From Paremcibacter congregatus (GTDB lineage: Bacteria; Pseudomonadota; Alphaproteobacteria; Sphingomonadales; Emcibacteraceae), in NCBI RefSeq assembly GCF_006385135.1, contig NZ_CP041025.1:3751501-3815500 (forward strand): a DNA stretch of 64,000 bases. Direction: 5' to 3'. Positions 1 to 64,000 of this stretch are shown here, piece after piece. The notes below the pieces were generated by a model. The model saw only the letters and a program-made list of their open reading frames with translations. It was not told the DNA's origin and ran no database searches. The translations under genes were made by a program, and so were the position numbers. Each line of letters opens with the position of its first letter. The stretch's first letter is position 1.

Positions 1-1029
1 CTGATACCCGGCGATCTCAACAAGGTATTTTTCACCAACAGCGGTTCCGAATCTGTCGAGACCGCCCTGAAAATGGCCATCGCCTATCACCGGGCCCGGG
101 GCGAAGGTCATCGCACCCGCCTGATTGGCCGGGAAAAAGGCTATCACGGGGTCAATTTCGGCGGCATGTCGGTGGGCGGCATGCCCGCCAACCGCAAGAT
201 GTTCGGCAGCCTCGTCAGTGGCGTGGACCATCTGCGCCATACCCATGGCATCGCGGAAAACCGTTTTTCCAAGGGGTTGCCCCTTCATGGGGCGGAGCGC
301 GCTGATGATCTACAGCGATTATGCGAGCTCCATGATCCCTCGACCATTGCCGCCGTGATTGTCGAGCCTTTGGCCGGGTCCGCCGGGGTCATCCTGCCGC
401 CGGTGGGCTACCTCAAACGCCTGCGCGAGATCTGTGACCAGCATGGTATTCTGTTGATTTTTGACGAAGTGATCACCGGCTTCGGCCGTCTCGGCGCACC
501 CTTCGCCGTCGATAAATTCGGCGTCGAGCCCGATATGGTCACCACCGCCAAGGCCCTGACCAATGGCGTGATTCCCATGGGCGCGGTCTTCGTTCAGGAT
601 AAAATCTACGACGCCTTCATGCAGGGACCGGAAAATATGGTGGAATTCTTCCACGGCTATACCTATTCCGGCAACCCCATGGCCTGCGCCGCCGCCCTCG
701 GGGCGCTGGATACCTACGAAGAAGAAGGCCTGCTCACTCGGGCGAGTGAATTGTCGGACTATTGGCAGGTGGCCCTGCATAGTTTGCGCGATCTGCCCCA
801 TGTGATCGATCTGCGCAATATGGGCCTGATCGCCGGGATCGAGCTCGAACCGCTGCCGGGTCAGCCAACCAAACGCGCCTTTGACGCCTTTCTCAAGGCT
901 TATGAGGCCGGGCTGCTGATCCGCACCACCGGCGACACCATTGCCCTCTCGCCGCCGCTGATCATCGAAAAAAGCCAGATTGATTTCATCTTCGACACCC
1001 TGACCAACATCATCAAGACCCTCGACTGA
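1..1029 (+). CDS. Class III PLP aminotransferase (beta-alanine / omega-amino acid:pyruvate type), 5' partial
   Basis: The frame is open from base 1, so the gene begins before the window; 342 residues are visible and about 100 N-terminal residues of a usual ~440-residue enzyme are missing. Visible class III landmarks are the cofactor-phosphate loop NSGSESVETALK just after the left edge, the FDEVITGFGR segment with the PLP-ring aspartate, and TTAKALTNG, whose lysine (codon 550-552) should form the Schiff base. The family moves an amino group from an omega-amino acid to pyruvate or 2-oxoglutarate. The genes that follow make beta-alanine and consume malonate semialdehyde, so beta-alanine is the likely donor; this is inference from context. 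The stop lies 10 bp before the dehydrogenase start, consistent with one operon. Other omega-transaminase substrates (GABA, taurine, polyamines) cannot be excluded from sequence alone. Confidence 0.9.
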   Translation: MIPGDLNKVFFTNSGSESVETALKMAIAYHRARGEGHRTRLIGREKGYHGVNFGGMSVGGMPANRKMFGSLVSGVDHLRHTHGIAENRFSKGLPLHGAERADDLQRLCELHDPSTIAAVIVEPLAGSAGVILPPVGYLKRLREICDQHGILLIFDEVITGFGRLGAPFAVDKFGVEPDMVTTAKALTNGVIPMGAVFVQDKIYDAFMQGPENMVEFFHGYTYSGNPMACAAALGALDTYEEEGLLTRASELSDYWQVALHSLRDLPHVIDLRNMGLIAGIELEPLPGQPTKRAFDAFLKAYEAGLLIRTTGDTIALSPPLIIEKSQIDFIFDTLTNIIKTLD

Positions 1030-1039
1030 AAGACCAAAT

Positions 1040-2536
1040 ATGACCCTGATTTCCCATATCATTAACGGCCAGGAAACATCCGGTGACACAGGGCTCCGTC
1101 AGCCGGTGTATAATCCGGCCACCGGCGAGGTCAGCGGCCATGTCGCCCTCGGCGAGACCCGCGAAGTCGACGCCGCCGTCCGCGCCGCCGAAGCCGCCTT
1201 CCCCGCCTGGTCCGCCACCCCGCCCGCCAAACGCGCCGCCATCATGTTCAATCTGCGCCGCATCATGCAGACCCGCGCCGACGAGATCGCCCGCACCATC
1301 AGCGCCGAACATGGCAAGACCCATGATGACGCCCTCGGCGAGGTTACCCGGGCGCTGGAAGTGGTCGAGTTTGCCTGCGGCATTGCCGACAAACTCAAAG
1401 GCGACTTCAGCCGCGATGTGGGGCCCGGGATTGACAGCTGCGCCGAACGACAGACCCTGGGCGTTGTCGCCGGCATCACGCCCTTCAACTTTCCTTCCAT
1501 GGTGCCCTTGTGGATGATCCCGATGGCGCTGGCCTGCGGCAATACATTTGTCCTCAAACCTTCCGAGCGCGATCCGTCAAGCGCCAATCTGATCTTTGAT
1601 CTGCTGCGCGAAGCGGGCTTGCCCGACGGCGTACTCAATATCGTCCACGGCGGCAAGGCGGCGGTCGATGCGCTGCTTGATCATCCGGTGGTGCAAGCCG
1701 TGAGCTTTGTCGGCTCGACCCCGATCGCCCGCTATATCTATACCCGGGGCTGCGCCGCGGGCAAACGTGTTCAGGCTCTTGGCGGCGCTAAAAACCACAT
1801 GATCATCCTGCCTGACGCCGATCTCGATCAGGCGGTCGACGCCTTGATGGGCGCCGGTTTTGGCTCCGCAGGGGAACGCTGCATGGCGATCAGTGTCGCG
1901 GTGCCGGTTGGTGAGGAGACGGCCGATCGCCTGGTGGAGAAACTCACCCCGAAAGTCGCCGCGCTGAATATCGGCCCGCCCAGCGATCCCGAGGCCGAAA
2001 TGGGCCCGGTGATCACCGCCGAAGCCAAGGAACGCATCGAAAGCCTGATCAGCGCCGGGGAAGCCGAAGGCGCTCAGGTTCTGGTCGATGGCCGTGGCTA
2101 TAAATTGCAGGGCTATGAGGGTGGCTTCTGGGTCGGGGGCACTCTGCTCGACCGGGTCACCGAAGACATGACGGTTTACCGCGAGGAGATCTTTGGCCCG
2201 GTGCTGTCGGTCCTGCGCGCCCCGAGCTATGACCATGCGGTCGATCTGATCAACAAACATCAATATGGCAATGGCACGGCGCTATTCACCCGCGACGGCG
2301 ACGCCGCCCGCGATTTCGCCCGCCGCATTCAGGTCGGCATGGTCGGCATCAATGTGCCAATCCCTGTGCCCGTCGGCTATCACAGTTTTGGCGGCTGGAA
2401 ACAATCGAGCTTCGGCGGCCACGGCATTTATGGCCCGGAAGCCATTCACTTTTATACCCGGCTAAAAACCGTGACCTCACGCTGGCCGACCGGCATCCGC
2501 GCCGGGGCAGAATTTAATTTTCCAACCATGGAATGA
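1040..2536 (+). CDS. mmsA: Methylmalonate/malonate-semialdehyde dehydrogenase (CoA-acylating)
   Basis: A 498-residue aldehyde dehydrogenase superfamily protein of the MmsA branch. NFPSMVPLWM near residue 150 and KPSERDPSSA near 173 form the NAD site, and the nucleophile is Cys281 in GSAGERCMAIS. Around residue 248 the segment LGGAKNHMIILPDAD is characteristic of the CoA-dependent branch, which lacks the general-base glutamate of hydrolytic aldehyde dehydrogenases and releases the acyl group to CoA. The family oxidises malonate semialdehyde to acetyl-CoA or methylmalonate semialdehyde to propionyl-CoA. Next to a beta-alanine-forming pathway the first reaction is the natural one. Gaps of 10 bp before and 16 bp after, with AGGGAG upstream of the next gene, indicate co-transcription. 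Cytoplasmic; length is normal for the family. Confidence 0.93.
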   Translation: MTLISHIINGQETSGDTGLRQPVYNPATGEVSGHVALGETREVDAAVRAAEAAFPAWSATPPAKRAAIMFNLRRIMQTRADEIARTISAEHGKTHDDALGEVTRALEVVEFACGIADKLKGDFSRDVGPGIDSCAERQTLGVVAGITPFNFPSMVPLWMIPMALACGNTFVLKPSERDPSSANLIFDLLREAGLPDGVLNIVHGGKAAVDALLDHPVVQAVSFVGSTPIARYIYTRGCAAGKRVQALGGAKNHMIILPDADLDQAVDALMGAGFGSAGERCMAISVAVPVGEETADRLVEKLTPKVAALNIGPPSDPEAEMGPVITAEAKERIESLISAGEAEGAQVLVDGRGYKLQGYEGGFWVGGTLLDRVTEDMTVYREEIFGPVLSVLRAPSYDHAVDLINKHQYGNGTALFTRDGDAARDFARRIQVGMVGINVPIPVPVGYHSFGGWKQSSFGGHGIYGPEAIHFYTRLKTVTSRWPTGIRAGAEFNFPTME

Positions 2537-2552
2537 AATAGGGAGAAACAAA

Positions 2553-3437
2553 ATGACATCACCAAAAACAGCGACTTTACGCGGTGGCCTGATTCAGATG
2601 GCCCTGAAAGCCGACACCGACAATGACCCCGAGGTCATCCGCCAGGCGATGATCGAGGCCCATATCCCCCTGATCGAACAGGCGGGCGAGGCCGGCGTGC
2701 AGGTGCTCTGCTTCCAGGAGGTTTTTACCCAGCCTTATTTCTGCCCAAGCCAGGATGAGAAATGGTACGCCAGCGCCGAGCCGATCCCCAATGGCCCAAC
2801 CACCAAGCTGATGCAAACCTATGCCGCGAAATATAAAATGGTCATTGTCGTGCCGATTTATGAGCGCGATGACGTCACCGGCATTTATTATAACACCGCC
2901 GCCGTGATAGACGCCGACGGCAGCTACCTCGGGAAATACCGCAAGACCCATATCCCGCAGGTCGCGGGCTTCTGGGAAAAATTCTTCTTCAAGCCCGGCA
3001 AGTCCAACTGGCCGATGTTCCAGACACAATATTGCAAGCTCGGCGTCTATATATGTTATGATCGTCACTTCCCGGAAGGCTGGCGCGCGCTGGCGCTGAA
3101 TGGCGCCGAATATATCGTCAATCCGTCGGCCACGGTCGCCGGTCTGTCGGAATATCTCTGGAAGCTGGAACAACCGGCCTCCGCCGCCGCCAATGGCTGC
3201 TGGATCGGGGCCATCAACCGGGTCGGGCGCGAACAGCCCTGGGACATCGGTGAATTTTACGGCCAAAGCTATTTCGTCAACCCGCGCGGCCAGATCGAAA
3301 AGGAAGCCAGCCGCGATCAGGATGAGTTGATCATCCATGATATGGATATGGGTATGGTGAAGGATGTGCGCAACAAATGGCAATTCTTCCGCGACCGCCG
3401 CCCCGATACCTATGATGTCCTGACCCGGAGCGAGTAA
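2553..3437 (+). CDS. Nitrilase-superfamily N-carbamoyl-beta-alanine amidohydrolase (beta-ureidopropionase)
   Basis: A 294-residue carbon-nitrogen hydrolase with the complete nitrilase triad: Glu56 in CFQEVF, Lys131 in GKYRKTHIP and Cys168 in VYICYDRHFPEGWR. In reductive pyrimidine breakdown such enzymes hydrolyse N-carbamoyl-beta-alanine to beta-alanine, ammonia and CO2. The dihydropyrimidinase that makes this substrate is encoded two genes downstream and the enzymes that use beta-alanine lie just upstream, which strongly favours this role over a D-carbamoylase or a generic amidase. The start is preceded by a good AGGGAGAAAC ribosome-binding site. There is no signal peptide, so it is cytoplasmic. 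Family-level call is secure; exact substrate is inferred from context. Confidence 0.9.
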   Translation: MTSPKTATLRGGLIQMALKADTDNDPEVIRQAMIEAHIPLIEQAGEAGVQVLCFQEVFTQPYFCPSQDEKWYASAEPIPNGPTTKLMQTYAAKYKMVIVVPIYERDDVTGIYYNTAAVIDADGSYLGKYRKTHIPQVAGFWEKFFFKPGKSNWPMFQTQYCKLGVYICYDRHFPEGWRALALNGAEYIVNPSATVAGLSEYLWKLEQPASAAANGCWIGAINRVGREQPWDIGEFYGQSYFVNPRGQIEKEASRDQDELIIHDMDMGMVKDVRNKWQFFRDRRPDTYDVLTRSE

Positions 3438-3494
3438 CCAATTGAGATGATGTGGCAATGACGGAGACAAGAGTGATCTAAGGAGAGGGACAAC

Positions 3495-6418
<2,924 letters not shown>

Positions 6419-6492
6419 AAAAGGCATTTGATCCCCGGGCGACCTGCTTGTATGCTGGCGACGTCTCTTCCGTCCAGTAGAAAGCATGTCCC

Positions 6493-7599
6493 ATGGTCAC
6501 CCTGCGCCCCGCTCGATTGATTTTCCCCCTTCTCTTTTCACTGATGCTTCAGATCCCGCCGGTTCAGGCCCAGCAAGGCTCCCAGCCGGTGCCCTCGGTC
6601 GTGGTCACCAAGGCCAAAATCAGCGATGTCGGCCTCAATATCCGTCAGATCGGCCGGGTGGAGGCCATGGAAAAGGTGGATCTGCGCGCCCGGGTCCAGG
6701 GGTTCCTTGAGAAGCGCCCCTTCCGGGAAGGCAGTCTGGTCAAACAGGGCGACCTGCTGTTTGTTATTGAACAGGCCCCGTACCAGATCCTGGTTGATCA
6801 ACGTCAGGCCGACCTGATCGGGGCGGAAGCCTCCTATAAAAACGCCAAAGCCGACCTGAAACGATATCAGGAACTGCGTAAGAAAGGCGCCGCCTCACAA
6901 GCCCAGCTTGACAAGGCCGTCTCGACCGAAGCCCAGACCCGCGCCGTGGCCCTGCAGGCGAAAGCCGCATTGCGCAAGGCGCAACTGGACCTGAGTTACA
7001 CTGAAATCAAAAGCCCGATCGGCGGCCGCATCAGCCGCACAAAATTCAGTGTCGGCAATCTGGTCAGTGCGTCAGACGGCGCGCTCGCCACTGTCACCAG
7101 CGTCGACCCGATCTATGTTACCGTCGCGGTCAGTGAAAAGAACATGATCGATGCCCGCCGTGACGGGATTGATGTCACCCATGCCCCCGTGGTGCCGGAC
7201 TTGATCCTTTCCGACGGGTCAACATATGCCCATCAGGGCGAATTCGACTATATCGACACCAGCGTGAACCAGAATACAGATACCCTGCTGGTCCGGGCGC
7301 GTTTCCCCAATCCGGATGGCATCCTCCTGCCCGGGCAATTTGTCCATGTCCAGATTACCGGCCGGACGCCAACCCCCGCCATCACCGTTCCGCAATCCAC
7401 CATTCAGCAGGACAGAACCGGTTATTTCCTGCTGGTGATCACTGATCAGAACAAAGTCGAGATGCGCCGCATCACCGTCGGACAGGTGATCGACAATGAC
7501 TGGATCGTCACCTCCGGCATCGCCGCGGGTGAAAGGGTCGTGCTCGAAGGCCTGCAAAAAGTGCGCGTGGATCAAACGGTCACGGTGGTGGAACAATAA
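6493..7599 (+). CDS. RND efflux pump periplasmic adaptor (membrane fusion protein)
   Basis: A 368-residue HlyD/AcrA-type adaptor. Residues 1-27 form a signal peptide ending VQAQQ without a lipobox cysteine, so it is probably anchored through its partner or a processed N-terminus. The barrel-sandwich half-motifs ([25 protein letters not shown] near residue 55; [13 protein letters not shown] near 168) flank a short alpha-hairpin, followed by beta-barrel and membrane-proximal domains. Such proteins link an inner-membrane RND permease to an outer-membrane channel. The stop is 2 bp from the permease start, so the pair is translationally coupled. No outer-membrane factor gene follows; the pump would have to borrow a TolC-like channel such as the one encoded at 35319-36794. 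The cargo is unknown. Confidence 0.92.
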
Positions 7600-7601
7600 T
7601 C

Positions 7602-10600
7602 ATGTTTTCAAATTTCTTTATCACACGGCCTAAGTTCGCCTTCGTCATTTCCCTGGTGATCATGCTTGCCGGTCTGATCGCCCTGAAAATCATTCCCATC
7701 GCCCAATTTCCGGAAATCACCCCGCCACAGGTAACCGTCAACGCCACCTATCCCGGGGCCAGCGCCGAGGTGGTCGAACAGACCGTCGCCGCCATTATTG
7801 AAGGCGCCGTCAACGGCGTCGATGACATGCTCTATATGTCCTCCACCAGTGGCAATGACGGCAGCTATGCCCTGACCATTACATTCAAGGTGGGCACCAA
7901 CGCCGATATTGCGGCGGTCAATGTGCAAAACAAGGTCGCCGTCGCCGAGGCCAGATTGCCCCGCGAAGTCACCCGGCAAGGCATCATCACCCAGAAACAG
8001 TCCAGCGCCATGCTGATGGTGATCAATCTTTACGCCCCTGACCAGACCCATGACGAACTGTATTTAAGCAATTACGCCTCAATCTATGTCGAGGATATTC
8101 TCGCCCGCATCGACGGGGTCGGCAAGGTGGCCCAGTTCGGGGCCAAAGATTACGGTATGCGGGTCTGGGTCGATCCCGATCGCCTGGCCGCCCTCGGGTT
8201 GACCAGTAATGATCTTTCGAACGCCATCGCGGCACAAAATATACAGGCCCCCGTCGGACAACTCGGTGCGCCGCCCTACACCCGCAACCTGCAATTCCAA
8301 TACCCGCTGAAAGCCGAAGGCCGTCTGGTATCGGTTGAGGAATTTGAAAATATTGTACTCAACGCCAATGCCGACGGGTCCCTGGTGCTGTTGAAGGATG
8401 TCGCCCGGGTAGAGCTCGGCGCCGCCTCCTATCTCGGGTCCGCCCGGCTGAATGGTCAGGCCTCGGCCACCATCGGGGTTTATCAATCCCCCGGCGCCAA
8501 TGCGCTCGACGTCGCGGACAAGGTTAATGCGGCCCTGAAGGAACTCTCCGTCAATTTCCCCGCCGACGTGGAACATTCGGTGCTGTTTGATACGACAAAT
8601 TTCGTCCGGGCCTCAATTTCCGAGGTGGTCACAACCCTGTTTATGACCTTCTTTCTGGTGATCGGCGTCACCTGGCTGTTCCTCGCGGACTGGCGCGCGA
8701 CCCTGATCCCGGCCTGCGCCATTCCGGTGTCGCTGATCGGCACCATCGCCGTGCTTTATGCCGTTGGCTACACCCTGAACACCATTACCCTCTTCGCCTT
8801 TATTCTCGCCATTGGCATCGTGGTCGACGACGCCATTGTGGTGGTGGAAAATGTGTTGCGTAATATGGAAGATGGCGCGCTCAGCGCCAAGGAAGCCACC
8901 CGCAAGTCCATGGGCGAGGTTTTTGGACCAGTGATCGCCACCACCCTGGTTTTGCTGGCGGTCTTCATCCCCGTAAGTTTCATGCCCGGCATCACCGGCG
9001 AACTTTACAAGCAATTCTCAATCACGATCTGCGTCGCCGTTTCCCTGTCTTCTCTCAATGCTCTGACCCTGTCGCCGGCGCTCTGTTCCCTGTTGCTCAA
9101 ACACCGGACAAAGGCGCCCAACGCTCTGTTCCGTGGGTTCGCGCGCGGGGTAGACAAGACCCGGAATTTCTATGTTGCCGGGGTGCGGAAAATGATCCGC
9201 CATCTCCTGCTCAGTCTGGGGGCTCTGGCAGTAATCGCCGGGGGCACCCTGTATATGTTCCAGACCGCGCCGACCGGCTTTCTGCCCATGGAAGACAATG
9301 GCTTTTTCTTCGTGAATATCCAATTGCCCGACGGGGCGTCAATCAGCCGTACAGAAAAAGTTGTCGATCAAGCCCGAGAAATGCTAACCGAAACCGAAGG
9401 CGTGGAAAGTGTCATTTCCGTCTCCGGTTTCAGCCTGCTGTCCGGCAGTGCGTCAAACAGCGCATTTCTGATCCCGGTGCTCACCCCCTGGGCCGATCGT
9501 ACAGAATTTGAACTGCAATGGTTCTCCATCCTGCGAAAACTCAACCAGAAACTCGCCACCCTGCCCACCGCCAATGCCTTCGCCTTTCCAACTCCGCCAA
9601 TCATGGGCCTCGGCACCAGCGGCGGCGTCGAATTACAGGTCCAGGATTATCAGGGTCGCCCGGCCACGGAACTGGCTTCCGCCATCCGCAGCCTGGTTTT
9701 CGCCGCCAATCAGGATCATCGCTTCACCCAGGTTTTCAGCACTTTTTCCGCCAACGTGCCACAATATATGCTGGAAATAGACCGCCAGAAAGCCCGGACA
9801 CTCGGGGTACAGATCGCCGATATTTTCAGCACCCTGCGGGAGAATCTCAGCGGCAATTATGTCAATGACTTCAACCTGTATGGCAAGGTCTACCGGGTGA
9901 TGGTTCAGGCGGAACCGGAATTCCGCGACGGCATCCAGGATCTGGACCGGTTTCATGTCACCAACAGCAAGGGCCAGATGGTGCCGCTCGGCGCATTGGT
10001 AGAAACAAAACCCATCCTCGGGCCCCAGTCGCTGATCCGGTATAACATCTTCAAATCCGCTGGCGTCAATGTCAGCCCGGCCCAAGGGATCAGCAACGGC
10101 GACGCCATGACCGGCATTGAAGAGATCGCCGCCACCGCCCTGCCCGACGGCTATGGCGTCACCTGGACCGGTGTCGCTCAGCAACAACGGGAAGCCGGCG
10201 CTCTGGTGGTGATTATCTTCGCCCTCGCCTTCCTGTTCGCCTATCTGTTTCTGGTGGCGCAGTATGAAAGCTGGACCATCCCGGTGGCGATCATGCTGTC
10301 GGTGGTAGTGGCCCTGTTCGGAGCGTTGATCCCGTTGAAACTGATCCCTTTTATCAGTAATGATCTCTATGCCCAGATCGGCATGGTGATGCTGATCGGG
10401 CTGGCCAGCAAGAGCGCCATTCTGATCGTCGAATTCGCCAAGGGCCGCCGGGAGGCGGGCGCCACCATTCACGACGCGGCCATCGAGGCGGCGGGTCTGC
10501 GCTACCGGGCGGTGATGATGACCGCCCTGTCTTTTATCATCGGGGTAATTCCGCTGGTCATGGCGTCCGGGGCCGGGGCCGCCAGCCGCATGGTGATCGG

Positions 10601-10715
10601 CTTTGTTGTCTTTGGCGGCATGGTTATGGCAACCTTTGTCGGTATCTTCTTTATCCCCACCCTCTATGTGGCGCTGCAGAGCCTGCGGGAGAAAATCAAA
10701 GGGACCGCAGACTAA
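7602..10715 (+). CDS. RND multidrug efflux permease (HAE-1 / AcrB type)
   Basis: A 1037-residue inner-membrane permease, normal length for hydrophobe/amphiphile exporters. It opens with the typical [14 protein letters not shown] first helix, has large periplasmic loops after TM1 and TM7, and carries the proton-relay aspartate pair in TM4 ([16 protein letters not shown] near residue 400). The second-half [14 protein letters not shown] helix near residue 950 is also intact. It should form a trimer that uses the proton gradient to expel drugs, detergents or lipids from the periplasm through the adaptor encoded just upstream. Its stop codon shares bases 10712-10715 with the stop of the convergent acyl-CoA dehydrogenase gene, so there is no room for a separate terminator. 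Substrate cannot be read from the sequence. Confidence 0.94.
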
Positions 10716-12514
10716 CGACCCGTAAACCAGCTGTCCTGCATGGTCAGACAACTGTCATCCAGTGACGCCACCAGTGTAAATTTGGCGTGGACCGAGGGCA
10801 GCTCGTGGGCGTAGAAATAGCGACAGGCGGCAAGCTTGCCCCGGTAGAAATCTTCATCCGGATGGTCCGGCTGTTCCGCCAGTGCCGCGCCCGCCACCAG
10901 GGCCTGACGCAACCACATCCAGGCCACCACCACATGGCCAAAGGCATCAAGATAAACCGTGGCATTGGCCAGCATCCGGTTCATATCCCCGGCTCGTCCC
11001 ACCGCGCGCGCGCAATCCTTCAGGGCCGCAAAAGCGCGACAAAGATCTTCGCCGTAACCCACCATATCCAACCGTTCCAGCGCTTCGACCGCCGTTTTCT
11101 TGATTTCCGCCTCCAGAACCGCCAGCGCCGCGCCGTCCTGCATCCGCACCTTGCGACCCAACAGGTCAAGCCCGTGAATGGCGTGCGTGCCTTCATGGAT
11201 ATGATTGAGCCGATTATCGCGGTAAAAGCGTTCCACCGGATAGTCACGGGTATAACCATAGCCCCCCAGCACCTGAATGGCGTATTTATTGGCCTCGAGA
11301 CAATATTCCGCCGGCCAGGATTTGGCGACCGGGGTCAGGATTTCCAGCAGGAGCGATAACCTCTGACGTTCTATCTGATCTTCCGCCACCGCCTGCTGGT
11401 CGATCAACCCGGCGCAGTAAGTCACCAACGCCAGACCGCCTTCGACGTAGGCTTTCTGCGCCATCAGCAAACGTTTAACATCCGCATGTTCGATGATCAT
11501 CACCTGCGGGCTGGTCGGGTCTTTTTCATGGGGATGCCGCCCCTGGGGCCGGTTGCGGGCATAGTCGAGGGAATAGAGATAGCCGGCAAGCCCCGACATC
11601 ACCGCGCCATGGCCAACGCCGACCCGCGCCTCATTCATCATATGGAACATGGCGGCCAGACCCTGATGCGGCTCCCCCACCAGCTCCGCAAAACAGTCGC
11701 CCTGTTCGCCAAAGTTGAGCAGGCAATTGGTCGTGCCGCGATGGCCCATTTTATGATTGAGGCCGGCCAGCGCGATGTTATTTTTCGCCCCCAGGCTGCC
11801 GTCGGCATTGACCCGAAATTTGGGTACGAGAAACAGCGACAGTCCCTTGACGCCGGGCGGACCATCGGGCAGGCGCGCCAGCACCATATGGATGATATTG
11901 TCCGAGATCTCCTGCTCGCCGCCGGAAATCCACATTTTGCTGCCCTCAATCCGATAGCGCCCGTCCCCGACCGGGGTGGCTTTCGTGCGGATGTCAGACA
12001 GGGAGGAACCCGCCTGCGGTTCCGACAGACACATGGTGCCATACCAGCGCCCCGCCAGCATCGGCGGAAGATAGAGCGCTTTCTGGGCCGGTGAGCCACA
12101 GGCCGCCAGCATATTGGCCGCCGCCTGGGTCAGAAAGAAATAACTGGCGATCCCCACATTGGCGCAGGTGAACAGACCACCGAGCGCCGAGCTGACCATG
12201 AATGGCATCTGCAGGCCGCCAAGCGTTTGATCAAAGGCGGCGGCGAAAAACCCCGCCTCGGCATAGGTGTCGAGCGCCTGTTTGACCTCCGGCATGATCC
12301 GAACCTTCTGTCCGTCGAACGTCGGCTCATGGGCGTCGAGGGCGGCAGCGCAGGAGAGGAACTTATCCTCGGCAATGTTTTCCGCCGTATCAAGCACGGC
12401 GCTGATCACGTCCCGATCATAGTCCTGATAGCGCGGATGGGCGAGCAGGCGGTCGAGATCCATCACTTCATACATCAGGAAATCCAGATCCCGGCGGTTG
12501 ACAATCATCGACAT
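10712..12514 (-). CDS. Acyl-CoA dehydrogenase with extended N- and C-terminal domains
   Basis: A 600-residue FAD flavoprotein of the long acyl-CoA dehydrogenase type (N-terminal extension [17 protein letters not shown], then N-terminal, middle and C-terminal catalytic domains and an extra C-terminal helical domain). [19 protein letters not shown] near residue 156 is the middle-domain FAD/substrate signature. [17 protein letters not shown] near residue 437 carries the expected catalytic glutamate at the position used by this subfamily. It should introduce an alpha-beta double bond in an acyl-CoA and pass electrons to an electron-transfer flavoprotein; chain length and branching cannot be read. 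It is translated as the second gene of a pair: its ATG is 2 bp from the stop of the molybdopterin oxidoreductase gene, implying coupled expression. The 3' end overlaps the convergent RND permease stop. Confidence 0.93.
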
Positions 12515-12516
12515 GT

Positions 12517-14658
12517 TTATTTTTCCTCAACTGATTCTAAAGAACTCAATTCAACCGGCACCCCGTTCAGGGCCACGGTGCCAATCAACTCATCCAGGCG
12601 CGTCTCATCGGTCAGATCATTGACGCTGACCCCGGCATGGGCCCGGGCAACCTCGAGCTTCACCCCGGATCGGTCATGCCCCCAGCCGTGCGGCAGGCTG
12701 ACCACGCCGGGCATCATATCCGCGCTCGCTTCCGCCGTCACGGTGACCTGCCCGACCCGGCTACTGACACAAACCACTTGCCCGTCCTGCATCTGATGTT
12801 TCTCCAGATCATCGGGGTGGATCAGCAGGGTGCAGCGGTTCTTGCCCTTGACCAGACGCGGGCTGTTATGCAGCCAGCTGTTGTTGCTGCGGATATGGCG
12901 ACGGCCGATCAGAACCAGACTGTCTTGCCACTGGGCCCGATCCGCCTGCAGGCGCTTAAGGTCCGCGACCACCGCCGCAGGGGCGCAATCGATCTTGCCG
13001 CTCTTGGTCTTCAGCCGCCGGGTGAGCAGCGGCTTGAGATCGCCGAGGTAAAGACCGTGGGGGTGGGCTTTCAGTTTCCTGAGACTGAGTGCCTCGGGCC
13101 TGGCCCTCCGCCTGCCGTAGGGGCCATTGCTCAGCGCCATATCAATTAACCGGTGCGGCGCGCGTTTCTTGGGCAGGGTCGGTGCGCCCATTTTGCGCAA
13201 ATACCGCCGGGTCAGTTCATGATAGATTTCCCACTCATCATAGCTGTCCGGCGCGGCGTCAATCACCTTGTCATTGAAACGGGTGACATTGCTCACCGCC
13301 AGGCCTAGAAAACTGACGTCATAATGATCATGCTCCAGCGGGGCCGTCGGCGGCAGGATCAGGTCGGCGTGACGGCTGCTTTCGGTGATATAGAAATCCA
13401 GCGCCACCATGAAATCAAGACCGGCAAAGGCCTCGTCCAGCTGAGCGCCGTTAGGGGTGGAGAGGATCGGGTTCCCGGCCCCGAGCAGCATCGCCCGGAT
13501 CTGGCCCGCGCCGGGGGTGAGGATTTCTTCCGCCATCAGGCTGGCGCTCAGCTCGCCGCAGACCTCGGGCCGTTTGCTGACCCGGCTTTGCCAGCGATCC
13601 CGACCGCCGCGCCCCACAAGCTGGAAGCCGACCAGATCCACCGCCGGTAACGGGATCATCATGCCGCCCACCCGGTCGAGATTACCGGTGGCGATATTGA
13701 TCAATTGGATCAGCCACTGACAGAGCGCGCCATAAGGATTGGTCGACACCCCCATGCGGCCATAAAACACCGCGCGCTCGGCGGCGGCGAAGTCTTCCGC
13801 CATTCGCTGAATATCCTCGAGGGCGATGCCTGTCTGTTGCTTCACATCACCCAGCACCACACCCTCAACGGCGGCGCGGGCCGTGTCAAAATTTTCCAGA
13901 TGATCGGTCAGATGCGCCGGATTGCAGAGCTTTTCGCGCAACAGATGCTGCAGGAAGGCCAGCAGGAAAATCACGTCCCGGCCGGGGGTGATGAAATGAT
14001 GCGCCGTCGCCTTCTTGGCGGTCTCGCTGCGCCGGGGATCAATGACGATCACCTGTCCACCCCGGGCCTTCAGGCGATCGAGACGCCCCTTGACGTCGGG
14101 CACGGTCATGATACTGCCGTTGGAGGCCAGCGGATTGGCCCCCATGATGATCATGTGATCGGTATGGTCGATATCCGGCACCGGGATGAGGAACTGATGG
14201 CCATACATGACGTAGGAGATATACTGATGCGGCAGTTGATCGACCGAGGTGGCGGAAAAGCGATTCTTGCTTTTCAGCAGCCGCAGGAAGACCGGCCCGT
14301 GGGTCAGCGCACCGTAATTATGGACATTGGGATTGCCGAGATAAACCCCGATCGCATCCGGGCCGTGGGTCTGCTGAATATCCCACAGCCGGTCCGCCGC
14401 CAGGTCAAATGCCTCGTCCCAGCAAATTTCAACCCACGCCCCATTTACCTTTTTAACAGGCTTTTTAAGCCGGTCGGGGTCTTCCTGAATATCTTTCAGC
14501 GCCAGGGCCTTGGGGCAGATGTGACCCTTGCTGAAGGGATCATCCGGATCGCCTTTGATCGAGATAACCCGATTATCGGCCACCTCAATCGCCAGACCGC
14601 AGATCGCCTCACACAGGGTGCAGGCCCGGTAATGCGTGCATTTTTCCTGATGCGCCAT
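12517..14658 (-). CDS. Molybdopterin (bis-MGD) oxidoreductase, DMSO-reductase superfamily
   Basis: A 713-residue catalytic subunit. An N-terminal [4Fe-4S] motif is visible (Cys13-x2-Cys16-x3-Cys20 and Cys48 in HICPKA, with the conserved Lys50 that relays electrons to the pterin); Cys7 is an extra cysteine. The molybdenum domain follows, then a C-terminal MopB dinucleotide-binding domain with PHGWGHDRSG. There is no twin-arginine signal, so it is cytoplasmic. Around the usual metal-ligand position (residues 135-144, SATSVDQLPH) there is neither Cys nor Sec; Asp140 or Ser138 are candidates. No electron-transfer or membrane-anchor subunit is adjacent; instead an acyl-CoA dehydrogenase follows after 2 bp. 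The start has a GGGAGAAG site. The substrate is unknown: oxidation or hydration of a CoA-linked intermediate would fit the neighbour but is only a guess. Confidence 0.9.
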   Translation of the reverse strand: MAHQEKCTHYRACTLCEAICGLAIEVADNRVISIKGDPDDPFSKGHICPKALALKDIQEDPDRLKKPVKKVNGAWVEICWDEAFDLAADRLWDIQQTHGPDAIGVYLGNPNVHNYGALTHGPVFLRLLKSKNRFSATSVDQLPHQYISYVMYGHQFLIPVPDIDHTDHMIIMGANPLASNGSIMTVPDVKGRLDRLKARGGQVIVIDPRRSETAKKATAHHFITPGRDVIFLLAFLQHLLREKLCNPAHLTDHLENFDTARAAVEGVVLGDVKQQTGIALEDIQRMAEDFAAAERAVFYGRMGVSTNPYGALCQWLIQLINIATGNLDRVGGMMIPLPAVDLVGFQLVGRGGRDRWQSRVSKRPEVCGELSASLMAEEILTPGAGQIRAMLLGAGNPILSTPNGAQLDEAFAGLDFMVALDFYITESSRHADLILPPTAPLEHDHYDVSFLGLAVSNVTRFNDKVIDAAPDSYDEWEIYHELTRRYLRKMGAPTLPKKRAPHRLIDMALSNGPYGRRRARPEALSLRKLKAHPHGLYLGDLKPLLTRRLKTKSGKIDCAPAAVVADLKRLQADRAQWQDSLVLIGRRHIRSNNSWLHNSPRLVKGKNRCTLLIHPDDLEKHQMQDGQVVCVSSRVGQVTVTAEASADMMPGVVSLPHGWGHDRSGVKLEVARAHAGVSVNDLTDETRLDELIGTVALNGVPVELSSLESVEEK

Positions 14659-14749
14659 TCAGATCTTCTCCCGTCCAATATATCCAATAGATACATATAA
14701 CATAAATTGGCGCAAAAAGGTACAGGAAGAATGGTGCTCTGGTAAGGCG

Positions 14750-15115
14750 TCAATTCTGACAGGGATAGTGCGTTTCAAAAGACTGCAAAACAGCCTCTGC
14801 CGCCGACGTGTCGCGCTCTGTCTCTTTCCTTTCATGCATGATTTTGAAAAAAGCCTGCATCGAGAAAGAGAAGCCTGGGTCCGTCGGCAGACAGAAGCGA
14901 GTAGGAGTGTTATCCTGCCGCAGCCGGTGATAATAACTCATATTGCCCTCAATCATCCCCTGGACATAATGGCCGAGCGCCAACATTTCCGCCTGGGCGC
15001 CGAAATGCCCCGTCTTGACCCGGGCTTCAATGGCGAGCGCCTCCGCGACCGTTAGTGTTTTGGCCTCCGCCGGAGCAGCGCCCAGCAACATCATACAGGC
15101 TAAAAGAATTCTCAT
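14750..15115 (-). CDS. Small exported protein, Rap1a/Tai-like
   Basis: I chose the ATG at 15115, which has GGAGG seven bases upstream and begins a clear signal peptide (MRILLACMMLLGAAPAEA), rather than an upstream in-frame ATG; this gives 121 residues. The mature part shows the pattern of the Rap1a/Tai family: a YVQGMIEG helix, an FCLP segment with a cysteine, and a C-terminal AVLQSFETHYPC with the second cysteine, suggesting one disulfide in the periplasm. Named members are immunity proteins against type VI secretion effectors, but many relatives are uncharacterised and no secretion genes lie nearby. It lies about 90 bp upstream of the molybdopterin oxidoreductase on the same strand, with space for a separate promoter. 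Family assignment is by eye and moderate. Confidence 0.65.
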   Translation of the reverse strand: MRILLACMMLLGAAPAEAKTLTVAEALAIEARVKTGHFGAQAEMLALGHYVQGMIEGNMSYYHRLRQDNTPTRFCLPTDPGFSFSMQAFFKIMHERKETERDTSAAEAVLQSFETHYPCQN

Positions 15116-15203
15116 AGTTACCTCCAAAAATAAAGTTTGACACGTATTTATTAATGTTTTAAATGAATTAATCAAGCTTAAATCTTAATTATTGAGGACT
15201 CAG

Positions 15204-15740
15204 ATGATGGAACATCAAAACAACCTCCGCCCGTTCGCCCAGGTCATGGTCTGGATCACAAGTTTCGCCGCCGTCGCCCTGCCGGTGCTGACAATCATGA
15301 TATGGATTTATATCAAAGATCTTGGCGTCTCCTCCGGTACGGTGAGTCCGCAGTATGATCTGACGTCACTCAGTCTCACCGCCCGCCTCCTCGGATTTGT
15401 CATCTGCTTTATCGGCGCCGGGATCATGACCTATGGCCTTCTCGCCCTGCGACGCACCTTTCAGGAAGCCGCCGCCGGACGCGGGCTTTCCCTGACCGCG
15501 GTCGTCAATTTCCGCCGTTTCGCGTTAGTAACCCTGATCACGGTGTTTTACGGCATCCTGCAGAATACCCTGTTGAGCATCGTCTTCACCATGGGTCGCC
15601 CCGGACAGGAAACCCAATTGTCCATCATGCTCGGCACGCCGGAAGTGAAAGCGCTGTTCACGGCCCTGCTGTTTGTTTTCGTCGCCCATATTTTCGCCGC
15701 TGGTCGCAAGGCGGAAGAAGAAAACGCCCAGTTCCTGTGA
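15204..15740 (+). CDS. DUF2975-type four-helix membrane protein
   Basis: A ~178-residue protein with four hydrophobic helices (roughly residues 18-38, 58-80, 103-125 and 144-165 of this start) and polar loops, the arrangement of DUF2975 proteins. A TTG four codons upstream is also in frame, but GAGGA at 15194-15198 points to ATG 15204 or 15207. DUF2975 genes are commonly followed by a small Cro/C1-type regulator, and that is what is seen here, so the two probably form a membrane-protein/regulator unit of unknown signal. The stop codon sits inside the first copy of a 12-bp tandem repeat. No enzymatic motif is visible. Confidence 0.75.
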   Translation: MMEHQNNLRPFAQVMVWITSFAAVALPVLTIMIWIYIKDLGVSSGTVSPQYDLTSLSLTARLLGFVICFIGAGIMTYGLLALRRTFQEAAAGRGLSLTAVVNFRRFALVTLITVFYGILQNTLLSIVFTMGRPGQETQLSIMLGTPEVKALFTALLFVFVAHIFAAGRKAEEENAQFL

Positions 15741-15769
15741 AAGTTCCTGTGAAAGTTCCTGTGAAAGTT
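15731..15769 (+). repeat. 12-bp tandem repeat between DUF2975 and XRE genes
   Basis: Three perfect copies of GTTCCTGTGAAA (15731-15742, 15743-15754, 15755-15766) followed by a broken fourth. The first copy holds the TGA stop of the upstream gene, and the last ends just before the regulator start at 15778. Because the unit is 12 bp, copy-number changes would keep any reading frame and only alter the spacing between the two genes. Confidence 0.95.
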
Positions 15770-15777
15770 CCCGCTTT

Positions 15778-15996
15778 ATGAAAATTATTATGACACTCGA
15801 CATCATGTTGGCCCGGCGTAAAATGCGTCTGAAGGATCTGGCCCAGGCCATCGGCACCAGCGAGCAGAATATGTCGATGATCAAGACCGGCAAGATCAAA
15901 GGCATTCGCTTCGACACCCTGGTCAAGATCTGTGACGTGCTGGATTGCCAGCCGGGCGATCTCCTGACCTTCACCCGGCAGGAGGGAACATCCTGA
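15778..15996 (+). CDS. Small XRE/Cro-type helix-turn-helix regulator
   Basis: A 72-residue protein consisting of one Cro/C1-type DNA-binding domain: LARRKMRLKDLAQAIGTSEQNMSMIKTGKIKGIRFDTLVKICDVLDCQPGDLL shows helices 2 and 3 (LAQAIGTSEQNMSMI) and the usual CDVLDCQPGDLL ending. ATG 15778 (or 15790) is the natural start; the same frame continues upstream through the tandem repeat as a serine/cysteine-rich stretch that is very unlikely to be translated. It resembles the YozG-like regulators found beside DUF2975 proteins. It probably binds DNA as a dimer and may control its own operon; no operator was identified. Confidence 0.85.
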   Translation: MKIIMTLDIMLARRKMRLKDLAQAIGTSEQNMSMIKTGKIKGIRFDTLVKICDVLDCQPGDLLTFTRQEGTS

Positions 15997-16017
15997 GCCA
16001 CAGCAGGTTATGACCAT

Positions 16018-16045
16018 AAAAAACGGCGACCCGAGAGCCGCCGTT
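16018..16045 (-). terminator. Rho-independent terminator of the TonB receptor gene
   Basis: A 7-bp perfect stem (AACGGCG at 16022-16028 with CGCCGTT at 16039-16045) and a 10-base loop. On the minus strand it is followed by a T-run (A-run 16018-16023 on the plus strand) and lies 26 bases past the stop of the TonB receptor. It may also help terminate the convergent XRE operon. Confidence 0.75.
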
Positions 16046-16070
16046 CTGATATCTTTAAACCCGGATGGAA

Positions 16071-18947
16071 TTAGAATTGCGCTGTAATGGTGGCGAAGAG
16101 ACGCCGTCCCAGCGGATCATATGTCCCCGGCTTTGTGTTGCCGGTAGTTGAGTTTGTTGAATTCAACATCGGCGGATCCCGGTCGAGAATATTGTTGATC
16201 CCCATCGCCAGATCCACATTATCACTCAATTTAAATCCGGCGGACAGATCAAGATAGCTATAGGCCGAGATATCTTTGTTGTCTCTTTCTGAGTCCGGAT
16301 TGGTGACCTTGCCAAAATAACGCCATTTCAGGCCAACCTGCCAGAAATCCCCGGAATTATAAATGACGCTTGCCGTGTGACGCCATTTCGGTGTCGGATA
16401 GCAATTGCCATTAATCCGGCCGACACAATCATATTCGGAATCGGCTTCGCCGGGAAGCGACTGCGTAAACTTGTCGATCAGGTAGGAGCCCAACAATTTG
16501 AAATTCAAGCTGCCTTCGCCCATTTCCATCACATAGTCCCCGGCGAAATCAATCCCGGATTGCTTGGTATAGCCGAGGTTTTGATTGGTGCTGGTGATGG
16601 CGGCTGTCGTCCCGCGCCACAGACTGCCACTTGGTCCCCGATTGACAAGATCACAGAAAACCGCACTGCCAGTCTCGCCGCATTTGTCCAGAGCAAGTTG
16701 AGATGAAATACCCCCGATCAGACCGGAAATTTTGATGTTCCAATAATCAACATTAAGGGTCAAGCCTTCCACAGGGGTAGCCACAAAACCAACCGTAAAG
16801 GTGTCGCCCGTTTCTTTATCCAGATCAGGGTTTCCGCCGATGAACTCATTATACTGACCGGCAGAGCTGACGCTGATGTTGCCATATTGCGCTGCTGAAA
16901 CACCTGTATTAGCACATTGGGCCGCCGTAAATATTGGCGTTGCGCCAGCACAGGGATCAGTTCCGTCCCACAGAGCCAGACGCTGCGGGCTGTAAAGCTC
17001 CACCACATTTGGCGCACGGGACGCCCGGTTGTAACTGCCGCGAAATTTGACACTGTCATTCACCTGCCAGTTCAGGCCGGCTTTATAGGTCGCCACAGTA
17101 CCTGTTGTACTGTAATCGGAAACACGCAGGCCCAGTTCCAATACAAGATCCTGAATAAATTCCTTGTTCTGCACCAAAGGTACATAAAGTTCACTGAACA
17201 ATTCCTTCACATCGTAGGACCCGTCAACAGACCTTACTGCGCCGCCGTTGCCCAACAACTGACCGTTCTCAAACAAATTGTCCGAAGTCCGGCGATAATG
17301 CTCTTTCCGATATTCAAGACCAAAAACCGCCTGTACCGGGTCATCGGCCAGCGTCAGCGGCAGATCCCCAGAGACAAAACCATTGAAGACCGTTTCTTCC
17401 GTCAGACCGGACAGGATTCCGGTCGCCGTCAGGTAATTAGCCTGTTCCGCCGTTACATCGTTTGAAAACAGGGTATAGGGCACACAGCCATCTTTGCGGG
17501 CGACTTCATTGGCGCATTGCATGTTGCCATCCGCATCCAAATTAACGTCCAGCGCCGCCTGAATATTCGGGGCGAAGAAGTCATTGACATAGGTGTCCTC
17601 ACTGCTGGTGGCCCCATAGGTCAGGGACGTGTCATAGCGCCAGTTGTCCGTGATATCACCTTTAACGCCAACCACGAAACGCAGGCTGTTATGGGTGAAT
17701 TGGTTCTGGCGTGGGCCGCCTTCCACATTCCGTTTGCCGACATCGAAAGCAAATTCATCGTCTCCGCTCAAACCGAAAGTGCCGCAAATATCGGCCACCT
17801 GGGCGGCGCTGAGCAACGGGCTTGAACATTTCATTTTGTAATTGTCATTGAAGAACGTGCCACTTGGCGCATATTGACCCGTTGTCGTATCCCGCGCCAT
17901 CATGACTTCCATATAGGCCTTGGCATTATCGCTCAGCTCATAGGTCAGGAAACCGCCCCCGGCGAAACGTTTGTCCGGGCGTTGCCAGTGATTAACTGGC
18001 GCATAATTGTAATAATTGTCATCAAACGCCGAAAAACCGCCATTGGCGTCCATCTGCACCCAGCGTTCCGTGGTGAAATCAATTTCCCCCGTACCCTGAT
18101 CCACATTCCAGAAGTCAAAATTCGGGATCACCGCATTGGCGGACCCGCCACAGGAATTGGTCAGCAAGGCACAGGAAGAATAATCTCGGCTATCCATGTG
18201 TAATTCGTTGGTCTGACGGTAGTTGGCATACATGGAAACATGACCACGTCCATCGGCAAAAGAACCGCCCATGGCCACATCAAAGTTATAGGAGGCGCCA
18301 TCCAGCGCGCTGCCTTTCGGATAATCATATCCGGCGTCATCCAGCAGGCCCTGCATATAGCTGTTGTTGTTGTTATGCTGATAGGCACCGACCCCGGCGG
18401 AGACTTTCACGCCTTCGAATGTGTCGTCGATGATGAAATTCACCACCCCGGCAACCGCATCGGCGCCATAAGTTGTTGACGCTCCACCAGTCAGCACTTC
18501 CACCCGCTTCAACAGGCTGGAAGGGATCTGGTTGATATCGACAGAATAGGATTTCACCCCGCCCGGCTGCATACGACGACCATTAACCAGCACCAGAGTA
18601 CGGTTCGAGCCAAGTCCCCGCAGATCAAGAGTTGCGACACCGGAAGTTCCGTTGCCTTCATAGGCATGTTCCGCCGCTTCCAGTTGCGGCAAACCATTCA
18701 GCATATCTTCAATCCGCATATGCCCGGAAAATTTAATTTCTTCGGCATTGGTGACAGTGATCGGACTGACACTCTCAATATCCTTACGGATAATACGGGA
18801 GCCCGTGACCACCACCTCTTCAAATACATTTTCATCCTCTGCCGTGGCAGCATCTTCCGCTGCGGCATATAACGGCAGAAAAAACGTTGACGCGCAAAGC
18901 GCCGTGGTCGAAATCAGCGACCGCCTTATGTTACGTGATATTGTCAT
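16071..18947 (-). CDS. TonB-dependent outer-membrane receptor (958 aa)
   Basis: The ATG at 18947 has GAGGA upstream and starts a signal peptide (MTISRNIRRSLISTTALCASTFFLPLYAAA split by a short positively charged head and a hydrophobic core); an upstream in-frame extension is rejected. A TonB box-like EEVVVTGSRI follows, then the plug domain with LRGLGSNRTLVLVNGRR and GGASTTYGADAVAGVVNFI, and a large 22-strand barrel ending in ATITAQF with terminal Phe. Receptors with this plug wording and long loops are abundant in sphingomonad-like and marine alphaproteobacteria and often serve carbohydrate, peptide or aromatic substrates rather than siderophores. It stands alone, with its own terminator and a 574-bp upstream gap. 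Substrate unknown. Confidence 0.95.
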   Translation of the reverse strand: MTISRNIRRSLISTTALCASTFFLPLYAAAEDAATAEDENVFEEVVVTGSRIIRKDIESVSPITVTNAEEIKFSGHMRIEDMLNGLPQLEAAEHAYEGNGTSGVATLDLRGLGSNRTLVLVNGRRMQPGGVKSYSVDINQIPSSLLKRVEVLTGGASTTYGADAVAGVVNFIIDDTFEGVKVSAGVGAYQHNNNNSYMQGLLDDAGYDYPKGSALDGASYNFDVAMGGSFADGRGHVSMYANYRQTNELHMDSRDYSSCALLTNSCGGSANAVIPNFDFWNVDQGTGEIDFTTERWVQMDANGGFSAFDDNYYNYAPVNHWQRPDKRFAGGGFLTYELSDNAKAYMEVMMARDTTTGQYAPSGTFFNDNYKMKCSSPLLSAAQVADICGTFGLSGDDEFAFDVGKRNVEGGPRQNQFTHNSLRFVVGVKGDITDNWRYDTSLTYGATSSEDTYVNDFFAPNIQAALDVNLDADGNMQCANEVARKDGCVPYTLFSNDVTAEQANYLTATGILSGLTEETVFNGFVSGDLPLTLADDPVQAVFGLEYRKEHYRRTSDNLFENGQLLGNGGAVRSVDGSYDVKELFSELYVPLVQNKEFIQDLVLELGLRVSDYSTTGTVATYKAGLNWQVNDSVKFRGSYNRASRAPNVVELYSPQRLALWDGTDPCAGATPIFTAAQCANTGVSAAQYGNISVSSAGQYNEFIGGNPDLDKETGDTFTVGFVATPVEGLTLNVDYWNIKISGLIGGISSQLALDKCGETGSAVFCDLVNRGPSGSLWRGTTAAITSTNQNLGYTKQSGIDFAGDYVMEMGEGSLNFKLLGSYLIDKFTQSLPGEADSEYDCVGRINGNCYPTPKWRHTASVIYNSGDFWQVGLKWRYFGKVTNPDSERDNKDISAYSYLDLSAGFKLSDNVDLAMGINNILDRDPPMLNSTNSTTGNTKPGTYDPLGRRLFATITAQF

Positions 18948-19521
18948 TTTGATTTCCTCAATTTTTTTTTGAAGGACCAGGCCACACCCTTGTCCTGACG
19001 AAATGCCATGCGGGCCTTTAGATCGTCGGCCGGACTCCCGAAAAATATGATGGACGTCCTCCCTCAAGATATTTGCTCCCACATGTCTTTTGATGTGAAT
19101 TGTTATTTAGTATATTTTATACAATTTATTTTCACAATTTTTGGAATAACATATATTAAATATAATATACAATTTAAATCTTATGACGGGCCAAAAACAG
19201 AGAAATACCCAAAAACACGCCATAATTTGAAATATTGTTTTGAAAAATAGCCGATGTACGATAAATTATTACAACACAAAGAAATTGTTCTTTATGAAAA
19301 AATAGAATCAATTCCTGTACATTAGAAAAACGCCTCACAACCTGTCTGCTTTGCTTCCCCCGATATCGGGAATCCCGCACATCTCCTGAAAGGCACAACA
19401 CCGAAGGTTCATTACCCATGCCAATCGTCCCCTTGACCTTTTGGTCTAGAGATCGAATAATGATATTCTTCTCAAAGATGATGACGGAACATGACTCCTT
19501 TTCCTTAACCACTGGCCGCCC
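18948..19521. other. AT-rich divergent intergenic region (574 bp)
   Basis: Separates the leftward TonB receptor from the rightward AraC regulator. Bases 19090-19330 are distinctly AT-rich compared with the coding sequence. It should hold the promoters of both genes. Short open frames on either strand lack ribosome-binding sites and family resemblance. I see no convincing dyad operator. Confidence 0.7.
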
Positions 19522-20592
19522 ATGAAGACTGACCCAACAAAATCTGCCACCCGACCGGACCCCGTTTTATTTCCTGTCTCTCTCATGGAAATCGAGCCCC
19601 TCCTGCAGATGCCCGATATCGCGGAAACCGCCAGAACGTTTCACAAATATGCTGATTACAATCCGGAGAAAAAACACGACCTGTCCCTGCCGCTGACCGA
19701 CTATTTCCTGATCCTGTGGGAATTGTCCAAGGCGCTGCAGGATGAAACCATCCATTTGTCGTCGCGCCATCTGATGCCCGGTTCCACCAGCTTTATCATG
19801 TCCAACATCGCCGGGTGCGATAACCTGGAAGACGCCATGAAGCTGATTGCCAAATCCTACAATATGCTGCATGGCGGCCCTTATAACCGGGTCGAACAGC
19901 GCGACGGCGACCTGCTCTATATCATCGATGACAGCCAGTTTCCCTATGTGCCGCAAAAACAGGACTATATCCATTTCACCATGGAATGCGTGCTGATCTA
20001 TCTGCAGGGCATCCTGTCCTTCATCACCTCCCGCGATCTCGGGGATTTTTTACGCAAGGTCCATACCAAACGCGACAGGGGACCCGTCAAAAGCCGCCAT
20101 ATGCAATTCTGGTCCGCGCCAATCCGCTATCAGTCCGGTCAATATGTCCTGACTTATGACCTGAGCGCCGCCGCCCTGCCGATCACCATTCCGGCCTCCC
20201 CTATGCCCCGCTCACGGGAAATCTATGATCATGTGATTGCCATGATCAGGAAACGCGGCGCAGCCGAGGATGATCTGACAAGCTGGACAGACCGGGTCTC
20301 GCAGGCCCTCGCACATGGCCTTCTGTCACAACAGGACGTCGCCCGTCATCTCGGCGCCAGTGTCGCCACCCTGCGCCGCCGCCTAACAGAGGAAAACAGC
20401 AGCTTTCGCGAGCTGCACCAGCAGTGTCTTAATGAAAGATCCCGCCAAATGATCACCCAGGGCTACCATATGGCCGATATTGCCGAAGAACTTGGCTTTT
20501 CCGATTTCAGAAGTTTTATCCGCGCCTTCAAGGGCTGGAACGGGATCACCCCCACCGCCTTTGCCCGCAAGCTGCGCCAGGGAGTCCCTTGA
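19522..20592 (+). CDS. AraC-family regulator with arabinose-binding-like N-terminal domain
   Basis: A 356-residue transcription factor. Residues ~20-230 correspond to the ligand-binding domain typical of OruR/ArgR-like AraC proteins (SLMEIEPLLQMPDIAETA..., LPLTDYFLILWELSKAL...). The C-terminal ~100 residues carry two helix-turn-helix motifs: LSQQDVARHLGASVATLRRRL and MADIAEELGFSDFRSFIRAFK, the latter ending in the usual NGITPTAFARK. It lies 151 bp upstream of a co-directed TonB receptor and esterase and is probably their activator, responding to a small hydrophobic or ester compound; that link is inference. The start codon is weakly supported; MEIEPLL further in is an alternative. Confidence 0.9.
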   Translation: MKTDPTKSATRPDPVLFPVSLMEIEPLLQMPDIAETARTFHKYADYNPEKKHDLSLPLTDYFLILWELSKALQDETIHLSSRHLMPGSTSFIMSNIAGCDNLEDAMKLIAKSYNMLHGGPYNRVEQRDGDLLYIIDDSQFPYVPQKQDYIHFTMECVLIYLQGILSFITSRDLGDFLRKVHTKRDRGPVKSRHMQFWSAPIRYQSGQYVLTYDLSAAALPITIPASPMPRSREIYDHVIAMIRKRGAAEDDLTSWTDRVSQALAHGLLSQQDVARHLGASVATLRRRLTEENSSFRELHQQCLNERSRQMITQGYHMADIAEELGFSDFRSFIRAFKGWNGITPTAFARKLRQGVP

Positions 20593-20743
20593 AACAAACC
20601 ACCCCTTTGAGCGAAATTGTACATTTATTTTGACCGCAAAGATCATATCTCTCTTTCCCCCAACCGCCTATTCTGTCAGCGTGAAAAATCACGTGTGAAA
20701 GCAAAAGTACCGGAGACATTTCCGGACAAGGGAGGTTACCAAA

Positions 20744-22999
20744 ATGACACGCCATAATAGCCGAAACCACAGCTGGACCAGAACATCCTGCCTGACGAGT
20801 ATCTTCATCGCCTTGACGGCCACCACGGGCCACGCGCAAACCGAGGGAGAGCGCGTGGAGGACAGAGCCGTGCTCGACGAAGTGATTGTCACCGCCCGGC
20901 GCCAGAGTGAAAACCTGCAAAATACGCCCCTGGCGGTCAGCGCCTTCGCTGCCGATGAATTGTTCCGCAACCAGATCGAAGATCTCGGCAAGCTCCAGTC
21001 CCATGTGCCCAATCTGAGCCTGCATGTCGGCGACGCCGCCAACGCGGTGATTTACCTGCGCGGGGTCGGGCAGATCGATTCCATTTCCTTCAACGACCCC
21101 GGCGTCGGGGTCTATGTCGATGATGTCTATATGGGCCGGGCGCAAGGCTCGTTCCTGGATGTGATGGACCCGGCCCGGATCGAGGTTCTGCGCGGCCCCC
21201 AGGGCACCCTCTATGGCCGCAACACCATCGGCGGCGCAATTAAATTCGTTAGCGCCCGCCCCACCAACGAGGTGGAAGGCTACGTCGAAGCCGGCTATGG
21301 CAATTATAACCAGGTCAAGGCCAAGGCCAGCCTCAGCGGCCCGATCATTGCCGACAAACTGATGGCGAAAGCCGCCGTCGCCCATAGTTCCCGGGACGGC
21401 TACAGCCAGAATCTGTTTGATGGTGAAGATGACTTTGACAAGGAAAGCAACAGCTGGCGGGTAAGCACATTACTGACCCCCACCGAAGATCTGTCCTTCT
21501 ATCTGGTCGTCGACGGATCAAAGAACAGCCCCGATCATTCCCGCACGCCCCATACGGAAACCCCGATCTATTCGGTGCCGGCAGGCGGATTTGTTGCCCC
21601 AACCGATGATCCCTTCGTCGTCAATGTCAATTACAACACGCTGGAGCGCCTGAAGACCTTCGGCGCGGCGCTAACGGCGGAATATACCATCAACGACCTG
21701 ACTTTCAAATCCATCACCTCCTACCGGGAAATGGATTACCGCACCAAGGTTGACCTCGACGGCATTCAGGATGCGAGCTTTGGCATTTATGATTTCGAGG
21801 ATCAGGACCAGTTCAGTCAGGAACTACAACTGATCTATCAGGGTGACCGCCTGTCGCTGGTGTCCGGCCTGTATTATTTCAGGGAAAATGACATCACCTT
21901 TGCTGGTGCCAACGCGCCGGATTTCTTCGTCACCCTGCCAGTGATCGGCGTCTTTCCCTATCCCATCATCAATGCCGGACGCCGCGACCAGACCAACACC
22001 AGTCAGGCCGCTTACGCCCAGCTGAAATATGACGCGACCGACAAGCTCTCCCTGACCGTCGGCGCGCGCTTTACCAAGGAAAAGAAAGAAGTGACCAGCG
22101 CCGGCGAAGAATTCTTCGGCACCGGCGTGACCACGGCGGAAGAGATGGAGGCCGTCTTCGGCACCGGCGTCGGTTATGGCCGCACCAGTTTCACCGCCGA
22201 GAATGACTGGAACAGTTTCTCGCCCAAGATCGGGCTGGATTATACCGTCAATGATGATGTCATGGTCTACGCCAGCGCCAGTCGCGGTTTCAAAAGCGGC
22301 GGCTTTAACGGCCGCCTGACCAACCGGGCCCAGTCCTTCGATCCGGAAACCTTGTGGAGCTACGAAGTTGGCCTGAAATCCACCTTCGCCGAAAAAAGAG
22401 TACGGCTCAATATGGCCGGTTTCTACAACGACTATAAGAATTTCCAGCTGAGCCGTTTCAGCGCCAACCCGGACACCGGCGCCTTTGAATCCGTCTTTGA
22501 AAATGCCGGCAAGGCGACAATATGGGGATTGGAAATGGAAATGACCGCCCTGCTCAGCGACGCCCTGACCCTGGACGTCAACGCCGGGTATCTCAACAGC
22601 GGCTATGATGAATTCCTCGGCGATTTCGGCATTGATGTCAGTGATGCGCGTCATCTGGTCAATGCCCCGGAATTCACCTCCCGCGCCAACCTGACCTACA
22701 CTCAAGAACTCGGCGACGCCGGCACCCTGTCCATTAATGGCGCGGTCAGCACCCGGTCCAAGACCTATCTCACCGTTTCCAGCAGTGAAGTTCTGGCCCA
22801 GGATGCCTTCGCTCTGCTGGAAGCCGGGGTCCGGTTCACCTCCGCCGATCAGAAATGGGATGTTTTGCTGTCGGGTCAGAATCTGACCAATAAAAAATAC
22901 CGCGAACATGGTTTTGACTTGAGCGCCGCGCCAGGGGTGCAACTCGGCTATTACGGCACGCCGCGCACCTATAGCCTCACCCTGCGTTACAGCTTCTGA
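20744..22999 (+). CDS. TonB-dependent outer-membrane receptor (751 aa)
   Basis: Starts with GGGAGG upstream and a signal peptide ending GHAQT, then a TonB box-like LDEVIVTARRQ. The plug contains YLRGVGQIDSISFNDPGVGVYVDDVYMGRAQG and the plug-end signature IEVLRGPQGTLYGRNTIGGAIKFVS. The barrel ends in YSLTLRYSF with terminal Phe. Length and wording match the short TonB receptors linked in sphingomonads with aromatic or hydrophobic substrates or ferric chelates. It is 13 bp upstream of a hormone-sensitive-lipase-type esterase and downstream of an AraC regulator, suggesting a three-gene uptake-and-hydrolysis module. The substrate, perhaps an ester, is inferred. Confidence 0.95.
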   Translation: MTRHNSRNHSWTRTSCLTSIFIALTATTGHAQTEGERVEDRAVLDEVIVTARRQSENLQNTPLAVSAFAADELFRNQIEDLGKLQSHVPNLSLHVGDAANAVIYLRGVGQIDSISFNDPGVGVYVDDVYMGRAQGSFLDVMDPARIEVLRGPQGTLYGRNTIGGAIKFVSARPTNEVEGYVEAGYGNYNQVKAKASLSGPIIADKLMAKAAVAHSSRDGYSQNLFDGEDDFDKESNSWRVSTLLTPTEDLSFYLVVDGSKNSPDHSRTPHTETPIYSVPAGGFVAPTDDPFVVNVNYNTLERLKTFGAALTAEYTINDLTFKSITSYREMDYRTKVDLDGIQDASFGIYDFEDQDQFSQELQLIYQGDRLSLVSGLYYFRENDITFAGANAPDFFVTLPVIGVFPYPIINAGRRDQTNTSQAAYAQLKYDATDKLSLTVGARFTKEKKEVTSAGEEFFGTGVTTAEEMEAVFGTGVGYGRTSFTAENDWNSFSPKIGLDYTVNDDVMVYASASRGFKSGGFNGRLTNRAQSFDPETLWSYEVGLKSTFAEKRVRLNMAGFYNDYKNFQLSRFSANPDTGAFESVFENAGKATIWGLEMEMTALLSDALTLDVNAGYLNSGYDEFLGDFGIDVSDARHLVNAPEFTSRANLTYTQELGDAGTLSINGAVSTRSKTYLTVSSSEVLAQDAFALLEAGVRFTSADQKWDVLLSGQNLTNKKYREHGFDLSAAPGVQLGYYGTPRTYSLTLRYSF

Positions 23000-23012
23000 G
23001 AAAGTTTTTACC

Positions 23013-23963
23013 ATGACCATTGACCCTCAGACGGCGGCGATACTCGATATCCTCAACCAACCCGTCGCCGATCCCCCTGTAGAGGTGACCATCATCGAGG
23101 CCCGGACCGGCGCCGACGCGCTGTTCACCGGTTTTGCGGGCGACAAGGTTGCCACCTGCGAAACACAGGACTGCCAGATCCCGTCGCCCGACGGCGCGGT
23201 GCCCGTACGGATTTATACACCGCCTCAAGCAGGGGACATCCCTCTCCCGCTCGTGATATTCTTCCACGGTGGTGGCTGGTCACTGGGCAATGTCGCCGCC
23301 TATGACAGTCTGGTGCGGGCGCTTTGTGTTGAAAGCAACGCGCTGTTTATCAGCGTCGATTATCGTCTGGGGCCGGAACATAAATACCCGGCCGGACTTC
23401 GCGACTGCCGGGCCGTGACGAACTGGGCGCTCGCGCAGGGCACTGAAATAGGCGTTGATCCTGATCGAATAGCGGTGATGGGTGATAGCGCCGGCGGTAC
23501 GCTCGCCACCGTCGTCGCCCATCAAATCAACCGGGCCGATCCCGGCCGCGTGAAAGCGCAGGTCCTGATCTATCCGGTGATGGATCTGTCCCGGCCTCAT
23601 GATCATTATCCCTCGCGGATGACGTTCGGCAATGGTGAATATCTGTTGTCCCGCGACGGAATCGATGCGGCGGAAAACTGGTACCTGTCCCCCTCAGAGG
23701 ATCGTAATGCGCCGGAAATCTCGCCCCTGCGCCAGCCGGATCTTACCCCTCTTCCCCCGACCCTGATGGTCGTCGGCGGTTATGACCCGCTTCTCGATGA
23801 GACGGTGCAGTATCACGAAGACCTTCAGAAAGCCGGGGTTGCGTCAGAATTGCTGCGCTATGAGGGCACCATCCACGCTTTCCTTTCTTTCGGCTGTCTT
23901 GATATCGCCCGCGAGGCCCGGCGTTATATCGGTGCGCAGCTGCGCCGCCTGCTCGCCACCTAA
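23013..23963 (+). CDS. Alpha/beta hydrolase, HSL (hormone-sensitive lipase) family
   Basis: A 316-residue esterase with oxyanion-hole motif HGGGW at residues 85-89, nucleophile Ser159 in GDSAGG, and the acid and base in GYDPLLDE (Asp258) and TIHAF (His288), the standard HSL arrangement. There is no signal peptide, so it acts in the cytoplasm on an imported or internal ester, lactone or carbamate. It follows the TonB receptor by 13 bp and is almost certainly co-transcribed with it. Family members hydrolyse short acyl esters, but the natural substrate cannot be read. The gene ends 137 bp before the convergent LysR gene. Confidence 0.93.
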   Translation: MTIDPQTAAILDILNQPVADPPVEVTIIEARTGADALFTGFAGDKVATCETQDCQIPSPDGAVPVRIYTPPQAGDIPLPLVIFFHGGGWSLGNVAAYDSLVRALCVESNALFISVDYRLGPEHKYPAGLRDCRAVTNWALAQGTEIGVDPDRIAVMGDSAGGTLATVVAHQINRADPGRVKAQVLIYPVMDLSRPHDHYPSRMTFGNGEYLLSRDGIDAAENWYLSPSEDRNAPEISPLRQPDLTPLPPTLMVVGGYDPLLDETVQYHEDLQKAGVASELLRYEGTIHAFLSFGCLDIAREARRYIGAQLRRLLAT

Positions 23964-24090
23964 CGCTTGTGCTAAGGATGAAATACGTACAGGGGCCTGA
24001 TCAATGGCTCAAATTCTCCGCAGACCGGACGATGTCATCCTAGAAAGCGGGCTTTGGAACGTATCTTTTATTCCAAGGCCGCCCCCCCTC

Positions 24091-24116
24091 CCCGCGCGTC
24101 CTATGATGCGCGCGGG
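24091..24116. terminator. GC-rich hairpin between convergent esterase and LysR genes
   Basis: Perfect 8-bp stem CCCGCGCG (24091-24098) with CGCGCGGG (24109-24116), 10-base loop. The LysR stop codon lies in the loop. Neither side has a clear U-tract, so it is terminator-like in position rather than canonical. A second imperfect stem (GCTTTGGAA / TTCCAAGGC) lies just upstream near 24052-24080. Confidence 0.45.
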
Positions 24117-24994
24117 CTCCGGCCTTCCAGCAAATCGCGATGTTTAAGCAGAGCCTTGACGATGAAATCCATAAAAGTTTTAACCCGCAAGGTTTGGCGC
24201 AGGTCGCGATGGGTCAGCACCCAGAGATCGTAGATCGGCACCACCTTGCTCTCGGGCAGGCGCATCAGCTCCGGGTCCCGGTCACCCGCCATGCAGCCCA
24301 GCGCCGCAATCCCCATACCCGCTTTCACCGCCGCCAACATCGCGTCCGGATCATCCATGGTGTGGCGAATGGGGGCTTTCGGGAACAGGCTCTGTTGAAT
24401 ATAGTCATCATCCGCCCCGGTAAATTTCCAGCCGAGCCAGCTTGGCGCCGTCGGATCATCTTCATCGCAAATCCGCCGCCAGAGTTCTTTCGACACATAG
24501 GGGGCTTTACCCAATGTCAATATCCGGCGGCCCACCAGAGATTCCGGTGGATTATTGGTCACCCGAATGGCCACATCCGCCTCGCGCTTATTCAGATCCG
24601 CCAGATCGTAGGAAAGAATAATCTTGAGGTCAATTCCGGGGTAAAGTTCACAAAATTCGGCAAAGGAGCCAATCAAAAGCCCGGTGCCGAGCACAGAGGG
24701 CAAGGTGACGCACAGGCTGCCGGTCATGCTGTTGTCGCGACCGAGAATATGCCGGTCAATGCTGTCGGCCTTATCCGCCATGCCGTGCGCACTCTCCAGC
24801 AGTTCTTCCCCCGCCGTGGTCAGCAGATAGCCATTCTGCAGCCGCTCAAACAGACGAACATTGAGCTGCTCCTCGAACGCCGTGATGCGCCGCGAGACGG
24901 TTGAATGATTGACATGCAGCTTTGCCGCCGCCGCCCGCACCGATCCCTCCTGCGCCACTGCCAGGAATATTCTGATATCGTCCCAATTTAACAT
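24101..24994 (-). CDS. LysR-type transcriptional regulator
   Basis: A 297-residue regulator from ATG 24994 (MLNWDDIRIFLAVAQEGSVRAAAAKLHVNHSTVSRRITAFE). The winged helix-turn-helix occupies residues ~1-60 and is followed by a linker helix and a type-2 periplasmic-binding-protein-like effector domain with few internal clues. An upstream in-frame ATG would add about 28 residues of poor quality and is rejected. It is divergent from the MMPL exporter operon, with 106 bp between the two starts and a perfect dyad in the gap, the classical layout in which a LysR protein controls its divergent neighbour and itself. The inducer is unknown. Confidence 0.92.
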   Translation of the reverse strand: MLNWDDIRIFLAVAQEGSVRAAAAKLHVNHSTVSRRITAFEEQLNVRLFERLQNGYLLTTAGEELLESAHGMADKADSIDRHILGRDNSMTGSLCVTLPSVLGTGLLIGSFAEFCELYPGIDLKIILSYDLADLNKREADVAIRVTNNPPESLVGRRILTLGKAPYVSKELWRRICDEDDPTAPSWLGWKFTGADDDYIQQSLFPKAPIRHTMDDPDAMLAAVKAGMGIAALGCMAGDRDPELMRLPESKVVPIYDLWVLTHRDLRQTLRVKTFMDFIVKALLKHRDLLEGRSPRAS

Positions 24995-25032
24995 GGTGCG
25001 TTTATGCAACATCAAAACGCATAAATCAAGCC

Positions 25033-25062
25033 TTGTGTTGCGAAATCGCAATGCAATATACA
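25033..25062 (+). promoter_or_regulatory. Putative MMPL-operon promoter with overlapping LysR-type dyad
   Basis: Perfect dyad TTGCG-AAAT-CGCAA at 25038-25051 in the LysR/MMPL divergent gap. It overlaps the spacer of a possible promoter (TTGTGT 25033-25038, 18 bp, TATACA 25057-25062) reading toward the MMPL gene. Assignment is by position and symmetry only. Confidence 0.4.
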
Positions 25063-25100
25063 GCACACTGTGGACCAAACTTAATGAAGAGAATAATCCG

Positions 25101-27461
25101 ATGCAGACAACACCTGATCTTCAAAAAAATGCCGTTGTTACCTATGCCAAATTTCTGTTGCGCTGGCGCTGGGCGGCGATTACCCTGGCGCTCGTCGTTA
25201 CGGTTGCTGCGGCTTACGGCGCGAAGAATCTCGGCTTTGCCTCGGATTACCGGGTATTTTTCGGCGATGACAATCCCCAGCTCGCCGCCTATGAGGAATT
25301 ACAAAAGGTCTATACTAAGGACGACAGCATATTGATTGTGCTCAAGCCCAAATCCGGCGACGTCTTTACGCCGGAACTGCTGCGCGGTATACAGGATCTG
25401 ACCGCCAAGGCCTGGAAAACGCCTTTCAGCTCCCGGGTCGACAGCCTGACCAATTTCCAGCATAGCCGCGCCGAGGAAGATGACCTGATCGTTGAGAATC
25501 TGGTGCAGAAATCCAACCCCATGCGCCAAAACGATTTGGCGCGGGTGCGCGAGATTGCTTTGGCGGAGCCCTTGCTCAAGCGTCGCCTGATTTCCCCGGA
25601 CGGCACGACCACCGCGATCAATATCACTCTCAATCTGCCGCAGAAGGAACTGACAGAGATTCCTTCCGCCATGGCCTACGCCCGCGCTCTCGTGGAAAAG
25701 TTCCGCATCGCCCATCCCGACACTCATGTGGCGCTCACCGGTATGGTACCGCTCAATTCCGCCTTCTTCGAAGCCAGTATGACCGATATGTCGACCCTGA
25801 TCCCGCTGATGTATGGCGTGTTGCTGCTGGTCACTTTCTTTATGTTAAGGTCCATCAGTGGCACTGCCGTCACTCTGGTCGTCATCGGCCTGTCGGCGGT
25901 GACCGCCATGGGAATCGGCGGCTGGCTGAATATTCAACTCACCCCGCCCTCCGCCGTGGCGCCGACGGTGATCCTGACCATTGCCATCGCCGACTCGATC
26001 CATATCCTGATCACCCTGTTCAGCGCCATGCGCGCCGGGATAAGCAAATATGACGCCATCGTCGAAAGCCTGCGGGTCAACTTTGGTCCGGTATTCCTGA
26101 CCAGCCTGACCACCATCGTCGGCTTTCTCAGCCTTAATTTCAGTGATTCACCCCCCTTTGGCGATCTGGGCAATATCACCGCCGCCGGTGTCGCCGCCGC
26201 CTGGTTCTTCTCAATCCTGCTGCTGCCGGCTCTGATGGCGGTCCTGCCGGTGCGCGTCAAAGCCCGCGCCGCCACGGAAATCACTTTCATGGACAAGCTG
26301 GCCAATTTTGTCATCCTGCGCCGTAAAATTCTGCTCGCCGGAACAGTGGCTCTGGTGGTCGGACTTGGCGTCATGGTGCCGCAAAATGTGCTCAATGATC
26401 AGTTCGTTCAGTATTTCGACAAGAGCGTGCCCTTCCGCGCCGACAGCGATTTCACGGCCGATAATCTCAGCGGTATGTATCAACTGCAATGGTCGCTGCC
26501 CGCAACGGAGGCCGGTGGTGTCAATGATCCGGTTTATCTCGGCAAGATTTCCGCCTTCTCTGACTGGCTGCGCGTTCAGCCGGGCGTTGACAATGTGCTG
26601 ACCGTGTCGGACATCTTCAAACGTCTGAACAAGAATATGCACGGCGACGATCCGGCGATGTATCGCATGCCGGAAGACCGCAATCTCTCGGCCCAGTTCC
26701 TCTTGCTTTATGAAATGAGCCTGCCCTACGGTCTTGATCTCAACAATCAGATCAATGTGGATAAATCCGCTGTGCGCCTTGTGGCAACCACGGAGAATTT
26801 CACCACCAATGACCTGAAAGCCCTTGATCAGCGCGCCAGCCTGTGGCTGAAACAAAATTTCTCCACGCAACATCTTGAGGCGTCCGGTCCGGTAATGATG
26901 TTCACCTTCATCACCGAACGCAACATCCAGAGCATGCTGATCGGCACCACCGTGGCGCTGCTGCTGATCTCTCTGATCCTGATGGTCGCCCTGCGCAGTT
27001 TCAAGCTCGGATTGATCAGTCTGGTGCCCAATCTGGTACCGGTGATCATGACCTTCGGGGTCTGGGCGATCTTTGTCGGTCAGGTTGATGTCGCGGCCAC
27101 GATTGTCACCGCCACCAGCCTCGGGGTTGTCGTCGACGCTACTGTGCATTTCCTCAGCAAGTATCTGCGGGCTCAGCGGGAGAAAGACCTCAATACGGAA
27201 GATGCCGTGCGCTACGCCTTCGCCAATGTCGGGGTGGCCCTGTTCGCCACCTCGCTCATTCTGATCGCCGGGTTTGCCGTGCTCACCTGGTCGACCTTCC
27301 GGTTGAACGCTAGTATGGGGCAATTGACGGCACTCGCCATAGCGGCAGCTTTGCTCGCTGACTTCCTGTTGTTGCCAGCCCTGCTGCTAACCATCGACAA
27401 ACAACGAAAAGCCAAAGCTTCAACCGAAAACGCAGATCCTGCCCTCATTGCAGCGGAGTAA
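25101..27461 (+). CDS. MMPL/RND-superfamily exporter (786 aa)
   Basis: Starting at ATG 25101 (MQTTPDLQKN) the protein has two repeats, each with one helix, a large periplasmic loop and a five-helix bundle (IAIADSIHILITLFSAMR near residue 295; TSLGVVVDATVHFLSKYLR near 672), the MMPL/HpnN-like layout of 12 helices. An in-frame extension back to 24909 overlaps the LysR promoter and is rejected. Such proteins move lipids, hopanoids or other hydrophobic molecules from the inner membrane. The next genes encode a periplasmic LolA-like protein and an outer-membrane barrel, 4 bp apart and then overlapping, so the three products probably form an envelope-spanning lipid route. Cargo is unknown; hopanoid, sterol or acyl-lipid export are all possible. 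Confidence 0.92.
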   Translation: MQTTPDLQKNAVVTYAKFLLRWRWAAITLALVVTVAAAYGAKNLGFASDYRVFFGDDNPQLAAYEELQKVYTKDDSILIVLKPKSGDVFTPELLRGIQDLTAKAWKTPFSSRVDSLTNFQHSRAEEDDLIVENLVQKSNPMRQNDLARVREIALAEPLLKRRLISPDGTTTAINITLNLPQKELTEIPSAMAYARALVEKFRIAHPDTHVALTGMVPLNSAFFEASMTDMSTLIPLMYGVLLLVTFFMLRSISGTAVTLVVIGLSAVTAMGIGGWLNIQLTPPSAVAPTVILTIAIADSIHILITLFSAMRAGISKYDAIVESLRVNFGPVFLTSLTTIVGFLSLNFSDSPPFGDLGNITAAGVAAAWFFSILLLPALMAVLPVRVKARAATEITFMDKLANFVILRRKILLAGTVALVVGLGVMVPQNVLNDQFVQYFDKSVPFRADSDFTADNLSGMYQLQWSLPATEAGGVNDPVYLGKISAFSDWLRVQPGVDNVLTVSDIFKRLNKNMHGDDPAMYRMPEDRNLSAQFLLLYEMSLPYGLDLNNQINVDKSAVRLVATTENFTTNDLKALDQRASLWLKQNFSTQHLEASGPVMMFTFITERNIQSMLIGTTVALLLISLILMVALRSFKLGLISLVPNLVPVIMTFGVWAIFVGQVDVAATIVTATSLGVVVDATVHFLSKYLRAQREKDLNTEDAVRYAFANVGVALFATSLILIAGFAVLTWSTFRLNASMGQLTALAIAAALLADFLLLPALLLTIDKQRKAKASTENADPALIAAE

Positions 27462-27465
27462 ACTC

Positions 27466-28272
27466 ATGTTAAAAATCTCAAAATCTTTCTTCTCTCTTCT
27501 CACCGCGGCCCTGATCGTGATACCGGGCGTCAGCGCCCTAGCGCAAACGGCTCAAGAGAAAGGTCTGGAGATTGCCATCGCCACTGATAAAGCCAACGAA
27601 GGCTGGGGCGACAGCACCTCTGAACTCAAAATGATCATGTCGAATGCTCAGGGACAGACCAGTACCCGGGAATTGCGCCTGAAAAACCTGGAAGTGACCG
27701 GCGAGGGGCTCGGCGATAAAAGCCTGTCCATCTTCGACCGGCCCCGCGATGTGGAGGGCACCGCCTTTCTGTCCCACACCAAAGTTCTCGAAGCTGACGA
27801 CCAGTGGTTACTTCTGCCGGCGCTTGGTCGGGTGAAACGCATCTCCTCGGCCAATAAATCCGGTCCCTTTATGGGCAGTGAATTCGCCTATGAAGATATC
27901 CTCAGCCCGGAAGTGGCCAAATACAGCTATGTTTACCTGCGCGATGAGGTCTGCGGGACACTCACCTGTTATGTCATTGAACGCACCCCGCTCTATGAAA
28001 ACTCCGGCTATACCAAACAGATTGTCTGGATTGATCAGGCGGAATATCGCTATATGAAAATCGCGTTTTATGACCGTAAGGACAGCCATCTGAAAACCCT
28101 GACCTATAGCGATTATCAGCAGTATCTCGGTAAATACTGGCGGGCCCATACCTTCCAGATGGACAACCATCAGAATGGTAAGGCCACTACCTTGAGCTAC
28201 AGCAATTATGTCTTCCAAACCGGTCTTGACGACAAGGACTTCACCTCAAGCCGTCTGAGTAAAATGCGATGA
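27466..28272 (+). CDS. Periplasmic outer-membrane lipoprotein-sorting (LolA-like) protein
   Basis: A 268-residue exported protein from ATG 27466, with signal peptide MLKISKSFFSLLTAALIVIP and cleavage near ALAQT. The mature part belongs to the LolA-like lipoprotein-sorting family that accompanies RND/MMPL exporters; LLLPALGRVKRISSANKSGPFMGSEFAYEDIL near residue 110 (read as two short stretches) is its hallmark. The half-barrel fold of this family can hold a lipid. It follows the exporter after 4 bp and its last codons overlap the next gene by four bases (ATGA). It likely carries the exporter's lipid cargo across the periplasm; this is inferred from fold and operon. Confidence 0.85.
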   Translation: MLKISKSFFSLLTAALIVIPGVSALAQTAQEKGLEIAIATDKANEGWGDSTSELKMIMSNAQGQTSTRELRLKNLEVTGEGLGDKSLSIFDRPRDVEGTAFLSHTKVLEADDQWLLLPALGRVKRISSANKSGPFMGSEFAYEDILSPEVAKYSYVYLRDEVCGTLTCYVIERTPLYENSGYTKQIVWIDQAEYRYMKIAFYDRKDSHLKTLTYSDYQQYLGKYWRAHTFQMDNHQNGKATTLSYSNYVFQTGLDDKDFTSSRLSKMR

Positions 28273-29498
28273 CCTCAATTACCCCTGCCCGCCCCCGGCT
28301 CTCCCTCTATTTGGCCGGGGTCATGGCCCTGTTAAGTCCCACTCTCGCTTTCGCTGGGGAGTGGGACTTCTCGGGCTCTGTCGCGGGAGAGCTCAGGCTC
28401 TTCCCAAGCGCCCCCGCATACATGAATCAGGAGAAAATGACCCTGTCGCCGTCGGTGGCGCTGGAGATGGAGCTGGTCTATGAGTGGAATGACGCCGCCG
28501 ACCGCCTGAGTTTTGTCCCCTTCGCCCGCCTCGACGCCGATGATCAGAACCGCAGCCATTATGACATTCGCGAAGCCAAATGGCTGCATCTCGGGGACGG
28601 TTGGGATTTTGTCGTCGGGCTTGATAAGGTCTATTGGGGGGTCACCGAAAGCCGCCATCTGGTCAATATCATCAATCAGGATGACGCGATCGAGGATCTT
28701 GACGGTGAAGACAAGCTCGGTCAGCCGATGATCAATTTCAATCTGGAAAAAGACTTCGGCACCTTTAGCGTCTTTGTCCTGCCCAGCTTTCGCGAGAGGG
28801 AATTTGTCGAACAGAACCATCGCCTGAGCGGGCCGGTGCGGATCGACGCCAGCCGCGCGACCTTTGAGGCGGACAGCGGCAACGAGCATGTGGATTTCGC
28901 CGCCCGCTGGAAGCATGTCTTCGACGACTGGGATGTCGGCCTGTCCCATTTTTACGGCACCAGCCGGGAAGCGCGCCTGATCCCGATACAGGTTGACGGC
29001 GAGACAATCCTCGCCCCTCATTATGATCAAATCAATCAGACCAGTCTTGATGTGCAATATACCTCCGGCGCGACCCTGTGGAAAGGCGAGCTGATGAGCC
29101 GCAGCGGTCAGGGCGATCGTTTCTGGGCCTTCGTCGCGGGACTAGAACATACCCTCTATGGCGTGTTGGGGGGTCGGGCCGACCTCGGCCTGCTGGTGGA
29201 ATATCTCTATGATGACCGCGACCCATTGCAAGCGCCCGTGACCACCGCCGACCATGATATTTTTGCCGGCATGCGGCTGGCGCTGAATGATACTCAGGAC
29301 ACCTCGGTGCTGTTCGGCGGCATCGTCGATCATGACAATGGCTCAACCTTGCTGTCGATTGAGGCCGAGCGACGGCTCAGCCCGAACTGGAAGGTTGAAC
29401 TCGAAGGACGCTTCTTCGTCAATATCGACGCCGCCGACCCGAGCCATATCTTCCGCCGGGATGATTTTCTCACCCTCCGCCTGCTGCGTTATTTTTGA
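28269..29498 (+). CDS. Outer-membrane beta-barrel protein of the MMPL operon
   Basis: A 409-residue protein with a signal peptide ending LAFAGEW, alternating polar/hydrophobic strands throughout, and a C-terminal LRLLRYF with terminal Phe, as expected for a substrate of the BAM machinery. I do not recognise a precise family; by position it replaces the DUF1302-type barrels seen in comparable exporter operons. Its start overlaps the stop of the LolA-like gene (ATGA at 28269-28272), so expression is coupled. It probably provides the outer-membrane exit or insertion point for cargo delivered by the two upstream proteins. The stop is 3 bases from the convergent PurU stop. Confidence 0.8.
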   Translation: MTSITPARPRLSLYLAGVMALLSPTLAFAGEWDFSGSVAGELRLFPSAPAYMNQEKMTLSPSVALEMELVYEWNDAADRLSFVPFARLDADDQNRSHYDIREAKWLHLGDGWDFVVGLDKVYWGVTESRHLVNIINQDDAIEDLDGEDKLGQPMINFNLEKDFGTFSVFVLPSFREREFVEQNHRLSGPVRIDASRATFEADSGNEHVDFAARWKHVFDDWDVGLSHFYGTSREARLIPIQVDGETILAPHYDQINQTSLDVQYTSGATLWKGELMSRSGQGDRFWAFVAGLEHTLYGVLGGRADLGLLVEYLYDDRDPLQAPVTTADHDIFAGMRLALNDTQDTSVLFGGIVDHDNGSTLLSIEAERRLSPNWKVELEGRFFVNIDAADPSHIFRRDDFLTLRLLRYF

Positions 29499-29501
29499 GG
29501 C

Positions 29502-30365
29502 TTATTTGAAGATCACCGTGCGGGGGCCGTCGAGCAATACCCGGCGTTCCCCGTGCCAGCGCACCGCCCGGGTCAGGGCGACGGTTTCCGTTTCCCGCCC
29601 GATGGTGACGAATTCCTCGACCGAAACCGAATGATCGACCCGCTCCACCGCCTGCTCGATAATCGGGCCTTCATCGAGATTGGTGGTGACATAATGCGCC
29701 GTGGCGCCAATGATCTTCACCCCCTTGGCGTGGGCCTGACTGTAAGGACGCGCGCCCTTGAAGCTGGGCAGGAAACTGTGGTGAATATTGATCGCCTTGC
29801 CGTCAAAATCCTGACACATCTCCGCCGACAGAATCTGCATGTAACGCGCCAGAATGAGTAATTCTGCATCATAACTTTTGAACAGGTCGCGGATCTGCTG
29901 TTCCTGTTGTGGCTTGGTGTCTTTGGTGATCGGCAGATGATGGAACGGCAAGCCGGCCCATTCCACGAACGAACGCATGTCTTCATGGTTTGAGACCACG
30001 CCGCAAATCTCCACCGGCAGGATCCCGGCCTTCCAGCGATGGATCAGATCCTGCAAACAATGGCCGAATTTTGACACCGCGATCATCACCTTCATCGGCT
30101 GACTGATGTCATAGATCTTCAGGTCGGCCTGATAACGTGCGATCAGCGGCTGATAATGCGCCCGCCAGCCGTCGGCGCTATGCCCCTCGGTCTGATCAAC
30201 AAAGGCAAACCGCAGAAAGGCCCGGCCACTGGTTAGTTCATTATGATGATTGGCTTCCAGAATAAAGGCGCCGTTTTTCGCCAGCAGACTCGACACTTCC
30301 GCCACCAGACCGGCCACATCCGGGCAGGTTATGGTCAGGATATAATTCGCTTTGGCATTTTTCAT
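29502..30365 (-). CDS. purU: Formyltetrahydrofolate deformylase
   Basis: A 287-residue enzyme with an N-terminal ACT domain (residues ~7-85, YILTITCPDVAGLVAEVSSLL) and a C-terminal formyltransferase fold. Catalytic residues are in place: Asn193 and His195 in INIHHSFLP and Asp231 in TTNLDEGP. It hydrolyses 10-formyl-tetrahydrofolate to formate and tetrahydrofolate, balancing the one-carbon pool or feeding formate to PurT. It is the last gene of a run that begins with a tripartite RND pump and continues through a HutD-like gene only 7 bp upstream. PurU is more usually near demethylation or purine genes, so the placement is odd. Cytoplasmic. Confidence 0.95.
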   Translation of the reverse strand: MKNAKANYILTITCPDVAGLVAEVSSLLAKNGAFILEANHHNELTSGRAFLRFAFVDQTEGHSADGWRAHYQPLIARYQADLKIYDISQPMKVMIAVSKFGHCLQDLIHRWKAGILPVEICGVVSNHEDMRSFVEWAGLPFHHLPITKDTKPQQEQQIRDLFKSYDAELLILARYMQILSAEMCQDFDGKAINIHHSFLPSFKGARPYSQAHAKGVKIIGATAHYVTTNLDEGPIIEQAVERVDHSVSVEEFVTIGRETETVALTRAVRWHGERRVLLDGPRTVIFK

Positions 30366-30372
30366 ACGGTCT

Positions 30373-30990
30373 TCAACTCTCGATAATCGTGATCATGACA
30401 TAAGGTATCCCGGGAGACATTTGCGGGCCGGTTTCCGAGGCTGGCATAACCCGCATTTCTGTCGGGCCGTCACAGGTCAGTTCCAGCATATCGTGCCGTC
30501 CCAGCCGATACGTCCTCCCCGATAGCAGAACAGAAAGCCCGTCGTCCAGTGAGAAAAGCAATCGGGTGGTGTTTTTATCTGACAGAAAAGTTCGGGACGC
30601 TGCCGTCCCCGGTTCCATATGGTGTCTGACCCGGCCCTGGCGGGTCATGATGTTCAAGACTTTGACAGGACCCGAGAGCAACTCACTGCGCACCGTCATC
30701 CCGCCGTCAAACGCCATGACGCGTGAAGTCTGATCCGCCTGGTGCGCGACCTCCGCACGCCCCAGATAAAGCCGCACCCCGGCACCCTCCAGCAGCAGAA
30801 ACGTCCGGTCAAGACCGGTAAAATCCGAAAAGGCCCCGTCCCGGGTAATATCCGCCATGCTCAGCCGCCAGATAAATGCGGCTCCTGGCGACCGGGCGAT
30901 TTCCGTCGTTTCCCCCTGACCATTCTTCCAGGGTTGCCGCACATAATCTGCCGCATGGTACAGGATGATGGTATGATCTGTGGGTTTCAC
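30373..30990 (-). CDS. HutD/Ves-family cupin-like protein
   Basis: A 205-residue protein of the HutD/Ves family: YVRQPWKNGQGETTEIA near residue 16, FIWRLSMADITRDGAFSDFTGLDRTFLLLEG near 39 (in two blocks) and VLNIMTRQGRV near 110 are its usual conserved elements on a bicupin fold. The start codon is GTG at 30988-30990 with AGGAG upstream. HutD proteins are associated with histidine utilisation, where they may limit formiminoglutamate-related flux, and Ves with cold response; neither role is chemically proven. No hut gene is near; its partners here are a multidrug pump and PurU, both closely spaced. A link to one-carbon units through PurU is conceivable but inferred. Confidence 0.88.
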   Translation of the reverse strand: MKPTDHTIILYHAADYVRQPWKNGQGETTEIARSPGAAFIWRLSMADITRDGAFSDFTGLDRTFLLLEGAGVRLYLGRAEVAHQADQTSRVMAFDGGMTVRSELLSGPVKVLNIMTRQGRVRHHMEPGTAASRTFLSDKNTTRLLFSLDDGLSVLLSGRTYRLGRHDMLELTCDGPTEMRVMPASETGPQMSPGIPYVMITIIES

Positions 30991-31003
30991 CGGGCACTCC
31001 TCA

Positions 31004-34000
31004 TCAGGACAGCTGTTTTTCCGCTTTGCGGCCCAGTAGCTGGCTGACCTTTACCTTGACACCTTCCAGCAAAAGATAGTTCACCGGCACCAGTATAAGC
31101 GTAATAAACGTGGCGAACAGAATGCCAAAGCCAAGTGAAACCGCCATCGGTATCAGGAACTGGGCCTGGGTGGATTCTTCAAACAGCAACGGCATCAACC
31201 CGATAAAAGTCGTGACACTGGTCAGGAACACCGGCCGGAAACGCGCTATTCCCGCGGTCAGCACCGCCGATATCAGATCGCCAGCCTCCATACGTTTCTT
31301 GTTGATATAATCAACCAGAACCAGACTGTCATTGACCACCACCCCGACCAGAGCCAGCATCCCCATCAGACTCATGATCGTCAGTTCCATACCCATGATC
31401 CAGTGCCCGACGGTGGCGCCAATCAATCCAAAGGGAATGACGCTCATCACCACCAAAGGCTGGCTGTAGGATTTGAACGGAATCGCCAGCAGCACATAGA
31501 TCACGAAGAACACCAGCAACAGACCCCAGGCGAGAGAGTTATAGGATTCCCGCTGTTCTTTGGCTTCGCCTTCCAGAGAATAATTCACCCCGGGATATTG
31601 CGACATCAATTCATCAAGGTAGCCGGTCAGGTCGGCCTGTAACACGGTCATGTTGGTGTTGGCCTTTTCAATATCCGCCGTAACATTTAGCGTACGGTAG
31701 CGATCAATCCGACGAATGGCCGACGGACTTTTACCAGGAATAAGGTCCGCCACATGCGACAACGGTACGGCACCCCCGGCGGGCGTTTCAATCAGCAAAT
31801 CCCGCAACGAGGCCAGTGACTGCCGTTCTGCCAACGGCAAGCGCACCATCACGCGCACATCATCACGCCCCCTCTGGATACGTTGCGCTTCGGCCCCAAA
31901 GTAGGCCTGTCGCACCTGACGGGATACGTCATTCCGGGTCATCCCCAACGCCTTGCCCTGATCGTTCAGTTCGATCTGGATTTCGCTTTTACCGTCAGAC
32001 ATGCTGTCGGCTATGTCAAACACCGTCGGGTAGGTGGCGAGACGTTTTTTAATTTTTTCCGCCACCTGTTCCAGGGTTGTCAGGGAATTGGACGAAAGCT
32101 GTATGTCAATCGGGTCGGATGACCGGCCAAATTCAGACCGGAACGTCAGGCTTTCTGCACCCGGAATGGGGCCAATCAATTGCCGCCATTCCCGCGCCAG
32201 ATCATTGGAGGTGACAGTGCTGTCACGTTTTTCCGGTGGAATGATTTCAAACCGGACCCGGCCCTGGTTGGACACGCCACCGCGCCCCCCGGTCGTGGTC
32301 AGGATATTGGTAATCACACTGACATTGGTTTCCGGGTCACGATACTTATCGCGCAAGATTCGCGCTTTATCGGTTATGCGCATGATATGTTTGTTGGTGA
32401 CTTCAAACGGTGTTCCTGCGGGCAGGGTCAAACTGACCCGGACGGTTTCGCTGGGAATGCGCGGGAAAAAGATGAATTTGGTCCAGCCGCTCATGATCAG
32501 ACTGATCATGACAAGGAAAACACCAAAATAAATGCTTAAGGTCACCAGCTTGTGACGCAGGGAAAGTGCCAGAAGCGGCTTGTAATAGCGTATAATGGCA
32601 TGTTCGAATCCGTCAGCGAACCGTTCCTGAAAACGTTCCAGCCGACTGCTTTCGCCCTTCTCATGACGCAATTTGATATGTTTCAGATGCGACGGCAGCA
32701 CAAACTTGGATTCAATCAGGGAAAACAACAACACCGGAATCACCACAAAGGGGATTTGAGCGAAAAACGCCCCCCGTTGCCCCTCGATAAAAGCCAACGG
32801 CATAAAAGCAACGATTGTGGTCAGAATCCCGAAGGTCACCGGTACGGCCACTTCCTGGGTGCCTCTGATCGCCGCTTCTTCTCCGGACTCGGCGTTCTTC
32901 AGATGGGTATAGATATTTTCCCCGGTAACAATCGCGTCATCAACGACAATCCCCAATACCAGTATGAACCCGAACAGACTCAGAATATTCAGGGTCACCC
33001 CGAACAGAGGCATGATCAGAAAGGCGCCCATGAAGGATACCGGAATACCGATAAACACCCAGAAGGCGATCGACGGCCGCAGAAACAATGTTAATAACGC
33101 CAACACCAGTATCCCGCCCTGCAAAGCGTTGCTGGTCAGTGTGGCCAGGCGATTTTTAACAATCTGGGAATCATCATCCCAAAAACTGAGTTCATACCCC
33201 TGAGGCAGGGTCGCCTGCTGCCCGTCAAGATAATCGCGCACCTTCTGCGCCACATCAATGGCGCTCTGCTGGCCAACGCGATACACCTCGAGAAACGCCG
33301 CCTGCCGCCCGTTGAAACGGGTGCGCACCGGATACTCTTCAAATTCATCCCGGATCGTTGCCAGATCGCCAAGCCGCAAAATGGAGCCATCGGGATTGGT
33401 TTTCACCGCAATGGCGGCAAATTCATCCTTGCGATAGGCCTGCCCCTTGGACCGCAACAGAATCTCTCCTCCCGACGATTTCAGATTCCCCGATGAACTA
33501 TCAAGACTGAAATTGCGAATGGCTGCCGTGACATCGGCGATGCTCATATTATATTCGCGTAATTTGTCCTGAGACACTTCAATCGCAATTTCGTAATTAC
33601 GCACGCCTTCCAGCAACACCTGGGTGATGCCCGGCAACCGCAGCAGGTCATCACGCACCTCTTCGGCATATTCCCGGGTTTCTTTCTCCCCGTAATCACT
33701 GGCGACGGTCACTACGATGACCTCGCGTTTGCGTTCATTGAAAGAGACCACCGGTTTTTCCGCGTCCACAGGAAAGGTATTAATGGCGTCAACCCGGCTT
33801 TTGATATCAGCCAGCATGTCGCGGGGATCATAACCACTGTCAACTTCGATGGTGACAAAAGCGCGCCCCTCGGAAGACCGGCTGACAATCTTGCGAATCC
33901 CGGTCAGATCCTGCACCGCTTCTTCAATGCGGATCGAAATGCCCTTTTCCACGTCTTCCGGCGTCGCGCCGCGCAGGCTCATGCTGATGCTGATTTCATC

Positions 34001-34123
34001 CACCTCGACAGAGGGAAATATTTCCAGCGGGATAAAACGGAACAGGCTGAACAACCCCGCAATGACAATGCTGATCATCAATAAATTGGCGGCAACGCTA
34101 TTCCGGGCGAACCATGCAATCAT
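31004..34123 (-). CDS. RND efflux permease (HAE-1 type) of a tripartite pump
   Basis: A 1039-residue inner-membrane transporter opening with MIAWFARNSVAANLLMISI, a start shared by a subfamily distinct from AcrB, and carrying the TM4 proton-relay Asp pair in [16 protein letters not shown]. Two large periplasmic loops and 12 helices are evident. Its ATG overlaps the adaptor stop by four bases (ATGA), and 13 bp separate its stop from the GTG of the HutD-like gene. With the adaptor and outer-membrane factor upstream, it forms a self-contained tripartite efflux system. Relatives are found both as drug exporters and as transporters of unknown natural products. Confidence 0.94.
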   Translation of the reverse strand: MIAWFARNSVAANLLMISIVIAGLFSLFRFIPLEIFPSVEVDEISISMSLRGATPEDVEKGISIRIEEAVQDLTGIRKIVSRSSEGRAFVTIEVDSGYDPRDMLADIKSRVDAINTFPVDAEKPVVSFNERKREVIVVTVASDYGEKETREYAEEVRDDLLRLPGITQVLLEGVRNYEIAIEVSQDKLREYNMSIADVTAAIRNFSLDSSSGNLKSSGGEILLRSKGQAYRKDEFAAIAVKTNPDGSILRLGDLATIRDEFEEYPVRTRFNGRQAAFLEVYRVGQQSAIDVAQKVRDYLDGQQATLPQGYELSFWDDDSQIVKNRLATLTSNALQGGILVLALLTLFLRPSIAFWVFIGIPVSFMGAFLIMPLFGVTLNILSLFGFILVLGIVVDDAIVTGENIYTHLKNAESGEEAAIRGTQEVAVPVTFGILTTIVAFMPLAFIEGQRGAFFAQIPFVVIPVLLFSLIESKFVLPSHLKHIKLRHEKGESSRLERFQERFADGFEHAIIRYYKPLLALSLRHKLVTLSIYFGVFLVMISLIMSGWTKFIFFPRIPSETVRVSLTLPAGTPFEVTNKHIMRITDKARILRDKYRDPETNVSVITNILTTTGGRGGVSNQGRVRFEIIPPEKRDSTVTSNDLAREWRQLIGPIPGAESLTFRSEFGRSSDPIDIQLSSNSLTTLEQVAEKIKKRLATYPTVFDIADSMSDGKSEIQIELNDQGKALGMTRNDVSRQVRQAYFGAEAQRIQRGRDDVRVMVRLPLAERQSLASLRDLLIETPAGGAVPLSHVADLIPGKSPSAIRRIDRYRTLNVTADIEKANTNMTVLQADLTGYLDELMSQYPGVNYSLEGEAKEQRESYNSLAWGLLLVFFVIYVLLAIPFKSYSQPLVVMSVIPFGLIGATVGHWIMGMELTIMSLMGMLALVGVVVNDSLVLVDYINKKRMEAGDLISAVLTAGIARFRPVFLTSVTTFIGLMPLLFEESTQAQFLIPMAVSLGFGILFATFITLILVPVNYLLLEGVKVKVSQLLGRKAEKQLS

Positions 34124-35322
34124 TGCGATGCTCCCGCCGCATTGCGGTTGCCTGGTCTTTCCCCGTCACCCTCACTGGCGAGCACCACCGGTGTACCCGA
34201 ACTCACTCTTCCAAGTGGCGTCACCACCAGACGTTCCCCGGCCTTCAACCCGGCGGCGACCAGGCTGTCCTCATCATTTTGCCAGCGGGTTTCAATCTCC
34301 CGCCGTTTCAACAGCCCGTCTTCCACCACATAAACATAGCTGCCCTGATAAATGGCGCTGTTGGGGATGACCAGCGCATCTCTTAAATAAAGACCTTCGA
34401 TGGTGGCCGTGACATATTGACCAATTTTAAGGGGGGTTTTCTGACGGCTTTGACCGGCATAGGGATTGGTGATTTGCGCCACGGCATACAGTTGCCGCGA
34501 TTTATCGTCGATGGCGCCCTCGGTGCGCACCAGACGTCCGGTCCATATCTGTCCCGTCGTCAGATCGGAGTGAAATTCAACCTTGGCCCCCGCCGAGGCC
34601 GTATCGGCATCGCGATATTGTTCCGGCAGCTGCAATAACGCTAAATCCCGGTTTTTGATCGGCAAACGAATTTCCACATAATCTACCGCGTAAATTTCCG
34701 CCAACGGACTATTCCCCGATACCACCTGACCGACATCCACCAGTTTCTGTAAAATTCGTCCGGCGTACGGGGCGACAATTTTTGTCCTCTCCAGATTCAA
34801 GGCCGCCTTTTGCAATTGAGCCTCCGCCGACAGCACCCGCGCCCGCGCCGCTTCCAGTTGCGGCGTGCGCAACACCAACGCATTGGCTTCTTCACCGGCG
34901 ACGCCCAACCGTGTCCAGTCTTCCCGTGCCTGTTCCGCCCGGGCCTGTTCTTCCAGAAGCGCCTGACGCGCAGACATCAGGGTCGACTGGGCGATCTTGA
35001 CTTCCGCCTGGTAATCCCGGTCATCAAGCCGGACCAGAATATCGCCTTTTTCAAAAAAACCGCCATCACGAAACTTGTCACTAATAAAACGGATCTGACC
35101 AGAGACCTGCGCCACCAGCGTGCTTTGGGTTCGGGGACGAACCGTCCCGTAACTGTCAAGAAACACCTGATATTCAACCGGGGCAAGCAGTTGCGTTTCC
35201 ACCACCAGGCGCGGCGCCTTCGCGGCCTCGCCCCGGCGACTTTTCGGCGGATTGCTGAGGATGGTCCAGGCCAATAATATCGTTACGGCCAATATTCCAA
35301 GAGGGAGTATAAGTTTTTTCAT
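34120..35322 (-). CDS. RND pump periplasmic adaptor (membrane fusion protein)
   Basis: A 400-residue adaptor with an N-terminal membrane anchor (LILPLGILAVTILLAWTIL, residues 4-22) rather than a cleavable lipid signal. The lipoyl half-motifs flank an alpha-hairpin of about 65 residues (LVAQVSGQIRFISDKFRDGGFFEKGDIL near 68; TKIVAPYAGRILQKLVDVGQVV near 175, each in short blocks), followed by barrel and membrane-proximal domains. It should bridge the permease at 31004-34123 and the channel at 35319-36794. Both ends overlap neighbouring genes by four bases, so the three pump genes are translationally coupled. Confidence 0.93.
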   Translation of the reverse strand: MKKLILPLGILAVTILLAWTILSNPPKSRRGEAAKAPRLVVETQLLAPVEYQVFLDSYGTVRPRTQSTLVAQVSGQIRFISDKFRDGGFFEKGDILVRLDDRDYQAEVKIAQSTLMSARQALLEEQARAEQAREDWTRLGVAGEEANALVLRTPQLEAARARVLSAEAQLQKAALNLERTKIVAPYAGRILQKLVDVGQVVSGNSPLAEIYAVDYVEIRLPIKNRDLALLQLPEQYRDADTASAGAKVEFHSDLTTGQIWTGRLVRTEGAIDDKSRQLYAVAQITNPYAGQSRQKTPLKIGQYVTATIEGLYLRDALVIPNSAIYQGSYVYVVEDGLLKRREIETRWQNDEDSLVAAGLKAGERLVVTPLGRVSSGTPVVLASEGDGERPGNRNAAGASQ

Positions 35323-36794
35323 AAGTCCTTGTCCGTAACATCTTGTTCTGCTGCTATACTTTCGTCCGTCCGCGGGGCCGCATCAAAATCTCCCCCTAAG
35401 GCCAGATGAAGATCTACCCGGTTGGCGATCCTCTGCTTCCTCAATTGAATAACAGTTGTCTGTGCCTCGAAGGATCTGTTTTGCGCCTCCAGGACTGTGG
35501 TATAATTCACCAGACCCTTCTGATATTGTTCAAAAGACAAGGTCGCGGCGATGATGGCGTTCTCCTGCGCCTTGACCATTGCCTGGTATCTTTGCCGCAA
35601 ACTGTCATCGCGGGTCAGGGCATTTTCCACCGCCTCGAAGGCCCCGTAAAGATCATCGAGATAGGCCTGCTCGGCCTGTTTGACTTCGAGGGCCGCCGCC
35701 GCCTCGCCCGCCCGCAACCGTCCCGCATTGAACAGCGGCGTCGTCAGGCTGCCCAGCAGCGACCAGGCAAAAGGGGACCCTTTCAGCAAATCATCCAGTT
35801 CATTACCACGATCGCCGGCAGAGGCTGTCAGGCTCAGGCTCGGAAAACGCTGTTTATGAGCAAAGGCAAGCGCGGCGTCCTGAGCCAACAACCTGTTCCA
35901 GCTCGCCACCAGCCCGGCCTTCCGGGTGATCAGATCCGATGGCATTCCCAGAGGGATATCTTCCGTCAGGACCGGCCAGCCGGCCGACACCGCAAGACGA
36001 CCATCCGGATATTGCCCGAGCAGTCTTTCCAGCGTCCGAAGCGCCGCGACCTTGACAGATTCCTGATCCCGAACCCGGGAAATCTGACTGTTCAGTTCAT
36101 TACGCACCAAATATACATCCAGGGCGCTGTTCAGCCCCCGCCGATATCCGGATTCAATGATCGCCTGATTTTCCCGGGCGTTGTCAACCCGTTGCTGAAA
36201 CAGCTGCAATAATCTGTCGGCCTGCAGCACAGTCAGCCAGGCGTTGGCCACCCGGGCAGCCAGATCCTGACGCGCCTGAGCGTAACTGGCCTGTTCCGCC
36301 AACAACAACCGGTTGGCCCGCCGGGCATCGGCCGAAAGCTTGCCCCATATGTCCAGTTCGTAAGTTAAGTTCAAATCCACAGAGGCGGCGTCACTGGCCG
36401 CCAGCGCGGATACCGCCCGCGAACGGCTGCGCTTCAACGCCAAATCAAGGGATGGCCACAAGGCGCTGCCTGCCCTCACCAGCTGTTCTTTTCTGATTTC
36501 TACCGCCAACGCCTGTTGCTGCAAGGTTTGATTATTTTCAAGCGCCGTTTCCACCAGTTGCGTCAGGCCGGTACTGCCCAGTGTCGCCAGCCAGTGATCC
36601 GCAACCTGCGCCCGCGTCTCTTGCCGGTCCCCCCAGTTTTCCGGTGCAACGATGCGACGTTGACTGGCATCAGGGGTTGCCGGCCGACTACAGGACAACA
36701 ACAACAGGCACGCCGCTGCCGCCGCGACACCTTTGACCGTCGCCCGGAAAGGTCCTGTTCCTGGTCCCTTTCCTCTGTTCACTCTATACCGCAT
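35319..36794 (-). CDS. Outer-membrane efflux channel lipoprotein (NodT/OprM type)
   Basis: A 491-residue TolC-family factor with a lipoprotein signal (hydrophobic core then LLLLSCSRP, Cys being the acylation site) and two repeats of long coiled helices (ETALENNQTLQQQALAV in the first; GLVASWNRLLAQDAALAFAHKQRFPSLSLTAS in the second). Such proteins trimerise to make the outer-membrane exit duct of RND pumps. It is the first gene of the minus-strand run and overlaps the adaptor by four bases. The AT-rich gap 36795-37025 upstream probably contains its promoter, shared with the divergent CDGSH gene. Confidence 0.93.
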   Translation of the reverse strand: MRYRVNRGKGPGTGPFRATVKGVAAAAACLLLLSCSRPATPDASQRRIVAPENWGDRQETRAQVADHWLATLGSTGLTQLVETALENNQTLQQQALAVEIRKEQLVRAGSALWPSLDLALKRSRSRAVSALAASDAASVDLNLTYELDIWGKLSADARRANRLLLAEQASYAQARQDLAARVANAWLTVLQADRLLQLFQQRVDNARENQAIIESGYRRGLNSALDVYLVRNELNSQISRVRDQESVKVAALRTLERLLGQYPDGRLAVSAGWPVLTEDIPLGMPSDLITRKAGLVASWNRLLAQDAALAFAHKQRFPSLSLTASAGDRGNELDDLLKGSPFAWSLLGSLTTPLFNAGRLRAGEAAAALEVKQAEQAYLDDLYGAFEAVENALTRDDSLRQRYQAMVKAQENAIIAATLSFEQYQKGLVNYTTVLEAQNRSFEAQTTVIQLRKQRIANRVDLHLALGGDFDAAPRTDESIAAEQDVTDKDL

Positions 36795-37025
36795 CCCAAA
36801 ACCTTTTATAGATCAAAACCTGCTGGTGATCAGCCTGTTGTTTGCATAATAATAATGCCGCCATAAACTTATACGCAGGATATTCACATTTCGTTTGGAA
36901 AAAAATAAAAAACCCACATTTCCTATTCTCCGTCCCGACCACGGAAAACACATCACTATATGCTTATATTATTGACGCTTTGAATATGATATGATGACGG
37001 ACCGGATTTATATGAGGAGCTTAAA

Positions 37026-37307
37026 ATGACCCGCCCGATTATTGCCGCGAACACCCCGGTGAAAGTCAACCTGAAACAGGGAGAAAGATACTTTTTCTGC
37101 AGATGCGGACTTTCCCGGACACAGCCTTTTTGCGACGGCTCTCATAAAGGCACATCCTTCCGGCCACAGGTCTTCACGGCAAAACAGGACGGTCCGCGTT
37201 TTCTCTGCGCCTGCAAACATACGGCGGGAGCGCCTTTCTGCGACGGCACCCATAAAAAATTTACTCCTGACCAGGTGGGCGGCCCAGGTCCCGACGATCA
37301 CGCCTGA
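37026..37307 (+). CDS. Double CDGSH-type iron-sulfur protein
   Basis: A 93-residue protein with two consecutive CDGSH motifs: CRCGLSRTQPFCDGSH (residues ~24-39) and CACKHTAGAPFCDGTH (~63-78). Each should bind a [2Fe-2S] cluster through three cysteines and one histidine, as in mitoNEET-like proteins. There is no signal or membrane segment. The TGAGGAGC ribosome-binding site is good and an AT-rich promoter region precedes it. Proposed roles of bacterial members are electron transfer or redox sensing; a specific role cannot be read here. It stands alone, convergent with the DUF1861 gene. Confidence 0.92.
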   Translation: MTRPIIAANTPVKVNLKQGERYFFCRCGLSRTQPFCDGSHKGTSFRPQVFTAKQDGPRFLCACKHTAGAPFCDGTHKKFTPDQVGGPGPDDHA

Positions 37308-37336
37308 CTGGCCAGCGCGCGTTGTTTCCCGTACGG

Positions 37337-38269
37337 CTATTTCACGCCAAAAGGATCGTCAATTTCAATCCAGTGGGCTTCCGTATCCGATACGCCGGCA
37401 TAAAGGATCGCCTTTCCCCCCTGCCGGATCAAACCGGAGGAAAACACCACATTGGCCAAATCATGACGCTTTGCCGGGCCGGCAAGGAACTGATCGCGAC
37501 TGGCGATAATCTTGAAATCCCGGAATTTTTTCAGCACCGGATTAAAAATAAAGGACTTGGCGTAATAATGCCGTTCCTGCATCAGATGATCCTGAGCAAA
37601 ACAGGCCGCATGGGCCAGAACACCGATCTCGCCATTGGTAAGAAGATGAGCTTCATTGACGCCGCCCCAATCCAGCGGATGATACATATCCTCCAGCAGG
37701 ACGGCGGAATGAATGACCTCTTTCGTCAAATCCTCAAGATTGTCAATTTCAACATAGCCAATCTTGCCGCGTCCACCAACCACGCCTTGCGGTCTGGTGA
37801 ACAACCCAATCCGTCCATTTTCCAGATCACATAAACGAATGTCCTTCATCCCCACCGGGCCATGAAAGAATTCTGTCAGGTGAAAAATATCCGGCCCCCG
37901 GAACATAATGGTGCGCCATTCCAGTCCCTGCCCCACGGCATGGACCTTGACCCCGCCAAAGATCAGTTCGTTGCGAATGGTGGTGATGAAGGGGTCTTGC
38001 AGGCCGTAGATCGGCGCGTCCTTGACCGGCCACCAGGCCGCGTCTTTTTCTTCGAAGAAGATAACCTTGGAAAATTCATGACCGCGCGGTTCCACCCGGC
38101 CAGCAATAACGATCTTGTCCGCCGATTGGAAAGGGGCGGTAATATTATAGACGTCTTTTTCCCCGACGTCCTTAAAGCGGATTTTAGCGGTTTTCTTTTC
38201 TGTTTTCTGGCGTTTCTGCTGAAACTCAGAAAATAAATCGCGCACCCGCTTCACACTTTCATCTCTCAT
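37337..38269 (-). CDS. DUF1861 protein (beta-propeller, GH130-like fold)
   Basis: A 310-residue cytoplasmic protein that I place in DUF1861 by its repeated blades (VYNITAPFQ, GLQDPFIT, IGLFTRPQG, YHPLDWGGVNEAHLL, YAGVSDTEAHWIEI). The wording recalls five-bladed propellers of the mannoside-phosphorylase group (GH130), but the catalytic aspartate of those enzymes could not be confirmed by eye. A role in glycan metabolism is possible, not shown. The first ~25 residues are charged and helical. It is transcribed away from the quorum-sensing cluster, with 368 bp of gene-free sequence upstream. Confidence 0.7.
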   Translation of the reverse strand: MRDESVKRVRDLFSEFQQKRQKTEKKTAKIRFKDVGEKDVYNITAPFQSADKIVIAGRVEPRGHEFSKVIFFEEKDAAWWPVKDAPIYGLQDPFITTIRNELIFGGVKVHAVGQGLEWRTIMFRGPDIFHLTEFFHGPVGMKDIRLCDLENGRIGLFTRPQGVVGGRGKIGYVEIDNLEDLTKEVIHSAVLLEDMYHPLDWGGVNEAHLLTNGEIGVLAHAACFAQDHLMQERHYYAKSFIFNPVLKKFRDFKIIASRDQFLAGPAKRHDLANVVFSSGLIRQGGKAILYAGVSDTEAHWIEIDDPFGVK

Positions 38270-38637
38270 CTGACGCGCCTCCCAAGCGGAACAACAGATT
38301 ATGGGAGAAACCTTTACAGCTGGTCTTCTTGATCACTCCGGATGAGAGAACCCATATTTCACTATTCCTGAATCGTGGCCTACATCATCACGGATCATTG
38401 ACCCGGTCAAGCGCCTGCCCAATAAGCACAAGTCTCTCCAAACGGGCATGGAACCATTATACGATTTAATTCTGAATATTACCTAAATAATTCATTATTA
38501 TTTTAGTATTTTTCCCGGATTTCAGCCGGAAATTATGGAAATTCCCATAAATTCCTCTAAAAATGAGAAGAAATGCGTAACTCCGCATCCCTTCTCATCC
38601 AGAGAACTTGAGCATCCCGCCCCACCGACTTTCCGGA
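38270..38637. other. Gene-free interval between PhyH-type and DUF1861 genes
   Basis: 368 bp on the 3' side of the dioxygenase and 5' side of the DUF1861 gene. It contains an AT-rich stretch near 38460-38520 suitable for a DUF1861 promoter. I see no clear terminator hairpin, small gene or repeat. Confidence 0.6.
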
Positions 38638-39504
38638 CTAGGCCGCCTGACTGCGCAACGCCGCCAGCTGTTGTTCTATTTCCGGCGGCAAACAATCTAC
38701 AGCCGGTAATGTCTCCGGTAATGTTTCCTGCAGCAAGACAGAAGGACAGTTATTTTCATATCCGCCAAGATTGGGGCGATGTACTTTATAGCCGATCAAT
38801 GCCTGTAATTCCGGCGGGAAGGTCGCTGCAACTTTTGGCGGGTAAGCCAGAAACTGATTTTCATACTGTTTCAGCCACCCCAGAGAATAACTGAAAATAA
38901 TACCGGTACGATGTTCAAAATACCGATTGGCCCCGCCACAATGTGTTACTGACCCCAGAAAAATTAGAGCCGACCCCTTCGGCATTTCGGCAACGATGGC
39001 CTCCGCCTCATCCATATCACGGTTCAGGGACGCAAAATGACTTCTGGGCCAAATACGGGTCGCCCCGTTTTCCAACGTAAAATCATCAATCGCCCACATT
39101 ACATTAATCAGATATTCGCAACTTTTCGGGCAGGGCCACATTTCCTCATCCCGGTGTGGCGGTTGTTGCGGCGCCCCGGGATGAATACGCACCGCCTGCC
39201 CCAGGTTAAGCTGATACCAGTCACAATTAGGCCCGAGTATTTCATCAGCAATATAGGAAATATCAGGATGTAACGCCAAATCCTGAGAAGACGGCGCCTT
39301 GGTAAGCAAGGACCCGTAACGCGTGGTATCTTCACCATAAAAGTCGCCCTGACACCGGGGCGTTTTGGCAAACCACTGGTCCAGTTCCTGACTGACGTTG
39401 CTCAGCAGGTCCGGACTGATCATATTTTCAAGGATGACATATCCTTTTGACCGCAAGGTATCGACGGCTTTACGTCTCTTCAATTGTGTTATCCGTTGTT
39501 TCAT
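38638..39504 (-). CDS. Phytanoyl-CoA dioxygenase (PhyH)-family Fe(II)/2-oxoglutarate oxygenase
   Basis: A 288-residue oxygenase with the iron triad His117-x-Asp119 (PPHRDEEMW) and His188 (GSVTHCGGAN), and Arg199 (EHRTGIIFSYSLGW) placed to bind 2-oxoglutarate. It should hydroxylate an organic substrate while converting 2-oxoglutarate to succinate and CO2. Although an ectoine cluster is near, the ectoine-hydroxylase signature (WHSDFETWH type) is absent, so it is not EctD. It lies 139 bp downstream of luxI on the same strand. From general knowledge, PhyH-type genes next to luxI/luxR recur in sphingomonads, with no settled function. The substrate may be an acyl chain or a secondary metabolite; this is inference. 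Confidence 0.85.
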   Translation of the reverse strand: MKQRITQLKRRKAVDTLRSKGYVILENMISPDLLSNVSQELDQWFAKTPRCQGDFYGEDTTRYGSLLTKAPSSQDLALHPDISYIADEILGPNCDWYQLNLGQAVRIHPGAPQQPPHRDEEMWPCPKSCEYLINVMWAIDDFTLENGATRIWPRSHFASLNRDMDEAEAIVAEMPKGSALIFLGSVTHCGGANRYFEHRTGIIFSYSLGWLKQYENQFLAYPPKVAATFPPELQALIGYKVHRPNLGGYENNCPSVLLQETLPETLPAVDCLPPEIEQQLAALRSQAA

Positions 39505-39643
39505 TGTTCTGTCCTCTAAAATTAACTTTTTTGCCTTGTTTCAATCGCCAACCTCCTGGTCAGGACAAAGAGCATCCTGTCGGGCAAAAACGCGTGGTCC
39601 ATCCGGATCATCCACCGCCCTGCAAGACACGCCTTATCCTTCC

Positions 39644-40270
39644 CTAAGCGGCAAGCTGCTTCTGCGGGAGTATCTTAAGCGCCGGATTAAAGTTCCCGGC
39701 CGCACGCCTCAGGGCTTGCAGACCCGCCGGCGTTACCGCCACTTCAAAAGCGCAGATGTTGGTGGATTTATCTTTCTGTGGCAGCCCCAGCGGACTGATA
39801 TCCCAAGCCGCCCGCAAACAATGCTGTAACAAGGGCATACCGACAACCAGAGTTAACTTCTCCCACCCATAAATCAGGGCACATTCGAATATGCCACACA
39901 TAATTTCCTGGATGGCCTTGATGTTCTCCTGCCGGGATTTCAGGGAAGGATTACAGCAATAGCGGGAAATTTCCCAGACGCCTTCCCCGCGGGGAACGCC
40001 TTTCTCACACAAGGAACTAAACAGGTCGGACATAAGATGGGGTTTGATGGTCGGGATCAGCCGCAACGAACTGCGCAAATCCCCGGTGGTATCATCAACC
40101 AAGATCAGATACATCGCATCCTCAGTATCAAACTGGTCTTTTTCCAGGCCATTATCGGCCGTCAAATCCCATTTCAGGCGGTTGATAAAAATCTCGTTCC
40201 GATGCTGAAACATTTGTTTCAGCAGGTTGGCAAAGAGATGTCGGTTTTCTTGATTTATAAGATAGATCAT
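39644..40270 (-). CDS. luxI: Acyl-homoserine-lactone synthase (LuxI family)
   Basis: A 208-residue autoinducer synthase. The invariant residues are present at their standard places: Arg24, Phe28 and Trp34 (HRNEIFINRLKW), Asp45 and Asp48 (EKDQFD), an arginine at 70 (SSLRL), and Glu100 and Arg103 (WEISRY). It should join an acyl group from acyl-ACP or acyl-CoA to S-adenosylmethionine and form an N-acyl-homoserine lactone. The gene has a strong GGAGG site, is 138 bp downstream of luxR on the same strand and 139 bp upstream of the PhyH-type gene. The acyl chain cannot be deduced. No convincing lux box was found upstream. Confidence 0.93.
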   Translation of the reverse strand: MIYLINQENRHLFANLLKQMFQHRNEIFINRLKWDLTADNGLEKDQFDTEDAMYLILVDDTTGDLRSSLRLIPTIKPHLMSDLFSSLCEKGVPRGEGVWEISRYCCNPSLKSRQENIKAIQEIMCGIFECALIYGWEKLTLVVGMPLLQHCLRAAWDISPLGLPQKDKSTNICAFEVAVTPAGLQALRRAAGNFNPALKILPQKQLAA

Positions 40271-40408
40271 ATTTTCCTCCAGTTAAGGTATGGGGAAACT
40301 AGGCTAGATCAAATAAAAACCGCAGAAAACTGGCTTGTTAGGGGGTTGCATTCTTGAAAATAAAGAAACAGAAACAAAAGGCGCAACTTATCGGGGTAGG
40401 CATCCGGA

Positions 40409-41203
40409 TCAGGAAAGATTGATGAACCCTTTGCTGTTATTTCGGCTGATTTGCACATCAAAAAACTTGATCTCCCCCAGGAACAGAGCATGGACGATCG
40501 CCTGGGTGCGAGTGGATACCTTTAGCCGCTTCATGGTTTGCTGAACATGGAAATGCACTGTGCTTTCGCTCACTCCGATAATTCGGCTGATGGCCCAGTC
40601 ACTTTTCCCCTGGGCGACAAACTCCAGGCATTCGCGCTGCCGCGGGGTGAGAATCGGTTTTTTCTGAAGCGGCGTCGTGACCTTCAGCTTCATCGCCGCC
40701 TCATAAAAAAAACACGCCATCAAATGGATACAGTTCAAGGCCCGCGGATCGACACTGCCGGGCTCGAAAACCACCGAACATGATGCGGGGAATCCTTCGG
40801 CCGTATGAATGGGAACGGTGAAACCTTCCCCCAAACCGATCTCCGAGGCTTCATTCAAAATCTTTGTTTGTTCAAAATTGAGACTGGCGCGCCAGGATTC
40901 GTCAGACCAGGTAAAAGGCGTGATCCGCGCCTGAGACGTCATAAAGATCGGATCGATTTTCTGATATTGCTGTTCGCTAAAATGCAGCGCCCATTCAACA
41001 GGATAATTTGTCAGACAAATGGCATAATAGGGAATGTTCAGAGGGTCCACATTGGAGGCACAGACAAAATACCGGCACCCAAGCGCCTTAATGGTTTGCT
41101 CAAATAAATTTGTCAATCCATACAGGTCATCCGCACGTTTGGATTTTTCAATAAACCCCTGCGCCAATGCAAAATAGTCCATGTCATTATACTGCTGGGT
41201 CAT
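40409..41203 (-). CDS. luxR: LuxR-family quorum-sensing regulator
   Basis: A 264-residue protein with an N-terminal autoinducer-binding domain (residues ~25-175) and a C-terminal GerE-type helix-turn-helix (LTPRQRECLEFVAQGKSDWAISRIIGVSE in two blocks, residues ~195-255). Aligned to TraR numbering, the ligand residues are Trp71 (W57), Asp84 (D70), Pro85, Trp99 (W85), Gly127 (G113) and Tyr67 (Y53); the position of TraR Tyr61 is Phe75. It should bind the lactone made by the adjacent LuxI and regulate transcription as a dimer. It is divergent from ectA, with a 664-bp gap between them. Confidence 0.94.
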   Translation of the reverse strand: MTQQYNDMDYFALAQGFIEKSKRADDLYGLTNLFEQTIKALGCRYFVCASNVDPLNIPYYAICLTNYPVEWALHFSEQQYQKIDPIFMTSQARITPFTWSDESWRASLNFEQTKILNEASEIGLGEGFTVPIHTAEGFPASCSVVFEPGSVDPRALNCIHLMACFFYEAAMKLKVTTPLQKKPILTPRQRECLEFVAQGKSDWAISRIIGVSESTVHFHVQQTMKRLKVSTRTQAIVHALFLGEIKFFDVQISRNNSKGFINLS

Positions 41204-41867
41204 ATCTCACAAACCAATACCCCCATAATCCCGCCTAAACTTCATGCTCTGTCTTGATTTACAAGCTTCTATAGAGTGGTGATTCTACGACACCCATACC
41301 CTAAGCTGTATTCATCATGAACAAATGTCAACAAAAAATCCTTTAGATATAAACTCTTATATATCATAATCCGGTAATGAAAAGAGAAATCATTTATCGA
41401 TACAATACCACAATGACATACCAAAGGTTATTTTTACTTCCCTGTAAGGAAGATATATATCCCATATCCAACAAAGCCGGGCCACTAAAAAGAGACAAAG
41501 CCTTTTTGCCAGGTCTAAAGATGTAGACCTGCACCTTACTGACTCAAATCTCCGGGAACAGACCACATGAGCATTTATAAAAATATACAAACGTAAAATT
41601 TGTCTTTTACTGCATAGCTTTACTACACCTCTCGATCACACCCCGCCGCACTATCAGCTGCTTGAACCTTGTCACTCCAGAAAACCGTCCTATATAATGC
41701 TTCGATGTCTAAACATGAAGTAATTAGATTACGAAGGACTATTGAAGGTAAAATTATTAATTTTGGTGGTTACAATACAAATATCTTTGCTGTATAGTGC
41801 CGGCAGCGGTGAAAATCCTGCAGTTTTTATTTTGAATACTAAATGAAATGAATTGAACTGAATTAAT
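41204..41867. other. AT-rich divergent region between luxR and ectA (664 bp)
   Basis: Gene-free by my reading; short frames (one of 66 codons on the minus strand near 41390-41590) lack start signals and family resemblance. It is markedly AT-rich and should hold the promoters for luxR and the ect operon. I see no MarR-type ectR gene, which commonly precedes ectA, and no clear 20-bp lux box. Confidence 0.7.
41770..41798 (+). promoter_or_regulatory. Putative sigma-70-type ectA promoter
   Basis: TTACAA (41770-41775), a 17-bp spacer and TATAGT (41793-41798), about 70 bases before the ectA start. Fit to consensus is reasonable; the long untranslated leader and the weak ribosome-binding site of ectA are noted. 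Confidence 0.4.
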
Positions 41868-42383
41868 ATGACGAACATAAAAGAACAGGCGCTTGCCCTG
41901 CGCAGGCCTGTATCAGAAGATGGCGCCGCCGTATTTCAGTTAATCCGACAATGCCCGCCGCTTGACCCCAATTCGCTATATTGCAACCTGCTGCAATGTA
42001 GCCATTTCGCCGCGACCTCTGTTGCGGCCTTCGATACAGATCAACTAGTTGGCTTTATTTCCGGCTATATTATTCCAGACCGCCCGAACACCCTGTTCAT
42101 CTGGCAGGTGGCTGTAGGCGAGACGGCCCGGGGATCCGGTCTGGCGACCAAGATGCTGCACCATATCGTACAGCGCCCCACGTGCCAGGCGGTAACCCAT
42201 ATGGAAACGACCATCACACAGGACAATCAGGCGTCCTGGGCTCTGTTTGAGCGATTTGCCGACAAGATAGGAGCCGAGGTCACATCCTCGGTCATGTTTG
42301 ATCGTGACACGCATTTCGCCGGAGAACACGATTCAGAACATCGGGTCAAAATTGGCCCCTTCCACCTAAATTCCGAGGCTTAA
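41868..42383 (+). CDS. ectA: L-2,4-diaminobutyrate N-gamma-acetyltransferase
   Basis: A 171-residue GNAT acetyltransferase. Substrate-side wording typical of EctA is present (RRPVSEDGAAVFQLI, CPPLDPNSLYCNLLQCSHF in two blocks), and VAVGETARGSGLATKML is the acetyl-CoA pyrophosphate loop. It acetylates diaminobutyrate to N-gamma-acetyl-diaminobutyrate, the second step of ectoine synthesis. Order ectA-ectB-ectC-ask is as in many halotolerant proteobacteria. The ribosome-binding site is weak. Expression is expected to rise with salinity, but no regulator of the EctR type is seen. Confidence 0.93.
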   Translation: MTNIKEQALALRRPVSEDGAAVFQLIRQCPPLDPNSLYCNLLQCSHFAATSVAAFDTDQLVGFISGYIIPDRPNTLFIWQVAVGETARGSGLATKMLHHIVQRPTCQAVTHMETTITQDNQASWALFERFADKIGAEVTSSVMFDRDTHFAGEHDSEHRVKIGPFHLNSEA

Positions 42384-42427
42384 CGTAACGATCCGTTATC
42401 CCGACAGTATGACTTTTCATGAGATGA

Positions 42428-43750
<1,323 letters not shown>

Positions 43751-43757
43751 AGACATT

Positions 43758-43786
43758 GGCCTGTCGCCAACACTAAGCGGCAGGCC
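43758..43786 (+). other. Intergenic hairpin between ectB and ectC
   Basis: Nine-bp stem with one G-U pair (GGCCTGTCG 43758-43766 with CGGCAGGCC 43778-43786), 11-base loop, beginning 7 bases after the ectB stop. There is no immediate U-tract, so it is likelier an RNA-stability or partial-termination element than a full terminator. Confidence 0.55.
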
Positions 43787-43837
43787 CCGTCACAAGTATT
43801 ATATTAAAAGAATAACGAGTTCACAGGATTTATATAC

Positions 43838-44227
43838 ATGATCGTACGCACCCTACAGGACGCCGAAAAAACCGACCGCAAAGTTGTATCCCCCGACGGC
43901 AACTGGGACAGCACCCGGCTGTTGCTGAAAGAAGATAACATGGGGTTCTCCTTCCATATCACCACCATCTATGCTGGCGCGGATTTTGGCATGCATTATC
44001 AGAACCATCTGGAATCGGTTTACTGCATGTCCGGTACAGGGGAAATTGAAACAGTTGCCGACGGTAAAAAATATCCCATTGCACCGGGCACAGCCTATTT
44101 CCTCGACAAGCACGACAAACATATTTTGCGGGCCTTTACGGAAATGAAAATGGCCTGTGTTTTTAACCCGCCCGTCACAGGCAAGGAAGTCCATAACGCC
44201 GAAGGCGCCTATGAACTAGAAGGCTAA
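43838..44227 (+). CDS. ectC: L-ectoine synthase
   Basis: A 129-residue cupin enzyme that closes N-gamma-acetyl-diaminobutyrate to ectoine with loss of water. The expected iron ligands are in place: Glu59 (NHLESVYC), Tyr87 (GTAYFLD) and His95 ([10 protein letters not shown]), offset by two from the numbering of characterised EctC proteins. The product is the compatible solute that protects against osmotic stress. It is preceded by an 87-bp gap with a hairpin and followed by a 346-bp gap before ask, so the ect run is looser than usual. No ectoine hydroxylase gene is present nearby. Confidence 0.95.
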
Positions 44228-44573
44228 GCCAACCCGGCCGCCTTTCAGGGAGACGAGATGAAGACACAACTCTATTATTCTCCGGATCCATACAGAAATC
44301 TGATCCCGACATGCGGGCGGCACATGCCCCGCCTGTCGGGGCATCATTCATGGCGTTTTCGGCATACTGACACCACATCAGCATATGCCCAAGCCGCCCT
44401 GTTTCACCCGATGCGCGCCACACCGCATCCCTCGCCGGCTTCAGAACGCCGGGTACCGTCGCAGGGCGGGAATGCCCGGCACACCGACAGTATCGCCGGA
44501 AACACAATAAAGCCATCGTGCACCATATGTAACACCCGCAGCGCGAAAAAATTTGACCATAAGGACTACTACA
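44228..44573. other. ectC-ask intergenic region (346 bp)
   Basis: An unusually long interval inside the ect cluster. It contains a pair of overlapping hairpins near its start and a small open frame with a plausible ribosome-binding site that runs into ask. No promoter consensus is obvious. It may be a leader that sets ask expression apart from ectABC, or the remnant of a lost gene. Confidence 0.55.
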
Positions 44574-44587
44574 ATGGGACGTCATAA
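44258..44587 (+). CDS. Possible small leader ORF overlapping ask
   Basis: A 109-codon frame with GGGAGACGAG directly before its ATG and a stop that falls 14 bases inside ask. The protein is rich in Pro, His, Arg and Ser, has no recognised domain, and its composition looks more like non-coding sequence than the neighbouring genes. It could be a leader peptide coupling translation to ask, a gene remnant, or chance. Confidence 0.22.
   Translation: MKTQLYYSPDPYRNLIPTCGRHMPRLSGHHSWRFRHTDTTSAYAQAALFHPMRATPHPSPASERRVPSQGGNARHTDSIAGNTIKPSCTICNTRSAKKFDHKDYYNGTS
44307..44343 (+). promoter_or_regulatory. Two mutually exclusive RNA hairpins upstream of ask
   Basis: Hairpin A: CGACA (44307-44311) with TGTCG (44334-44338), continued after one mismatch by GCGGG (44313-44317) with CCCGC (44328-44332). 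Hairpin B: TGCCCCG (44325-44331) with CGGGGCA (44337-44343), 5-base loop. They share bases 44325-44338 and cannot coexist, an arrangement seen in attenuators. Neither is followed by a U-run. Confidence 0.4.
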
Positions 44588-46016
44588 TGTAGAAAAAATC
44601 GGCGGAACCTCGATGAATGATTATCAGGCGGTTCGCGATAATATTATTTTCAAACCAGCTACCGAAGGCGACCTGTATCAGCGGGTCTTCGTGGTATCCG
44701 CCTATGGCGGGCTCACTGATCTTCTGCTGGAAAACAAGAAAACCGGACAACCAGGGGTCTTTGGCCTGTTCGCCAGCAGCATCAACGATACAGGCTGGCA
44801 GGAAGCGCTGCTCAAATTACGCCAGCGAGTCTATCAGATCAACACCGAGCTGTTCGGAGAAGGACCGCTTCTTGATAAGGCCAATGCCTTTATCACCGCC
44901 CGGCTCGACAGCAGCGCCCAGTGCCTGACCGATCTGCAACGCCTGTGTCGCCACGGCCATTTCGCCCTGGACATGCATCTGGACACCGTGCGGGAAATGC
45001 TCGCCAGCATTGGTGAAGCCCACAGCGCCTGGAACATGGCTCATCTGCTGGAACGTGACGGCGTGAATGCCTGCTTCGTCGACCTGACCGGATGGCAGAC
45101 CGAAGAACATCATTCCCTGGACGAACGGGTTACAGAAGCCTTCAAGACCATAGATCTGGCCAAACAGCTGCCGGTCGTGACCGGGTATGCCCATAGTGAA
45201 GACGGCCTGATGTCCACCTTTAACCGTGGCTATAGCGAGATGACCTTCAGCCGCATCGCCGTGCTGACAGAAGCCAGCGAAGCCGTGATCCACAAGGAAT
45301 TCCACCTCAGCACCGCCGACCCGCGCATGGTCGGGGAAGATAACGCCGTGCCCATCGGCCGGACGAATTATGACGTGGCTGACCAGTTGGCCAATCTTGG
45401 TATGGAAGCGATCCACCCCAAGGCGGCCAAAGGCCTGCGCCAGAACGATATTCCCTTGCGGGTGAAAAATACATTCGAGCCCGAGCATACCGGCACCCTG
45501 ATCACCGGCGATTATGTCAGCCGCACCCCGCGGGTGGAAATTATCGCCGGCTGTAAAAGCATCTATGCCCTGGAGATTTTCGATCAGGATATGGCGGGCA
45601 TGCTGGACCGGTATGACAGCCATTTTCTCAAACTGATCAATCAGTATAAGGCCCATATTGTCGCGAAAGACATTAACGCCAATACGATCACCCATTATTT
45701 GTCGACAAACCTGAAAGTGATCAAACGCATTCGCCGCGCCCTCGGGGAAGCCTTCCCCGAAGCGGAAATGAACCAACGCAAGGTCGCCATTGTATCGACC
45801 ATCGGCAGCGACATGCAGATTTCCGGCATTCTCGCCAAGGCCGTCGGGGTTCTTGCCGACGAAAAGATCAATGTTCTGGCCCTGCATCAATCCATGCGGC
45901 AGGTCGATATTCAGTTTGTTGTTGACGAAAATGATTACCAGCCGGCGATCAAGGCGCTGCACAGCAGCCTGATTGAAATCGACGATCATGGCCGGGCCCT
46001 GTGTCTCGCCTCGTAA
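44574..46016 (+). CDS. ask: Ectoine-cluster aspartate kinase
   Basis: A 480-residue aspartokinase from ATG 44574 (MGRHNVEKIGGTSM), chosen because AAGGA precedes it and KIGGTS is the kinase N-terminal motif; an in-frame ATG seven codons earlier is rejected. The catalytic domain (residues ~1-320, with EAIHPKAAKGLRQNDIPLRVKN in two blocks) is followed by ACT domains (AIVSTIGSDMQISGILAKAV). It phosphorylates aspartate to supply aspartate semialdehyde for ectoine. The ENKKTGQPGVF insertion near residue 50 is a mark of the ectoine-specific Ask group, reported to resist feedback inhibition. It is separated from ectC by 346 bp and from the symporter by 40 bp. Confidence 0.93.
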   Translation: MGRHNVEKIGGTSMNDYQAVRDNIIFKPATEGDLYQRVFVVSAYGGLTDLLLENKKTGQPGVFGLFASSINDTGWQEALLKLRQRVYQINTELFGEGPLLDKANAFITARLDSSAQCLTDLQRLCRHGHFALDMHLDTVREMLASIGEAHSAWNMAHLLERDGVNACFVDLTGWQTEEHHSLDERVTEAFKTIDLAKQLPVVTGYAHSEDGLMSTFNRGYSEMTFSRIAVLTEASEAVIHKEFHLSTADPRMVGEDNAVPIGRTNYDVADQLANLGMEAIHPKAAKGLRQNDIPLRVKNTFEPEHTGTLITGDYVSRTPRVEIIAGCKSIYALEIFDQDMAGMLDRYDSHFLKLINQYKAHIVAKDINANTITHYLSTNLKVIKRIRRALGEAFPEAEMNQRKVAIVSTIGSDMQISGILAKAVGVLADEKINVLALHQSMRQVDIQFVVDENDYQPAIKALHSSLIEIDDHGRALCLAS

Positions 46017-46056
46017 CCATGTAATGACATCCCTCTTAACAGTGTAAGTTAAAAAA

Positions 46057-47496
46057 ATGATTATTTCTTTTATTGGATTTTTACTGATTTTCACACTGAT
46101 CGGGGTGTCTTCGGCCTGGAAAAGTAAAGGCACAAAACAGGATTATTATCTGGCCAGCGGTTCGGTGAAGCCCTGGCTCGTGGGGTTGTCCGCCGTGGCA
46201 ACGAACAACAGCGGCTATATGTTTATCGGCATTATCGGATATGTCTATGTAACCGGCCTGGCTTCGATCTGGCTGATGATTGGCTGGATTGCCGGCGATT
46301 TCATGGCCTCCATGTTTGTGCATTCGCGGCTGAAATCGGCGACAACCCGCACCGGGGAAGTCAGTTACGCCGGGGTACTCAGTAACTGGTACGGCGGCCA
46401 TAATTCGACCCTGCAACGTCTGATCGGCGGCATTTCTCTTCTATTTCTGCTTGCCTATGCCAGCGCACAACTGGTGGCCGGCAGCAAGGCGCTCCATGTC
46501 CTGCTCGACTGGCCGACCTGGGTTGGCGCCGTGGTCGGCGCCGTTCTTGTGACGCTATATTGTTTTGCCGGCGGCATTCGCGCCTCCATCTGGACGGACG
46601 CCGCCCAGTCAATTGTGATGATTTTCGCCATGGCGTTAATGCTGGTAACGGTCACCCTGTCCCTTGGCGGCATTGATGGCGTGATCCTTAAAATGGAGGC
46701 CGTCGACGGTTTTCTCGCCCTCTTTCCCAGAGATCTGGTGATCCCGGGACTGGGCGGCGGCCTGCTGTTCGCCATCAGCTGGATTTTCGCCGGACTGTCG
46801 GTGATCGGCCAACCTCATATCATGGTGCGCTTCATGGCGCTGAAAGACAACAACATGATGCGGCGGGCCCGGATCTGGTATTATTTGTGGTTCTTCGCCT
46901 TCTATCTGATGGCGATCGGCGTCGGGATGCTGTCGCGGGTCTATCTGACCGATGTCGGCGCCTTTGATGCGGAACTGGCCTTGCCGACCATGGCACAACA
47001 GCTGCTGCCGCCGGTATTGGTCGGGCTTATTCTGGCGGGGATTTTCGCCGCCACCATGTCCACTGCCGATTCCCTGGTGCTCAGCTGTTCGGCCGCCATC
47101 ACCCATGATCTGCTGCCTCATAAAATAGAAAACACCACACTTATTAAATTGATGACAGTGCTGATCACGCTCGGCGCCCTCGGCGGCGCGCTGATGAACA
47201 GCCAGAGCGTTTTCAGTCTGGTGGTCATGGCCTGGTCGGGATTGGCCAGCGCCTTCGCGCCGTTGCTGATCATCCTCTCTCTCGGGAAACATCCCGGGCG
47301 GCAGGCCAGCATCATCGCCATATTCACCGGTCTGGGTGTGGCACTGCTGTGGCGCTATCTCGGGTGGCACAACGCCATCTATGAAGGCCTGCCGGGCATT
47401 CTCAGCGGTCTTATGGTGCTCGGGCTGGCTCTTCTGGCAAGCTCCGGCGCGGCGGCACCGTCATCGCCAGAAAAGGAAGCCCGATCCAGCGAATAA
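46057..47496 (+). CDS. Sodium:solute symporter (SSS family)
   Basis: A 479-residue membrane protein with about 13 helices. LSAVATNNSGYMFIGIIGYVYV (residues ~48-69, two blocks) and the TMSTADSLVLSCSAAITHDLL region near 330 carry the Na+-site pattern of PutP-like symporters. The family imports proline, betaine, pantothenate or other solutes with sodium. Position 40 bp after ask makes it the probable last gene of the ect operon and a candidate ectoine or betaine uptake or recovery system; the substrate is inferred. It ends 28 bp from the convergent glutamate-synthase-like gene. Confidence 0.9.
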   Translation: MIISFIGFLLIFTLIGVSSAWKSKGTKQDYYLASGSVKPWLVGLSAVATNNSGYMFIGIIGYVYVTGLASIWLMIGWIAGDFMASMFVHSRLKSATTRTGEVSYAGVLSNWYGGHNSTLQRLIGGISLLFLLAYASAQLVAGSKALHVLLDWPTWVGAVVGAVLVTLYCFAGGIRASIWTDAAQSIVMIFAMALMLVTVTLSLGGIDGVILKMEAVDGFLALFPRDLVIPGLGGGLLFAISWIFAGLSVIGQPHIMVRFMALKDNNMMRRARIWYYLWFFAFYLMAIGVGMLSRVYLTDVGAFDAELALPTMAQQLLPPVLVGLILAGIFAATMSTADSLVLSCSAAITHDLLPHKIENTTLIKLMTVLITLGALGGALMNSQSVFSLVVMAWSGLASAFAPLLIILSLGKHPGRQASIIAIFTGLGVALLWRYLGWHNAIYEGLPGILSGLMVLGLALLASSGAAAPSSPEKEARSSE

Positions 47497-47524
47497 GAGA
47501 TTTGATTCCGTCCAAGAACCGGAC

Positions 47525-49072
47525 TTATTCGTCCAAAGGCTGCATCGCCTCCGCCTGGTCCTTATATTCCGGCAAAATTTCCGGGCGGGGATACAGCAAA
47601 TTCATCGGCACCGAATGTCCACTGTCCTTAACAACACGCACATGCCGACGCCCCAGAAGCCGCGCTCTCAATACCCCGCAGGAATGGGATATGGTCTGCA
47701 CCTCTTCCACCAGGTTCTTGCAATAATTCGCTACCTTGACGGCCTTGTCTTCCGGGTCCAGACCTTTTTGCAGCCGGGGATTATGGGTGGTCACCCCGGT
47801 GGGACAGGTATTCTTGTTACACCGCATGGCCTGAATGCATCCGAGCGAAAACATAAATCCACGCCCAGAATTGACAAAATCCGCGCCCGTGGCAATGGCC
47901 CAGGCCACCTCCGACGGGGTGATCAGCTTGCCTGAGGCGATTATCCGCACACGATTGCGCAGGCCGTATTTATGCAGGATGTCCGATACCAGAGGCAGGG
48001 CTTCCTGTATCACCAGACCAACATTATCCATCAGAGGCATCGGCGCCGCGCCACTGCCGCCATCCCCGCTATCTACCGTGATAAAGTCGGGACCGCTTTC
48101 CATGCCGCGCTTATGGATTTCCACGCACATTTCTTCCAGCCATTCACTGCCACCGATCACCGCCTTCACGCCCACCGGTTTTCCCGTGACCGACCGAATA
48201 TGTTCTATCATATCCAGCATATCGCGGGTCGTCTTGATTTCCAGATGCCGGTTGGGTGAAATGGAAGCCTCCCCCACAGGGATGCCCCGAATCCGGGCGA
48301 TCGTCTCGGTGACCTTGATGCCGGGCAGAATGCCCCCCTTGCCCGGTTTGGCCCCCTGGCTCATTTTCAATTCAAACATCTTGACCTGATCATGCGCCGC
48401 AACCTCCCGCAATTTATCATCAGATAACTTGCCCTCGGCATCGCGCACCCCGTATTTGGCCGTCCCGATCTGCATCACAATATCGCAGCCGCCTTCCAGA
48501 TGATACGGCGACAGCCCGCCCTCACCGGTGTTCAACCAGCAACCGGCCATGCGCGCACCGTGTGACAGGGCCTTTACCGCCGGCGTCGAAAGCGCTCCGT
48601 AGCTCATCCCTGACACATTAAAAAAACACGGGGCGTTATATGGATAGGGACAATATGGCCCGATTTGCACCGGCTGCATATCGACCGCTTCCTCATCCAG
48701 GGTCGGAAAGGCGCAATTGACGAAAATATAGGTTCCCGGCACCTTAAGGTTCTTCGTCGATCCGAAGGCAATTGTGTTGCCCTCTCCCTTGGCTGCCCGG
48801 TCCACCCAATCGCGCTCCGCCCTGTTGAACGGCATTTCTTCCCTGTCCATGGCGAAAAAATACTGGCGGAAAAACTCGCCCAACTTAGAAAAGATCGACC
48901 GGAACCGGCCCACAACCGGATAATTGTGGCGCACCGCGTCCTTGGTCTGGCTGATATCAATAATAAATAAAATCACGATCCCCAATAGCCCAAGCCCGAT
49001 CAGGACGATAAAGGCCGCCGACAACAGATCGAGACTGGTCATCACACTGCTAAATTCGGGCGTCATATCCAT
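47525..49072 (-). CDS. FMN-binding glutamate synthase family protein, membrane-anchored
   Basis: A 515-residue protein with one N-terminal membrane helix (residues ~15-40) and the FMN/alpha-barrel core of the large glutamate synthase subunit (PYNAPCFFNVSGMSYGALS, GLSPYHLEGGCDIVMQIG, TVDSGDGGSGAAPMPLMD, GADFVNSGRGFMFSLGCIQAM, each a family block). CNKNTCPTGVTTHNP contains the cysteines expected for the iron-sulfur cluster. It lacks the glutaminase domain, so it is not a complete glutamate synthase; the physiological reaction of this stand-alone family is uncertain. It is the last gene of a long minus-strand run, 196 bp after the MipA gene. Confidence 0.92.
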   Translation of the reverse strand: MDMTPEFSSVMTSLDLLSAAFIVLIGLGLLGIVILFIIDISQTKDAVRHNYPVVGRFRSIFSKLGEFFRQYFFAMDREEMPFNRAERDWVDRAAKGEGNTIAFGSTKNLKVPGTYIFVNCAFPTLDEEAVDMQPVQIGPYCPYPYNAPCFFNVSGMSYGALSTPAVKALSHGARMAGCWLNTGEGGLSPYHLEGGCDIVMQIGTAKYGVRDAEGKLSDDKLREVAAHDQVKMFELKMSQGAKPGKGGILPGIKVTETIARIRGIPVGEASISPNRHLEIKTTRDMLDMIEHIRSVTGKPVGVKAVIGGSEWLEEMCVEIHKRGMESGPDFITVDSGDGGSGAAPMPLMDNVGLVIQEALPLVSDILHKYGLRNRVRIIASGKLITPSEVAWAIATGADFVNSGRGFMFSLGCIQAMRCNKNTCPTGVTTHNPRLQKGLDPEDKAVKVANYCKNLVEEVQTISHSCGVLRARLLGRRHVRVVKDSGHSVPMNLLYPRPEILPEYKDQAEAMQPLDE

Positions 49073-49268
49073 GAAATTCTTCCTTGTTATGTCATTAAGA
49101 ACATCGGCGGCCAGATCTCTGAAATCGCGCTGAAGGATGCCTGTACTGATCTTTTAATATCACATTTCCGCATGATAACAGTTTTCATGCCTGTCCACAA
49201 AAGGCGACTGTCATGTCACCATCTCCTGAGGCAACCCTGTTCAGACGCCAGATTATAGATGCCGAGGA

Positions 49269-50171
49269 TCATTTCATTGTAAAGGTATAAGTAATGTAAC
49301 TGCCCAAGATGAATTGATGGGGCGAGCCTGCCGGGTCGACAATGGGGCTTGCGGCAAAATCACCCAATAGCCGGGCATAGCGGGTATATGTCACCAGTGA
49401 CCAGCGGTCGGCGAATTTCCAGTGAGCCTTGAGCTCTGCCCGCCCGTCCTGGATCCTCCCTTTGGGGCGATGCACCGGCAAACCGGTGACCGCCGCCTGC
49501 TGCGGGGATATGCCGAAAAACTGACGGGCGCGTTTCTCATCCACCAGATCGGCTGACACTTTCATTGTTACAAGGAAATTATCCCGCTGATAGACATCGG
49601 ATTGTACGGAAAACTCAAACACCCGTCCATTATCCCCCCCGATAATGTCCCCGAAATAGCGAACCCGGCCAGTGAAACGATCCGCAATGGTCAGCTGCGC
49701 AAAAAGACCAAAATCAAGGCTGAGCTCAATATCTTCCAGACCGCGCAACGCCGGATTAACATCCCCGTCGCGTCCTGCCGTCACATGCAAAACCGGGCCA
49801 AAGGCAAATTTTCCCACCCCGAGAATATTAATCGCCGCCCCGTCCTCATCCAATGTCAGCACGTCTTTGAAACGCACGACAAGCGCCAGTTTAGGGTGGA
49901 TCTTATAATCATCAGACCCGATATAGTCCGGCGCGTATTTCAGGCCACCGCCCACCATAATCTCCGAAACCTTCGGCAGGGGCATATCTTCAAAGAACGG
50001 TTTTTCATCCGGAAGTGAACTTTCCTGGTCACGACCGGGGGCACCCCGAGATTGCGCCTGTGCCGCCGCACCGGATATCAGGCACCACAGGACCAGCCAG
50101 AATAGCGCAAAACAGAACAGGCCCGGAAGATGCTTCACGCGAGCCGGCGATATTTCCTGTTCCTGCATCAT
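49269..50171 (-). CDS. MipA/OmpV-family outer-membrane protein
   Basis: A 300-residue exported protein: positively charged start, hydrophobic core and AAAQAQ cleavage region near residue 40, then a barrel. MVGGGLKYAPDYIGSDDYKIHPKLAL (two blocks) near residue 70, FFGISPQQAAVTGLPVH near 218 and the C-terminal GSYITYTFTMK are MipA/OmpV signatures. Some members act as scaffolds between murein hydrolases and synthases; others are salt- or stress-linked porins. It starts at ATG 50171 (or 50168) after GGGGAG. It lies 147 bp downstream of the M14 carboxypeptidase on the same strand. Confidence 0.88.
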   Translation of the reverse strand: MMQEQEISPARVKHLPGLFCFALFWLVLWCLISGAAAQAQSRGAPGRDQESSLPDEKPFFEDMPLPKVSEIMVGGGLKYAPDYIGSDDYKIHPKLALVVRFKDVLTLDEDGAAINILGVGKFAFGPVLHVTAGRDGDVNPALRGLEDIELSLDFGLFAQLTIADRFTGRVRYFGDIIGGDNGRVFEFSVQSDVYQRDNFLVTMKVSADLVDEKRARQFFGISPQQAAVTGLPVHRPKGRIQDGRAELKAHWKFADRWSLVTYTRYARLLGDFAASPIVDPAGSPHQFILGSYITYTFTMK

Positions 50172-50318
50172 CTTTCCGCACTCCCCTGCCAGCTTATTCT
50201 GTCAATATCAGCCGGGATTATGCCGCAATCACCGTTCTAACCAGGCGTTGAGTGGCATAATCCCGATAGCCAAGATGGTCCAGAAATACGTCGATATAGT
50301 GGCAATGCGCAACAGGGA

Positions 50319-51503
50319 TTAAGGCTTGCTCCGCAACAGTTTCTTCATCATTTCCTCTGCCGCGACAACCGCTAATCTCCGAATTTCCGCCCGGTCACTG
50401 TTGTCCGCCATTTCGTACGTGATCGCCGGGACGCCGAAGGTTTTATAGACATACCCCTTTGACGTCGGCAGGTCCGGGTTATGACTCGGCACATTGCGGA
50501 AGGCGATCTTCGGCAGGCGCGCGCGAATGGCCCTGTGCCAATTTTGGGCAAAATTGACGGGCTCCGTCGGCTCCGCAGCGCTTTGCGTATACATCAGGTT
50601 TTCATGAGTCGAATGAAAGTCGAGCAGCAGCGAAAGCTTACCCGCCTGGTCCTCCCCACGGTACCGATCCAGTTCCCTCTGCATCAATTGGGTTTCCGGC
50701 TGGCTGAAGGGCCCCCAGTCACGATTAAGATCTTTGCCGCCCGCATTGGTCCGCCAATTCCCCTGCTCCACCCCGTCCGGATTAAGGTTGGGGACCATCA
50801 CCAGACGATATCGCGCGCGAAATTTCCGCGCAAGCGCCGTATCCGCCAACAGAGTTTCCATGAAAGGCATCATGGCCAGCGCGCCGGTCACTTCCGGTGG
50901 ATGCTGCCGCCCAACCAGAACGACCGTCTCCTTGTCATCGTCCGTGGTGCGGCTTTCCAGCTTGAAAATATCGCGGCCATTCTGTGAGACCCCCAATTTA
51001 TACAAATCAAGAAAATCATGTTTTTTGGCGTGCCTCACCATCCACAGATTATGCTGCTGACTGGTGAGAATCTCCTGCGCCGCGATCCATAGGGGGATAT
51101 CTTTCTCGACGTTCAGGGACAGACGGGCTTCGCGGCCCTCCGCCGTAAGCTTGATATTTCCCGCTTTCAGAGTTTGCCAAAGTAGCCCGTCCCGGCTGAC
51201 CTTGGGCCAGTAGCGATGCTTGCCATAGCTATATTTCAACACCAGTGTCAGCTTTTTCGACGTCGCAGATTGCAGGCGAAAAGCATACCAGGGGCTGGGG
51301 TTAATCGGTGTCACTTCCGGCGATATGGTCAGATAAATCGTGTCGCCTTTTTGGGCGCAACCATTGACCCGGGCGGCGGGAAAGTCGGCCCAGACTTCTA
51401 CACCGTCGAAGTGGCAATAGGCGTCTTGAGCAAAGGCCGCCAATCCGGTAGCAAACAACATCATACAGGCGAGTGTTGGAACTGTTACATATCTTGACAA
51501 CAT
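50319..51503 (-). CDS. Exported M14 zinc carboxypeptidase of the CCP (M14D-like) type
   Basis: A 394-residue enzyme with a signal peptide ending AAFAQ and mature start DAYCHF. Residues ~30-160 form the beta-rich N-domain seen in cytosolic-carboxypeptidase (CCP) proteins (INPSPWYAFRL, YWPKVSRDG). The catalytic domain has zinc ligands His201 and Glu204 (GRQHPPEVTG) and His297 (LDFHST), substrate residues Arg251 (GNWRTN) and Asn260-Arg261 (KDLNRDW), and general base Glu364 (ITYEMADN). Eukaryotic CCPs remove glutamates from polyglutamylated proteins, and some bacterial members are deglutamylases or peptidases; the exact specificity here is inferred. It acts in the periplasm and lies 76 bp after a TonB receptor. 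Confidence 0.9.
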   Translation of the reverse strand: MLSRYVTVPTLACMMLFATGLAAFAQDAYCHFDGVEVWADFPAARVNGCAQKGDTIYLTISPEVTPINPSPWYAFRLQSATSKKLTLVLKYSYGKHRYWPKVSRDGLLWQTLKAGNIKLTAEGREARLSLNVEKDIPLWIAAQEILTSQQHNLWMVRHAKKHDFLDLYKLGVSQNGRDIFKLESRTTDDDKETVVLVGRQHPPEVTGALAMMPFMETLLADTALARKFRARYRLVMVPNLNPDGVEQGNWRTNAGGKDLNRDWGPFSQPETQLMQRELDRYRGEDQAGKLSLLLDFHSTHENLMYTQSAAEPTEPVNFAQNWHRAIRARLPKIAFRNVPSHNPDLPTSKGYVYKTFGVPAITYEMADNSDRAEIRRLAVVAAEEMMKKLLRSKP

Positions 51504-51523
51504 TTAATATTTTCCCATAAGAG

Positions 51524-51553
51524 AGGGGCGGAGGCTGTATGTTCTCCGCCCCT
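51524..51553 (-). terminator. Strong hairpin between TonB receptor and M14 genes
   Basis: Perfect 10-bp stem AGGGGCGGAG (51524-51533) with CTCCGCCCCT (51544-51553), 10-base loop. On the minus strand it lies between the receptor stop and the M14 start, followed by TCTCTTATG rather than a clean U-run; it could be a partial terminator or an RNA-stability element. Confidence 0.5.
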
Positions 51554-51579
51554 GTTTATTTTACATGCTTCATCCAAAA

Positions 51580-54500
51580 TTAGAAGGATTTCCGGACTGA
51601 GGCATAGAAGAAGCGGCCTTCTGAGCTGTGCAGGCTACTCAGATAACCAAAGGTATTGTCCGCAAGCGGCGGCGCTTTATCAAAGACATTACGCACCCCG
51701 AGACGAATGCGGGTGTTGTCCATAGCCCCTTTGTCAAAGGTATATTGCACGTAGGTATTCATCCGGAACCAGTCTTCGATGATAAAGAACTCATCCGTGT
51801 CATTCTGCGTCACGCCGGTTTCAAACACCTTTCCGGTATATTTCCCCCAGATTCCCGCCCCCCAATTGCCGTTCCTCCAGGTAATCGTCCCGGAGGCTTG
51901 CCATTTAGGGCGACTGTTTTGTTCGATCAGGTCGCCCGCACCAGCCACTCTGATTTCTGCAGCAGCAAAGTTATTGATTTCGGTTGCGCTCTCGGACAGG
52001 TCTTGGAACGCGGTTAACAAACGTGACCCGTTGAGCTTAAAATCAAAATCACCAATTGTGGTGTCGTCAACGGAAAAATACAGACCAAGGTCGATCCCTT
52101 CCGTCACGCGCGAATCCAAATTCAAATAGGGGTCCAGAACATTGGCGATATTCCCGGCGGCCTCAAGACCCGACCCGGCAAAGAAGTCGATATCATCCTG
52201 GGTGGCCGCCGACCGGATCACAGCATCATTGGTGCTGCCCCCCATGCGACGGACAAAATCGAGCGCGATCTGATTGGCGTCGCCAAAAATGCCCACCAGG
52301 TCTTTTTGCTCGATGCGCCAGTAATCAACCGTAAACGTCAAACCAATGGCCGATTCCGGTGTTAGCACCATGCCAACAGAATAGTTCTTGGATTCCTCCG
52401 GGATCAGGTCCTTGCTGCCGGAACGAATGCTTTCCACACTGTCGCTATAGTCACCACAATCTCCTAGGTCATCTGCCGTTCCTTTATTGACAGCGGCCTG
52501 ACAGCGATACCAGTCCGTGCGGGTATTGACCCGCGTCACTTTCTCGGTATGCAGCTGTTCCAGATTTGGTGCCCGGAAGCCTTCGGAGTAGGCGGCCCGC
52601 AGTTGAATGCCGCTCAAAGGCACCCAGGACAGGGCGACTTTTGGCTTAAAGACACTGCCCACATCGTTATAATGCTCAAAACGACCCGCCAGTTGAAGAT
52701 CAAGACTATGGGCGAATTTGCGACTTTCGTCATGAGCGAGCAATGGTACCGCCAGTTCGGCGAAGGCCGATATCACGTTACGTGACCCGGATGAATCAGG
52801 TGTCGGACTGCTGTTCATCACATCACTGGTCAGATCACCGGTATCGGCCCGGGTGAAGTTTATCGTGCCATCAAGCCGGTCGTCGCGATCTTCGGCGAAG
52901 CTGGTGCGTCGCCATTCGACGCCGACAGCTGCCCCCACTTCGTTGCCAAACAGTTCAAACGCCGCCGGGTTTGAGACTTTAAAATCGACCATTCCCAGCG
53001 TGGTTTTATTCTTCCGGGTCACATCAATCAGAAAGCTGTCGATGGTGTCCTGGGGGTTACCCGTCGTATCTCCGGCACTGACATTTGCGATATCTCCGCC
53101 ATTAAAGGGGTTATAGGCCGTATCATCTGTCCGGTTGATGGCTGCCTCGAACAGCGTATTGCTGATCCGGTTATGGGTCGTGTCCAGAGTCGTGGCCTCG
53201 GAATAGAGCGCCGCACTGTCCCAGGACCATTCCCCGAGCTCCCCGCGCAAGCCGCCCAGAAGACGGAAAGAGTCGTTATCTACGTCGATCTGCCGCCGTC
53301 CCGCATCCACGGCGCGATAGCCGGTCGTGGTGATATCCAATCCTTCATCAGGAGCGTCGATGCCCGCCAGCCGGTTTACATTACCCACGGCACCAAAGGG
53401 GTTCCAATAGGCATTTTTAGAAATGGTGATCGGCGCACTGGAGAGAACGCCAGATGCTTCGCGATATTTCTTGGACTCGGCGCGATAGTAGGACAGCTCA
53501 CTATAGAATTCCATGCCACTGTCAAACTCATGATTGACGAACAGGAAGGCATTACCGCGCTTCACATCCGGGATCATCTGGCGATCCGTGTTGCTGTCAA
53601 ACCGCAGGTCACTATTCAAACTGCTGTCATCAATGCAGATATCCGCATTAATATCCGCCCGACACCCCGATGATGTTTGAGGCTGAATATGAAAGCGTCC
53701 GCCTCTTGTTGTCAGACTATCTCCATTTTGGCGCACTCGCTGGCCCGCTTCAAATTGACCCCAGGGTGTATCCGTTGACAGACTGCGGAACTGGGTATCG
53801 CCCTCGAAATCCGTGCCGTCCACCAGAGGTCGACGATCGGACGAGGCGGAATAGGGCCGCTCGCTGGCATCCACACCAGTGCCATTATAATAATTCATCG
53901 ACAGACTGACATGAGTTTTATCGTCGTTCAGCCGCCATCCGCCGAGGAAATCTACTTTCAGTTTACGACGATCTATATCTTCCGACCCGCCATATTGCGC
54001 GTTGACGCGATAGCCTTCATAATTGTCCCGCAAAACCGTATTGATCACCCCCGCCACGGCATCTGTACCGTAAATCGCCGAGGCGCCGTCATGCAACACT
54101 TCAATCCGGCGAATACCGGACACCGGAATGGCGTTCAGGTTGGCGGTCGTCACCGGCACCAGATTTTCAGACTGAGTACCGGGATGCTGGACCACGCGGC
54201 GGCCATTGAGCAAGATCAACGTATTGCCTGAGCCAATGCCGCGCAAATTGATCGACGCCACGTCACCGCGGGCGCTGTTGACCCCGCCGCCGACGGTGTC
54301 CGTTCCGTTAAAATTCATCACGCCATTGGACGGGAGCGAACCGAACAGTTCAGAGGCCGAGGAAGCGGCAATCGCGTCCATATCCGATTCCCCCAATAAT
54401 GTGACCGGCAAACCGCCCGTAACCTTCGCGCCTTTGATTTGTGATCCCACCACGACAATCTCATCAAGCTCTAAGGCCTCTTCCTGAGGTGTCGTGTTTT

Positions 54501-54585
54501 CCTGCCCGACCGCCTGGGTGATATACAGACTACATGCGGACGCCAGTAATAAATGCTTCATCATCATATTGTTAACCCTATCCAT
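51580..54585 (-). CDS. TonB-dependent outer-membrane receptor (1001 aa)
   Basis: ATG 54585 has GGGAGG upstream and begins a signal peptide (MDRVNNMMMKHLLLASACSL... ending AVGQ). LDEIVVVGSQIKG is TonB box-like, NLRGIGSGNTLILLNGRR and DGASAIYGTDAVAGVINTVL are plug signatures, and the ~800-residue barrel ends YASVRKSF with terminal Phe. Large receptors with this plug wording are often peptide or glycan importers in marine alphaproteobacteria. Neighbours are a periplasmic carboxypeptidase, a TAXI-type TRAP system and a CapA-like protein, all on the same strand, which suggests a peptide-like ligand; inference. Confidence 0.95.
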   Translation of the reverse strand: MDRVNNMMMKHLLLASACSLYITQAVGQENTTPQEEALELDEIVVVGSQIKGAKVTGGLPVTLLGESDMDAIAASSASELFGSLPSNGVMNFNGTDTVGGGVNSARGDVASINLRGIGSGNTLILLNGRRVVQHPGTQSENLVPVTTANLNAIPVSGIRRIEVLHDGASAIYGTDAVAGVINTVLRDNYEGYRVNAQYGGSEDIDRRKLKVDFLGGWRLNDDKTHVSLSMNYYNGTGVDASERPYSASSDRRPLVDGTDFEGDTQFRSLSTDTPWGQFEAGQRVRQNGDSLTTRGGRFHIQPQTSSGCRADINADICIDDSSLNSDLRFDSNTDRQMIPDVKRGNAFLFVNHEFDSGMEFYSELSYYRAESKKYREASGVLSSAPITISKNAYWNPFGAVGNVNRLAGIDAPDEGLDITTTGYRAVDAGRRQIDVDNDSFRLLGGLRGELGEWSWDSAALYSEATTLDTTHNRISNTLFEAAINRTDDTAYNPFNGGDIANVSAGDTTGNPQDTIDSFLIDVTRKNKTTLGMVDFKVSNPAAFELFGNEVGAAVGVEWRRTSFAEDRDDRLDGTINFTRADTGDLTSDVMNSSPTPDSSGSRNVISAFAELAVPLLAHDESRKFAHSLDLQLAGRFEHYNDVGSVFKPKVALSWVPLSGIQLRAAYSEGFRAPNLEQLHTEKVTRVNTRTDWYRCQAAVNKGTADDLGDCGDYSDSVESIRSGSKDLIPEESKNYSVGMVLTPESAIGLTFTVDYWRIEQKDLVGIFGDANQIALDFVRRMGGSTNDAVIRSAATQDDIDFFAGSGLEAAGNIANVLDPYLNLDSRVTEGIDLGLYFSVDDTTIGDFDFKLNGSRLLTAFQDLSESATEINNFAAAEIRVAGAGDLIEQNSRPKWQASGTITWRNGNWGAGIWGKYTGKVFETGVTQNDTDEFFIIEDWFRMNTYVQYTFDKGAMDNTRIRLGVRNVFDKAPPLADNTFGYLSSLHSSEGRFFYASVRKSF

Positions 54586-54734
54586 TGTTTCCTCCCAGAA
54601 ACGCAACTTACAAAACAGACCAATTTTTATCGGCCCGCCCCTCTCTTTGGGGGAAAGTCATTATCTCGCGATATGTTATGGAAATCTAATAATAGATGAT
54701 CACAACCTCATAACCATATGTTATAGGAAGATAC

Positions 54735-57326
54735 TCACAGAGGGGAACGTCTTTGCCGTTGACGCCAGATCACCAGCCCCAGCAAAAGCAGCGCCGGAAG
54801 AACCATCCAAGAAGCCGCCGGTTGCGGCGCAGGAATGGCGAAGGCCACCAGCCGTAATCGTTCATCCAGTTCCGGATTATCCATCAGGCCGCCGAAGCGC
54901 GCCTCCGCCTGATAAGCCGCCTCGGTTTTCTTGATCCGGTCGAGACCAAGAAAGCGCAGGCGCTCTTCAAAGGGGGCCTTCGGGCCTAAAGTGACCGATG
55001 ACAGGGTCGTCACCGCCTCGCCGTCGAAATCCCGGCGCAGCAGCGAGAGCTGCATCAACCCATCTGCCGGGGCCTGTTCCACCTGCCGACGCAATTCCTC
55101 TAAGGGCCTCGTCTGCCACGGGGAGACGAGGCGGTCAATCCAGAAGCCCGGCGCCAACAGGGTGAAAGCGACGAGCACCAACAGCGCGCTTTCCCAGAGC
55201 TTGCTGCGGACCAGGAAATACCCCTGGGTACTGGCGGCGAAACACAATATTCCCAAAACTGCCGTGACCACCACCAGAAGGAAGTGCAACGGACCGCTGA
55301 TATTGATCATCAAAAGCTCAGGATAGAAGATGAAGATAAACGGCAGAATGATCATGCGCAGACTATAAATGAAGGCCTTGATGCCAGTCTTGATCGGGTC
55401 GCCGCCAGACACGGCCGCCGCCGCGAAGGACGCCAAACCCACCGGCGGCGTGACATCGGCCATAATCCCGAAGTAAAACACAAAAAGATGCACTGCAATC
55501 AATTCGATGATCAGCCCGTTCTGCGCCCCAAGCAGGGTAATCACCGGCACCATCAGGCTTGAAACCACAATGTAATTGGCGGTTGTCGGCAATCCCATGC
55601 CAAGGATCAGACTGATCACCCCGGTGAAAAACAGCATCAGAATCAAATTGCCCGCCGACAGCAGTTCAACAAAACCCGCCAGCACCTGCCCGACGCCGGT
55701 CAGGGACACCGCTCCGACGATAATTCCGGCGGTCGCCGTCGCCAGGCCTATGCCGACCATATTACGCGCGCCTTCGATCAGGGCCGCCGAGAAATCATCC
55801 TTTGACGCCACCCAATAACCGGCCAGCTCCCCTTCGCCGCGGAAGAAAGCCTTCAGGCTCTTGTGGCTTAAAAGAATGCCGACCATCAGCAAGGACGCCC
55901 AGAAGGCCGAAAGGCCGGGAGACAACCGTTCAATCATCAGACACCAGATCAACACCACCACCGGCAGGATGTAATACAGACCGCCTTTGACGATTTCACC
56001 GGTCGGGCCCAGATGTTCCAGATCCGGATCATCGGGACAGTCGGGAAAACCGGCGCAATATCTCAACAAACCGACATAAACGCCCCCCAACACTACAGCA
56101 ATCACCCAGCCTGAAAAATCACCGGTTAGCGTCTTGATCCAGCCAAGCCCATAATAGGTCGCGAAACTTAAGACAATGAACCCCAGGATAATCGTCGCCC
56201 ACATAAACAGGCGCTGGAAAAAAGTCATGCCGTGATCCCGTTTTTCCTGACCGGTCATGCCTTTCTTGCAGGCTTCCAGATGCACGATATAGACCAGGGC
56301 GATATAGGAAATCAACGCCGGCAAAAAGGCGTGCTTGATCACCTCGGTATAGGGAATGCCGACATATTCGACCATCAGGAACGCCGCGGCCCCCATCACC
56401 GGCGGCATGATCTGGCCATTGACCGAGGAAGCGACCTCGACCGCGCCCGCCTCTTCCCGGCTAAAGCCGACTTTACGCATCAACGGCACGGTAAAGGTGC
56501 CCGTGGTCACCACATTGGCGATGGAAGATCCGGAAATCAGGCCGGTAAGACCGGACGCAATTACGGCCGCCTTGGCCGGGCCACCGCGCAAATGACCCAA
56601 TAACGAAAAGGCCACCCGGATAAAATAATTTCCCGCCCCCGCCTTTTCCAGCAGCGCGCCAAACAGAACAAACAAAAACACAAAGCTCACCGATACGCCG
56701 AGAGCCACGCCATAAACCCCTTCGGTGGTCAGCCACAGGTGCGACATGGCCTTATGCAGGCTCGCGCCTTTCCAGCGCAGATCATCCGGCACCCATCCAC
56801 TATTGCCAAAAAAGATATAGGCCAGAAAAAATAGCGCCACACAGACCATGGGCAAGCCCAATACCCGGCGTGAGGCTTCGAGCAGAATGCCAATCCCCGA
56901 CACCCCGACAGCCAGATCAAAAGGAGTGAAAGCCCCTACCCGAAGCGCCAGAGACTGATAATTGATGCAAATATACAAGGCGCAATAGATACCCACCCCG
57001 AACAGGACCCAGTCATATAACGGGATTTTATGTTGGGGTGCGGTATAGGTCCGGGGGTAGGCCATAAAAGCCAGCGCCACCGCAAAAGCCAGATGAATGG
57101 ATCGTGCTTCTGTATCATTGAACAAAATATACCCACTGATACTGTCAGGCAATATTCCCGCCAGCAGAAAAGGAACGGGGGAGGCATAATAAAGCTGAAA
57201 CAACGACCAGCAGAGCGCCAATATCGTCAACAGGCGTCCTGACCAGCCGGCCGGATGGCGGCCTCCATGTTCTATATCTTCCAATAAATGAAGTGTATTT
57301 TCGTCAATCGCGGCGCGTGCAGTCAT
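54735..57326 (-). CDS. TRAP transporter fused permease (DctQM-type) with C-terminal DUF3394-like region
   Basis: From ATG 57326 (MTARAAIDENTLHLLED), 4 bp after the binding-protein stop, this is an 863-residue membrane protein. The first ~170 residues form the small 4-helix DctQ part and residues ~190-640 the 12-helix DctM part (GSSIANVVTTGTFTVPLMRKVGF, MPPVMGAAAFLMVEYVGIPY, GMGLPTTANYIVVSSLMVP, in short blocks). A further helical and soluble region with VTTLSSVTLGPKAPFEERLRFLGLD (two blocks) follows, as in proteins carrying DUF3394. TAXI-TRAP systems import glutamate, glutamine or other organic acids with sodium or protons. An upstream extension to 57440 overlaps the TAXI gene and is rejected. 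Confidence 0.93.
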   Translation of the reverse strand: MTARAAIDENTLHLLEDIEHGGRHPAGWSGRLLTILALCWSLFQLYYASPVPFLLAGILPDSISGYILFNDTEARSIHLAFAVALAFMAYPRTYTAPQHKIPLYDWVLFGVGIYCALYICINYQSLALRVGAFTPFDLAVGVSGIGILLEASRRVLGLPMVCVALFFLAYIFFGNSGWVPDDLRWKGASLHKAMSHLWLTTEGVYGVALGVSVSFVFLFVLFGALLEKAGAGNYFIRVAFSLLGHLRGGPAKAAVIASGLTGLISGSSIANVVTTGTFTVPLMRKVGFSREEAGAVEVASSVNGQIMPPVMGAAAFLMVEYVGIPYTEVIKHAFLPALISYIALVYIVHLEACKKGMTGQEKRDHGMTFFQRLFMWATIILGFIVLSFATYYGLGWIKTLTGDFSGWVIAVVLGGVYVGLLRYCAGFPDCPDDPDLEHLGPTGEIVKGGLYYILPVVVLIWCLMIERLSPGLSAFWASLLMVGILLSHKSLKAFFRGEGELAGYWVASKDDFSAALIEGARNMVGIGLATATAGIIVGAVSLTGVGQVLAGFVELLSAGNLILMLFFTGVISLILGMGLPTTANYIVVSSLMVPVITLLGAQNGLIIELIAVHLFVFYFGIMADVTPPVGLASFAAAAVSGGDPIKTGIKAFIYSLRMIILPFIFIFYPELLMINISGPLHFLLVVVTAVLGILCFAASTQGYFLVRSKLWESALLVLVAFTLLAPGFWIDRLVSPWQTRPLEELRRQVEQAPADGLMQLSLLRRDFDGEAVTTLSSVTLGPKAPFEERLRFLGLDRIKKTEAAYQAEARFGGLMDNPELDERLRLVAFAIPAPQPAASWMVLPALLLLGLVIWRQRQRRSPL

Positions 57327-57330
57327 ATCT

Positions 57331-58314
57331 TTAAAGGCCTTTGTTAGATTTTTCGGCATCGGACGCCAGGACTTCGCGGAAATATTTTTCCGCCCCCGGA
57401 TGCAGTGGCGCCACCAGTCCGGCGCTGGCCATTTCATCAACCTTCAGCATCTGAAAGGCGATATGCAGACGTTTGAAATTGTCGAGATCACCGACCACCG
57501 CCTTGGTGATCTGATAAATCACATCGTCTTTCACATCCGCCGAGGTGACAAACACCGCCCGCATGCCAAATGTCTTCACATCTTCAGGCGAGCCATTATA
57601 CATGCCGCCCGGAATGATTGCCGTGCTGTAATAAGGAGTTTCCGCCACCAGCTTGTCGACAACAGGCCCCGCGACCTCGACAACCACAGACTCGCAACTG
57701 GTGGTCGCCTCCTTGATCGCACCGCTCGGATGGCCCACCACATAGATGATCGCATCCAGTTTATTGTCACACAGGGCCTGGGACTGTTCGGCGGCCTTCA
57801 GTTCGGCGGCAATGGCGAAATCCTGCTGTCCCCAGCCCAGATACGCCAACAAAGCCTCTACCGTAGCCCGGCTGCCGGAACCAGGGTTGCCAATATTGAC
57901 CCGCTTGCCCTTCAGATCAGCAAAGGTTTTTACACCGCTGTCCTTACGGGCGATAACGGTGAAAGGCTCTGAATGGAGCGAGAAAACCGCCCGCAGCTTT
58001 TCAAAGCGGCCTTCTTTTTCAAAGAGTTTCGCCCCCTGATAGGCATGATATTGCCAGTCGGACTGGGTCACGCCAATATCAAGGTCGCCGTTTCTCACCG
58101 CCCGGATATTATAGATTGACCCGCCGGTGGCCTCGACCGAGCAGCGCAGTCCATGCTCTGTCCGGTGGCGATTGACCATGCGGCAAATTGCCGCGCCTGC
58201 CGGATAATAGATGCCCGTCACCCCGCCGGTGCCGATCGTGATAAAGCGATCTTCGCTTTCCGATCCACAGCCCCACAAAGAGAATGTTATCAAAAAAATT
58301 ACAATATGTTTCAT
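57331..58314 (-). CDS. TAXI-family TRAP solute-binding lipoprotein
   Basis: A 327-residue periplasmic binding protein with lipobox SLWGC (acylated Cys16). The mature part has the TAXI signatures ITIGTGGVTGIYYPAGAAICRMVN (two blocks) near residue 26, GDLDIGVTQSDWQYHA near 76 and GNPGSGSRATVEALLAYLGW near 137. It captures a solute for the fused permease encoded 4 bp downstream. Known TAXI ligands include glutamate and glutamine, and others are unidentified. It follows the CapA gene by 40 bp. Confidence 0.94.
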   Translation of the reverse strand: MKHIVIFLITFSLWGCGSESEDRFITIGTGGVTGIYYPAGAAICRMVNRHRTEHGLRCSVEATGGSIYNIRAVRNGDLDIGVTQSDWQYHAYQGAKLFEKEGRFEKLRAVFSLHSEPFTVIARKDSGVKTFADLKGKRVNIGNPGSGSRATVEALLAYLGWGQQDFAIAAELKAAEQSQALCDNKLDAIIYVVGHPSGAIKEATTSCESVVVEVAGPVVDKLVAETPYYSTAIIPGGMYNGSPEDVKTFGMRAVFVTSADVKDDVIYQITKAVVGDLDNFKRLHIAFQMLKVDEMASAGLVAPLHPGAEKYFREVLASDAEKSNKGL

Positions 58315-58354
58315 TCTGAACCCTTATGCATCCCGAACCGGGTGAGTAGATTTA

Positions 58355-60496
58355 TCATCGCGCCGCAGTTCCTTTCTGACAGCGCCCCGTTACATCCTCT
58401 TCCCGCGCCGGGTCGTCATGATATTCATGGATTAGCGCCTGGTTTACATTCTGCTGCCCCGCCCTCACCGCCAAATGCGTATATTGATTGGGGAACTTGA
58501 CATGACCTGCTCCGTCGGCAGACTGATACGCGGTGCGCCATTCAACAAGCCCGATATTGTCAAAATAAACATCCGGCAGGTCCCGGCCTTCCTCACGCTC
58601 GACATCCAGCAAAAGACGATAGCTGCGATAGCCGACCCGGGGGCTGTTATAATCCACTGAAAGCCTGCGCCAGTCACCTTTGGCGACTTTCAGACTGCCC
58701 AGTAATTTCTTCGGCGCATTTTCAAGAGAATCCCCGAGTTTCCCCCTTGTCGGGCGGCCCTGAAAATAAACTTTGACGGTCACGTCCTGATCAGCGCGAA
58801 CCTGCCCGATCAGACTGCTTGGCGTTGCCGGACGATACAGGCGGGTAAACACCTTCATGCCAAACGTCGCCGTCTTCTTGCCGGTGGCGCCGGAAATTTT
58901 GAAGGATTTCACGCCCTGATAAGCTTCATCCCGGCTAAGGCCGGAGGCCGGATCCTCAATGATCCAACCCCGTTCGGGTGCATCAAAGTGGTCAAATGAT
59001 TCAAAATCGCCCCGCCGGAGCATTTCCTGACCGAAGCGATAGGTTAGATCAGTATCCTGCGCCTCAACTCCCGTAGCATAAACACCCGCCGTACAGTGCC
59101 CGAGGGAGATGACTTTTTCTTTCCCCGCTATCAGGTCCAGAGAAATATTCCGGGCGAGGCTGACGCCGGACGACGCCGGAGCTGTCGTAATTACACCGTG
59201 CCCCCCGCTGTAACCAAGACTGACGCCACGCCGGTCCGACAATTCAGCCGTGCGGCTCAGGATCGCCCGGCGGACCGGCCCGGTTGCCGGCGTCGGCACA
59301 TAGCCTTTGATGTAAACCGGCACAATTTCCGCCCGATGAAATTTCTCGCCATCCATCCACACATAAAGCATATAGGAAAATTGTGGCCCATAGAAATACT
59401 GGTCAAAAATAAAATTGCCCAGGGAATAAGCGATTAAACGGTCTTTATAGATTTCAAACCCCTGCACCACATGGGGATGATGGGCGATTGCCAGATCCGC
59501 GCCCTGATCTATGGCGCTTTTCAACCGCTGCTCCGTAAGCAGTGTCGGCTCTTCGCCATATTCCAGGCTGCCGTGATATTGCACAACCGTGGTGCGGCCT
59601 TCGGCCACTTCCGCCCCGACACTCCTGATGATATTTTCCATACTCCCGAGCGCGGCTCCGCCTTTATGATCGCCTTCCGCCGCCTGGTGCGGCTGGCCGC
59701 CGCCTTTCCAGCCGACATACCCCAGGAAGCTGTACGGCATATCCGAAATATCGATGCGATGGGCCGCCAGAGCCGCCTTCTCCGTCAGGCCCGCCCCGGA
59801 AAACGCCAGGGGGCTATCGTTAAGAATATCCAGTGTCGCGACAAGTCCTTCTTCAAGATTGTCATAGGTATGATTGTTGCCCAGGGTCACATAATCAACT
59901 CCGGCCCAGGCCAGCGCCGCCGCTGTTTCGGGTGGCGAAAAGAATGTCACCAGCTTCGACGCCGAGCCTTTCGGTCTGGCGGACATCACCTGGGTTTCCA
60001 GATTGACGGACCCATAATCGGCCCCGTCGAAATAAGGTTTCACATGACGAACGATGGCTTTGGTATCTTCAGCCTTGTGATCCGGCCGGATCAAAACCGT
60101 CTCATCGCCTCTCGGGCTGCTATAGCGCCGCCCCATCATCACATCCCCGCCAAACGCCAACATGACCCGACCCGGCTTTCTGGCGACCAGTTGTATCGGC
60201 GGAAGCGCATAGCCTTTCCCCATGTGATTCAATTCCAGCAGAGAAAATATCTGGGTAATCGGGAAAAAACCGGGGGCCGAAAATTGCAGGGACACAAGCT
60301 CCGTCTGTTCCACATCAAGGGTGAAAACACCGTCCCGCCCTTTGATCACATCTTTGTTGATCTGCACCGTAAAGTTCTGCACCGGCGCCCCGGAAGTATC
60401 CGTAAGACGACCGGACAGGGTTTCCGCCGTGGCAAAGCTTGTAAATTGACACAGGCTGAACACGCCAAAAACAATCAAACATATGCTACGCATCAT
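58355..60496 (-). CDS. CapA-family metallophosphatase-like protein with extra domains
   Basis: From ATG 60496 the protein has 713 residues. The N-terminus MMRSICLIVFGVFSLCQFTS is a signal peptide ending ATA; upstream in-frame ATGs are possible but lack hydrophobic logic. Residues ~25-100 resemble a carboxypeptidase-regulatory beta domain (LSGRLTDTSGAPV). Residues ~110-370 are a CapA/PgsA calcineurin-like domain with metal motifs GGDVMMGR (Asp118), NLET, GNNHTYDN, QYHGSLEYG (His308), HHPHVVQG and SLGNF. The C-terminal third is a beta-sandwich, perhaps carbohydrate-binding. CapA proteins act in poly-gamma-glutamate synthesis or degradation and anchoring. Its place upstream of a TAXI transporter suggests handling of a glutamate-rich polymer; inference. 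Confidence 0.85.
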   Translation of the reverse strand: MMRSICLIVFGVFSLCQFTSFATAETLSGRLTDTSGAPVQNFTVQINKDVIKGRDGVFTLDVEQTELVSLQFSAPGFFPITQIFSLLELNHMGKGYALPPIQLVARKPGRVMLAFGGDVMMGRRYSSPRGDETVLIRPDHKAEDTKAIVRHVKPYFDGADYGSVNLETQVMSARPKGSASKLVTFFSPPETAAALAWAGVDYVTLGNNHTYDNLEEGLVATLDILNDSPLAFSGAGLTEKAALAAHRIDISDMPYSFLGYVGWKGGGQPHQAAEGDHKGGAALGSMENIIRSVGAEVAEGRTTVVQYHGSLEYGEEPTLLTEQRLKSAIDQGADLAIAHHPHVVQGFEIYKDRLIAYSLGNFIFDQYFYGPQFSYMLYVWMDGEKFHRAEIVPVYIKGYVPTPATGPVRRAILSRTAELSDRRGVSLGYSGGHGVITTAPASSGVSLARNISLDLIAGKEKVISLGHCTAGVYATGVEAQDTDLTYRFGQEMLRRGDFESFDHFDAPERGWIIEDPASGLSRDEAYQGVKSFKISGATGKKTATFGMKVFTRLYRPATPSSLIGQVRADQDVTVKVYFQGRPTRGKLGDSLENAPKKLLGSLKVAKGDWRRLSVDYNSPRVGYRSYRLLLDVEREEGRDLPDVYFDNIGLVEWRTAYQSADGAGHVKFPNQYTHLAVRAGQQNVNQALIHEYHDDPAREEDVTGRCQKGTAAR

Positions 60497-60600
60497 GACC
60501 AGTACCCGCCCTTTATACTCTTTTATTACCTCCATAATAGCCTGATTCAAACCCGAAAGATAATAGCAAGTCATGCTCTCCCCATAACGATAGGTTATAC

Positions 60601-61500
60601 TTATTTCGCCGGCTGAACCAGTTCTTCATAGACCTGCTTAAGATAACCCAGAAAATTCTGGCACACATTGGACAACGGACGACTTTCGGCATATAGCCCT
60701 GTCACCGCATAGGTAATCGGCGGGGTAAATCCTTTAAAACTGGTTTTCCCCGGCCCTTCCGCCTGCGCGGTCAGCTGATCGACAATGGCCATCCCCATAC
60801 CATACCCAACCAAATTCTTGGCGATATAATAGGTTTGTACCGTAATGGCGGAATCGGTACTGACGCCTTCCTGAAGGATACGCTGAAACAGCAAGTCGGA
60901 TAAAGGACCACTGTCCTTGATGCTGATGATGTTTTTACCCTCAAGCTCCTCAAGGCCCAGACGATCCGGATTTTTCGGGAAACTTTCCGGATTATGAACG
61001 CAAACAAACTCGCCCTGCCCAAATTCATATCGCGCCAGGCCCACATGATTATCAGGGTTGAACGCCAGACCGATATCGATTTCATGTTCATAAAGAGAAC
61101 GGATCATGTCATCATAATGCCGGGTCTGGATGTCAAAAGTCACCCCCGGATGATCTTCGAGAAACCGGGCGATGGAAAGCGGCAGCACATTGAGTCCCAA
61201 TGCCGGCATGACAGAAAGCCGAATATGCCCCGCCGTGCCCGACTTGAGATTACGGGCTTTCTTCTGCAACGACAAAATCTGCTGATAGACCTGAGAGACT
61301 TCGGCGAACAAACTATGCGCCTCATCCGTTGGCACCAGCTTGCCTTTAACCCGCTTAAACAAAAGATACCCCAGCTGATCCTCGGCACGGTGCAATACCT
61401 TGCTGACCGCCGGTTGCGAGACATGGAGAAATTTAGCCGCATTACTGACAGAGCCTGTGGAGTATACCGCATGAAAAACTTCTATTTGCTTCATCTGCAT
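60601..61500 (-). CDS. LysR-type transcriptional regulator
   Basis: A 299-residue protein with the N-terminal winged helix (MKQIEVFHAVYSTGSVSNAAKFLHVSQPAVSKVLHRAEDQLG in blocks) and a type-2 effector domain. The wording SNAAKFLHVSQPAVSKVLHR recalls CysB/GcvA-like regulators. It is upstream of, and co-oriented with, the CapA-TAXI-TRAP-receptor-carboxypeptidase run, 104 bp before the CapA start, and divergent from the TetR gene. It is the natural regulator of that run; the inducer is unknown. Confidence 0.92.
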   Translation of the reverse strand: MQMKQIEVFHAVYSTGSVSNAAKFLHVSQPAVSKVLHRAEDQLGYLLFKRVKGKLVPTDEAHSLFAEVSQVYQQILSLQKKARNLKSGTAGHIRLSVMPALGLNVLPLSIARFLEDHPGVTFDIQTRHYDDMIRSLYEHEIDIGLAFNPDNHVGLARYEFGQGEFVCVHNPESFPKNPDRLGLEELEGKNIISIKDSGPLSDLLFQRILQEGVSTDSAITVQTYYIAKNLVGYGMGMAIVDQLTAQAEGPGKTSFKGFTPPITYAVTGLYAESRPLSNVCQNFLGYLKQVYEELVQPAK

Positions 61501-61525
61501 ATGTGCGACACAACCTTTTCTATTA

Positions 61526-61565
61526 CACAGTCCCTAACCATCCGGGCCCATATTATCAGACTGTG
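61526..61565. promoter_or_regulatory. Inverted repeat in LysR/TetR divergent gap
   Basis: Perfect 7-bp arms CACAGTC (61526-61532) and GACTGTG (61559-61565), separated by 26 bp, just upstream of the LysR start. TGTGCGACACA near 61502-61512 is a second small dyad at the start codon. Either could be an operator; unproven. Confidence 0.35.
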
Positions 61566-61717
61566 ACATAACGTCTATCCTTCATCACAAAAAAGACAGA
61601 CCCGGCGCAGAAATAGGGCCTGTAAAAGCCGCCAAAACGTTGCTACATCCCCTCTGTTTAAAAATAGACTTGTCTTGAAAAATAAAGCCATCTATAAATT
61701 TAGAAAAGGATATTCAC

Positions 61718-62335
61718 ATGACAGGTTTAAGAGCCAAACAGAAAGCGCGCCGCCGCGAAATGATTGAAAAAGCGGCCGTTCACCTCTTTGAAAAAAAGGG
61801 GTTTGCCGTCACCACAATCGAAGATATTTCAGAAGAAGCTCTGGTATCGCCGGCCACCGTGTATAATTATTACGGCAATAAAGGAGAGCTTCTGCTCGCG
61901 CTGATCGCCCACGGCGAGGAAGACACCCGCAGCAAGCGCGCCGAATATGAACAGCGCGCCGCCAGCGAAGATCCCGCCGATCTGCTGACCGATATCATCG
62001 GGTCAAACATGCAGAATACCCTGAGATATATGTCCCGGGAATTATGGGGACATGTGGTCGCCTATGTCGCCACCACATCCGACCCGGATGTCGCCCCCCG
62101 CTATTTGGCGGGCATCGCCGATGATCTTGCGGCCGCCCTGGCTGTGGCGCTCGAAAAATATAGTGAACTCGGCGTGCTGCGTCCGCTGGATGCCGAACAA
62201 TATGCCTATCTGATGACCCGGCTGGAACGGAACCATTTCCTCGGATTTATTTATCTCAAATCCATGACGATTGAAGAAATGCTCGCCGGAGTCAGAAAAG
62301 ATATAACTTTACTGGTGGAAAGCCTCAAGGCCTGA
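61718..62335 (+). CDS. TetR-family transcriptional regulator
   Basis: A 205-residue repressor-type protein. Residues ~10-60 hold the helix-turn-helix (IEKAAVHLFEKKGFAVTTIEDI, SPATVYNYYGNKGELLLALI); the rest is the ligand-binding helical domain, with no clear clue to the effector. The gene is followed after 168 bp by a co-directed TonB receptor whose promoter region contains repeated AT-rich elements, so it probably regulates that receptor. The start is ATG 61718 after AAAGGA. Confidence 0.92.
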   Translation: MTGLRAKQKARRREMIEKAAVHLFEKKGFAVTTIEDISEEALVSPATVYNYYGNKGELLLALIAHGEEDTRSKRAEYEQRAASEDPADLLTDIIGSNMQNTLRYMSRELWGHVVAYVATTSDPDVAPRYLAGIADDLAAALAVALEKYSELGVLRPLDAEQYAYLMTRLERNHFLGFIYLKSMTIEEMLAGVRKDITLLVESLKA

Positions 62336-62423
62336 TTTTCCCAGCAAGCCTTTGATTACAAACTTTTTATGACCTGATCAAGTCTCGGGTCTGGCCGGGT
62401 TTTAGGTAGCTTTGTACGAGTAG

Positions 62424-62477
62424 AATATATTTTTATAGTTGACTATAATATTTTTGTCGTCAATAATATTTTTAGTC
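62424..62477 (+). promoter_or_regulatory. Repeated AT-rich elements upstream of TonB receptor
   Basis: Two exact copies of ATAATATTTTT (62445-62455 and 62463-62473, 18-bp period) each followed by GTC or AGTC, and a looser third copy near 62424-62435. TTGAC and GTCAA arms bracket the first. The array lies 27-80 bp before the receptor start, as an operator or UP-element would. Confidence 0.45.
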
Positions 62478-62503
62478 AGTATAAATTTATGGGAGGACAT
62501 TTA

Positions 62504-64000
62504 ATGTCTGTAAGAAAAAAGATTACATCACTTGCGCTACTGTCATCCACCGCCCTTGTCGCCGCAACGCCGGGCCTGGCCCAGGATGCCGCCCAGAGCA
62601 CAGAAAACCAGATTAAACTGGAAGAAATCGTGGTGACAGCCACCCGGCGGGCGACCATGGTTCAGGATATCCCCTATAACATCTCCGCCCTGTCCGGCAG
62701 TGAAATCGATGATATGAAAATGATCGACGCCACTGAAATGCTGCGCTCCATTCCCGGCATTGTGGTCGCCGACCGCGGCAACCGCAACGCCGCCACCAAA
62801 AATGACATCCGCATCCGGGGTCTGAATGTTGATGGCGCCGCCCGCGGGGATTACGCCGCTTCCTCCGCCCCGACCGTGGCCACCTATATCAATGACACGC
62901 CCGTTTTCGCCAATATGATGTTGAAAGATCTGGAGCGGGTCGAAGTCCTGCGTGGCCCGCAAGGCACCCTTTATGGGTCCGGCGCCCTCGGCGGCGCGGT
63001 GCGTTACATCACCAGAAAACCGGTTCTCGGTGAATTTAGCGGCACAGTCAGCGGCACCGGCAGCAGCACAAAAGGCTCCGGCGGCATCAGCTGGACAGGC
63101 GATGTCGTGCTGAATGTTCCCCTCGGCGACAAAATCGCCCTGCGCGCTGTCGCCAGCCATCTGGATAACGCCGGCATTATTGATTATGTCAATGTCTATG
63201 AACTCGACAACAGCGGCGCGCCGGTGATCCCCGGCGATATCAACGACACCGACGCCAGCTATAAAACGGTCAAGGACGCTGACACGGCCGAGATTGATTT
63301 TCTCCGCCTGAGCGCCTTTATGGAAGTCAGCGACGCGATCGACATTTCCCTGATGTATACCACCCAGAGCGACGAAGCCGGCAGCCGCCGCGCCACCGCC
63401 GAAGGTTTCCTTGATGGATACGGTAATGAATATGGCGCCTATACCTCTGGATCGGTACAGCTGGAACCCAGTGAAGCCGACCTGGAAATGTTCGCCGCAG
63501 AAATCAACGTGGATCTCGGGTTCGCAACCCTGACCTCCTCCACCTCTCATTATGACGTTCACGGATCGGCCATCAGCGAGAATACCGGGTTCTATGCTCA
63601 GAAAAACTGGCTGGGCGGTCTGTATTATAATTCGCCGCGTCCTCTCGCCCGGGCGGACCGTAGTTTCGGCGACAAGGCCTTCATTCAGGAAGTCCGCCTG
63701 GTGTCCGATAACGAAGGACCTTTAAACTGGGTTGCCGGCGTATATTACCAGGATCAGGATAAAACAGTGGGCCAAACCAGCACGCTCGCCGGTTACAAAG
63801 CCTGGGCCTCACAAATGTTTGGCTGGATGTCCCCCGGATTTGGTTATGATGAAAATGACAATGATTTCATCTATACCGACCTGTCCAAAGTGAAAGAAAC
63901 CGCCGTTTACGGCGAGGTCACCTATGACATCGGAGACAGCCTTCACCTGACCGGCGGCATGCGCTGGTTTGACAGCAGTGTTTCATCCGACGCGGAAGTG
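62504..64000 (+). CDS. TonB-dependent receptor, 3' partial
   Basis: The frame is open from ATG 62504 (GGGAGG upstream) to the window end, 499 codons, so the C-terminal barrel is cut. The signal peptide MSVRKKITSLALLSSTALVA ends near PGLAQD. LEEIVVTATRRATMVQDIPYNIS is the TonB box/plug start (two blocks); DIRIRGLNVDG and RVEVLRGPQGTLYGSGALGGAVRYI (two blocks) are the plug signatures. The type resembles short iron-chelate or small-substrate receptors of marine alphaproteobacteria. A TetR gene lies 168 bp upstream. The substrate is unknown. Confidence 0.93.
   Translation, partial: MSVRKKITSLALLSSTALVAATPGLAQDAAQSTENQIKLEEIVVTATRRATMVQDIPYNISALSGSEIDDMKMIDATEMLRSIPGIVVADRGNRNAATKNDIRIRGLNVDGAARGDYAASSAPTVATYINDTPVFANMMLKDLERVEVLRGPQGTLYGSGALGGAVRYITRKPVLGEFSGTVSGTGSSTKGSGGISWTGDVVLNVPLGDKIALRAVASHLDNAGIIDYVNVYELDNSGAPVIPGDINDTDASYKTVKDADTAEIDFLRLSAFMEVSDAIDISLMYTTQSDEAGSRRATAEGFLDGYGNEYGAYTSGSVQLEPSEADLEMFAAEINVDLGFATLTSSTSHYDVHGSAISENTGFYAQKNWLGGLYYNSPRPLARADRSFGDKAFIQEVRLVSDNEGPLNWVAGVYYQDQDKTVGQTSTLAGYKAWASQMFGWMSPGFGYDENDNDFIYTDLSKVKETAVYGEVTYDIGDSLHLTGGMRWFDSSVSSDAEV

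Follow-up and report, generated by a model that had tools for sequence, protein, structure and literature searches.

The gene order luxR-luxI-phyH is already in print for sphingomonads: as novR-novI-phyH, or topology T, it was described in Sphingomonadaceae (Gan et al. 2013, 2015, 2016), and according to the extracts of PMC3704786, PMC4288048 and PMC5012321 the phyH gene recurs by luxI/luxR in these bacteria with its role left open, as an earlier note on the present DNA had stated. The PhyHs of these sphingomonads share the clade of the PhyH studied here. For this arrangement Gan et al. reportedly refer to Hao et al. 2010.

Other described systems are alike in part. In Sphingomonas sp. So64.6b, a hybrid lassopeptide-homoserine lactone cluster was delimited by antiSMASH (PMC9716278), with the region of the AHL synthase adjoining a lasso cluster as in the lasso-linked relatives of our locus; the pairing is undiscussed in the extracts of that paper, and in the literature extracts searched no report was found adding PhyH to the lasso-AHL pairing or giving the frequency of the pairing. 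As at our locus, linked genes accompany AHL synthesis in the three-gene circuit of Mesorhizobium japonicum, where the AHL is an unusual one, 2E,4E-C12:2-HSL (PMC10470506, in part). CanE, a lasso peptide Asp hydroxylase acting on canucin, can be likened by description to the lasso-linked PhyHs, being a 2-oxoglutarate (2OG) oxygenase in a lasso setting; LuxI was not found by term look-up in the extracts of the review concerned (PMC9266682). The 2OG oxygenases AndA, SptF, PrhA, TlxJ, AsqJ, FtmOx1, EasH, OkaE and DhiD have the fold and the iron and 2OG residues in common with PhyH. For most oxygenases of the AndA type the substrates are free products of terpenoid, alkaloid or peptide-like nature, whereas the PhyH clade considered here is tied to LuxI.

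Results

The window (the whole stretch of 64,000 nucleotides analysed) comes from a non-sphingomonad, a member of Emcibacteraceae, and has the same gene order as the novR-novI-phyH loci. Its luxR, luxI and phyH are all on the minus strand, with luxI directly upstream of phyH, and the order is more than chance because relatives keep it. The product of luxR (40409..41203, 264 aa), an AHL receptor/regulator, carries Autoind_bind (95.5 bits) and GerE (62.9 bits) domains, and that of luxI (39644..40270, 208 aa), an AHL synthase, an Autoind_synth domain (100.7 bits), all far above the Pfam cut-offs. In LuxI the residues R24, F28, W34, D45, D48, R70 and E100 are present, and the nearest solved chains are 6wns_A (AHL synthase) and 6wn0_A (4-coumaroyl-HSL synthase). 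Judged by the LuxI catalytic residues and the adjoining two-domain LuxR, the pair is of the LuxI/LuxR AHL quorum-sensing type. The complete synthase and receptor claimed in the earlier note were confirmed by the ORFs, the Pfam domains and these residues, as was its oxygenase with intact iron and 2OG residues by the presence of H117-x-D119, H188 and R199. The divergent neighbours ectABC and aspartate kinase (41868..46016, plus strand; Pfam, NCBIfam) lie outside the module. Unlike in the sphingomonad loci, neither gntR, lasso nor virB genes follow phyH in the window; the next genes encode DUF1861 and CDGSH proteins (ORFs, Pfam).

The protein encoded by phyH (38638..39504, minus strand, 288 aa) matches Pfam PhyH (PF05721) with 93.5 bits, far above the cut-off. 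H117 and D119 of the HxD iron motif (39148..39156), the second iron histidine H188 (38941..38943) and R199, 11 residues past H188 (38908..38910), all on the minus strand, are invariant across 51 aligned PhyH relatives. R199 is the likely 2OG anchor. With the iron triad, the 2OG arginine and the family fold in a predicted structure of high confidence (pLDDT 92.2), the protein is assigned from its sequence to the PhyH-type Fe(II)/2OG oxygenases. In the PDB profile search TlxJ, AndA, DhiD, SwnH1, PrhA, SptF, OkaE, AsqJ and FtmOx1 were matched at about 1e-36 to 1e-22, and human phytanoyl-CoA dioxygenase (2a1x) at only 3.5e-5 over 91 of 274 positions; a phytanoyl-CoA hydroxylase proper was weakened as a candidate by the rank of 2a1x far below TlxJ, AndA and DhiD. 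The fold search with the PhyH model returned the same natural-product group; where a member was listed, its best entry had Z of about 29-31. For the oxygenases named in the introductory paragraphs (DhiD as 8zyb) the rmsd was 2.1-2.4, with 243-254 residues aligned and 22-28% identity in the best entry of each; human PHYH was absent among the 50 matches listed, which by itself proves nothing. The modelled fold matches the natural-product oxygenase type rather than the acyl-CoA hydroxylase type. The solved chain nearest to the window PhyH by single-sequence search is DhiD, for which neither a substrate nor a paper pairing it with a dioxygenase was found in the literature searched, and it is therefore unusable as a substrate guide for PhyH. 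EctD, a candidate since ectABC adjoins, was rejected, its chains appearing only at E 0.037-0.046 in the PDB profile search. NCBIfam gave no match for the window PhyH at 0.001.

A neighbourhood survey, proposed in the earlier note as a check, found LuxI constant and the product genes downstream variable or absent. In the genome-contig scan, in which two peptide patterns from LuxI-linked PhyHs were used and the best 80 of 183 relatives kept, a choice that favours that clade, 79 of these 80 had LuxI upstream, in the same orientation. The luxI-phyH gap was 40-237 bp in 78 of them and 1717 bp in L085, and the sequence of the remaining relative, L129, ends 230 bp upstream of phyH. Among 278 genomes of one sphingomonad family, LuxI was upstream of 79/83 clade PhyH copies and of 0/21 lower-scoring, more distant PhyH paralogs (Fisher 2.5e-18, rows not independent); the 300-bit line between them was set once the scores had been seen to drop from 304 to 287 bits, at most eight candidates were scored per genome, and some of the paralogs are close to the end of a contig. 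LuxI copies equalled or outnumbered PhyH copies in all genomes of this sample with a clade PhyH (61/61). Four clade PhyHs of the sample are without an adjoining luxI, three of them with luxR directly upstream; in L186-L188 phyH is kept beside luxR and luxI is missing. No intact clade PhyH stood alongside 33 of the 112 LuxI copies, one of which (L193) adjoins an apparently broken phyH, and many LuxI systems therefore work without PhyH. In plasmid records LuxI was upstream of PhyH in 37/38 among the matches listed, in 36 within 1.5 kb, many of the records being near copies and the LuxI records covering 60 of 82. LuxI-PhyH adjacency was rare in the even class sample (at most six PhyH candidates scored per genome), and tblastn against viral contigs gave no PhyH relative. 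The linkage of this PhyH clade to LuxI is near-obligate.

The PhyH tree, built by a quick method from all unlinked and exception rows and 49 of the 86 linked rows, placed the LuxI-linked PhyHs in one clade (SH-aLRT 90), save for the linked, long-branch row L029, which fell outside. The clade comprises 53 rows (48 linked, four exceptions and one cut row), with the window PhyH inside. Its clade-specific residues, from a comparison in which the linked set excluded L029, are N100, M122, V135, Y221, R243-P244-N245 and D270. It is this assignment of the window PhyH, on its sequence, to an oxygenase clade tied to LuxI that is new here. PhyH was more conserved than its partner LuxI in 4002 of the 4095 locus pairs derived from 91 luxI-phyH pairs, a set with some duplicates, since by their matching lengths the contigs of L054, L056 and L086 seem identical to those of L005, L004 and L008, respectively; such conservation would be expected of an enzyme recognising an invariant portion of the signal. 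A PhyH-specific LuxI type was rejected, since the linked LuxIs cluster in the LuxI tree yet are not one clade (9 label changes).

What follows phyH differs from locus to locus. Lasso B and C genes come after it in 42 of the 70 loci having at least 4 kb downstream, as detected by HMMs built from the same loci, with representatives confirmed by Pfam, and at least 32 of the 83 clade copies in the 278-genome sample are within 25 kb of lasso B, where random placement expects 1-2. Genomes with a clade PhyH and without lasso B among the matches listed number 26/61. On conjugative plasmids the module is followed by virB genes (the conjugative secretion operon), and in two plasmid records phyH overlaps the following gntR by 4 bp, no lasso B or C gene being found in these gntR-bearing stretches. 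Neither lasso nor virB genes follow phyH in the window, L050 and L106, and the genomes of the last two (MAGs) had no PF13471 match. The window was rejected as a quorum-linked lasso cluster, there being no B/C genes directly after phyH; a lasso cluster of the same genome is about 0.5 Mb from the module, with no phyH within the 16 kb read. The lasso cores predicted in 42/43 loci were strongly different, and inspection by eye revealed no obvious common modifiable residue and nothing shared beyond the residues of the search pattern. The output genes vary while LuxI stays.

Lux-box-like palindromes of at least 8 pairs upstream of luxI were enriched over the whole set (55/127 regions vs 23/127 after single-base shuffling, duplicates and unlinked LuxIs included), and the luxI-phyH gaps of the set had no palindrome beyond the shuffled level, so there is no enrichment before phyH. 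In the window the best palindrome of the luxR-luxI intergenic region (40271..40408, minus strand) has 6/10 pairs, and there is no clear lux box. The window phyH starts 139 bp past luxI, whereas the sphingomonad genes overlap or nearly touch. Of the seven plasmid regions with luxI that were inspected, four have a luxI/phyH overlap of 4 bp and one an overlap of 11 bp, and in the other two the genes are about 10 bp apart. No terminator-like site was among those listed for the window gap (39505..39643, minus strand). Co-transcription of phyH with luxI is presumed in this organism.

Discussion

The explanation that we tentatively prefer, at slightly short of an even chance, is a portable, self-contained quorum-sensing cassette in which PhyH oxidises the AHL, or the molecule from which it is directly made, and not one fixed product. 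LuxI would make a homoserine lactone carrying an acyl chain, possibly an aryl or branched acyl one; PhyH, as a 2OG oxygenase of the natural-product type, would oxidise this signal or its immediate precursor; the mature or private signal would be an AHL oxidised elsewhere than at the customary 3-OH site; and ligand-bound LuxR would switch on the luxI-phyH unit and genes downstream or elsewhere. Both the substrate, an AHL or precursor, and the site of oxidation are inferred. The LuxI linkage, the single clade, the changing outputs, the gene overlaps, the luxI-side palindromes and the conservation of PhyH count for this explanation. The four clade PhyHs without luxI and the 33/112 unpaired LuxIs count against it, as do the window's lack of a clear lux box and its 139-bp gap.

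The earlier note had left the choice between the AHL signal and a quorum-controlled product. The survey favours the signal over the product because LuxI is retained at loci whose adjoining product genes differ or are lacking. If the target of PhyH were instead a product under quorum control, chiefly the adjoining lasso peptide, hydroxylated in the manner of CanE, this would agree with the many loci in which phyH is followed by lasso B and C genes, with the excess of copies within 25 kb of lasso B and with the 4-bp phyH/gntR overlap in two plasmid records; it is nevertheless improbable, as the 26/61 clade PhyH genomes without lasso B among the matches listed, the L050 and L106 MAGs without it, the virB genes behind the same module, the strongly different lasso cores and the distant lasso cluster of the window genome, itself without a nearby phyH, all speak against it.

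Acting on the signal could also mean destroying it. If PhyH oxidised the AHL to inactivate it, as a built-in off switch made along with the signal, the same linkage data and the operon layout would fit, as would the ordinary AHLs found in culture, and the phyH genes beside luxR without luxI (L186-L188) could belong to scavengers of a foreign or remote signal. LuxI/LuxR circuits use positive feedback, however, and an enzyme induced together with the synthase would blunt it; such turnover is rather unlikely. Quite improbable is a supply of acyl donors, in which PhyH would 2-hydroxylate an acyl-CoA or acyl-ACP for LuxI as human PHYH does phytanoyl-CoA. The Pfam family name points that way, as does the presence among the PDB chains nearest LuxI of the 4-coumaroyl-HSL synthase, whose donor is an acyl-CoA, but the PDB profile search ranks natural-product oxygenases far above the human dioxygenase and the fold search returns the same natural-product group.

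Published AHL chemistry bears on the preferred reading, oxidation of the signal, in several ways, and no biochemical test of any member of the LuxI-linked PhyH clade was found in the literature. According to the extracts of PMC5012321, C8-OH and C10-OH AHLs were formed in Agrobacterium when NovI proteins were expressed by themselves, and PhyH is therefore not needed for the 3-hydroxy group. For UT26 and SYK-6, which both have luxI-phyH on plasmids, the extracts of PMC11024222 give AHLs of ordinary kinds, C8-C14 and 3-OH. Similar TLC patterns of AHLs are given for Croceicoccus naphthovorans PQ-2 and for E. coli with its luxI alone (PMC7432010, in part), with no gross change of signal. The ordinary AHLs of UT26 and SYK-6 and, if PQ-2 has a phyH neighbour, the similar pattern there, as far as these extracts go, count against the preferred reading.

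If PhyH acts on the signal, surveys of the standard C4-C14, 3-oxo and 3-OH AHLs may miss the real signal, possibly in many sphingomonads and their relatives, and circuit specificity would be set by the oxygenase in addition to LuxI and LuxR. More broadly, it is conceivable, though doubtful, that many LuxI/LuxR circuits include, as standard, an unexplained third component, an oxygenase making an oxidised AHL missing from the standards lists, in a cassette that moves between chromosome and conjugative plasmid and among alpha-, beta- and gammaproteobacteria with varying, mostly lasso, outputs, and hence that lasso peptides are density-controlled by a private signal. The adjacency of phyH and lasso genes suggests the cognate AHL as a trigger of lasso clusters, and, should the signal be the substrate of PhyH, plasmid transfer would be tied to this chemistry through the versions of the module on conjugative plasmids.

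Gene module and its surroundings

The module that the earlier note had placed at 38638-41203 was confirmed there, luxR (41203-40409), luxI (40270-39644) and phyH (39504-38638) being ORFs on the minus strand, each with a Pfam score well above the cut-off. The usual catalytic residues are all kept in LuxI, and the iron and 2-oxoglutarate residues of PhyH, described before as intact, are all present (H117-x-D119, H188 and R199). Directly after phyH come a DUF1861 gene and then a CDGSH gene, both assigned by Pfam, and beyond the latter lie putative efflux genes (31004-36794), named from their translations alone. Divergent from luxR, with a luxR-ectA spacing of 664 bp, are ectABC and an aspartate kinase gene (41868-46016; Pfam, NCBIfam). 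EctD is called a PhyH in the available part of PMC12654047; an EctD identity for the PhyH studied here was rejected (profile match only about 0.04).

The genome of P. congregatus, one contig of 4.19 Mb, holds a second LuxR and LuxI about 2 kb apart (L144:3854-7185, in C1:1408000-1421000), and no phyH was found near them in the 13 kb read. In the LuxI tree, the synthase of this second locus grouped with one from a congener (L008) that is linked to PhyH.

Linkage of PhyH to LuxI

PhyH matches were obtained in 16 of 40 genomes, i.e., P. congregatus, itself counted among the 16, and 39 relatives. Both luxI and luxR were directly upstream in all eight loci of relatives with E <= 9.3e-69 (L004-L011), and neither was present within the 1.5 kb examined at eight weaker loci (E >= 3.1e-57; L012-L019). 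A profile of the LuxI-linked PhyHs was then searched against one genome per GTDB species and the best 80 of 183 loci were kept. LuxI was upstream on the same strand in 79 of these 80, the sequence of the remaining locus (L129) ending 230 bp upstream of phyH; the luxI-phyH gap was 40-237 bp in 78 loci and 1717 bp in L085. LuxR was matched in 75 of the 80, three of the others (L052, L078 and L129) being cut by contig ends and two (L110 and L118) giving no match in the sequence examined. By record title the hosts include Emcibacteraceae, Hyphomonadaceae, sphingomonads and the gammaproteobacterial Steroidobacter, among others. The closest relative of the P. congregatus PhyH among these best 80 of 183 matches was from a MAG named Emcibacteraceae (68% identity), and the locus in the window is a member of the module outside the sphingomonads. 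Doubled modules, in which luxR-luxI-phyH is followed by a second luxR and luxI, were seen at L021 and L106. In L110 and L118 the same four genes come after phyH, which in L118 encode a glycosyltransferase, a protein that matches no Pfam family, a TauE protein and an Alph_Pro_TM membrane protein.

The PhyH matches in 278 genomes from the family to which Novosphingobium rosa belongs split into two score groups. LuxI was upstream in 79 of the 83 high-score copies (304-374 bits, 61 genomes), with gaps of 69-1462 bp, whereas none of the 21 low-score copies (243-287 bits) had a LuxI on its contig at a distance of up to 10 kb. Conversely, clade PhyH stood beside 79 of the 112 LuxI copies of at least 40 bits, one further match of 23.9 bits being excluded, and LuxI copies equalled or outnumbered PhyH copies in each of the 61 PhyH-bearing genomes. 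All four exceptions without luxI occur in genomes holding an unpaired LuxI elsewhere; three (L186-L188) still have luxR directly upstream of phyH, and L185 has neither gene. One of the 33 LuxIs without PhyH (L193) adjoins an apparently broken phyH. In an even class sample of 385 genomes, PhyH (1e-20 or better) was matched in 51 and LuxI in 59, and comparison of the two lists by eye gave adjacency only in P. congregatus, G043 and G129; the wider PhyH family is thus not linked to LuxI, and most LuxIs are without clade PhyH.

A single clade of the 88-row tree (53 rows, SH-aLRT 90) holds the four exceptions, one cut row and every linked PhyH except L029, which sits on a long branch. The LuxI tree needed nine label changes, and the synthase side is therefore looser than the PhyH side. 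Of 4095 locus pairs, 4002 showed higher conservation of PhyH than of the LuxI beside it (median identity 0.48 vs 0.33), with correlated divergence (rho 0.82), the pairs being non-independent and including some duplicates. Residues specific to the clade, from 90 linked, exception or cut rows compared with 34 unlinked ones (L029 excluded), include N100, M122, V135, Y221 and R243-P244-N245.

The recurrence of luxR-luxI-phyH in sphingomonads, with an unsettled role of PhyH, is borne out by the available parts of PMC3704786, PMC4288048 and PMC5012321, where luxR-luxI-phyH followed by virB genes is termed topology T and a metagenomic clone is cited (Hao et al. 2010). The module is real and its gene arrangement already known. 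The new findings are how widespread and near-obligate the linkage to LuxI is, the single PhyH clade, the exchangeable outputs and the frequency of lasso peptide genes after phyH.

Genes downstream of phyH and regulation

Of the 70 loci whose sequence extends 4 kb or more beyond phyH, 42 have lasso peptide B and C genes there, 47 a gntR gene and 37 an S9 isopeptidase gene; the lasso genes of representative loci were confirmed by Pfam. Of the 43 loci where the B match was strong, 42 contained precursor-like ORFs, the T-x before the core G...D/E being demanded by the pattern itself. In the 278 genomes, lasso B was located no more than 4 kb downstream of phyH in at least 19 of 83 copies, and within 25 kb of at least 32 of 83, vs 1-2 expected by random placement. 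No lasso gene followed phyH in the window, L050 or L106, and PF13471 had no match in the genomes of the last two (both MAGs). A tandem lasso cluster (L142, C1:3231000-3247000) lies about 0.5 Mb from the window, with two B, two C and two S9 isopeptidase genes (order GntR-like, GntR, B, C, B, C); neither phyH nor luxI was found in the 16 kb read there. PhyH thus keeps to LuxI across loci whose downstream neighbours differ, and the output genes can be exchanged.

According to a review (PMC9266682), the precursor gene of isopeptidase lasso clusters is preceded by a GntR regulator; luxI is absent from its available part. At least one record of an AHL synthase paired with a lasso cluster exists, because a hybrid lassopeptide-homoserine lactone cluster is listed for Sphingomonas sp. 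So64.6b (PMC9716278, in part). It is not described in the available portions of PMC8776678 or PMC6963729, and among the other matches listed that name lasso peptide and luxI, the titles give no pointer to it.

Of 127 regions before luxI, 55 held a palindrome of at least 8/10 pairs (23 of 127 when shuffled); before phyH the figure was 24 of 97 (21 of 97). The overlap of luxI with phyH is 4 bp in four of seven luxI-bearing plasmid regions and 11 bp in one; in the other two, about 10 bp separate the genes. In relatives, phyH thus appears to be transcribed together with luxI. The gap in the window is 139 bp, and the palindrome scan gave no clear lux box there.

Putative function of PhyH

The AlphaFold model of PhyH (51-sequence alignment, mean pLDDT 92.2) had SptF, AndA, AsqJ, FtmOx1, PrhA, TlxJ, DhiD, EasH and OkaE as its nearest solved folds (Z about 29-31, best entry of each protein), and the sequence profile agreed on these relatives. 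Most of them oxidise free natural products, and the predicted fold would fit a small diffusible substrate such as AHL. Human phytanoyl-CoA dioxygenase was matched by the profile only at 3.5e-5.

No functional study of a LuxI-linked PhyH was found, judged by title, in the literature searched. The best reading is that AHL or its precursor is the putative substrate. PhyH is dispensable for 3-hydroxylation of AHLs, because NovI proteins alone gave C8-OH and C10-OH AHLs in Agrobacterium (PMC5012321, in part). Two observations speak against PhyH altering the signal grossly, as far as the available parts of these papers go: TLC patterns were similar for Croceicoccus naphthovorans and for E. coli carrying the luxI of that species, one AHL being unknown (PMC7432010), and the AHLs reported for UT26 and SYK-6 are ordinary (PMC11024222). 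As the AHLs in PMC5012321 and PMC7432010, in the parts available, were identified by match to standards, an AHL oxidised at another position in the native strain could be missed. Besides oxidation of AHL or its precursor, PhyH may possibly turn over the signal, tailor the product or supply the donor, in decreasing order of our belief.

Plasmid-borne modules and transfer

LuxI was upstream in 37 of 38 plasmid records with PhyH of at least 44% identity, 36 of them within 1.5 kb, and the remaining record had an IS21 element upstream of phyH. None of the 20 plasmid records with PhyH of at most 38% identity was among the 60 LuxI records listed out of 82. In Sphingobium SYK-6 and S. herbicidovorans, virB genes come after the module on conjugative plasmids. 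The genes that follow it on pMC4 and PP1Y Lpl encode a GntR regulator, a sigma factor, FecR and a TonB receptor, and neither lasso B nor lasso C occurs in the part read. It also lies near IS1071 on conjugative plasmids of Hydrogenophaga, a betaproteobacterium, and of an uncultured bacterium (L216, L223), and therefore travels beyond the alphaproteobacteria. Four genomes from the sphingomonad sample encode near-identical LuxI proteins (L175, L176, L178 and L179), which suggests recent transfer; three of these four genomes also carry clade PhyH without adjoining luxI.
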